Below, one piece after another: positions 1-38,590 of a stretch of 38,590 nucleotides of DNA. The stretch comes from an uncultured Methanobrevibacter sp. (GTDB taxonomy: Archaea > Methanobacteriota > Methanobacteria > Methanobacteriales > Methanobacteriaceae), in NCBI GenBank assembly GCA_902764015.1, contig CACWUH010000041.1, positions 1-38,590 on the forward strand, given 5' to 3'. Position 1 is the first letter of the stretch; each line of letters opens with the position of its first letter. The notes beneath the pieces are model-generated. The model saw only the letters and a list, made by a program, of their open reading frames with translations. It was not told where the DNA came from and searched no databases. The translations under genes were made by a program, and so were the position numbers.

Positions 1-21
1 GGTTCAACGGGGATAGCCTGA
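1..21 (+). CDS. tnpB: TnpB C-terminus (partial, last six codons)
   Basis: The first frame reads six codons (GSTGIA) and then TGA at 19-21. It is called the tail of an IS200/IS605-family tnpB only because the next 76 bases have the form of the right end and omega-RNA of such an element. The rest of the gene lies left of the window. TnpB is an RNA-guided nuclease encoded by these elements. Six residues cannot identify the protein by themselves. Confidence 0.4.
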   Translation, partial: GSTGIA

Positions 22-97
22 AAAAATACTTAAATTAACCATTATTAAGTGAAAAAAATTCAGGAATCCCCATCCTCTATAGGATGGGGTGGTTCAA
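1..97 (+). ncRNA. 3' part of a TnpB omega-RNA (reRNA)
   Basis: The scaffold ends with a perfect 8-bp hairpin (CCCCATCC 68-75, loop TCTATA, GGATGGGG 82-89) preceded by GGAATC and followed by TGGTTCAA ending at 97. This order, GAATC-hairpin-GGTTCAA, is the layout I know from the 3' end of the ISDra2 omega-RNA, where the guide begins directly after TTCAA. A second pairing is possible: CCTGAA 17-22 with TTCAGG 59-64, stacked on GGGGAT 9-14 with ATCCCC 66-71. It competes with the terminal hairpin for bases 68-71. The 5' end of the RNA lies outside the window, inside tnpB. The resident guide would start at base 98. Confidence 0.6.
1..97 (+). mobile_element. Right end of an IS200/IS605-type element
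   Basis: A subterminal hairpin (68-89) is followed by TTCAA (93-97), as in right ends of single-strand-transposing IS200/IS605 elements. The inferred element boundary is after base 97. The left end, any tnpA and most of tnpB are outside the window, so it cannot be said whether the element is complete or a tnpB-only (IS1341-like) copy. No terminal inverted repeat or target duplication is expected in this family. Confidence 0.55.
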
Positions 98-123
98 TAA
101 CAAGTTTTAACAAATTATATTTA

Positions 124-528
124 ATGACAATAAAATCTCATTCTATAAAAATCAACACGAATAAAAACTTTGAAATCATTGACATCACATCCAAAATCAA
201 CGAACTGATTGATGTTGATAGCGGAATAGTCTCCATTTTTTCAAGACACTCCACTTCGGCCATCGTTGTAAATGAAAACGAGTCAGGCCTTTTGGATGAT
301 TTGAAATTCACACTAGACAATCTGATTACTGATAAATATTCCTACAAGCATGACAGGATTGACAATAATGCCAGATCACACCTGAAATCATTCATGCTTT
401 CATCAAGCGAGTGTTTGCCAATCAGGAATTCAAGGCTTGATTTGGGCACCTGGCAGTCAGTGTTCTTCATAGAGCTTGACGGGCCAAGGCATAACCGAAC
501 CATAAGTTTAACTATAATAGGAGAATAA
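124..528 (+). CDS. YjbQ family protein (UPF0047)
   Basis: A 134-residue protein of the YjbQ/UPF0047 family; some members have been reported to have thiamine-phosphate synthase activity. The conserved pattern is present: RHSTSA with a following NE, a central H..RI(D)NN...HL, then LGTWQ and DGPR near the C-terminus. Length fits the family. The frame is open back to a GTG at 49, but that start would put 25 residues inside the transposon end, and the family begins about where Met 124 does. No strong Shine-Dalgarno precedes 124. Because the gene starts 27 bases after the inferred IS end, its native promoter may have been displaced and transcription may come from the element. The role in this organism is unproven. 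Confidence 0.85.
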   Translation: MTIKSHSIKINTNKNFEIIDITSKINELIDVDSGIVSIFSRHSTSAIVVNENESGLLDDLKFTLDNLITDKYSYKHDRIDNNARSHLKSFMLSSSECLPIRNSRLDLGTWQSVFFIELDGPRHNRTISLTIIGE

Positions 529-564
529 TATATTATTAAGATGTGAATAAATGGAGAAATTCTT

Positions 565-825
565 ATGGATGATGAAACTCTTAAAACTTATGGATATGTA
601 ATCAGTTCTTCTTATAGGGAAAGATCAGTTAAATCTCTTAATGACAGCGATAAGATACCCACCGATTTGGCTGAAGACATCGGAATTCGCACAAATCACA
701 TTTCCAAGGTGTTGCGTGAGCTTAAGGAATGCGGTGTTGCCGAGTGCATCAATGAGGAAAAGCGCAAAAACAGGGTATACAGGCTGACACCTAAGGGTGA
801 AGATGTAGCTAAACTCATAGATTAA
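565..825 (+). CDS. Winged-helix transcriptional regulator
   Basis: An 86-residue single-domain winged-helix protein. The recognition-helix region IRTNHISKVLRELKECG and the wing RVYRLTPKGEDV are those of archaeal MarR/ArsR-like regulators that have only a DNA-binding domain. It shares the blocks KIPT, GIRTNHISKVL.ELK, ECINEE and YRLT with the minus-strand gene at 26203-26493, so the two are paralogues. It has no visible ligand or metal site. It follows yjbQ by 36 bases and precedes the small membrane peptide at 855. The target is unknown. Confidence 0.85.
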   Translation: MDDETLKTYGYVISSSYRERSVKSLNDSDKIPTDLAEDIGIRTNHISKVLRELKECGVAECINEEKRKNRVYRLTPKGEDVAKLID

Positions 826-854
826 TACTTATTTCTTCAAGTGGTGTTGTTAAA

Positions 855-995
855 TTGAGGCGATGGACAATAATTTTAATAGCTGTAATAATTCTTTTAT
901 TAATTCTGATAGTCATTTTCAGTTATTATGGCACTTCAACACCAGTGAACGAGTACGCCCAGATGGAAGTCGAAATGAGAAAATTATGGTATTGA
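855..995 (+). CDS. 46-residue single-pass membrane peptide, TTG start
   Basis: A short open frame starting with TTG at 855, eight bases after a GTGGTG Shine-Dalgarno-like site (841-846), and ending at TGA 993-995. It has a basic start (RRW), one hydrophobic helix of about 20 residues (about 5-25, mostly I, L and V), then an acidic/polar tail ending MRKLWY. It lies 29 bases behind the winged-helix gene, probably co-transcribed, and its stop is 8 bases from the convergent pheT stop. The positive-inside layout suggests an outward C-terminus. Function is unknown. A random frame is possible, but the start context and clean topology argue for a real gene. Confidence 0.55.
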   Translation: MRRWTIILIAVIILLLILIVIFSYYGTSTPVNEYAQMEVEMRKLWY

Positions 996-1003
996 AAAAG
1001 AAT

Positions 1004-2659
1004 TTAGTTTAAAAATTCAATTTCAAACGCAATCACCGGATAATCCAGTGTAAAGTTTGTGATGACTTCCGGGGAAACCTCACCAAAGAATCCTTTAACA
1101 GAACCCTTTTCGGCAGTGCCTGCAACGTCTGCCACCCTACCCGGTATGAATGTCATGTTTTCGCTGTCGATTATTTCCATTGAATAGCCGAGATTTGCCA
1201 GAACGCTTGTAACGACAGATTTGATTTCTGAAAAGTTGGCAGTTGAGTGGCATATTACTCCGGCCAGTTTTTTGGAGGCGACAGTCTTGTTTTCCTTAGA
1301 TTCATCCAAATAAAGCACATCGCCGATTTCAAAGATCTTCTGCGGAAGGTCCTCGTGCTTGTTGTCTTCCAGAAACTCCATTAAAGAATTGATTAAGCTA
1401 GTTCTAATCATGGTCCTGTCGATTGTGATTGGCCTTGCAACCTGAACGTGAGGCTTTTCTTCCTGATTCATGTTTTTGTAGTGTGCCTCTTCGCTTGTAA
1501 GCATCAGGCTCATCACTTCCTGGAATCCCAGGCCAATCATCACTTCACGGATGATGCTTTCAGCCTTGAACCAGTTGTTTTCATAGGCAACTGTGTTGAT
1601 GTCAGGCAGTTTGGCCACAACGTCGTTTATGTGGTACTGCACTGCAATGTTTTCAACGATATCGACTTCATGCAGGATGTCTACCCTGTAGGCAGGAATT
1701 ATTGCCTTTACGGTATTTTCATCCAGGATTTCAGCATTGAAACGTGCTTTCAAAAGCAGGTCATGAATGTCCTGTGCATCCAAATCGGTTCCGCCGATTA
1801 ACTCATTGGTGGTATTCACATGGACGTTCATCTCCTGTGGAGTCAAATCAGGACTTACGATGGTCTTGTCTTCATATCTTACTTCCATTGACTTGATTTG
1901 GCCTCCGACTTCGGCAAATGATGAGCAGATGATGTTTAAAGCTTGATTGACGGCTCTTTCATCGGTACCGGTAACGTCAACAATGATGTTATGGGTGTCC
2001 TCCTTGAGTTTGGTCAGCTCTCCGTTGATGATTGGAGGCATGGATAAGACATTATCGTCCTTGTCCAGAATCAATGGATACTTGTCAAAACTTTCGATTA
2101 AATGAGCGTAATCCTTACCTTTGTCATGCTCTGTGAGGATTTGTTTTGGAGTCATTTCACTATCCTTTTCCAGTGGAACGAATGCATTGGCGTCAGTTGG
2201 GGTTGCAATGTATTTGAAAGGACCTTCAACGACATCAGCATTGTGAATACCGATAGCCACCTTTTTCCTGTCCCTTCCGATTACCCAGTGAAGGTTTTCC
2301 TGGAAATCCATGCAGTATTTGAGCTTGTCGCCGGAAAAGTCGACATTGTCTATTTTTGCAAATCCTATGAACGGCCTGATTGCTGCAACGTCGCTGTCTA
2401 CGGTAACATATTCACCGGATTCCTCAACCTTATAGTCCGGAAGTCCGATTTCCTGGCCGATGAATCCCTTAAAAGACCTGGCCACCCCTTCGACAGACAG
2501 GTTGTCCGGCCTGTTTGGGAAGAATTCGACCTTGATTTCCTCATCGTCAAAGTCTTCGATATCGCTGGACATCATAGGCAATGTGTCTATCAGTTCGTCT
2601 TTTTCCATATCTATTCCTAAATCTTTCAAATCCTGATATTTGAATGTTATAACTGGCAT
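1004..2659 (-). CDS. pheT: Phenylalanyl-tRNA synthetase beta subunit
   Basis: Beta subunit of the alpha2-beta2 enzyme that charges tRNA-Phe. At 551 residues it has the archaeal/eukaryotic size, shorter than the bacterial beta chain, and lacks the bacterial N-terminal EMAP-like tRNA-binding domain. The N-terminus holds the [16 protein letters not shown] block, the middle holds the B3/B4 editing region ([14 protein letters not shown] onward), then comes a B5 DNA-binding-like domain (about 260-340, [14 protein letters not shown]) and the catalytic-like C-terminal fold. A GGAG site lies 7 bases before the ATG. It is the second gene of a leftward pair, 18 bases after the membrane protein at 2678-3034. 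pheS is not in the window. Confidence 0.97.
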
Positions 2660-2677
2660 TTAATAACTCCATTTATT

Positions 2678-3034
2678 CTAAAATCCATATATTAAAATGA
2701 AAAATAGAGATTCAACTAAAAAGTGAAGGGCTCTATGTTCTATCTCTCCCATATCGCGTATGAGCACGGTATGGGTCACGTCAATCACAAAATGAATGAG
2801 GGCTGCGAGAATTCCGATGGTAGGGTTCAAAAATACAATTGACAACACTATGAAATGAAATCCGGCTTCCATGATTTCGTGGACTACCCAAGTCTGCCAA
2901 GTGGAGTGGGTGGATTGCTGGATTATTCCGCCTAAGATGATGTAAAAGTTGTTCAGAACCTTCCACATTAGGGTGGTGTGAAGCACATCGCTTATGGCCA
3001 AGACAATTGCAACATAAAACCATAACAAATTCAT
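2678..3034 (-). CDS. Small polytopic membrane protein, His-rich helices
   Basis: A 118-residue hydrophobic protein with about four predicted membrane helices (roughly 3-21, 27-40, 57-88, 99-117). Charged and histidine residues lie within or beside the helices: HEIMEAGFH, HFVIDVTHT and EHRALHFLVE. Such spaced His/Glu residues could bind a metal or haem, but no family is recognised. It lies directly upstream of pheT on the same strand and is probably the first gene of that transcript. AAGGACTG 11 bases before the ATG may serve as ribosome binding site. Confidence 0.7.
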   Translation of the reverse strand: MNLLWFYVAIVLAISDVLHTTLMWKVLNNFYIILGGIIQQSTHSTWQTWVVHEIMEAGFHFIVLSIVFLNPTIGILAALIHFVIDVTHTVLIRDMGEIEHRALHFLVESLFFILIYGF

Positions 3035-3109
3035 TTTTTAACAGTCCTTCTATTATTTGATAATATTAATAATATGATTTTGATATATAATATAGTTAAC
3101 TATTTTTTC

Positions 3110-3185
3110 ATTGCTTTCACTTTGTAAAATTGTTCTCACATTGTAATATTGCTTTAGGTCCGTAAAATTGCTTTGATTGGCAACT
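3110..3185 (+). repeat. Four 19-bp tandem repeats in the 3035-3233 intergenic region
   Basis: Units 3110-3128, 3129-3147, 3148-3166 and 3167-3185 each begin ATTGCTTT or ATTGTTCT. Units 1-3 end in GTAAA or GTAAT; unit 4 has decayed at its 3' end. The period is exactly 19 bp. The array lies between the divergent starts at 3034 (-) and 3234 (+). A 19-bp step is nearly two helical turns, which suits a protein-binding array, but this is inference. The rest of the intergenic region is AT-rich promoter-like DNA. Confidence 0.7.
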
Positions 3186-3233
3186 AATCCATTTAAGTAT
3201 CAGTTAAGTTATAGCTTCACATGGTGATTTGAT

Positions 3234-4214
3234 ATGAGCGAAAACAAGGATTTCAGAATTGAAAAGATGGTCATTTCTCAAGATTATAATTTTTCAACAT
3301 TATGGTATTTTAATGTTTTTACATTGGATTTCAGGGAAAAGAAGGCTCAATGCAGTTATTTTCCTCATGATGACACAATTCCGATGGATTTTTACAAATC
3401 CCAGTCTTCAAAAGAAAACCATAAGCTGAATGTAAAGTTTTGGAAAAGTTCAAATTATAAGTTGATTTACTTAACAGAAAAGCAATTGGATGATTTCTTA
3501 AACGATTTTGAAAGCCTTGATTTATTTGAAAACTATAAACCAAGTATTTCAAAAGGTTTTAGTGATAAATTTGGAAATATCGGCATGTTAAGCAAATGCA
3601 GTGTCGAAATATTTTATGAAAATGATGATGTTGAAAAGTTTAAGTTTGTTGATAACTTTCCAAAAAATTGGATTGGATTCGGAAAGATTTTAGAGAATCT
3701 GGTGGGTTTTGACGTGTTGAACATCGGGAATTTAAGGTATTTGATATGTGAACTTCATTTTGACATCAAAAGCGATGGAGTATATCTTGATGGCAAAAAA
3801 TTGAATTTGACTAAAATCTATTATTACCGTGGAGGAATATATGGGCCATTAGGTTATAATTTTGCGATTGATTTGGTTAATAAAAGCTTGAATTATCCCA
3901 GAATGGGACATTTGGATTATCCTGCTGAAGAGATATATAAAAATTTAACCGATGATGAGATATCTTGTATTTTAGATTTAATTGAAAAATGCAGTGTCTG
4001 CAGGTGGTATCATAAGGATTATTTGAATAGAATAGATGCTTATGAATATCCTCGAATCTTTTTTGATGGTGTCCACTGGTATATGGAACTTGTATTTGAA
4101 AATAAGTATGTGCTGCATTTGGGAGGTCATAGCGAATATCCTGATACGTATATGTATTTCGGTAGAAAAATTAAGGAGTTGTTCGTGTTGACCTATTCTA
4201 TATTGATAAGATAG
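3234..4214 (+). CDS. Unknown protein, C-terminus probably frameshifted
   Basis: A 326-residue soluble protein with no recognised family; aromatic- and Asp-rich. The last residues in frame (VLTYSILIR) look wrong. If C4184 is read twice (a -1 shift), the next frame gives RVDLFYIDKIGDDISGDFEF and stops at 4265-4267. That continuation is acidic/aromatic like the rest of the protein and would make about 344 residues. So one base seems to be missing near 4184, through either mutation or consensus error. The start ATG at 3234 has GTGATTTG just upstream as a plausible ribosome binding site. The 19-bp repeats lie in its upstream region. Confidence 0.7.
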   Translation: MSENKDFRIEKMVISQDYNFSTLWYFNVFTLDFREKKAQCSYFPHDDTIPMDFYKSQSSKENHKLNVKFWKSSNYKLIYLTEKQLDDFLNDFESLDLFENYKPSISKGFSDKFGNIGMLSKCSVEIFYENDDVEKFKFVDNFPKNWIGFGKILENLVGFDVLNIGNLRYLICELHFDIKSDGVYLDGKKLNLTKIYYYRGGIYGPLGYNFAIDLVNKSLNYPRMGHLDYPAEEIYKNLTDDEISCILDLIEKCSVCRWYHKDYLNRIDAYEYPRIFFDGVHWYMELVFENKYVLHLGGHSEYPDTYMYFGRKIKELFVLTYSILIR

Positions 4215-4346
4215 GCGATGATATTTCAGGGGATTTTGAATTCTGGGAAAATAAGTTAATTGATTAAAAAATTATACTTACTTTTTTAAATAATAACTGA
4301 CATATTTAATAATATTATTTTTACTTACATTAACTAGGAGAAAAAT

Positions 4347-7061
4347 ATGTCAAACGAAGAGATTCCTAAAGACTATGACTTTAAAAAAGAAAAGATTTGG
4401 GAGCAGAAATGGGAAGACGAAAACGTCTACAAATACATTGGAGACGGATCTCGTCCTAGATACATAATCGACACTCCCCCACCATACCCGACAGGAGCCA
4501 TTCACTTGGGCCATGTCCTGAATTGGGTTTACATTGATATGAACGCAAGATACAGAAGACAGAAAGGATTCGATGTTCTTTTCCCTCAGGGGTGGGACTG
4601 CCACGGTCTTCCGACTGAAGTGAAGGTCGAAGAGACTCACAACATCAAAAAGAATGATGTGTCAAGAGAACAATTTAGGCAGTATTGCATTGATTTAACC
4701 GCCAAAAACATTGCAAGCATGAAAAAGGACATGAAAGCAATGGGATACTCCCAGGACTGGACCCGTGAATTCGTCACAATGAATCCTGAGTACATGAAAA
4801 AAACCCAATATTCATTTCTTAAAATGTATGAGGACGGATTGATCTATCAGGGAAAGCACCCTGTAAACTGGTGTCCTCGCTGTCAGACAGCCATTGCATT
4901 TGCTGAGGTGGAATACTCTGACAATACCACATTCTTGAATTACGTTAACTTCCCTCCTGCAGTCGAAGATTCATATGATGACATTGCATCATCACAGGAA
5001 TCCGGCAAGCAGGCTGATCCTAAGGATGAGGGAATTCTGATTGCAACAACCAGGCCGGAACTGATGTCTGCTTGTGTTGCGGTTGTAATACATCCTGATG
5101 ATGAAAGATATGCTCATCTTCTGGGCAAATACGTTGAAGTTCCGCTGTCACACCAAAAGGTAAAGATAATTGCCGATGAGGAGGTAGACCCTGAATTCGG
5201 TACAGGTGCGGTAATGATTTGTACATTCGGTGACAAGACTGACGTAAGCTGGGTTCAGAAATATGACCTGGAAGTCATTGAGGTCATGGATGATGACGGC
5301 ACGCTTACATCTGCTGCTGGCAGGTATGAAGGAATGGATTTGCAGACCTGCAAAAAGCAGACAATCGAAGACTTGGATGCTGAAGGCTACTTGCTTAAAA
5401 AGGAAGAGGTTGACCAGAATGTTGGCCAATGCTGGAGATGCAAGACTCCCGTTGAAATTCTTCTCAAGGAGCAGTGGTTTGTAGCAGTGCGCGATTTGAT
5501 TGAAAAGACAAAGGTTGCTGCCGATGAAATGAACTGGGTGCCTGAACACATGAAATCCCGTATGGTAAACTGGGCGGATTCCATGGAATGGGACTGGTGC
5601 ATTTCAAGGCAAAGGATATTTGCAACTCCAATACCTGTATGGTACTGCAAGGACTGCGGAAAGGTCATTCTGCCTGATGTGGAAGACTTGCCGATTGATC
5701 CGACAGTTGACAATCCAAAACATGCATGCGAATGCGGCTGCGAAGAGTTCGTACCTGAAGTGGATGTTTTGGACACCTGGATGGACTCATCAATTTCACC
5801 GCTTTCCATTGCCGGATGGCCTGATGAAGATTATATTAATCATTTCCCATCAAATATCCGTCCGCAAGGACATGACATCATCCGTACATGGGCATTCTAC
5901 ACAACTTTACGTTGTATTGCACTCACCGGCCAAAAGCCGTTCGACGATATCGTTATCAACGGTATGGTGTTCGGTGAAGACGGAAACAAGATGAGCAAAT
6001 CAAGGCCTGAATTCGTGGTCGGGCCTGAAGAGGTCATTGAACAGTACGGTGCCGACCCTCTAAGGACATGGGCTGCCAACAGTGTGCCTGGTTCTGATGT
6101 AATATTCGACTGGAAGGACATCAAGCACGGATACAGGTTCCTCAGGAAATTCTGGAATGCCTTCAGATTCATCAGCATGCAGATTTTCGACGAGGAAGTC
6201 TCATATGATGAGGTTAAGGATAATCTTGGACCATTGGACTTATGGATACTGTCAAAATTAAACAATCTCAACGTTAAAGTTGACAACGCATTTGCGGACT
6301 ACAACTTCGCAGACACAATAACATCAATTGAAAGGTTCTTCTGGCACGACTTCTGTGATGAATACATCGAAGCCGTAAAGTACAGGCTGTACACTGACGT
6401 TTCAGATGAGTCAAGACGTGCCGCCAAATACACATTGAGGACAGTTGTCGAAACTTCCCTGAAACTGTTGGCTCCTATTGCACCGTTCTTCACAGAAGAA
6501 GTTTATCAATACTTCTCAGATGAGTCAATACACACCACCCTATGGCCTGAAGTGTATGAGGAACTCATCAGTGAGGAAATGGAGGGTAAAGGCGAAACCA
6601 CTGTTGAGCTTATTGACGAGGTCAGGAGATTCAAGTCAGCATCAAAAATCCCATTGAATGCCGAGCTTGCCGAAGTCAACGTCTACACTTCGGATGAGGA
6701 TTTGGTTGATGTGTTCAACCAGTTTGATGCAGACATCAGGGGAACCCTGAAAATCAATGATTTGGCAATCAGCTCCGGAAAGCCTGAAGTCCATGAAAAG
6801 ATCATTGAGGTTGAGCCTGACATGTCCCAAGTCGGACCTACATTCAAGGGGGGTGCCGGAAAAATCATAGGTTATTTAAAATCAACCGATATCGATGAAA
6901 TTGGCTCTGCTTTGGAGGAAAACCATGAACTCACAATAGGCGACATTGTAGTTCCCGAAGACATGTTGAACATCAAAAAGGAGATTGTTGGTGCATCCGG
7001 TAAGAAGGTTGACATCCTGCAATCCGAAAACTTGGACATGATTGTAGAAGTAATTAGATAA
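4347..7061 (+). CDS. valS: Valyl-tRNA synthetase
   Basis: Charges tRNA-Val with valine in the cytoplasm. At 904 residues it is full length for an archaeal class Ia enzyme. The HIGH motif is HLGH at 53-56 and the KMSKS loop is exact at 548-552. The editing (CP1) domain lies between them with TTRPEL near 230, and Cys-rich zinc-binding clusters are seen ([30 protein letters not shown]). The anticodon-binding domain follows (about 630-780), with a C-terminal extension. AGGAG lies 6 bases before the ATG at 4347. It appears to be transcribed alone, and a T-rich stretch follows the stop. Confidence 0.98.
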
Positions 7062-7080
7062 ATTACTTCTTTTAATTCTC

Positions 7081-7125
7081 TTTTTTTGTAAAAAAATAGG
7101 TTAAAGGTTATTGGATAGCCTTTAA
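7081..7125. terminator. Convergent terminator region between valS and the TPR gene
   Basis: T7 (7081-7087) follows valS. A hairpin with 7-bp arms TTAAAGG 7101-7107 and CCTTTAA 7119-7125 overlaps the stop of the minus-strand gene. Read leftward the hairpin is followed by a T-run, so it looks like an intrinsic-type terminator for that gene, while the T-run on the plus strand serves valS. Confidence 0.55.
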
Positions 7126-8324
7126 ACAGTATGAATATTTACTGCATTTAATTTGAATTCATCTTTTGACTTATCGTAACCTTCTTCCAGATAAAAGGTG
7201 ACCTTGATTCCCTCTTTGTATTTGTCTTTGTCTCCCTTGAACTGGTGTTTGACAAAGAAGAAGTCTTCGCCGTCTTCCCTTTTGATGAAACCTGTTCTTC
7301 CGCCAGGCATTATTCTTTTTATTACTCCGAAGTTTGGCTGCTGGCTTTTGTATTTCATTTCGGTCCAGAAGCTCCTGAGCTCCTTTTCGATTTTCCAGTA
7401 CTCGGTATTCTCGGTATCAAGTCCCGCATCGGCAATCTTTTCTTCCAGGCTTTCATCGATTCCCCATTCATTGTGCAGTCTGATTGAATAGATCAGATAA
7501 GCGTGTTTCAGTGCCATTTCAGGGTCTTCATCCTCAAGCAGGTCTTCAAGAAGGGAATACAATTTGATTTTCTTGTCACTGTCTCCATGGCTCAATGCGG
7601 CGGATATTGCATATTCGAGGGATTTGTCGTTGTCTCCCTTGAAGAAATAGTTTTCGGCAATCTCCCATTTGATGAACCAGTCCTGCTTGTATTTGGAGAT
7701 GTCTTTGAGGTATTCGATTGCCTCGTCATATTCTCCCAGTTCCCTGCATGAGCGGGCAATCCTCCATTTGAACCAGATGTCCCCATTGTTGGTGAAGCTG
7801 TCCAGCTTTTCCAGGGCTTCCCTTGAAATGGTCAGGCATTCCTCATAGTCCTCCACTTCCTGAAATGATTTTGAAACCCAATTGTAGTATTTTTCCTTGT
7901 TTGATGCTATTTTAACATCTCTTCCATCGCTTGTTGTAAATGAGGAAGTCTTTGTGCTTAGATAATCCGGATTAAGCTTGTCTGCCCAAATAAGGATGTC
8001 TTCATAATCATTTTTCTTGTAGAGGTAGTCAAGAAGCTTCATCATAGATAATGTGTATGCACAGACTCCGTCCTTTTTGGAGAGATCCTCCTGAGGCACC
8101 AGTTCTGTTATTGATTCCACGGCTTCAAAGAGTTCAGCTTCATCTTCGGGGTTTTTCACATAAAGCTGATATAGCGCCCAGCTGTAAAATCTCTTGTCCC
8201 ATATTGTGAATGCTTCCGGATGGTCGATATAAAGGGATTCGTACAATTCTTTTGCATCTTCATACTTCTTGCTTTGGTAGTTCTTTTTTGCCTGAGCCAA
8301 GTCCTTTTTGATGTTTTCACTCAT
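7122..8324 (-). CDS. TPR-repeat protein with C-terminal cold-shock-like domain
   Basis: About 400 residues. The N-terminal 300 are helical and TPR-like, with repeated W/Y/A spacing (LAQAKKNYQSKKYEDAKELY, then CRELGEYDEAIEYLKDIS and ENYFFKGDNDKSLEYA). The last 70 residues (from FGVIKRIMPGGRTGFIKRED to NAVNIHTV) resemble a cold-shock/OB domain, with GFIKREDGEDFFF standing where the RNP1-type nucleic-acid motif would be. The frame is open to an ATG at 8339, but GGTGAC lies just before the second Met at 8324 (MSENIKKD), which is therefore chosen. A role in binding RNA or ribosomes is inference. It is transcribed away from the tandem ncRNA locus. Confidence 0.8.
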   Translation of the reverse strand: MSENIKKDLAQAKKNYQSKKYEDAKELYESLYIDHPEAFTIWDKRFYSWALYQLYVKNPEDEAELFEAVESITELVPQEDLSKKDGVCAYTLSMMKLLDYLYKKNDYEDILIWADKLNPDYLSTKTSSFTTSDGRDVKIASNKEKYYNWVSKSFQEVEDYEECLTISREALEKLDSFTNNGDIWFKWRIARSCRELGEYDEAIEYLKDISKYKQDWFIKWEIAENYFFKGDNDKSLEYAISAALSHGDSDKKIKLYSLLEDLLEDEDPEMALKHAYLIYSIRLHNEWGIDESLEEKIADAGLDTENTEYWKIEKELRSFWTEMKYKSQQPNFGVIKRIMPGGRTGFIKREDGEDFFFVKHQFKGDKDKYKEGIKVTFYLEEGYDKSKDEFKLNAVNIHTV

Positions 8325-8451
8325 TATGTCACCACGCATATTTCGTATGTGTATAAATTGTTTGTATGGATTATTTAAATGTTGATGTTTAATCTTTGAA
8401 TTTCATTTTCAAAGCAATATTGTAATTGCCTTAAAATTTTATATCTTGATG

Positions 8452-8488
8452 TAAATATTGTATTTAACTCATTGAAAGTATATATACT
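8452..8488 (+). promoter_or_regulatory. Promoter of ncRNA unit 1
   Basis: TAAATATTG (8452-8460), six bases, ACTCAT (8467-8472), then the self-complementary TATA element AGTATATATACT (8477-8488). The RNA 5' arm begins 28 bases after the TATA centre, the usual archaeal TATA-to-start distance. The same string with few changes lies 242 bp downstream. In the preceding stretch (8325-8451) only a 7-bp hairpin, CTTTGAA 8394-8400 with TTCAAAG 8408-8414, was noticed. Confidence 0.65.
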
Positions 8489-8510
8489 AGTTATTACATA
8501 TTTACTAAAT

Positions 8511-8630
8511 GGAGATGAGAAATTATTATTTTTAAATTAATTTAAGGGATTTTAATTATTGAGGTTCTAGAGGTCTTTTTTTCCAGCTTAAATCCCTGCC
8601 TCCCTATGAAGACTGCCACTTCTCATCTCC
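8511..8630 (+). ncRNA. Structured non-coding RNA, unit 1
   Basis: Predicted RNA of about 120 nt. GGAGATGAGAA (8511-8521) pairs perfectly over 11 bp with TTCTCATCTCC (8620-8630) to close the molecule, and an inner stem pairs AGGGATTT 8545-8552 with AAATCCCT 8590-8597. GAGG 8561-8564 could also pair with CCTC 8599-8602 as a pseudoknot. A T-rich tail (8631-8650) follows. Compared with unit 2, two closing-stem pairs have changed on both sides (A8518-T8623 to G-C, A8520-T8621 to T-A), which supports a conserved RNA. It is not RNase P RNA, SRP RNA or tRNA by length and motifs. Function is unknown. Confidence 0.65.
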
Positions 8631-8693
8631 CTTTTCACCTTTTTGATTTTAGAAATATGTCCAGTTTATTTCTAAAAAGCTTTCAATCCAAAG

Positions 8694-8730
8694 TAAATAT
8701 TGTTTTTGGCTCATTAAAAGTATATATACT
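8694..8730 (+). promoter_or_regulatory. Promoter of ncRNA unit 2
   Basis: TAAATATTG (8694-8702), six bases, GCTCAT (8709-8714), then AGTATATATACT (8719-8730) followed by AGTTATTACATATT as in unit 1. Every element is displaced by exactly 242 bp from unit 1, so the whole promoter-plus-RNA cassette was duplicated. Confidence 0.65.
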
Positions 8731-8751
8731 AGTTATTACATATTCAGTAAG

Positions 8752-8875
8752 TGGAGATGGGTTTTCATCTATCACAGATTGTCTGAAATTATTTAGTCAT
8801 CCATCACAGTGTTGAAAGATTATGGTCAAAACCCTATTTTTAAGTAATATATTCAATATCCAGGACCCATCTCCA
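8752..8875 (+). ncRNA. Structured non-coding RNA, unit 2
   Basis: Predicted RNA of about 124 nt. TGGAGATGGGT (8752-8762) pairs over 11 bp with ACCCATCTCCA (8865-8875). A rival pairing is GGGTTTT 8759-8765 with AAAACCC 8828-8834, which uses the same 5' bases, so the two folds exclude each other. A small hairpin CAGA-TTG-TCTG lies at 8775-8785. The near-repeat CATCYATCACAG occurs at 8766-8777 and 8798-8809. The interior has diverged from unit 1; promoter and closing stem are kept. A 69-residue open frame crossing both units (8606-8815) has no family features and is not called. Confidence 0.6.
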
Positions 8876-8892
8876 ATATCTTCACATGAAAT

Positions 8893-9459
8893 TTAGTCGA
8901 CATCGTTTTCCAGTCTTTTCACAACCCTTGCCGGAATGCCCAAGGCAAGCGAATTGTCTGGAATGTCCTTTGTAACGACCGCCCCGGCACCGACAACCAC
9001 GTTGTCTGCGATTGTAACTCCCGGAAGGATGGTCACGTTGCCTCCAAGCCAGACGTCATTTCCGATGTGTATTTCACTGGCCTGTGCCAGATGCTCACGG
9101 CGCCCCTTTGGAGTCAACGGATGGCCGACAGTCGTTATCAGTGTATGGGGTCCGATCATAACATTGTCGCCGATGTAAACCTCTTTTACATCCAGAATAG
9201 TTACATTGAAGTTTGCAGTGAAATTGTCTCCGATGAATATGTTCTTTCCATTGTCGCAGTTGAATGTCTTTGCAATCCAGACATTCTCGCCGACAGAGCC
9301 CAGCATCTCACATAAAAAGTCATACTGCTTCTGTTTGTCTTCATCATCAATTGAATTGTAGATTCGGCAGTTCTTGATGGCATTCTGCTTGATTGCATCG
9401 ACTTCCTCATCATCGTAGCAGTATTCAAGTCCCGCCTTTAGCTTGTCAATTTCCTTCAT
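8893..9459 (-). CDS. Maltose/galactoside-type O-acetyltransferase
   Basis: A 188-residue left-handed beta-helix acyltransferase of the maa/lacA/nodL group, which moves acetyl from acetyl-CoA to a sugar hydroxyl. An N-terminal helical cap (about 1-55) is followed by hexapeptide repeats (IGDNFTANFNVTI, IGDNVMIGPHTLI, IGNDVWLGGNVTI, VVVGAGAVV). The catalytic His is in VGHPLTPKGR (about residue 114). The C-terminus GIPARVVKRL is typical. The acceptor sugar cannot be read from sequence. It starts only 45 bases from the divergent aroA start, with no clear Shine-Dalgarno, so a very short leader is likely. Confidence 0.9.
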   Translation of the reverse strand: MKEIDKLKAGLEYCYDDEEVDAIKQNAIKNCRIYNSIDDEDKQKQYDFLCEMLGSVGENVWIAKTFNCDNGKNIFIGDNFTANFNVTILDVKEVYIGDNVMIGPHTLITTVGHPLTPKGRREHLAQASEIHIGNDVWLGGNVTILPGVTIADNVVVGAGAVVTKDIPDNSLALGIPARVVKRLENDVD

Positions 9460-9504
9460 GGTTAACTATATTATTCAATTTGACTAAAAATAATATTGAT
9501 TATA

Positions 9505-10827
9505 ATGATTCTTAAGGTAAAAAATATTTCGGAAATCGGAGGGGTTGTTAAGGCACCTCCTTCCAAAAGCTATTCTCACAGAGCAGTCATCTTGGCTTCA
9601 CTTGCCAAAGGTACATCCAAACTGCACGATATGCTGTTTTCAGAGGATACTCTGGCTTCAATAAGAGTATGCAAAGCCTTGGGTGCAAAGATAACTCAAA
9701 ATGAGGATTGCTTGGAAGTTGTCGGCACAGGAGGCAAACTGCACAATTCATCAGCCGAACCGATTGATCTGGCAAATTCAGGAACAACCTTGAGGCTAAT
9801 GACCTCCGTTTCTGCCTTAAGCGATAATGAAGTTATTTTAACCGGTGATGAGTCTTTGCAGACCCGTCCTATGGGATTGTTGATGGATGCATTGGTGCCT
9901 TTGGGTGTTGAAACCGAGTCATTGAATGGCAATGATAAGGCGCCTATATTGATTAAGCCGGGATATGAAGGCGGTGAGACCAACATCATGGGCAATGTCA
10001 GCTCACAGTTTATCTCATCAATCTTGATATCTTCGCCGCTTTCCAAAAACGGAACCAAATTGTATGTCCTGCCTGAATTCAAGTCAAGACCTTATGTCAA
10101 CATGACTCTGGACATCATGAGGAAATTTGGAGTCAAGACACTAAAGGGTTATTATCTGAAGCATGACAACTGCGAAAAGGAGCATCAGGGCTGCAAAATC
10201 GACGAGTTCGTCGTAAGAAAGCAGGATTATGTTGCCTGCGACTATACCGTTGAAGGGGACTATTCGTCCGCTTCCTATCTTTTGGCATTGATAGCAATCA
10301 ATGGCGGAAAGGCCAGAATCAAGAATCTGTTCAGGGATTCCAAGCAGGGAGACAAGTGCATTTTGGATATCCTGCAGAAGATGGGTGCAACAATCATCCG
10401 TGGAGAGGATTATGTTGAAATCGCTTCTTCTGGTAATCTGAAGGCTGTTGATGTTGATCTCTCAAATGCGCCTGACCTGCTCATTACCGTTGCGGTTTTA
10501 GCGGCAATGGCTGAAGGCACAACCAACATCACCGGAGTTGCCCATGCAAGGGTCAAGGAAACAGATAGGATTGATACCACCTGCAGGGAACTGGAAAAGC
10601 TGCACTGCAAGCTGGTTGAAAGGCAGGACGGCATGAGCATAACCGGAGGGGTAAAGTCTGGTATTGTCGATTCCCACGCAGACCACAGATTGGCAATGGC
10701 ATTCAGCCTGATTGGCCTAAAGCATGACATCGAAATCACCAATGGTGAAGTGTTTGACGTGTCGTTTCCAAATTTCATCGAAGCGATGGCGGAACTTGGA
10801 TTTGAACTGGAGTTAAAAAATGAATAA
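9505..10827 (+). CDS. aroA: 3-phosphoshikimate 1-carboxyvinyltransferase (EPSP synthase)
   Basis: Sixth step of the shikimate pathway: joins phosphoenolpyruvate to shikimate-3-phosphate. About 440 residues, full length. Seen: [18 protein letters not shown] at the N-terminus (S3P-binding Lys/Ser/Arg), [24 protein letters not shown] and [14 protein letters not shown] at 9496 is in frame, but the ATG at 9505 ([13 protein letters not shown]) fits the family start. nth overlaps its end by 8 bases, so the two are translated from one message. Other shikimate genes are not here. Confidence 0.97.
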
Positions 10828-11449
10828 GGAAGAACGTGTAATCAGATTAATCGAAGAGTTGGAGAGCGTTTTTGAGATAAGGACCTTTCTTGACCATGAC
10901 CCGTATAAGGTGTTGATAAGAACCATTTTGTCTCAAAGGACCCGTGATGAGAATACAGACCAGGCCACTGAAAACTTATTTGGCAAATATCCTGATATTT
11001 ATGCTGTAGCTGATGCTCCGATTGATGATGTCAAGGAGCTCATCAGGCCTGCCGGCTTTTACAATGTCAAGGCTGCCAGGATTCAGGAGGTCTCACAGAT
11101 TCTGATTGACGAGTATGGGGCAGAGGTTCCCGATACAGTTGAGGAGATGGTCAAGCTTCCGGGTGTCGGTAGGAAAACAGCAAACTGCGTCATGGTCTTT
11201 GCCTTTGAGCTTCCAGCAATTCCGGTCGACACACATGTCCACAGAATCTCAAACCGTTTGGGCTTAGTCGACACCAAAGACCCGGAAGATACTGAGGTTG
11301 AACTGTGCAAAATCGCTCCGGAAGAGCTGTGGATTAAGCTGAATGACTTGATGGTCCAGTTCGGCCAGAACATCTGCAAGCCGATGTCTCCGCAATGTGA
11401 AATCTGTCCATGCACAGACATCTGCGATTATTTCAGTGAAAATATTTAA
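10820..11449 (+). CDS. nth: Endonuclease III (DNA glycosylase/AP lyase)
   Basis: Base-excision-repair enzyme removing oxidised pyrimidines. 209 residues with the helix-hairpin-helix [12 protein letters not shown] carrying the catalytic Lys, and the catalytic Asp in [14 protein letters not shown]. The C-terminal [4Fe-4S] cluster loop C-x6-C-x2-C-x5-C is complete ([11 protein letters not shown] then CTDIC). Its ATG lies inside the aroA end, with GGAG a few bases upstream. A T-rich stretch follows the stop at 11447-11449. Confidence 0.96.
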
Positions 11450-11496
11450 TTATTTTTTTAGTCATACCAAAAAATTTATAAGGTATAACAATATTA

Positions 11497-11529
11497 TATA
11501 ACAATAGTTATAATAATAACACTTGTTAT
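11497..11529 (+). promoter_or_regulatory. Tandem ATAAC-N4-GTTAT operators before cysK
   Basis: Two perfect palindromes: ATAAC 11498-11502, AATA, GTTAT 11507-11511; and ATAAC 11516-11520, ACTT, GTTAT 11525-11529. Centres are 18 bp apart. A TATA-like TTTATAA lies near 11475-11481, which would put the transcription start within or just before the boxes, as for a repressor site. The same palindrome occurs before cysE and metY. Confidence 0.7.
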
Positions 11530-11589
11530 AACTTTAAAAATATTGTTAATATAGTATAAAAATTAAATAATATAATAGGAGAATAAAAT

Positions 11590-12537
11590 ATGGCAAATAT
11601 ACCAGAATTAAAAAGGGGAGTACTTGACAGCATTACAGATGCTATAGGAAACACTCCAATCGTAAGATTAAACAATTTAACTAAAGACTTGGAAGCTGAA
11701 GTTGATGTGAAGATTGAATCCTTCAACCCCACAGGCAGCGTGAAGGATCGTGTTGCAGTTGCAATGATTGAAGATGCCGAGGAAAAGGGATTGTTGAATG
11801 AGAATTCAGTAATCATTGAACCGACCAGCGGAAATACCGGAATAGGTCTTGCATTTGCGGCTGCCGCTAAAGGTTACAAATTGATATTGACCATGCCTGA
11901 AACCATGTCCGTTGAAAGAAGAAAATTCCTAAGTGTCTTGGGAGCCGAACTGGTCTTGACTCCAGGCGCTGACGGAATGGGCGGAGCAATCGCAAAGGCA
12001 AAGGAACTTGAAGAGAATACTGATGATGCAATCATTTTAGGTCAATTCGACAACCCTGCAAACGTAAAGATTCATGCCGAAACCACTGCTCAGGAAATCC
12101 TAAGGGATACTGAAGGAAAGGTCGACATTGTCATCGGCGGTGTGGGCACCGGAGGAACAATCACTGGAATAGGTAAGGTCCTTAAAGAGGAAGTTCCAGG
12201 TGTTAAAATAGTTGCAGTCGAGCCGAAAGACTCACAGACTTTAGGTAAAGGCGAAAAGGGACCTCACAAAATCCAAGGTATCGGTGCAGGTTTTGTTCCT
12301 TCAATCTATGATGCAAGTGTCATAGATGAAATCATTCCGGTTGCAAATGAGGATGCAGGAAAAACCTTAATTGCCCTTGCAACAAAAGAAGGTATATTTT
12401 CAGGAATATCTTCTGGAGCTGCAACTTGGACGGCTTTAGAATTGGCCAAAAAAGAAGAAAATAAAGGCAAAAGAATAATAGCTATCTTACCGGACAATGG
12501 TGAAAGATATCTCTCCGTTGACTGGTTATTTGAATAA
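11590..12537 (+). CDS. cysK: Cysteine synthase (O-acetylserine sulfhydrylase)
   Basis: PLP enzyme turning O-acetylserine and sulfide into cysteine. 315 residues. The PLP Lys is K52 in NPTGSVKDR, and the substrate loop is PTSGNTGIGLA. The phosphate-binding loop GGVGTGGTITGIGKV and late motif SSGAATWTAL are present. GGAG lies 9 bases before the ATG. With cysE 60 bases downstream it forms the two-step serine-to-cysteine route. The palindromic boxes upstream suggest repression or activation by sulfur or cysteine state. Confidence 0.97.
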   Translation: MANIPELKRGVLDSITDAIGNTPIVRLNNLTKDLEAEVDVKIESFNPTGSVKDRVAVAMIEDAEEKGLLNENSVIIEPTSGNTGIGLAFAAAAKGYKLILTMPETMSVERRKFLSVLGAELVLTPGADGMGGAIAKAKELEENTDDAIILGQFDNPANVKIHAETTAQEILRDTEGKVDIVIGGVGTGGTITGIGKVLKEEVPGVKIVAVEPKDSQTLGKGEKGPHKIQGIGAGFVPSIYDASVIDEIIPVANEDAGKTLIALATKEGIFSGISSGAATWTALELAKKEENKGKRIIAILPDNGERYLSVDWLFE

Positions 12538-12549
12538 GATTAAGTATAT

Positions 12550-12583
12550 ATACCATATGTTATATAATTTAAGTATAACATAT
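12550..12583 (+). promoter_or_regulatory. cysE promoter with operator-like palindromes
   Basis: TATA-like TATATA at 12545-12550 overlaps a box ATACC-ATAT-GTTAT (12550-12563), one base from the ATAAC-N4-GTTAT consensus. A perfect 10-bp inverted repeat also lies here: ATATGTTATA 12555-12564 and TATAACATAT 12574-12583, 9-base spacer. Its presence implies that cysE has its own promoter besides any read-through from cysK. Confidence 0.6.
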
Positions 12584-12597
12584 TGTGAGGTTTATCA

Positions 12598-13314
12598 ATG
12601 TTTGACAATTTGAAGGCTGAAATCAAAGCTATTAAAGAAAAGGATCCTGCCGCAAGGTCCACATTGGAGATTTTTCTATGTTATCCCGGTTTTTGGGCCC
12701 TGTTTATGCATAGGATTAGTCATTGGCTTTGGATTCATTCTTTCAAGCTTTTGGCCCGTATGAATTCCAACTTGGCTAGATTCATTACTGGTATTGAAAT
12801 TCACCCGGGCGCAACATTTGGTAAACGAGTATTTATTGATCATGGTATGGGTGTTGTAGTCGGCGAAACCGCTATTGTTGGTGATGACGTACTATTATAT
12901 CAAGGTGTAATCCTTGGAGGAACAAGTACAGAAAAGACCAAAAGGCACCCAACTGTTGAAAAGGGAGTGATTGTCGGAGCCGGTGCCAAGGTGATGGGAA
13001 ACATCACCATTGGAGAATATTCAAAAATAGGTACCGGTGCAGTTGTACTAAAAGATGTGCCTCCTCAATCAACCTGTGTTGGTGTTCCTGGCAGAATCGT
13101 TAAACGCAGAGGCGTACGTCATGAGGAAGTTGACCTGGATCACGGCAAACTTCCGGACCCTGTTGCTGATGCACTTAGAGTAATTGAAAAGCATCTTCAG
13201 GAAAACGACAAGCGTTTCGAAATACTATTTGAAAAGCACGACCTTTGTTTTGCTGAAGACATTAGAGATGAACAAGAAGAATTAGAAGATTTATTTAAAA
13301 AAGATGGCGATTAA
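12598..13314 (+). CDS. cysE: Serine O-acetyltransferase
   Basis: Acetylates serine with acetyl-CoA, feeding CysK. 238 residues: a helical N-terminal part (about 1-60), then hexapeptide beta-helix ([52 protein letters not shown]). [10 protein letters not shown] holds the catalytic His/Asp region. [10 protein letters not shown] follows the helix. A C-terminal tail of about 60 charged residues extends beyond the usual end. The terminal peptide involved in CysK binding in bacteria (ending in Ile) is not seen; the protein ends FKKDGD. GAGG lies 7 bases before the ATG. Confidence 0.96.
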
Positions 13315-13315
13315 T

Positions 13316-13690
13316 ATGAAACCACCCTGTGAAATCGTAGTTTGGTATGTAATACCTGCAATCAGATCAGAACTGGCAAAGGAACTTTTAAATTTAGGAA
13401 TGAAACAGAAGGATGTTTCAGAACTTATGGACATTACCCAGCCTGCAGTTTCTCAGTACATTACTGACAAACGGGGTAGCGGAATAAAACTGGATGATGA
13501 TGTAAAGGCGATGATTCATGAATTTGCACGCCAATTGTCAGAAGGAGAGGCTACCAAAGCGGATTTAATACCAAGAACCTGTAAGATTTGCAAGAATGTA
13601 AAGACTGCTGATGTATTGGAACAGCTGAACATTGACAAGTCCCAGCTTGGTGAAGACTGTCAATCTTGTATTGGTTCCGAGGCAGAATAG
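13316..13690 (+). CDS. HTH regulator with C-terminal Cys pairs, candidate sulfur-regulon regulator
   Basis: A 124-residue DNA-binding protein. The helix-turn-helix is at about 28-50 (MKQKDVSELMDITQPAVSQY), like XRE-type archaeal regulators. It carries Cys5 in PPCEIVVWYVIP and two Cys pairs, CKIC (89-92) and CQSC (115-118), which could hold an Fe-S cluster or zinc. An upstream in-frame ATG (13304) lies inside cysE; the ATG at 13316, one base after the cysE stop with GGCGATT before it, matches the likely family start. Position behind cysE and the boxes before cysK, cysE and metY make it the best local candidate for their regulator. That link is inference. Confidence 0.85.
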   Translation: MKPPCEIVVWYVIPAIRSELAKELLNLGMKQKDVSELMDITQPAVSQYITDKRGSGIKLDDDVKAMIHEFARQLSEGEATKADLIPRTCKICKNVKTADVLEQLNIDKSQLGEDCQSCIGSEAE

Positions 13691-13763
13691 TGAAATATTG
13701 GAAAATATAGTAAAGTATTTAAACTATTAGTTACCAATATTTTATTATACTTTTTTAGTTAGT

Positions 13764-13834
13764 GGCAAGTTTACCGAGTGGCTAGGTGTGTGGCTGCAGA
13801 CCATAATACGGGGGTTCAAGTCCCTCACTTGCCT
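13764..13834 (+). tRNA. tRNA-Cys (GCA)
   Basis: Full cloverleaf of 71 nt: acceptor GGCAAGT 13764-13770 with ACTTGCC 13827-13833; D stem ACC/GGT; anticodon stem TGTGG/CCATA with loop CTGCAGA and anticodon GCA at 13796-13798; T stem GGGGG/CCCTC with loop TTCAAGT 13815-13821. The discriminator base is T (U73) at 13834, the known identity base for tRNA-Cys. CCA is not encoded. It stands directly before, and overlaps, the cysteinyl-tRNA synthetase frame. Confidence 0.96.
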
Positions 13835-15161
13835 TTTTAATAGTAAAGAGGACTTTAAAACAATTAATGACAATAGGGTCAATCTGTTTGTTTGCGGTCC
13901 TACAGTTTATGACGATGCCCACATCGGGCATGGAAGAACTTACATTTCCTTTGATACAATTAAAAGATATCTGGAATTCAAGGGATATGCCGTATTCTAT
14001 ATTCAAAACGTTACAGACATTGACGATAAGATAATCAACCGCTCAAAGGAAAGCGGAATTCCATCTGATATCCTGGCACGAAGATTCGAGAAAAGATACC
14101 GTGAAGACATGGCAAAACTGAATGTCAACGGAGTCAATCTCTTTGCAAGGGCAACAGACCACATGCCTGAAATAATCGACCAGATTCAAAGGCTAATCGA
14201 TAAGGGCTTTGCATATGAAACCGACGATGGTGTATACTTTGAAATAGATACCTTTGAGGAATTCGGAAAGCTCTCAAACAGGAATGTGGAAGAGCTTGAA
14301 TCACACAGGCAAATAGCTGAAACCACCAAGAAAAATGACCAGGACTTTGCTCTGTGGAAAAAGCGTGAAGGCGTGGACGAACCTACCTGGCCGTCCCCAT
14401 GGGGTGACGGAAGGCCGGGATGGCACATTGAAGACACTGCAATCACTGAATTCTACTTCGGCGAACAGTACGATGTCCATGGAGGCGGACTTGACTTGAT
14501 TTTCCCTCACCACGAAGCGGAAATCACCCAGATGGAAGCCGTATCAGGAAAATCCCCTATGGTAAGGTACTGGCTTCACACAGGATTCCTGAATGTAAAC
14601 GGAGAGAAGATGTCAAAATCACTGCACAACTTCATCACAATCCGTGAATTGCTTGAAAGCTATGAGCCTGACACTTTCAGATTCTTTGTACTGTCAACCC
14701 ATTACAGAAGTCCTATTGACTTTTCAAAGGATTCTTTGCATCAATCAGAAAGAAGCCTGGACAGAATCAGGAAATACTACGAGCTTCTTGATGTCGATGT
14801 GGAATATGAGGAATTTGAATGCGACGCTTTGGCTCCTCATAAAAGGGAATTCTTCGACAGCATGGATGATGACTTTAACACTCCAAAGGCCATTGCTGCA
14901 ATCTTCGGTCTGATCAATGACACCAAAAATGAATTGGGCGATTATTCCGATGAGGATAAGATAGCCATCAAGTCATTTTTGGATGACGCTGCACATATTC
15001 TGGGAGTCAGCTTCGAATCCGTTGAAGTGAATGCCGGTTCGGATGATTTGCTCAATCTGATTTCTGATGTCAGGTCAGAACTCCGGGCCAACAAGCAGTA
15101 TGACCTGTCCGATAAGATTCGCGCTAAACTGCAGGAATTGGGCTATGAGATTAACGATTAG
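13788..15161 (+). CDS. cysS: Cysteinyl-tRNA synthetase (5' end unresolved)
   Basis: Charges tRNA-Cys. The conserved core starts at about 13881 with VNLFVCGPTVYDDAHIGHGRTY (HIGH motif HIGH), with zinc-binding residues C in VCGPT and HGGGLDLIFPHHE. The KMSKS motif is exact in GEKMSKSLHN. The C-terminal helical anticodon domain is intact to 15161. The problem is the start: between the tRNA end (13834) and the core no ATG, GTG or TTG is in frame. The only canonical in-frame start is GTG 13788, inside the tRNA. ATT at 13863 is a non-standard alternative. The short N-terminal strand before the core (LFNSKEDFKTI) looks a few residues shorter than usual. The catalytic part is sound. Confidence 0.9.
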   Translation: MWLQTIIRGFKSLTCLFNSKEDFKTINDNRVNLFVCGPTVYDDAHIGHGRTYISFDTIKRYLEFKGYAVFYIQNVTDIDDKIINRSKESGIPSDILARRFEKRYREDMAKLNVNGVNLFARATDHMPEIIDQIQRLIDKGFAYETDDGVYFEIDTFEEFGKLSNRNVEELESHRQIAETTKKNDQDFALWKKREGVDEPTWPSPWGDGRPGWHIEDTAITEFYFGEQYDVHGGGLDLIFPHHEAEITQMEAVSGKSPMVRYWLHTGFLNVNGEKMSKSLHNFITIRELLESYEPDTFRFFVLSTHYRSPIDFSKDSLHQSERSLDRIRKYYELLDVDVEYEEFECDALAPHKREFFDSMDDDFNTPKAIAAIFGLINDTKNELGDYSDEDKIAIKSFLDDAAHILGVSFESVEVNAGSDDLLNLISDVRSELRANKQYDLSDKIRAKLQELGYEIND

Positions 15162-15184
15162 GGAGATTCCATCTCCTTTTTTTT
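15161..15184 (+). terminator. Intrinsic-type terminator after cysS
   Basis: A 6-bp hairpin GGAGAT 15162-15167, loop TCC, ATCTCC 15171-15176, is followed by eight T (15177-15184). It begins at the last base of the cysS stop. Confidence 0.75.
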
Positions 15185-15265
15185 CAAAAGGTGATGTAAA
15201 CTATTTTTAACATTTTACAAGTTGAAAACAATATTGATTTGGGCTTGTTTTTTTATATACTGACC

Positions 15266-15301
15266 TAAATATTGTCCTAGACTCATATGGAAAGATATAT
15301 A
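15266..15301 (+). promoter_or_regulatory. Promoter motif shared with the ncRNA units
   Basis: TAAATATTG (15266-15274), exactly six bases, ACTCAT (15281-15286), then GGAAAG and a TATA-like ATATATAT (about 15294-15301). The same two words with the same spacing precede both RNA units at 8452 and 8694. The remaining 15185-15397 leader is AT-rich with no gene seen; it gives an mRNA leader of about 75 bases. Confidence 0.55.
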
Positions 15302-15397
15302 TTCTGATGAATACAAATTAACCATTACAAAAAATTATTTTCAAAAAATAGTTATTTTAATTAATTTTATTTTTTGGAAAAAATGGAGAAAATAAGT

Positions 15398-15973
15398 ATG
15401 TTCGGAATATATTCAAATCAAAGATTGAGCAAAGAGGAAAGCAAAATATTGAAGGAAAATCCTGATGACTACAACTGGTACTGCATCTATGTTCAGACCA
15501 TTTTCAGGGATCGACGGTTCTTCCAGGTAAGGGAGGACATTGAGCTTCCCCAAAGCGAGGATGATGATGGTGTTGTCCTGATGTTTCAGGGAGGTGATGT
15601 CGTCTATTTCAAGACAATGGACGGGGATGTGACCAATGAAGAAGTGCAATCAGTATATGATGTCTGTTCTTATTTGGAAGGACTTTTCAACCGTCCTATT
15701 AAGGCATATGTGGTTTTCCCTCCGGATGGTGAAATTAAGGCCGATAAAATCGAGGGGGATGGTGAAGTAACCATAGTATTTTCAACCTTAAGGAATGACG
15801 ATGGTGAAGAAATCATCGAAAGATTGGAAAGCAAGCTCAAAAACCATGAGGAATTCACAATTCCTGATTCAATCGATCACATGCTCCTTCCATACACCGG
15901 TTTCAAAGATAGAAAGGTCTTTGATGAAAAATTTAAGAATTACATGAATCTTGTCATGGAGTACGGGGGGTGA
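15398..15973 (+). CDS. Tandem paralogue family, member 1 (unknown)
   Basis: About 191 residues. Shares one domain with the next two genes: FQVREDIELPQ, an acidic turn then GVVLMFQGGDVVYFK, an EEVQSVYDV helix, a strand IKAYVVFPPDGEIK, an E..I.RLESKLKN helix, and HMLLPYTGFKDRKVF near the end. No known family is recognised. No signal peptide or membrane helix is seen. Possible starts are TTG 15374, ATG 15383 and ATG 15398; 15398 is chosen because GGAG lies 9 bases before it. First gene of a three-gene run with overlaps or short gaps. Confidence 0.75.
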   Translation: MFGIYSNQRLSKEESKILKENPDDYNWYCIYVQTIFRDRRFFQVREDIELPQSEDDDGVVLMFQGGDVVYFKTMDGDVTNEEVQSVYDVCSYLEGLFNRPIKAYVVFPPDGEIKADKIEGDGEVTIVFSTLRNDDGEEIIERLESKLKNHEEFTIPDSIDHMLLPYTGFKDRKVFDEKFKNYMNLVMEYGG

Positions 15974-15977
15974 GAAA

Positions 15978-16649
15978 ATGCTTAAGGATAACTTAGATAA
16001 AATCAGCGCAGAGGAAGAGGAATTCTTCTATAATGTCATGATGAGTCCGGGATTCAATATCCACTCTCCATTTGAAGTGGGAAAGGACATTGATTTTCCA
16101 AAAAAGGATGAGCTTGGAGGGGTTGTGCTGAAGTTCATTGGCGGAGGCGCAGCCTATTTCAAAATACAGACAGAAATGCCGAGTCAAGAGGAAGTCCAAT
16201 CAATATTTGAGGTGGGGCTATTTTTGCAGGAATCCTTTGGGGATTATGTTGTCTTAAACATATTGTGCATGCCGGATATTGAAATCCGTGATATTAAAGT
16301 AATATCCAATGAGCATTTCGGCACAGATTTCCTTTCACTTCGAAAATTGGATGGCATCGAAGTTCTCGACTCATTAATCGACAAACTCGAAAACAATACG
16401 GATTTCACCATTGATGACCATATCCTCAGAATCTTTCTTCCATTTGCCGGCAGGAAAAACGAAGATGAATTTGAATGCAAATATTCAAAATTCCTTGATT
16501 TATATGCTCGAAGTGGTTTGCAAACGCCTCCTGTCAGCAGGCTGGTTGAATCAAACTTTTCCATTGCACGCTGGTTTTCAGATGATATGGTTTTTGATTT
16601 TTCCATTTTTCAAAACAGGCACTTGCCCTTTTCTAATCTGGGGGAATGA
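15978..16649 (+). CDS. Tandem paralogue family, member 2 (unknown), altered tail
   Basis: 223 residues from the ATG at 15978, which follows GGGGGGTGAG and lies 4 bases after the member 1 stop. Shared blocks: FEVGKDIDFPKKDELGGVVL, GGGAAYFKIQTEM, EEVQSIFEVG and HILRIFLPFAGRKNEDEF. After about residue 175 it carries some 45 residues (SGLQTPPVSRLVESNFS to NLGE) without counterpart in members 1 and 3. The tail is rich in F, S and R and may be a replaced or out-of-frame end. An in-frame ATG at 15951 lies inside member 1 and is not preferred. Confidence 0.75.
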   Translation: MLKDNLDKISAEEEEFFYNVMMSPGFNIHSPFEVGKDIDFPKKDELGGVVLKFIGGGAAYFKIQTEMPSQEEVQSIFEVGLFLQESFGDYVVLNILCMPDIEIRDIKVISNEHFGTDFLSLRKLDGIEVLDSLIDKLENNTDFTIDDHILRIFLPFAGRKNEDEFECKYSKFLDLYARSGLQTPPVSRLVESNFSIARWFSDDMVFDFSIFQNRHLPFSNLGE

Positions 16650-17263
16650 CCATGGTGTTGAATCCGGATTTGAGACCTGAAAAGAGGAATTTTGAGGAAG
16701 TGACAAACATTCTTTTCGGAGGCAGTGACAATGCAATTTTCTATAAGGTCATATTGGCATTTGTCTTTAAGGAATTCGGATCCTTTGAAGTGAGACGGGA
16801 CATTGAAATTCCAAGAAAAGATGATAATGGTGTGGCACTGTCATTTGATGATGGAAGGATTGCTTATTTCAAAATACAATCAGAGCAATTAAGCGATGAG
16901 GAATATGAATCAATGCTGGATGTCTGCTACTTTCTCCAAGACAGGTTTGGCGGTTCAATCGATGCATATGTCCTGTGCCGTCCTGAAATTAAAATAAGGC
17001 CATATGGGGGCATTGTGGGCGATGACGTTACCTTGAGGTTAACGGGTCTCAATAACTATGATGGAGATGAAATCCTTGATGAATTGGAAACCAAACGCAG
17101 AAACAAGGAAAGATTCACCTTCCAGGATTGCATCCATCACATTCTTCTTCCATACATGGGTTATAGGGATAGGGATGTGTTCTTGCCTAAATATCAGCAT
17201 TATATGATGGAGACTATGTTCGACAATGCTGAACAACATGGAATTGAAGTCTTTCGACTTTAA
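16646..17263 (+). CDS. Tandem paralogue family, member 3 (unknown)
   Basis: 205 residues. Overlaps member 2 by ATGA (16646-16649), a sign of translational coupling. Met 16652 is another possible start, nearer to GGGGGA. Shared blocks: FEVRRDIEIPRKDDNGVALSF, GRIAYFKIQSEQLSDEE, SIDAYVLCRPEIKIRP, DEILDELETKRRNKERFT, HHILLPYMGYRDRDVF. The order acidic strand / GV-L-F / YFKIQ could recall PD-(D/E)xK folds, but the catalytic set is not clear, so no nuclease is claimed. Confidence 0.75.
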   Translation: MTMVLNPDLRPEKRNFEEVTNILFGGSDNAIFYKVILAFVFKEFGSFEVRRDIEIPRKDDNGVALSFDDGRIAYFKIQSEQLSDEEYESMLDVCYFLQDRFGGSIDAYVLCRPEIKIRPYGGIVGDDVTLRLTGLNNYDGDEILDELETKRRNKERFTFQDCIHHILLPYMGYRDRDVFLPKYQHYMMETMFDNAEQHGIEVFRL

Positions 17264-17288
17264 TTTCACTTTTTAGGTGGTGTTTTTG

Positions 17289-17801
17289 ATGAATGAGAAA
17301 AATAGGAGAATAATATTACTGGAATTGGCTTTGCATAGGTATGATGAGGAAGTAGAAAGAAATAAAGCCACTGATAATAAAAATAAGTCAATGGTAGCAT
17401 TTTTAGCAGTAATGTTGACAATTCAATCTACAATTCTCATTCGATTGATTGAATTCAATGGATTTATCAGAAGTGATGAAATGAATTTCTTGGTGATGTT
17501 GTTCATTATTTCATTTGTTTTTAATTTGTTTTCATTATTATGTTACCTTTCAACTTTGAGATATCTAAACATGCTCAAATCATCTCCTAAAATTGATAAT
17601 CTTGTATATTTTGGGATTAATAAAACTCCTTTTGAAAATATAATTGAGAATACAATTGTAAGTTTAAATAAATCTGTAAAAGAGAACAAAAGTATATTAA
17701 AAGAGAAAAGCGCTAAAGAAAATTATGGGATTATATTTTTAAGGTTGGGATTAATTGCTACAACAATATTTATAATGTTGTTTGTATTAATATTATTATA
17801 A
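17289..17801 (+). CDS. Three-helix membrane protein (unknown)
   Basis: 170 residues. An N-terminal amphipathic charged helix (to about 33, LELALHRYDEEVERNKATDN) is followed by membrane helices at about 34-55, 66-88 and 147-169, with a 60-residue charged cytoplasmic-type loop between the last two. The frame opens at GTG 17277, but AGGTGGTG is placed for the ATG at 17289. The layout resembles small membrane effectors seen beside nucleotide-signalling defence genes; no sensor or cyclase gene lies nearby, so this is only a shape resemblance. It follows member 3 of the paralogue run by 25 bases and is much AT-richer. Confidence 0.7.
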   Translation: MNEKNRRIILLELALHRYDEEVERNKATDNKNKSMVAFLAVMLTIQSTILIRLIEFNGFIRSDEMNFLVMLFIISFVFNLFSLLCYLSTLRYLNMLKSSPKIDNLVYFGINKTPFENIIENTIVSLNKSVKENKSILKEKSAKENYGIIFLRLGLIATTIFIMLFVLILL

Positions 17802-17812
17802 GGTTTGTTAAA

Positions 17813-17959
17813 ATGTCTAATGAAGAAAAAAAGAATGATCCTTTGAATGTTTCTAAAGGTTGGTTTTCAGAACCGAATATAGAATTTGTTATAGAACCTG
17901 ATGAAGAGGAAAAGGGAATTCTTGAAAGAATTAAGTATTTTTTTACATTATTTTTCTAA
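17813..17959 (+). CDS. 48-residue acidic protein (unknown)
   Basis: ATG at 17813, 11 bases after the membrane-protein stop, with AAGGTTTG as ribosome site; TAA at 17957-17959. Residues 1-36 are acidic and polar (EEKKNDP, EPDEEEKG), and the end is hydrophobic (IKYFFTLFF), which could dock to the membrane. It is probably co-transcribed with the membrane protein at 17289. No family is recognised. Confidence 0.5.
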   Translation: MSNEEKKNDPLNVSKGWFSEPNIEFVIEPDEEEKGILERIKYFFTLFF

Positions 17960-17973
17960 TTTTTTCTAAAAAT

Positions 17974-18106
17974 ATAACAATGTTTATATACTAAGATAAC
18001 ATATGTTATATTATATAACATCAGTTATAACTATTTTTTTAGGTTTACCAAAACATTTATATATAAAAAATAACTATTGTTATATAGTGAATATAACACG
18101 TGATAT
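17974..18106 (+). promoter_or_regulatory. metY promoter with five ATAAC-N4-GTTAT boxes
   Basis: Perfect boxes at 17996-18009 (N4 = ATAT), 18015-18028 (ATCA) and 18070-18083 (TATT). One-mismatch boxes lie at 17974-17987 (AATG, TTTAT arm) and 18093-18106 (ACGT, GATAT arm). The TATA element TTTATATATA is near 18057-18066, so the last two boxes surround the expected start site, a repressor layout. This is the whole 17960-18142 intergenic region apart from the AAGGTGAT ribosome site. Confidence 0.75.
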
Positions 18107-18136
18107 ATTTTACTGAATTCTAATTTAAAAAGGTGA

Positions 18137-19377
<1,241 letters not shown>

Positions 19378-19380
<3 letters not shown>

Positions 19381-19400
19381 GCAAAGTAACCATTTGCTCA
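19378..19400 (+). terminator. Hairpin at the metY stop
   Basis: Perfect 8-bp arms TGAGCAAA 19378-19385 and TTTGCTCA 19393-19400 with a 7-base loop; the first arm starts with the metY TGA. No strong T-run follows. It may end metY transcription. The nifS TATA element (ATATATATG, about 19410) is just downstream. Confidence 0.45.
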
Positions 19401-19461
19401 CTTAAAACATATATATGATTAAAATTTACTTATAACAAAAGACAATTGGGAGAGATAAAGA

Positions 19462-20670
19462 ATGTATTTGGATAACTCAGCAACTACTCAAGTCAGTGAG
19501 GAAGTTTTTGAAGAGATGAAACCGTATTTCACCGAAGAGTTTGGAAACCCTTCAACTCTTTATAAAATCGGTCGTGAATCTAAAAAGGCATTGAATCAGG
19601 CTCGCCAAAGGGTGGCTGATGCAATCAATGCAAAACCGGAAGAGATAATCTTTACAGGCGGAGGATCAGAATCAGATAATCTTGCCATAAAGGGAATCGC
19701 ATTCAAGTTCCTCAACCAGGGCAAGCATATTATCACTACGGAATTCGAGCACCCTGCAGTGAAGGAAACATTGAAATTTCTGGAATCCCTTGATTTCAAG
19801 GTTACATACCTGCCGGTATATGAAAACGGAATCATCAAGGTCGAAGATGTAAAAGAGGCAATTACCGACGATACAATATTGATTACCATAATGCACGGTA
19901 ACAATGAAATAGGTACGGTTCAGCCTATTGAAGAGATTGGCCAAATCGCACATGAAAAGGGAATCACATTCCACACCGATGCGGTTCAGACCTTCGGAAA
20001 GATTGAAGTGGATGTTGAGAAACTGAACGTTAATATGCTTTCTTTGTCTTCCCATAAAATCAATGGTCCGAAAGGTGTCGGAGCATTGTACATCAAGAAG
20101 GGAACCCGCGTGGTGCCTTTGATTCATGGCGGAGGTCAGGAAAGAGGCATCAGGGCAGGTACCGAGAATGTTGCCGGAATTGTTGGATTCGGAAAGGCCT
20201 GCGAGCTTGCAAGCCAGCAACTGGATGAGCATTATGAAAAGCTCTCCGCAATCAGGGATGAGCTGATTGAAAAGGTCCTCTCCACAATTCCTGAATCATA
20301 TGTGAACGGTGATATGGAGCAGAGGCTTCCAAATCTTGTGAACTTCAGATTCAAGGCAATAGAAGGCGAATCATTGATTCTTCTTCTGGATGCCAAAGGC
20401 TATCAGGCTTCAACCGGTTCGGCATGTTCCTCCAACAAGTTGGAGGCTTCACCTGTGCTGACTGCACTAGGTTTGGACCCGGTTGACGTTCATGGATCTT
20501 TAAGAATATCTCTGGCACCGGAAAGCGATGCATTTGATGTTGATGAATTTGTAAGAACCGTTTCAGATGCGGTTTCAAGATTAAGGGAAATGTCTCCTTT
20601 ATGGAATCAGGAATTGGATTATGATGGCGTAATGTGTACAAAACACGGCGATGACTGTAGGATGTGTTAA
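19462..20670 (+). CDS. nifS: Cysteine desulfurase (NifS/IscS)
   Basis: PLP enzyme that takes sulfur from cysteine as persulfide for Fe-S assembly. 402 residues. MYLDNSATTQ start, GGGSESDNLAIKG, HTDAVQTFGK, PLP Lys199 in SSHKINGPKG, and the persulfide Cys322 in STGSACSSNK. The C-terminus adds a Cys-rich tail with MCTKHGDDCRMC. GGGAGAG precedes the ATG. The iscU gene starts 2 bases after its stop, so enzyme and scaffold are made together. Confidence 0.96.
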   Translation: MYLDNSATTQVSEEVFEEMKPYFTEEFGNPSTLYKIGRESKKALNQARQRVADAINAKPEEIIFTGGGSESDNLAIKGIAFKFLNQGKHIITTEFEHPAVKETLKFLESLDFKVTYLPVYENGIIKVEDVKEAITDDTILITIMHGNNEIGTVQPIEEIGQIAHEKGITFHTDAVQTFGKIEVDVEKLNVNMLSLSSHKINGPKGVGALYIKKGTRVVPLIHGGGQERGIRAGTENVAGIVGFGKACELASQQLDEHYEKLSAIRDELIEKVLSTIPESYVNGDMEQRLPNLVNFRFKAIEGESLILLLDAKGYQASTGSACSSNKLEASPVLTALGLDPVDVHGSLRISLAPESDAFDVDEFVRTVSDAVSRLREMSPLWNQELDYDGVMCTKHGDDCRMC

Positions 20671-20672
20671 TT

Positions 20673-21047
20673 ATGGATTATTCAGAAAAAGTTATGGATC
20701 ACTTTGCAAACCCAAGAAACTGCAGAAAGATGGAAGATGCCAATGGTGTTGGTACCGTCGGAAACCCTACCTGTGGGGATTTGATGACAATCTACATTAA
20801 GGTCAATGATGATGATGTAATTGAAGACATCTCATTTCAGACATTCGGATGCGGAGCCGCCATTGCAACAAGCAGCATGATTACTGAAATAGCTGTTGGA
20901 AAGACAATAGATGAGGCCTTGCAGATATCCAGAAATGATGTGGCAGATGAGCTGGATGGTCTTCCACCGATAAAGATGCACTGCTCAAACCTTGCCGCCG
21001 ATGGGCTTCAGGCTGCAATTGAAAACTATAAAGAAAACAATCAATAA
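20673..21047 (+). CDS. iscU: Fe-S cluster scaffold (IscU/NifU N-terminal type)
   Basis: Receives sulfur from NifS and builds Fe-S clusters. 124 residues with the three ligand Cys: Cys34 in NPTCGD (Asp36 follows), Cys60 in FGCGAAIATSS, and Cys104 in MHCSNLAADGL. A GTG at 20664 is in frame but inside nifS; ATG 20673 gives the standard start MDYSEKVMDHFANPRN. The LPPVK chaperone-recognition motif of bacterial IscU appears as LPPIK (97-101). Confidence 0.95.
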   Translation: MDYSEKVMDHFANPRNCRKMEDANGVGTVGNPTCGDLMTIYIKVNDDDVIEDISFQTFGCGAAIATSSMITEIAVGKTIDEALQISRNDVADELDGLPPIKMHCSNLAADGLQAAIENYKENNQ

Positions 21048-21101
21048 TAATAAATACTTTAAGAAATATAATAACATTATCTATTAAAGGAGATGTTTTA
21101 T

Positions 21102-21467
21102 ATGGCAAAAATATTAAAATGTGACGATTGCGGAAGCATCATTAAAGTTTTAGTCGAAGGCGATGAAAAAGCATGTTCAGAACACATGTTTGAATTCCCT
21201 GTACAGACCGAAGGTGAAAAGGCACCTAAACACAAACCTGTTGTCGAAATCGACGGCGATAAGGTGACCGTTAAGGTCGGCGAAGCAGCTCATCCAATGG
21301 ATGACGACCACTACATCCAATTCGTATTGATTAATACTGGATGTGAAAAATATATCAAGGAATTCAAACCTGGAGACGTTGCAGAAGCTACCTTCACAGT
21401 AAACTCAACTGATGATTTGGTTGCATATGCATTCTGTAACCTGCACGGACTCTGGTCCAGCGAATAA
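21102..21467 (+). CDS. Superoxide reductase (desulfoferrodoxin-like), variant ligands
   Basis: Reduces superoxide to peroxide at a mononuclear iron. 121 residues. The active-site iron ligands are visible: His44 in PKHKP, His64 in AAHPM, His70 in DDHY, and Cys112/His115 in FCNLHG. The usual Glu of the EKHxP motif is Pro42. The N-terminal desulforedoxin part has only three Cys (7, 10, 25; the usual CC pair is CS), so its rubredoxin-like centre may be absent or different. GGAG lies 9 bases before ATG 21102; an ATG at 21093 overlaps that site. It follows iscU, which suits oxygen protection of Fe-S assembly. Confidence 0.92.
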   Translation: MAKILKCDDCGSIIKVLVEGDEKACSEHMFEFPVQTEGEKAPKHKPVVEIDGDKVTVKVGEAAHPMDDDHYIQFVLINTGCEKYIKEFKPGDVAEATFTVNSTDDLVAYAFCNLHGLWSSE

Positions 21468-21498
21468 GTTTAAAAGTTATTTTTAAACTTCCTTTTTT
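21466..21498 (+). terminator. Intrinsic-type terminator after superoxide reductase
   Basis: Perfect 10-bp arms AAGTTTAAAA 21466-21475 and TTTTAAACTT 21481-21490 with loop GTTAT, then CC and a run of T. The first arm overlaps the stop codon. Confidence 0.75.
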
Positions 21499-21549
21499 TC
21501 TTTTATTTTATAAAAAATTTTAATAATATCTTCTTATATACTTTATATT

Positions 21550-22050
21550 GTGTTTAGATATATCAAATTAATAATTTTTATTGTAGTTTTGCTTTTCATA
21601 TCCGTATCTGTTGTTTATCTTGACAGTTCGATGGATAATATCAATGAATCGATGCCTGAAGTCAGTGATAGCATTGTTCAGGGGGATAAGGATTACAATG
21701 AATCCGTTGAATTATTGAATACCAGATATTTTGACCAGTCAAGGGAAAAGGCCAAATCTGCGGAAGACAATTATAACGATAGTTTGCATACTCTGCAAAA
21801 TATCAAAGACAAATACAATAAAGACTTAAATGAAGTTCACAGAGACTACATTGACACAACCATCAACGAATTGGAACTCAAATTGCAAGCGGTTGACAAT
21901 CTGAAAGAAGCGATAGATTATCTGGAATCATATGACAATTATACCGGATCGGCTTATGGAAGCGATGCAAATGAGATAATGTATGATGCAGTGAACTATC
22001 AGAATGAAAGAAATGAGATTGTCCAAAATAATACAGAATTATTTAATTAG
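21550..22050 (+). CDS. Membrane-anchored coiled-coil protein (unknown)
   Basis: 166 residues. One N-terminal membrane helix (about 4-25, IIFIVVLLFISVSVVYL) followed by a charged, helix-forming extracellular-type region with heptad-like spacing (about 40-125), and an Asn-rich end. Several N-x-S/T sites are present (NES, NDS, NYT, NNT), suitable for N-glycosylation outside the cell. The start is GTG 21550. It precedes the DHH gene by 12 bases and probably begins that operon. No family is recognised. Confidence 0.7.
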   Translation: MFRYIKLIIFIVVLLFISVSVVYLDSSMDNINESMPEVSDSIVQGDKDYNESVELLNTRYFDQSREKAKSAEDNYNDSLHTLQNIKDKYNKDLNEVHRDYIDTTINELELKLQAVDNLKEAIDYLESYDNYTGSAYGSDANEIMYDAVNYQNERNEIVQNNTELFN

Positions 22051-22062
22051 ACAGGTGTTTAG

Positions 22063-24327
22063 ATGAAGACAAAATGTCCGAAGTGTAAGGGAATAGGTTC
22101 AGTTGTAGTGGACTATAAGGAATGTGATGCCTGCGGAGGAACAGGTTTTGAAGATGATGCTTTTGATATAGGAAGTCATTTCAAAGGAATAAACAGCAAG
22201 GCGCGCGACAAGTTTGACCTTGGAGGAGAGGAAGACATTCCATGTGAGGCGTGCAATGGAAAGGGACAGGTGGAAGTCTATGAAGAGTGTCCTCATTGTC
22301 ATGGAACCGGTCAGATTAATGTTTGCAGAGACTGTGGGAAAATACTGGATGAAAAATATGACTTATGCCATGAATGTGGCGAAAAAAGAAAGGCTGAGAA
22401 AATGAAGCATGATGAATATGAAGCTAGAAGAAAACAGGCTCGTGATGTATATGTTCTTGATTCAATATGCACCATGAAGGATATTGACCGGGACAAATTA
22501 TACAAGGGAACAATTACAAGAATAGAAAGATACGGAGCTTTTGTTTCCCTAAACAATAATGTTTGGGGACTCATGAGGGGTGATGTGTCTGAATATAATG
22601 TTGGTGATGAGATAATCGTATTTGTAACATCAATCAAGTCAAGAGAAGGCAAAATCGACTTTTCGCCGGCTTATGTTGAAGCGTATAATCTTAAAAGGTT
22701 AACCAAATCAATTCCAAGAACCCTCATTTCCCAATTGGATGAAAATAAGGGCAAGATTGTCAGGATTGATGGTGAAGTCCAGCAGATCCAACAGACTTCC
22801 GGCCCAACAATATTTATAATCAGTGACGAAAGCGGCACAACAGAAATTGCCGCATTTGATAAGGCAGGTGAGAGGTCCTATCCTGAAATCGAGTTGAATG
22901 ATGCGGTTCAGGTCATAGGGGAGGTAAACGAGCACGGCGGAAAAACCCAAATCGAGTCATCTTCAATGATTAAGCTCGATGAGGAAAGCACGCGCCAGCT
23001 GCACAGGCTGATTGATGATGCTTTAAACCGTAAGGCCAGACCGCAAGATGTCGAGTTTCTGGTGAAAAGTGATGTCTTAAACAGGCTCAGGCCAAAGATG
23101 TATGAAGCTGCTCAAAAAATCAGAAGGGCGATACTTGATGGAAGAACAATACTTCTCAGACACCATAATGATGCAGACGGTATTGTTTCAGGAGTTGCAA
23201 TGGAAAAGGCCATTGTTCCACTGATAAGAGAAACAAATCCGAGCAATGATTCCGAATACTACTATTTCAAGAGGTCACCTAGTAAGGCACCATTCTATGA
23301 GCTCGAAGATGTCGTTAAGGATTTGTCATTTGCCCTGGAAGACCAGGAAAGGCATGGCCAGAAATTGCCTTTGATTGTTCTTTTGGACAACGGTTCAACC
23401 GAAGAGGATATCGTGGCTTTGATGCAGGCAAAAATCTATGACATTGAGGTTGTCGTAATAGACCATCACTCCCCTGGGGAATTGCTTACGGTTGATGAGC
23501 GTGACGGGGAAATCTATGGAGCCACGGTGGCGGTAGACGAATATGTCGATACTCATGTGAACCCATATCTTGTCGGAGGGGATTCCCAATTGACTGCGGG
23601 ATGCCTTGCAACGGAAGTGGCTCATATCATAAATCCTGATGTCGAAGAATTAATCAAGCATTTGCCGGCTATCGCATCATTGGGGGACCGTGCCGAATGC
23701 GGTGAAACTTATCAATACTTGAAACTCGCCGCCCAGAAGGGATTCAGTCAGGAACACCTTTCAAAAGTTGCCGAATGTGTTGATTTTGAAGCATATTTCT
23801 TAAGGTTCATGAACGGAAGAGGAATAATGGATACTATTCTTGCGGTCGATAATGTTGACAAGCACAGGAAAATGATAGATGCGCTGTATAAGGAATATCA
23901 AAAAAGAATTGACACCCAACTGAGAGCTGCACTTCCAAACATTAAAAGGACCCAGCTTGAAAATGGAATCTACTTCAATCTGCTTGATGTCGAAAAATTC
24001 GCACACAAGTTCACATTCCCTGCACCCGGAAAAACCTGCGGATTTGTACATGACCACGTCATAAAAGAACTTGGCGAGGATAAGCCAATAGTGACATTAG
24101 GCCATGGCCCTGATTTTGGAGTATTCAGAGCAACAGATGCAGTGAATGAGCTGTATGGATTCAATGTAAATGAAATTGTAGCTAAAATGATAGAGAAGGT
24201 TCCTCAGGCAGGCGTGGATGGCGGAGGCCATGAATGTGCAGGTTCAATCAAATATATTGAAGGCCTTGGTCAAGAGGTATTATATAAGGTCGTAGAGGAA
24301 ATACAGTCATTGTCTAGAAAAGGATGA
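22063..24327 (+). CDS. DHH-family phosphoesterase/nuclease with DnaJ-type zinc finger and S1 domain
   Basis: 754 residues. Order: DnaJ-like CxxCxGxG repeats (CPKCKGIG, CDACGGTG, CEACNGKG, CPHCHGTG) and a zinc ribbon (CRDCG...CHECG) in 1-110; S1 RNA-binding domain at about 140-210 (LYKGTITRIERYGAFVSL); OB-fold at about 225-310; RecJ-like DHH domain from about 350 with RHHNDADG, LLDNGS, VIDHHSPG, ASLGDRAE; and the DHHA1 motif GGGHECAGS at the end. It is likely a manganese-dependent nuclease or phosphoesterase acting on nucleic acid, as in archaeal RecJ-like proteins; the substrate is not known. AGGTG precedes the ATG. Confidence 0.93.
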   Translation: MKTKCPKCKGIGSVVVDYKECDACGGTGFEDDAFDIGSHFKGINSKARDKFDLGGEEDIPCEACNGKGQVEVYEECPHCHGTGQINVCRDCGKILDEKYDLCHECGEKRKAEKMKHDEYEARRKQARDVYVLDSICTMKDIDRDKLYKGTITRIERYGAFVSLNNNVWGLMRGDVSEYNVGDEIIVFVTSIKSREGKIDFSPAYVEAYNLKRLTKSIPRTLISQLDENKGKIVRIDGEVQQIQQTSGPTIFIISDESGTTEIAAFDKAGERSYPEIELNDAVQVIGEVNEHGGKTQIESSSMIKLDEESTRQLHRLIDDALNRKARPQDVEFLVKSDVLNRLRPKMYEAAQKIRRAILDGRTILLRHHNDADGIVSGVAMEKAIVPLIRETNPSNDSEYYYFKRSPSKAPFYELEDVVKDLSFALEDQERHGQKLPLIVLLDNGSTEEDIVALMQAKIYDIEVVVIDHHSPGELLTVDERDGEIYGATVAVDEYVDTHVNPYLVGGDSQLTAGCLATEVAHIINPDVEELIKHLPAIASLGDRAECGETYQYLKLAAQKGFSQEHLSKVAECVDFEAYFLRFMNGRGIMDTILAVDNVDKHRKMIDALYKEYQKRIDTQLRAALPNIKRTQLENGIYFNLLDVEKFAHKFTFPAPGKTCGFVHDHVIKELGEDKPIVTLGHGPDFGVFRATDAVNELYGFNVNEIVAKMIEKVPQAGVDGGGHECAGSIKYIEGLGQEVLYKVVEEIQSLSRKG

Positions 24328-24330
24328 AAA

Positions 24331-25215
24331 ATGGTTTCACAGAATTATTGCAGGATATGTGGCCATAGGATACTGCCGGATGAACCCTATTGTAATGGCT
24401 GCGGAAATAAGACAGGTTATGATGCAAAAAATACAAATCATATTTTAATCCCTCCCATTCACAATATCGGTTTTTTTAATTTTCAGATAGACTTTTCGCC
24501 ATACATTATCACTAAAAACGATTTCAAATATGAAATTTGCTCTTGCGGGTATCTAAATGACATTGACAATGACTACTGTTATATGTGCGGAGCTAAGAGA
24601 TCACAGAGCAAAATTTCAAGAATTTTTAAGGGAAACACCATACCCAAATTTTCAGTTGACAACGTTTTATGCGAATGCGGAGCCATCAACTCAAAGGAAA
24701 ACGTGTTCTGTGAGATGTGTGGAAAGCAACTGAAGGAAGAGGAATTCAAGTCAAATGACAATTACAGCAATTTTAATTTGGAGTTCACCGATTCAATATT
24801 TTGCTTTTGCGGTGAGGAGAATGAAAAGTTCTCAAAGTTCTGCCGCAATTGCGGACTGCCGTTAATCAATTATGGAAATTTGGGCGAGATTGCGATATTG
24901 TGCACCTGTTCCACTTTAAATGAAATCACTTCTGATTTCTGCATTGAATGCGGCAATACTCTAAAAAAGGAGGATATTAAAACAGTCTGTATTTGCGGGC
25001 ATGAAAATCAAAGGCATCTGAAGTTTTGCGAAAACTGTGACAGGCCATTGAATCCTCAGAGAAATGTAAAGACAAGACTTGTATGTTCCTGTGGAGAGAT
25101 TTTAGCTTGGAATACAGAATTCTGTCCAAATTGCGGTAAAAATATTAAAAGAAGAATAATTCAAAAGAATTCAATCAATTCGACAGTTAAAAGTCTTAAG
25201 GGCATGTTTAGGTAG
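24331..25215 (+). CDS. Protein with seven tandem zinc ribbons
   Basis: 294 residues made largely of seven Cys4 modules, each starting CxC or CxxC and ending CxxC 10-15 residues later (CRICG...CNGCG, CSCGY...CYMCG, CECGA...CEMCG, CFCGE...CRNCG, CTCST...CIECG, CICGH...CENCD, CSCGE...CPNCG). Five of the first halves are CxCG. No catalytic domain is seen. It starts 3 bases after the DHH stop and ends 2 bases before the next zinc-ribbon gene, so all three are made together. A scaffold or adaptor role is inference. Confidence 0.85.
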   Translation: MVSQNYCRICGHRILPDEPYCNGCGNKTGYDAKNTNHILIPPIHNIGFFNFQIDFSPYIITKNDFKYEICSCGYLNDIDNDYCYMCGAKRSQSKISRIFKGNTIPKFSVDNVLCECGAINSKENVFCEMCGKQLKEEEFKSNDNYSNFNLEFTDSIFCFCGEENEKFSKFCRNCGLPLINYGNLGEIAILCTCSTLNEITSDFCIECGNTLKKEDIKTVCICGHENQRHLKFCENCDRPLNPQRNVKTRLVCSCGEILAWNTEFCPNCGKNIKRRIIQKNSINSTVKSLKGMFR

Positions 25216-25217
25216 GG

Positions 25218-26201
25218 ATGAATGTGAAGGCATGTTATATTTGCGGAACTCTAAATCTTAAGGAAAATAACTATTGCACCCATTGCGGCAATAAGTTGAT
25301 ATTGGAGCATATTTGTCCTGTTTGCGGTGAAAGCAATTCCGATTTTGCCACATATTGTGTTAACTGTGGAAATCAGATTAATCCGATAAGCATTGAGGAT
25401 TTTGAAACATTGTTCTCCGAATTTAACCAGAACCTGCTTGCGAATGCCAAAATCACTAATGAGGAATATAATCAGATATTGTCCAACATCTTCATTAGGG
25501 CGGATTATTTTGATGTTTGGGGAGATACGATAAAAAATAAGATTTTGAACCTGGCAGGTATTTTCGCTGAATGCAAACCCAAGGCAAGGGGATATGAGAG
25601 GGGTTATATATTTTTGGGCAATGGAATTTATTATGATGATAGGTTGGAGGATTCAGTTCAGATTGCTACAATCATACATGAATTGGGTCATTTTTTCCTG
25701 TTTGAAATCATTGAAAGTTTGCTGTGCAATATATTTAAGGTCAATTCATCTTCCACTCTCCAGAGTTTTGTGTGGTATTTCCTGACTCTTCCAGAATTCA
25801 AGATTATGAATGAATACTGTGCACATACCGTTGAGGGAAGGTTCATTCCATATGGCCATCAGAATTACGGGTCGTTCAATGCATTGGTCGAAAGCTTTGG
25901 GGTTGATGACAAGTCACTGGACAGCATGATAATTTTGGGCAACTCATTTGCCAATGAAATAATAGTTTATTTGGAAAAATATATTGATGAAGGGCTAAGG
26001 AATGAAATAAAGCTGCAATATAAAAAGGATTTGATTCAGCCCACTTATGAATCGATTTTTAAGGAAACAAATAATTGTTTGCCATTGGATATAAAAAATA
26101 GTGTTTTGTTGAAAATGTTATATGATGTTTTAAAAGAAGTTTCGGACAGTGAAGACATATCTGAATTAGAAAGTATAAAAGAAAGTATAGAATTAGGTTA
26201 G
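25218..26201 (+). CDS. Zinc-ribbon protein with HExxH metallopeptidase-like motif
   Basis: 327 residues. Two zinc ribbons at the N-terminus (CYICG...CTHCG, CPVCG...CVNCG, to residue 50) and then a helical domain with HELGH at 154-158 in IATIIHELGHFFLF, typical of zinc peptidases. A later NEYCAHTVEG could give the third ligand (Glu). No signal peptide or membrane helix is clear, so it may act in the cytoplasm, perhaps on a neighbour product. Peptidase activity is inferred from the motif alone. Last gene of the 21550-26201 operon; its stop is 1 base from the convergent regulator gene. Confidence 0.8.
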   Translation: MNVKACYICGTLNLKENNYCTHCGNKLILEHICPVCGESNSDFATYCVNCGNQINPISIEDFETLFSEFNQNLLANAKITNEEYNQILSNIFIRADYFDVWGDTIKNKILNLAGIFAECKPKARGYERGYIFLGNGIYYDDRLEDSVQIATIIHELGHFFLFEIIESLLCNIFKVNSSSTLQSFVWYFLTLPEFKIMNEYCAHTVEGRFIPYGHQNYGSFNALVESFGVDDKSLDSMIILGNSFANEIIVYLEKYIDEGLRNEIKLQYKKDLIQPTYESIFKETNNCLPLDIKNSVLLKMLYDVLKEVSDSEDISELESIKESIELG

Positions 26202-26202
26202 A

Positions 26203-26493
26203 TTATTCTTCTTTTTGCTCTTTCTCTTTAATAGTTTCTAAAACGTCTTTGCCGGTATCGGTTAATCTGTATAACCTTCCTTTACGGGCTTCTTCATTAA
26301 TACATTCAACAATTTCTTTGCTTTTTAATTCGCTTAGAACTTTTGAAATGTGGTTAGTTCTAATTCCACTGTCTTTAGCAATGTTTGTTGGTATTTTAAC
26401 ATCATCACCGATGGATTTTAATGTTTTCTCTCGGTATTTTGAAATTTGAACATATGAAGTTAATTTCAAAAGCTCATCGTTATCTTTTACCAT
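26203..26493 (-). CDS. Winged-helix transcriptional regulator
   Basis: 96 residues from the Met at 26493 (MVKDNDELLKLTSYV); the longer frame to 26556 adds a hydrophobic stretch that looks like translated promoter. Winged helix with KIPTNIAKDSGIRTNHISKVLSELK and wing GRLYRLTDTGKDV. Paralogue of the gene at 565-825. It is divergent from the zinc-ribbon membrane gene at 26646 and convergent with the 25218 gene. It may control its divergent neighbour; this is inference. Confidence 0.85.
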   Translation of the reverse strand: MVKDNDELLKLTSYVQISKYREKTLKSIGDDVKIPTNIAKDSGIRTNHISKVLSELKSKEIVECINEEARKGRLYRLTDTGKDVLETIKEKEQKEE

Positions 26494-26645
26494 AAAATAA
26501 TATATAGTATTTATGATATAAAATATTTTATAACATTGTATGTTTAATTTAAACACTTCTTAGATTATTATATGTTGAATAATTAACTTCATATATATGT
26601 CTTGTTAAAATTAATATCATAGGAAATATTGAGCAACTGATAAAT

Positions 26646-27245
26646 ATGAAATGCAGTAAATGTGGACATGAAAATAAAGACAACGCAAAATTCTGCACAA
26701 AATGTGGTGGATCATTGTCTGCACCGTCTGAAGGGGGTTCATCTGACTCAAGCAATTCTAAATTTGTAATAATTGCTTTGGTTGTTGTAATTCTCATATT
26801 GGTTGGAGTTATAGGCTATTTTGCATTTAATTCAAATTCTGGTGTGGATGATTCCAGTTCACAAAGCAGTGACGATTCCGCTGAAGTCTCATCTGATGAT
26901 GATTCAGATTCACAAAAAACCACTACTACCTCATCTGAAAGCAAACCAAAGGAATGGGTATCTATAGGAAGTTATTCGGGTTCGGGTTCAGGTTCCAAAA
27001 CCATTAAGGTTCCTAAAGGCAAAATCAAAGTAGAACTTTCTGCAGATCCAATTTTGAATTATGCTACAAACCATCTGTATGTGTCTGGTTCAAATGGGGA
27101 GTCTGGTGGTGTAGATTGGGGTTCAACAAGTCCTGTTGAGACAAGGTCTGATTCATTTGAATATAATTCGGATTCCGAAGAGGAATTCACGATAGATTAT
27201 TATGAGACTGTAAGTTGGAATGTTGAATTCTATCGATACCAATAA
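26646..27245 (+). CDS. Zinc-ribbon single-pass membrane protein
   Basis: 199 residues. N-terminal zinc ribbon (CSKCGHENKDNAKFCTKCGG, 3-22), a Ser/Gly linker, one membrane helix (about 38-60, FVIIALVVVILILVGVIGYF), a Ser/Asp/Thr-rich low-complexity stalk (about 65-100), and an outer beta-rich domain (about 101-199). The ribbon would be inside and the beta domain outside. This layout is common among methanogen surface proteins; the ligand is unknown. A hairpin terminator follows. Confidence 0.8.
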   Translation: MKCSKCGHENKDNAKFCTKCGGSLSAPSEGGSSDSSNSKFVIIALVVVILILVGVIGYFAFNSNSGVDDSSSQSSDDSAEVSSDDDSDSQKTTTTSSESKPKEWVSIGSYSGSGSGSKTIKVPKGKIKVELSADPILNYATNHLYVSGSNGESGGVDWGSTSPVETRSDSFEYNSDSEEEFTIDYYETVSWNVEFYRYQ

Positions 27246-27278
27246 GTGATTCAATAATCACTTATCTTATTTTTTTTG
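27242..27278 (+). terminator. Intrinsic-type terminator
   Basis: Perfect 10-bp arms ATAAGTGATT 27242-27251 and AATCACTTAT 27256-27265 with loop CAAT, then a run of T (27268-27277). It overlaps the stop of the zinc-ribbon membrane gene. Confidence 0.8.
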
Positions 27279-27316
27279 ACAAATTTTTAAATATATAGAA
27301 TAATAAATTAAATACT

Positions 27317-28027
27317 ATGTTTTTTGATTTAAATATCAGGGGCAGTAGCCTGGAAAATAATATCACATTGGCCAGGCAGGCTTCTGAATATGGATGGGAC
27401 CATATAAATTTTTCATATAATCAAAATGATTTTCAAAATGCCTTGGATTTAAGGGAAGGCTTAAAAGATAGTTTGGATGGCATAATCAGTTTTGACTATA
27501 CGTTAGAGATTAAATCAACTAACATTAATGAAATTAGAAAGACTGCAAATAAATTTAGAAATAAGGCATCATGCATTTCTGTAATTGGCGGAGATTTGAA
27601 GGTTAACAGGGCCGTTTTGGAAAATATTAAAATCGATGTACTGTCAAGGCCCTATTTGAAGAGATATGATTCGGGAATAAATCATATTCTTGCAAAGGAA
27701 GCCATGCGCAATAATGTTGCCATTGAACTATGTTTTGAGGATGTTTTAAAGAGTTATTTGGCTCCCAGAGCTAAAGTCATTTCAAATTTCAGAGACATTT
27801 ACGCATTATATAGGAAGTTTGATTTTCCTTTAATTCTGTCCTCAAGGGCAGAGTCTATTTTTGACATTAAAACTACACAGGATTTCGTTTCCGTTTTTAA
27901 ACAGATTGGCTTGAATGACGATGAGATAAATGAAGCGTTTTCAACTTCAAAAGCTATACTGGAATTCAATGAAAACCGGAATGAATTTATCTTTAAGGGT
28001 GTCAGGAGGGTAAATGATGAGGCTTAA
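27317..28027 (+). CDS. rnp3: RNase P protein component 3 (Rpp30 homologue)
   Basis: Protein subunit of archaeal RNase P, which trims tRNA 5' ends. 236 residues with a TIM-barrel-like pattern: MFFDLNIRG start, strand ISVIGGDLKVNRAV, SRPYLKRYDSGINHILAKEA (the conserved block after the D-N strand), and LILSSRAESIFDI. No Shine-Dalgarno is seen, so it may have a very short leader: a TATA-like AAATATATAG lies near 27288-27297. It overlaps rnp2 by 14 bases; Rnp3 and Rnp2 bind each other in the enzyme. Confidence 0.92.
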   Translation: MFFDLNIRGSSLENNITLARQASEYGWDHINFSYNQNDFQNALDLREGLKDSLDGIISFDYTLEIKSTNINEIRKTANKFRNKASCISVIGGDLKVNRAVLENIKIDVLSRPYLKRYDSGINHILAKEAMRNNVAIELCFEDVLKSYLAPRAKVISNFRDIYALYRKFDFPLILSSRAESIFDIKTTQDFVSVFKQIGLNDDEINEAFSTSKAILEFNENRNEFIFKGVRRVNDEA

Positions 28028-28373
28028 GGTTCTTCCGCCCACTCTTAGGAAAAATAGCAGATACCTGACATTGGATATCAAAAGCGCTTCTCCAATCACC
28101 AAAGATGAACTGGTGAACATGATATGGGATGCATGCATCCGCTTTCAAGGGGAGTGTATGACTTCTAATTTTAATTTGTGGGTAATGAAATTTTATGAAA
28201 TCGAAAAAACAGATGAGTATGCTCATTATAAGTCCATTGTGAGATGTCAAAGGGATTTTGTTGAAAATGTGAGATCTTCCCTTGCTTTGACTTACAGGTA
28301 TAACGGCAATCTTGTTTCGATAACCACCATAGGATTGTCCGGAACCATAAAGGCATCTCAGAAATTTATTTAA
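28014..28373 (+). CDS. rnp2: RNase P protein component 2 (Pop5 homologue)
   Basis: 119 residues. Conserved start MMRLKVLPPTLRKNSRYLTLDI, with the RRM-like fold seen in Pop5, WVMKFY...IVRCQRDF and VSITTIGLSGTIKASQKF at the end. ATG 28014 or ATG 28017 may be the start; GGAGG lies 5-10 bases upstream. Pop5-Rpp30 together support the catalytic domain of RNase P RNA. Confidence 0.93.
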   Translation: MMRLKVLPPTLRKNSRYLTLDIKSASPITKDELVNMIWDACIRFQGECMTSNFNLWVMKFYEIEKTDEYAHYKSIVRCQRDFVENVRSSLALTYRYNGNLVSITTIGLSGTIKASQKFI

Positions 28374-28583
28374 TTACTTTTTGTTAGAAAAAAATAGAAA
28401 ACTTTATAAATAAATATAATTATAAATATCAATTGGATTTATGGAAAAAAAGAATAAAATATTTTAATTCACTATCGATTTGTGATTAAAATTAAAATTT
28501 GCCTTTTCATGGAAGATTTGGTTTTATTTTTTTTAAGCTGTCGAATATAAAATATAATATTTATAAAAATATGAGGTGTTAAT
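28374..28583 (+). other. Intergenic region before psmA
   Basis: AT-rich, 210 bases. A T-run follows rnp2. A TATA-like TTTATAAATA near 28403 and a second AT-rich promoter-like stretch near 28545-28565 are seen; the latter fits psmA, whose ATG follows GAGGTG. A T8 run ends near 28534. No gene or clear RNA fold was found. Confidence 0.5.
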
Positions 28584-29363
28584 ATGCAACCTTTACAAAA
28601 TGCTGGATATGACCGGGCTATTACTGTATTTAGCCCAGATGGAAGACTTTTCCAAGTAGAATATGCAAGAGAAGCTGTTAAAAGAGGAACTACATCAATA
28701 GGTGTGAAAAGTTCAGAAGGTATTGTTTTAGCTGTTGACAAAAGAACCACTTCAAAACTGGTTGAAGCGTCATCTATAGAAAAGATATTCAAAATAGATG
28801 AACATATCGGGGCAGCTACTTCCGGTCTTGTCGCTGATGCAAGAGCATTGGTCGAAAGGGCAAGAGTTGAAGCGCAAATCAATAAGATCACCTATAGTGA
28901 ACCTATTCGCGTAACCAGCTTGTCTAAAAAATTATGTGACATGCTGCAGTTATATACCCAAAATGGTGGAGTAAGGCCTTTCGGTTCTGCTTTAATCATA
29001 GGGGGAATCTATAACGGCAGATGCAAACTGTTCGAAACAGACCCAAGTGGAGCTTTAATCGAGTACAAGGCGACTGCTATCGGTTCTGGAAGAAATGCCG
29101 CAATGGATATTTTTGAAGAAAAGTACGAAGATGACCTGTCATTGGAAGGAGCTATCGAATTGGCATTAACTGCAATCAATGAAGCTACCGACCACGAAAC
29201 CACTTCAAACAATGTTGAAATTGCTGTTATTAAAATTGAAGATGAAAAATACGTAAAACTTTCTCAGGATGAAGTACAGGAATATATTGACAAAGTGCTT
29301 CCTGAAGAAGAGGAAGAAGAAGACAAAAGCGAAGAATCTGAAGAAGATTTAGAAGAAGAATGA
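28584..29363 (+). CDS. psmA: Proteasome subunit alpha
   Basis: Forms the outer rings of the 20S proteasome and its gate. 259 residues. [28 protein letters not shown] is the alpha-subunit signature with its gate helix; [13 protein letters not shown] and [14 protein letters not shown] follow. The C-terminal 25 residues are almost all Glu/Asp/Ser. It heads the conserved archaeal psmA-sbds-rrp4-rrp41-rrp42 run that links proteasome and exosome. Confidence 0.97.
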
Positions 29364-29397
29364 TTATTTTCTGATTAATTAGTTAGGGGATGCTTTG

Positions 29398-30099
29398 ATG
29401 GTAAATGTTGATGAAGCTATAATCGCTAAATACGAGCACTCAGGAGAACATTTTGAAATATTAGTTGACCCTGATTTGGCAGCAGATTTTCGAAATCCTG
29501 ATGGCCCTGACGTTGCCATCGAAGATCTTTTGGCTGTTGAAGAAATTTTCAAAGACTCTAAAAAAGGAGATAAGGCTTCTGATGAAGCCATGAACAAAAT
29601 CTTCGAAACTACTGATCCTATTGAAGTTTCTAAGATTATACTTGAAAAGGGCACTGTTCAATTAACTGCTGATCAAAAAAGGAAAATGCAGGAGGATAAA
29701 AGGAAACTTGTTATAAATAAGATTGCTAGAGAAGCAATAAATCCTCAAAATGGTTTGCCGCATCCGGTTCAGAGAATTGAAAATGCATGTGATGAGGCCA
29801 AGGTCAAATTCGATCCTTTCACGTCAGTAGACCAACAGGTCCAATCAGCTTTGAAAGCTATTAAGCCACTCATTCCAATCAGATTTGAAAAAGTTAAAGT
29901 TGCTGTCAGACTTCCGGGTTCAGCAGCAGGTGGAGCTTATAATGTTATTCATGGATTTGGGCAAATAATAAATGAAGAATGGCAACAGGACGGTTCTTGG
30001 ATTGCCATTATAGAAATGCCGGGTGGTCTTCAAAATTCATTCGCTTCCAAAATGGCTGAAATTTCAGGTGGAGAGGCAGAAACTAGAACTTTAAAATAA
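29398..30099 (+). CDS. Ribosome maturation protein SBDS
   Basis: Archaeal SBDS homologue, needed in eukaryotes to free eIF6 from the large ribosomal subunit. 234 residues: the FYSH domain ([18 protein letters not shown]...), then the helical middle domain and a ferredoxin-like C-terminal domain ([12 protein letters not shown]). Its place between psmA and rrp4 is conserved in archaea. TTG 29395 is in frame, but ATG 29398 is preferred, with AGGGGA upstream. Confidence 0.95.
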
Positions 30100-30120
30100 A
30101 TTCATATTTATGGGATTATT

Positions 30121-30950
30121 ATGATACACGTGGAAAATAAAGATTTAGTTATTCCAGGTCAAATATTGGCCGATGACGAATACTATTCAGGAAGAGGTAC
30201 CTTTAAAGAAAACGGTAAAATTTGTTCTTCCTTGTTAGGGCGAGTTTCTTTGAGGAATAAAAAAATTAGAGTTATTCCTTTAAAAAGCAAATATGTTCCT
30301 AAGAAGGGAGATGTTGTAATCGGTAAAATTAAAGATGTCAGATTCTCAATGTGGGACGTAGACATCAATTCACCATATTCCGGAATTTTACCTGCCTTTG
30401 AAGTGTTTGGTCGTGAGAAAAAAGAACTCAACAAGGTATATGATGTTGGGGATGTGCTATTTTTAAGAGTTGTCGATGTTGATTAATCGGTAAAAAAGGC
30501 TCAATGATTAACATGATTAAGGACAAAACCAAATGTAAAATCGTCGTTGGTCAGAATGGTCTTGTATGGGTTAAGGGAAACGAAGATATGGAACAGCTCA
30601 CCCGTGAGATAATTCATTTGATTGAAGCTGAAGCTCATACTTCTGGTTTGACAAATAAAATCAAAAACAAATTGTACCTGGCTATCGATGGCGAATTGCC
30701 GCCTGAAGAGGTTGAGGAAACCGAAGAGGAATTTGTTTTGGAAAAACCTAAACTTCAAAATTTCAAAGAAGAATTAGAACAAGAAGAAAAAGAAGCTGAA
30801 GAAAACGCAGCAGAAGAAGAAAAAGAGAAAAAGGAAAAACCAGATATTGGTGAAGTTATTGAAGAATTTAAAAGAAAAAATAAAAGCAAAGATGGTTCAC
30901 TATCCTATGGTGATAACTCAAACAATTCTTTCATATTGAATAATAAATAA
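30121..30950 (+). pseudogene. rrp4: Exosome subunit Rrp4, broken by an internal loss
   Basis: RNA-binding cap subunit of the archaeal exosome. Frame A (30121-30486) gives the N-terminal domain and most of the S1 domain ([40 protein letters not shown]) and then hits TAA at 30484. The KH domain continues in another frame from TTA 30483 ([39 protein letters not shown]). The end of S1 and the S1-KH link, about 30-35 residues by family comparison, are missing; the loss is 1 mod 3. ATG 30504 could restart the KH part. The tail is a long Glu/Lys-rich run (about 85 residues). In a live archaeon this is surprising, so sequence error is a real option. Confidence 0.88.
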
Positions 30951-30973
30951 TTCTTCACGTTAATGAGGTTGAT

Positions 30974-31669
30974 ATGATGTCAGATATTATAAGAGATGAT
31001 GGTAGGAAATTTGATGAATTGCGTCCTATTAAGATTGAAGCTGGAGTCCTTGAACGTGCAGACGGTTCAGCTTACCTGGAAGTCGGAGGAAATAAGATAC
31101 TGGTTGCCGTTTACGGCCCTAGAGAATCATACATCAGAAGATTGCTTGAACCGAATACCGGAGTAATCAGGTGCAGATACAACATGGCTCCATTTTCTGT
31201 AGACGACAGAAAAAGGCCAGGACCTGACAGAAGGTCATCCGAGATTTCTAAAATCACTGCTGATGCCTTAAGGCCTGCACTGATGTTGGAAAACTATCCA
31301 AGATCAATGATTGATATTTTCATTGAAGTAATCGAGGCTGAAGGAGGAACACGTTGTGCAGGAATTACAGCGGCTTCAGTTGCGCTTGTCGATGCGGGAG
31401 TACCTATGAAGGATATTGTTGTAGGTTGCGCTGCGGGCAAGGTTCATGATGAGATAGTCCTTGACTTATCCGAAAAAGAGGATAAGGAAGGTCAGGCTGA
31501 TGTTCCAATAGCCATGATGCCAAGAACCGGTGAAATCACATTATTGCAAAGTGACGGTAACCTGACTGAAGAGGAATTTGCAAAAGCAATCGATTTGGCT
31601 ATGGAAGGATGCCGTAAGGTAAACGAAATCCAAAAAGAGGCTTTAATGAAAAAATATTCTATAGAATAA
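30974..31669 (+). CDS. rrp41: Exosome 3'-exonuclease subunit Rrp41
   Basis: Catalytic RNase PH-like subunit of the exosome ring; degrades RNA with phosphate. 231 residues. [32 protein letters not shown] (RNA and phosphate Arg residues), [15 protein letters not shown] and [20 protein letters not shown] (Asp and phosphate site). ATG 30974 or 30977; GAGGTTGAT precedes. It pairs with Rrp42, whose gene starts 12 bases after its stop. Confidence 0.97.
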
Positions 31670-31681
31670 GGGAGTGGAAAT

Positions 31682-32467
31682 ATGGAGATAGTACCAGAAA
31701 TTACAAGAAGAAGTATTGAAAACCTTGTCGGAAATGATAAGAGGGAAGATGGCAGGGCACTTGATGAATATAGGGACATTTCTATTGAAACTAATGTTAT
31801 TTCCAAAGCTGAAGGTTCTGCTCGCGTCAAAATCGGTGGAACTCAAGTCATTGTAGGTATCAAACCACAGCTTGGAACCCCATTCCCGGACACTCCTGAT
31901 TTGGGAGTTCTAATGACCAATTGTGAAATGTTGCCAATGGCTGACCCTACATTTGAACCTGGACCACCTAGCGAAGATTCAATTGAGCTTGCACGTGTGG
32001 TCGACAGGGGTATCCGTGAAAGCGAATTGGTGGAATTGGACAAATTATGCGTTGAGGAAGGAAAACATGTTTGGATGCTGTTCATTGACTTGCACATCAT
32101 CGATAACTGCGGAAACCTCTTCGATGCATGTGAATTGGCTGTCATGGCCGCTTTGAAAACCACCAAATTGCCTGTTGCAACTATTGTCGATGAAGAGGTT
32201 GTCATCAGTGAAGACGAAACCTTTGATTTACCAATCAACAACGAATTGGCATTATGTACCTTTGTCAAAATCGGTGACAAGATAGTTATTGACCCAACAT
32301 TGTCAGAAGAAAAAGTGGCTAGCGCCCGTTTAAATGTTGGAGTTACAAAAGACGGTCACATCTGTTCCATGCAAAAGGGCGGAAAACAACCGTTCACTAA
32401 AGACGACATTCTTTTCGCTGTCAATTTGGCAGTGACAAAAACAAAAGAGTTAATAGAACATCTTTAA
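31682..32467 (+). CDS. rrp42: Exosome subunit Rrp42
   Basis: Non-catalytic RNase PH-like partner of Rrp41 in the hexameric ring. 261 residues. REDGRALDEYRDISIETNVISKAEGSARVKIGGTQVIVGIK start, then GPPSEDSIELARVVDRGIRES and a C-terminal KGGKQPFTKDDI. The catalytic Asp pair of Rrp41 is not evident, as expected. GGGAGTGG before the ATG. Tail-to-tail overlap of 4 bases with mobA on the other strand. Confidence 0.97.
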   Translation: MEIVPEITRRSIENLVGNDKREDGRALDEYRDISIETNVISKAEGSARVKIGGTQVIVGIKPQLGTPFPDTPDLGVLMTNCEMLPMADPTFEPGPPSEDSIELARVVDRGIRESELVELDKLCVEEGKHVWMLFIDLHIIDNCGNLFDACELAVMAALKTTKLPVATIVDEEVVISEDETFDLPINNELALCTFVKIGDKIVIDPTLSEEKVASARLNVGVTKDGHICSMQKGGKQPFTKDDILFAVNLAVTKTKELIEHL

Positions 32468-33093
32468 ATGTCCTCTGGACGATTAAGATTTCTAAATTCT
32501 TTTTTTTCTATTTTTTTATTATCAATCAGAACAAATTTTGCATCTATTTTTTCTATCAGTCCCTTGATGTGCAGGACATCGCTTGAAATCAGATTTTCTA
32601 TTTCAGGGATAATGTTTTTGTTGTATATGGAATGCAGTGGTTCTGATGTCCTTAATTTATTTTCAGGGTCATGATAAGGAACAATTGCCTGATAATCTCT
32701 GTTGATTTCTCTAAAAATAGTATTTATGTAATCTGAAGAAACATATGGGCTGTCGCATGGCAGAATCAGTGCATAATCGCTGCTGATTTCTCCCAGTCCG
32801 GTCATGATTCCCGGCATGGGACCCTTGTTTTTGATTTTGTCTTCAACAAAAGTAATCCTATATGTGTAATCTTCAGGATCAATAAATTCGCGATATCTAG
32901 CAATCCTTTCACTATCATTTAAAACGATTACAGCTTCGTTAATCTGATGGTTTAGGGTGGCAAGAATATGTTTAATCATAGGTTTGTCTTTGATAATCAT
33001 GGAACCTTTATCCCTGCCCATTCTGCTGCTCTTGCCTCCACATAAAATGATGCAGGATTTAATATTTTCACCGTTTTCAATATAGCTACTCAT
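32464..33093 (-). CDS. mobA: MobA-like nucleotidyltransferase (molybdenum cofactor guanylyltransferase)
   Basis: About 209 residues. Nucleotide-binding signature CIILCGGKSSRMGRDKGSM, then GPMPGIMTGL and PCDSPYVSSDY (metal-binding Asp). Family role: joins GMP to molybdopterin, as used by formylmethanofuran and formate dehydrogenases in methanogens. The family also has sugar- and cofactor-nucleotide members, so the exact substrate is inferred. TTG 33108 is in frame, but GGAGAG lies before ATG 33093. Last gene of a leftward run starting at 36569. Confidence 0.85.
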   Translation of the reverse strand: MSSYIENGENIKSCIILCGGKSSRMGRDKGSMIIKDKPMIKHILATLNHQINEAVIVLNDSERIARYREFIDPEDYTYRITFVEDKIKNKGPMPGIMTGLGEISSDYALILPCDSPYVSSDYINTIFREINRDYQAIVPYHDPENKLRTSEPLHSIYNKNIIPEIENLISSDVLHIKGLIEKIDAKFVLIDNKKIEKKEFRNLNRPEDI

Positions 33094-33110
33094 ATTAAAT
33101 CTCTCCAAAA

Positions 33111-33869
33111 CTATTTTACATATACGTCGGCGTCTTCATCAAATGGATTGGTACGGACAACCAATGCAATCATGTAAGGGTAATTTTTATATAAGTATTT
33201 CAGATAATATACCCATTCATAAACTAGTTTGTCATATACCCTTTTCATATCTCCATTCAGATGGCCGAAGTCGGTATCAGTAACCAAAGTTAAATCTTTT
33301 CTGTGTTCTAATTCTTCATCTAAGTGAAGAATGGCATTTACCAATTCAGTAAACTCTTCCTTTTCAAGCAGATTGGGATTGTTTATCATATTAATAATAA
33401 ATTCCCGTTTGCTGGCAAGCAAATTGCCCAGAGTTTCCAAGAATTCCTCACGCTTTTCAGCCGGAATGTCTGCTTGAAAATCAAGTGAAGCGCCTTTTAG
33501 TTCGTCTAATTTATTGTCAAAGTCTTTTTCATCCCAATCCTTAATTGATTTCAAATTTTCAGTACTTGCCTTATATTTATTAGCGGTACTTAATTGAGTT
33601 ATTAGTTCGTTTCCAACTTCGGAAAAGAAGGTGCTCATAAGCATGTCTAATTTTTCAAGCATTGCTTCTTTTTCTTTTTTCTCTATAATCTCATCAAGTA
33701 GGAATGCTACAACCAATATATCCACTGGAATAAAACCTAAATGAGTCCAAATGTAGGATATAATATGTTCTGCATCTCCTAGAACTAAGTAGTTTGATCC
33801 ATAAATGATTATTATCAATAAAACCATCACTATGGAAAATTTCACTTTCCAACTTAATCGTTTACTCAT
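33111..33869 (-). CDS. Two-helix membrane protein with helical cytoplasmic domain
   Basis: 252 residues. Two membrane helices (about 9-30 and 40-59), a charged stretch EIIEKKEKEAMLEKLD that may be coiled coil, and a mostly helical, acidic domain to the end. No enzyme motif is seen. It lies between mobA and cbiT with gaps of 17 and 16 bases. I do not recognise the family. Confidence 0.75.
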   Translation of the reverse strand: MSKRLSWKVKFSIVMVLLIIIIYGSNYLVLGDAEHIISYIWTHLGFIPVDILVVAFLLDEIIEKKEKEAMLEKLDMLMSTFFSEVGNELITQLSTANKYKASTENLKSIKDWDEKDFDNKLDELKGASLDFQADIPAEKREEFLETLGNLLASKREFIINMINNPNLLEKEEFTELVNAILHLDEELEHRKDLTLVTDTDFGHLNGDMKRVYDKLVYEWVYYLKYLYKNYPYMIALVVRTNPFDEDADVYVK

Positions 33870-33885
33870 TTTATAATCTCCAAAT

Positions 33886-34449
33886 TCATCGTTTTTTTGC
33901 TGTTATAATAGCTATCGGGTTTTCACTAATCATCAGAACTCCCCTATCGAGGACTCTTCCATTTGAAACATTGACTTCCATAAGCTTTGGGTTGTATCCC
34001 AAATCCTTGAGTTTGTTCACTGCTTCAACTTTAGTGTCAACCAGAATGGCTGTAATGATGATTCTTCCTTTTGAATTTAATTTTTCATGGACAATGTCTA
34101 AGATGTTTTCCAATTGTCTGCCGCTGCCCCCTACAACGGCAATGTCAATGTCGTCAATGTCCTTCAGGGCATTTGCTCCGTCATCATTGATTAATGTTAC
34201 ATTGTCGCCGAGTCCAAATTTCTTCAGATTTTGAGAAGTCACTTCAATCGCTTCGGGGTTTGTGTCAATAGAAATCACTTCGCCAGCTCTTTGGCTAAAT
34301 TCGCAGGTTATTCCTCCAGTTCCACATCCGCAGTCAACAACCTTGTCGGCTGATGTAACTTCGGATTTATATAATATTATTGCCCTTATGGCTTCTTTCG
34401 TTGGTCCTGGAACATCACAGGATTTGATGAAATCCTTATCTTCTAACAT
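33886..34449 (-). CDS. cbiT: Cobalt-precorrin-6B C15-methyltransferase (decarboxylating)
   Basis: Cobamide biosynthesis enzyme; methanogens need cobamides for methyl transfer by Mtr. 187 residues. PGPTKEAIRAII start; SAM-binding motif VVDCGCGTGGITCEF; DTNPEAIEVTSQNL; VVGGSGRQLENIL; late LDRGVLMISENP. The ATG follows the ubiX stop without any gap, with GGTGGGAG as ribosome site, so the two are coupled. Confidence 0.93.
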   Translation of the reverse strand: MLEDKDFIKSCDVPGPTKEAIRAIILYKSEVTSADKVVDCGCGTGGITCEFSQRAGEVISIDTNPEAIEVTSQNLKKFGLGDNVTLINDDGANALKDIDDIDIAVVGGSGRQLENILDIVHEKLNSKGRIIITAILVDTKVEAVNKLKDLGYNPKLMEVNVSNGRVLDRGVLMISENPIAIITAKKR

Positions 34450-34998
34450 TTACTCCCACCTTTTAAATAGATCGTTTTCGATTTTTAAAGAGTCCAATAT
34501 TTTCCCTACAATGAAATTGACCTGATCATCCACGGTATCATGTGTAGAGTAAAATCCAGGCATTGCCGGTAAAATAATGGCTCCTTCTTGTGATAATGTT
34601 AGCATATTTTGTAAATGGACGCTTCTAAGCGGAGTTTCGCGGGGAACGATAACTGTTGGCCTTCTCTCCTTCAGGCTCACATCCGCAACTCTGGTTATTG
34701 TGTTGGCACCGTAGCCGTTTGCAATCGAGGACAGTGTCTTCATTGAACAGGGAACGATTGCCAGGGCCTCCGCCTTAAATGATCCGCTATTTATGGAAGC
34801 GGTCAGGTCATTGAAGTCGTAATATGTATCTGCCATATCAATGACATCTTCAACGCCGTAGTCAGTTTCTGATTCAATCACTATTTTAGCGGCATCACTG
34901 ATTACCAAAGCGTTTTCAATTTTCAATTCTCTTAAAGCTTCAAGGAGTCTTATTCCATATATGACTCCGCTTGCTCCGGTTATTCCAACTACTATCAT
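34450..34998 (-). CDS. ubiX: Flavin prenyltransferase (UbiX family)
   Basis: Makes the prenylated FMN used by UbiD-type decarboxylases. 182 residues. GITGASGVIYGIRLLEAL start (FMN loop), IVPCSMKTLSSIANG, RETPLRSVHLQNML and ILPAMPGFYS (prenyl-phosphate and flavin site). Full family length. The UbiD partner is not in the window. Confidence 0.95.
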   Translation of the reverse strand: MIVVGITGASGVIYGIRLLEALRELKIENALVISDAAKIVIESETDYGVEDVIDMADTYYDFNDLTASINSGSFKAEALAIVPCSMKTLSSIANGYGANTITRVADVSLKERRPTVIVPRETPLRSVHLQNMLTLSQEGAIILPAMPGFYSTHDTVDDQVNFIVGKILDSLKIENDLFKRWE

Positions 34999-35007
34999 AT
35001 TACTCTC

Positions 35008-36234
35008 CTAAAATAGCTTGATTTGGTCATAATGTATTCCGTGGAATTTTTCACGGTCGATTTCCGGTAAATCAAGGTAATTTTCCAGTTTCAGTTTGCC
35101 GAATTTGGATTTTTCGTCTTCTGGAACATAAACGCTGATGTCTGGAATGTTGAACCTTGCTTTGCTCAATGCCGCAATGATGTTTGATATTTCAGTTAAT
35201 GGGAACAGCTTTCCATCAACGCTCACTTGTGTCTTCATCTCATCAAAGCGAGGGTATTCGGCAATGTTTATGAATACATAATCCTTGTCAAGCCCATAAT
35301 CCTCAGAAATTTCCTCTTCTGCCTTTCTAAGCTCTGAAGCCTGTATCTTATACATTTTTTCTGGGAATTTGAAATTGTCCAGACGGATTGTCTTGACCCT
35401 TTTTGGAACGATTCTGTTGTCCAGCCTGCGCATTATGTCGTTTGCATAATCGTTCTCGCAGTGCCTGAATGTTGCAATGATGTCTGAATCATCGTATTTG
35501 TAGATTTCACGCTCATCGATAATGCCCTCGTCAATCGTCTTTTTCAATGCTCTTCTAAACATTGTGTTCACGATTCTGGTGGTGTGGTGCTGATAGACGC
35601 TTGGATACATAAAATATCTTGACACCAATGCCCCTTCTGCCGCCTGGACACCCTTGATGTCAAGTATCAGTCCGTCGTCCAGGCTCAGGTTTGAAATCAG
35701 TCTTTCATAATCTATCTTTCCATAGGAAACGCCAGTATTGTGGGAATCCCTCAAAAGATAATCCATCCTGTCGACATCGAGCTCCCCTGAAACTATCGGT
35801 CCCAAGTGGCCCTTTCCGTTGATGATGTCGACGATTTCATTGACATCGAAGTTCTCTTCAAGCAAATCCCTCATTGATGTCTGTGTAATCACATATTTTG
35901 ACAGTTCCTCATGGGGAACGGACAACACTCCTTCTGAAACGTGTGAGAATGGGCCGTGGCCTATGTCGTGCAGGAGCGCTGATGCCCTTATCAGCTTGAT
36001 TTCATCATCATCCAAACCCAACTCTTCGGAAAGCTTTGAGCCCAGATTCATTGTTCCAACACAGTGCTCAAATCTTGTGTGTGTCGCTCCCGGATAAATC
36101 AGGCTTATCAATCCAAGCTGCTTTATGCGTCTTAAGCGCTGGAATTGGGGCATATCCATTATTTTCACTTCAAAATCGTTTAAACTGATATCTCCATAGA
36201 CGCTGTCTCTGATAAATTTCTTTTTTTCACCCAT
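35008..36234 (-). CDS. HD-domain phosphohydrolase (dNTPase-like)
   Basis: About 408 residues. HD metal-site series: TRFEHCVGTMNLG, ALLHDIGHGPFSH and the Asp in ELDVDRMDYLLRDSHNTGVSYG, as in SAMHD1/dGTPase-related proteins. The N-terminus IRDSVYGDISL and FQRLRRIKQLGL are typical. Substrate (dNTP or other nucleotide) not readable. The frame is open to 36267, but GAGGA lies before the Met at 36234. Its longer start would overlap the end of the 36264 gene. Confidence 0.9.
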   Translation of the reverse strand: MGEKKKFIRDSVYGDISLNDFEVKIMDMPQFQRLRRIKQLGLISLIYPGATHTRFEHCVGTMNLGSKLSEELGLDDDEIKLIRASALLHDIGHGPFSHVSEGVLSVPHEELSKYVITQTSMRDLLEENFDVNEIVDIINGKGHLGPIVSGELDVDRMDYLLRDSHNTGVSYGKIDYERLISNLSLDDGLILDIKGVQAAEGALVSRYFMYPSVYQHHTTRIVNTMFRRALKKTIDEGIIDEREIYKYDDSDIIATFRHCENDYANDIMRRLDNRIVPKRVKTIRLDNFKFPEKMYKIQASELRKAEEEISEDYGLDKDYVFINIAEYPRFDEMKTQVSVDGKLFPLTEISNIIAALSKARFNIPDISVYVPEDEKSKFGKLKLENYLDLPEIDREKFHGIHYDQIKLF

Positions 36235-36263
36235 CTTATCAGTCCTCTTTGATCTATTCATAT

Positions 36264-36569
36264 TCAATACAGTGATTCGTTAGTCCAGTTGTCCACCGTG
36301 GTTTCGATATAGTCGGTTACATTTGTTGTCGTCACATTAGTGAAACTGGTGGCATTAGTGCTATTTGTGGTATTTGTATCGTTTTTCGGAATGTATGTTG
36401 GCACATAATCAATCTCTGTTGGTTCGAACGAATCGTCTTCAAGAGATATTAGTTTGTATGAGTCGTTATCTTCGTGTATTGTCAGTGTTGCGAATGCTGA
36501 ACTGATACAAAATGCAATTATAGCAATTATAAAAAATACTATCAAATTTGCCTTAATTGAACCCTTCAT
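36264..36569 (-). CDS. Secreted/anchored Thr-Asn-rich protein with many N-glycosylation sites
   Basis: 101 residues. Basic start, one hydrophobic segment (about 8-28, signal or anchor), then a polar outer part. Residues from about 63 carry eight N-x-S/T sequons (NDT, NTT, NST, NAT, NVT, NVT, NWT, NES) in about 40 residues. Likely a surface or cell-wall protein of unknown role. First gene of the leftward operon; promoter in the AT-rich 36570-36769 interval shared with amtB. Confidence 0.7.
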   Translation of the reverse strand: MKGSIKANLIVFFIIAIIAFCISSAFATLTIHEDNDSYKLISLEDDSFEPTEIDYVPTYIPKNDTNTTNSTNATSFTNVTTTNVTDYIETTVDNWTNESLY

Positions 36570-36680
36570 AATAACACTTTATTAATTTATACTATTATTA
36601 TTTTTTTTAGAAGCTATTATTTAATTTTTTGGTAGATTTAAACTACATTTAATGTTTTTTTATCAATCTTGCAAAATGTT

Positions 36681-36739
36681 TATATATGATGAGTGATAGA
36701 TATCTTTATCGGAAGTATACTTCCGACAGTACACTTCCG
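36681..36739 (+). promoter_or_regulatory. amtB promoter with tandem NrpR-type operators
   Basis: TATA element TATATAT at 36681-36687. The 16-bp perfect palindrome CGGAAGTATACTTCCG (36710-36725) contains GGAA-N6-TTCC, the operator form known for the archaeal nitrogen repressor NrpR. A second copy with three changes, CGACAGTACACTTCCG, overlaps it at 36724-36739. The expected transcription start is at the first operator. The rest of 36570-36769 is AT-rich with nothing else found. Confidence 0.85.
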
Positions 36740-36769
36740 ACTAATAAAATAAAATAGAGTTAAGATATT

Positions 36770-37987
36770 ATGGTTATGTTTAGTGCTGGTGACACTGCAT
36801 GGGTTCTCATTTGTACACTGCTTGTAACATTAATGAGCATTCCTGCAGTAGCATTTTTTTATGGAGGATTAAGTAAAAGAAAAAACGTTTTAAATACAAT
36901 TTTTTTAACTTTCATAGCATTTGCAATAATCAGTGTGATCTGGGTCGCATTCGGTTATCAGTTTGCTTTTGGAAGTGACATCAATGGATTAATAGGTTCA
37001 CCAACCAATTTCTTCCTACAGGGAATTGGTTTGGATGATTTGAATGGAACAATTCCAACATTATTGTTCGTAATGTTTCAATGCGCATTTGCAGGAATTA
37101 CCTGTGCAATCATGTCCGGTGCATTGGTTGGAAGGATGAAAACCAAGGCATGGGTAATATTCGTTCCGATTTGGGCAATACTTGTATATGTCCCTATCGC
37201 CCACTGGGTATGGGGCGGAGGATGGCTGATGCAGATGGGAGCACTCGATTTCGCAGGAGGTGCTGTTGTCCACATCAACTCAGGTATTTCCGCTCTGGCT
37301 GTGGCATTGGTTTTAGGAAAAAGGAAAAACGCTTCACTGATTCCGCACAATTTAGGTTATGCGGTTCTTGGTGCTGCACTGCTTTGGATCGGATGGCTTG
37401 GATTCAACGGAGGATCAGGCCTTGCCGCTGATGGACTTGCAGCTAATGCAGTAATAGTCACAAACGTTGCAGCTTCAATGGGACTTATCGTCTGGACCAT
37501 AATCGATGTGGTCAAAGTCGGAAAGCCAACAGTCTTAGGCGCAATATCCGGTGCAGTGGCAGGTCTTGTGGGAATCACTCCTGCAGCAGGTTTTGTTGAT
37601 GTTTTCGGAGCATTGGTCATTGGTGCAGTGGCTCCAATCGTATCCTACTATTCAATCAACTATCTAAAGCCAAAACTTGGATACGACGATGCATTAGATG
37701 CATGGGGAATTCACGGAATGTCCGGTGTATGGGGAGCAATCGCAACAGGAATCTTTGCTGTTCCTGCAGTCGGCGGAGCAGCAGGTTTGATTGCAGGAAA
37801 TCCTAACCAGGTAGTAATACAGATAATTAGCGTAATCGCCACAATGGCATATGCATTTGTAGTAAGCTATATAATAGCAAAAGTCCTAGATAAATCAATG
37901 AACGGTATAAGAGTGGAAGACCACAAGGAAATCGGTGGACTTGATGCACATCTTCACCAGGAATCCGCTTACAACTTTAATTCATAG
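36770..37987 (+). CDS. amtB: Ammonium transporter
   Basis: Brings ammonium into the cell under nitrogen limitation. 405 residues with about 11 membrane helices. The conserved [15 protein letters not shown] start, the His pair of the channel in [10 protein letters not shown] and [13 protein letters not shown], and the W-rich [12 protein letters not shown] segment are present. No signal peptide is evident ahead of the first helix. Met 36776 could also be the start. glnK follows by 11 bases; GlnK blocks the pore when nitrogen is ample. Confidence 0.96.
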
Positions 37988-37998
37988 GAGGGATATAG

Positions 37999-38337
37999 AT
38001 GAAAGGTATTGTTGCAATTATTAGACAGGAAAAGTTTGATGATGTTAAAAGAGCCTTGATGGAAGTCGGATGCGATGGAATGACAGTTTCAGAGGTAAAG
38101 GGCAGAGGAAGTCAAAGAGGTATCAGAGAATCCTACAGAGGATCCAGTTACTGCATTGACTTGATTCCGAAGACACGCATTGAAATTGTCGTGAAGGATG
38201 AAGACCTCGATTCATTTGTAGATGCAATCAAGAAAGGTGCATACACCGGAAACATTGGGGATGGAAAGATTTTCATCCAGCCTGTGGAAAATGTAATCAG
38301 GATACGTACAGGTGAAGAAGGGGATGACGTTGTGTAA
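37999..38337 (+). CDS. glnK: PII nitrogen regulatory protein GlnK
   Basis: 112 residues, trimeric sensor of 2-oxoglutarate and ATP/ADP. KGIVAIIRQEKFDDVKRAL start; T-loop region GRGSQRGIRESYRGSSYCIDLIPK with the central Tyr; B-loop GDGKIFIQPVENVIRIRTGE. It controls AmtB and, in methanogens, glutamine synthetase. GGAGGG precedes the ATG. The pair is under the NrpR-type operators. Confidence 0.97.
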   Translation: MKGIVAIIRQEKFDDVKRALMEVGCDGMTVSEVKGRGSQRGIRESYRGSSYCIDLIPKTRIEIVVKDEDLDSFVDAIKKGAYTGNIGDGKIFIQPVENVIRIRTGEEGDDVV

Positions 38338-38366
38338 CTAATCTCCTTGTTAATTTTAAACCAATT

Positions 38367-38386
38367 ATAGGAAATAACCTATTTTT
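38367..38386 (+). terminator. Terminator-like hairpin after glnK
   Basis: A 5-bp hairpin ATAGG 38367-38371, loop AAATAA, CCTAT 38378-38382, followed by a short T-run. Weak by stem length, but well placed. Confidence 0.45.
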
Positions 38387-38397
38387 GATATCTCCCT

Positions 38398-38427
38398 GGA
38401 AAATAATGCATCTCTGCATTATTTTCC
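38398..38427. other. Perfect 13-bp hairpin downstream of glnK
   Basis: Arms GGAAAATAATGCA (38398-38410) and TGCATTATTTTCC (38415-38427) with a 4-base loop TCTC. A T-run (about 38439-38445) lies 11 bases further. It may end transcription or be a remnant of a mobile repeat. Confidence 0.6.
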
Positions 38428-38453
38428 ATCCCTTTAACTTTTTTTGAATTTAT

Positions 38454-38590
38454 CTAATGGTGAAAGAATACTCCGACCTCTTTAAGGTTGAGGATGAATT
38501 TCAGATTGGGGTGTACTTTTGTATTTAGGTATTTTTTGGGTTTTATTTTGTTAAATATTTGATTTTTGCCTGCTTTTTATTTGGTGTTTG
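38454..38590 (-). other. Open-ended Lys/Asn-rich frame at the right edge
   Basis: The minus strand is open from the window edge to a TAG at 38454-38456, giving about 44 residues (Lys-rich, then VHPNLKFILNLKEVGVFFHH). It could be the C-terminus of a leftward gene entering from the right, or chance in AT-rich DNA. An imperfect stem lies inside it (CTC 38471-38473 with GAG 38490-38492, ACCT 38476-38479 with AGGT 38485-38488). Nothing else was found in 38428-38590. Confidence 0.2.

Follow-up and report, generated by a model that had tools for sequence, protein, structure and literature searches.

The DNA analysed here (the window, 38,590 nucleotides) is one of the 156 contigs of a draft genome (G000, 84% complete) of an uncultured Methanobrevibacter sp., and it carries a conserved cysteine cluster composed of cysK (11590), cysE (12598), a gene for a small helix-turn-helix (HTH) protein (13304), tRNA-Cys and cysS, with metY, nifS and nifU farther on from cysS. 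This ordinary cysK-cysE-HTH-tRNA-Cys-cysS cluster is the real feature of the locus. An inverted repeat lies between the HTH gene and tRNA-Cys, at 13694-13741, with arms AATATTGG and CCAATATT separated by 32 nt; of 61 genomes in the genus, 32 contain the exact arms and 31 have them at the same spacing, and the repeat is possibly an operator for the adjacent HTH protein. Four open reading frames without NCBIfam or Pfam matches occupy positions 15374-17801, between cysS and metY, a stretch that has no match at the same place in most syntenic relatives. The coordinates of the features around cysS, and of two other genes discussed below, are given in Table 1.

Table 1. Features of the cysS start region and of the two other interrupted genes in the window
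Feature	Position	Strand	Basis or remark
tRNA-Cys (anticodon GCA), intact	13764..13834	+	ARAGORN and Rfam both
GTG inside tRNA-Cys, sole canonical start in the open frame	13788..13790	+	frame reading
TTTTAAT, remnant of the tRNA-cysS leader	13835..13841	+	comparison with relatives
Deletion junction, 51 nt absent versus G037/G063/G051/G049	13841..13842	+	1-nt (T) ambiguity
cysS (cysteine--tRNA ligase) without first nine codons, otherwise intact	13842..15161	+
metY-type O-acetylhomoserine sulfhydrylase, 5' fragment, ends at 58-nt frameshifting deletion	18143..18328	+
metY-type gene, 3' part, other frame	18329..19380	+	TIGR01326 match in 18625-19377
rrp4 (exosome subunit), 5' fragment, ends at 97-nt frameshifting deletion	30121..30483	+
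rrp4, 3' part, other frame	30484..30950	+

The first-pass annotation of this DNA had reported that cysS lacks a canonical start downstream of the tRNA, and our reading of the frame confirmed it: no ATG, GTG or TTG lies in the CysRS frame between the tRNA end (13834) and the conserved core. From 13836 the frame reads TTT AAT AGT AAA GAG GAC TTT AAA and continues ACA ATT AAT GAC AAT AGG GTC AAT CTG. It is also open upstream, through tRNA-Cys, and its GTG at 13788 falls, as had been stated, inside the tRNA gene, which ARAGORN and Rfam both place at 13764-13834. The 71-nt tRNA-Cys sequence is identical in two relatives (L010 and L022). At 153 nt before the core, ten relatives (G063, G040, G018, G049, G051, G037, G043, G053, G008 and G062) carry the same GTG in frame, and all ten have a normal ATG. 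Judged from these sequences, the GTG is mere tRNA sequence and not likely to be a start.

We compared the locus with 62 other Methanobrevibacter genomes in which the 5' end of cysS is readable. In every one of them an ATG stands exactly 75 nt upstream of the VCGPTVY core, 61 have a GAGG, GGAG or GGGG site at most 20 nt before that ATG, and none shares the start-less tRNA/cysS arrangement. The annotation had named extra bases with an ATG between the two genes in close relatives as what would refute it, and the relatives show just that, the ATG being present in 62 of 62 comparable genomes. Since tRNA-Cys lies just upstream of cysS in 54 of these genomes (ARAGORN), the pairing is an old and ordinary one; tRNA-Cys is incomplete or cut at a contig end in 3 more, and in five divergent genomes it was not detected within 400 nt upstream of cysS. 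The leader from tRNA to ATG is short in relatives (~29-42 nt), so that the two genes are probably co-transcribed. In another draft of the genus (G051, L006) this tRNA-Cys gene lacks its 5' end when compared with the close relative G037.

Alignment with the closest relatives located the difference. In G037, TTTTAAT is followed by 51 nt, comprising leader, GAGG, ATG and the MEIYSTLTR codons, and then by AGTAAAGAG, with flanks closely matching the window; in the window itself, TTTTAAT (13835-13841) is joined directly to AGTAAAGAG (13842 on). The absent 51 nt thus correspond to the remaining leader with its GAGG site, the ATG and nine codons (MEIYSTLTR or MDVYSTLTR). Because this piece is absent by comparison with those relatives, whose flanks are the same, the missing start is not due to chance composition. 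Only this draft has the deletion, with which the normal start is lost, and several gene-breaking deletions, this one among them, occur in the draft.

Beyond the junction, cysS is well preserved. Its product scores 472.8 bits against TIGR00435 (profile positions 10-455 of 466), so the catalytic core passes the curated cut-off of 340, and it contains no internal stops. What is missing is the initiator methionine and the N-terminal h-Y-N/S-T-L-T-R segment, the alignment beginning at profile position 10, and a YNTLTR-type motif is kept there in nearly all readable homologues across archaeal and bacterial phyla. The dN/dS of cysS is 0.015-0.045, similar to that of relative-relative pairs; these ratios are rough, synonymous sites being close to saturation. 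The remainder of the gene is thus under normal, strong purifying selection and is not decaying. cysS is a single-copy gene in this draft; within the genus 37 genomes have a completeness of 90% or more, and all 37 contain it. A second cysS, or another copy that includes the missing piece, was found nowhere else in the draft; one exact match to the YSTLTR pattern (C118:3267) was dropped, its surroundings being unlike cysS. A bypass of CysRS through SepRS and SepCysS was also considered and set aside: in the draft, 84% complete as it is, both are below cut-off. In the genus a SepRS above cut-off occurs in just two divergent genomes (G025 and G066), nearly all of the genus falling below it, and weak sub-cut-off matches occur in most control genomes as well. 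Since neither enzyme was found, CysRS is probably essential in this organism.

The cysS deletion does not stand alone. We compared the window with six syntenic relatives, 30.4 kb being aligned to at least three others, and found three deletions that are seen only in the window and in none of the relatives covering them: 51 nt in cysS, 58 nt in metY (18328/18329, absent from 6 of 6 syntenic relatives) and 97 nt in rrp4 (30483/30484, absent from 5 of 5). Both the metY and the rrp4 deletions frameshift strongly conserved genes; the 5' fragment of rrp4 matches NF003181 over profile positions 1-121 of 221, and its junction has a 3-nt (GAT) ambiguity. Applied to the six relatives themselves (~177 kb), this test yielded no deletions of 20 nt or more versus at least three others. 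We then aligned the window and 20 other contigs of the draft, 249 kb in all, with the one-contig genome G008. Deletions of at least 40 nt inside G008 reading frames numbered five in the draft, and over the same 249 kb G008 had none. Outside the window they are an 83-nt deletion, also frameshifting, in an hdrA-type gene (C1:1216/1217, L166) and a 48-nt deletion in purP (C4:4180, L169), both unique to the draft, since all other genomes of the genus that matched carry the stretch and lack this gap. Three of the five are on this one contig, and so they are clustered. The junctions have 0-3 nt of homology, which speaks against long direct repeats as the driver; hairpins were likewise discarded, the cysS and metY segments folding no better than shuffled sequences. 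A chimeric contig was also considered, and nucleotide identity to the relatives, taken in 500-nt steps, did not clearly switch at the junction in cysS. The contigs sampled (~438 kb) contain no N.

Of the three alternatives in the annotation, the suggestion that a small deletion had fused the two genes therefore matches the sequence, but its likely cause shifts from biology to assembly, because two further deletions in the contig, missing from relatives, break conserved genes. We put the probability that the 51-nt gap is an assembly error, and not a mutation, at roughly 0.9. A methanogen with CysRS, Rrp4, HdrA and PurP all broken could hardly live, to judge from the known roles of these enzymes, and since a cell could hardly lack all these genes, the deletions are best read as blocks lost in assembly. 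The living organism would then have the ordinary tRNA-Cys, short leader and ATG-started cysS of its relatives, and the draft contig would have lost 51 nt at the leader, a piece that included the ribosome-binding site and the first nine codons with their ATG. The fault may have been a short gap closed or dropped, or a chimeric read join at low coverage; joins with so little homology are consistent with dropped or wrongly closed gaps. Against an artefact it can be said that 51 is divisible by three, that the frame stays open and that three of the five deletions cluster in this one contig.

A real deletion, in all its forms together, is improbable. In the form with most to recommend it, still a very unlikely one, a genuine recent deletion would leave CysRS to be poorly made from a non-standard start such as ATT 13863, as a protein ~17 residues shorter, with AGAGGA (13847-13852) as the ribosome-binding site. 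AGAGGA does lie ~10 nt before this ATT, and the remaining cysS is conserved, but in relatives AGAGGA is plain coding sequence (codons for KED), the product would be without the motif of nearly all readable homologues, and cysS appears essential. The ATG in 62 of 62 comparable genomes left this start, which the first-pass annotation had offered, without support, and likewise its idea that tRNA and enzyme synthesis compete on one transcript. Under that idea translation would begin at GTG 13788, uncut transcripts giving enzyme and processed ones tRNA, with a regulatory competition between them. The frame is indeed open through tRNA-Cys; yet at least ten relatives with a normal ATG and ribosome-binding site share this in-frame GTG, and the extra residues, VWLQTIIRGFKSLTCLFN, are translated tRNA without counterpart in other CysRS proteins, which makes this start scarcely credible.

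A genuinely pseudogenic cysS in this strain, with Cys-tRNA supplied by another enzyme, we regard as highly unlikely. With 84% of the genome in hand such an enzyme could lie in the missing part, but SepRS passes its cut-off only in G025 and G066, SepCysS is under it in this draft, and cysS has a normal dN/dS and no internal stops. Equally doubtful is a real lineage that has lost the CysRS start by deletion and translates the enzyme from within tRNA-Cys or from some non-standard codon, with enzyme and tRNA production tied to one transcript. A genuine deletion with a non-standard start, moreover, would leave the frame-breaking deletions in rrp4, metY and the hdrA-type gene in need of another cause.

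The start-less cysS is thus almost certainly not a real feature, and the finding is an ordinary one. It serves as a warning, since at least three block deletions in this contig make conserved genes look broken, and any further odd gene end or fusion in it calls for comparison with relatives before being taken as biology. The G051 tRNA gene suggests that other drafts may contain errors of this kind too. A real deletion would leave an apparently essential synthetase with no canonical start, which would be unusual.

A literature search for tRNA-Cys/cysS overlap found nothing. The nearest comparison is with the pair in relatives (e.g. G037, G063 and G022), which has the same tRNA, the same synteny and the same CysRS from codon 10 onward, but ~51 nt more, with the GAGG, the ATG and nine codons that the window lacks. 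A tRNA-Cys adjoining the genes of its charging enzymes, as here, is also known from SepRS/SepCysS operons (PMC5424206), where SepRS and SepCysS take the place of CysRS and no start-codon overlap is described. Finally, assembly errors are a documented source of apparent pseudogenes, with assembler, platform and coverage among the named causes (PMC11017572). As in the false pseudogenes of public genomes described there, conserved genes look broken here, most probably through assembly errors, but while that study treats frameshifts and internal stops generally, this draft appears to have lost whole blocks of 48-97 nt.
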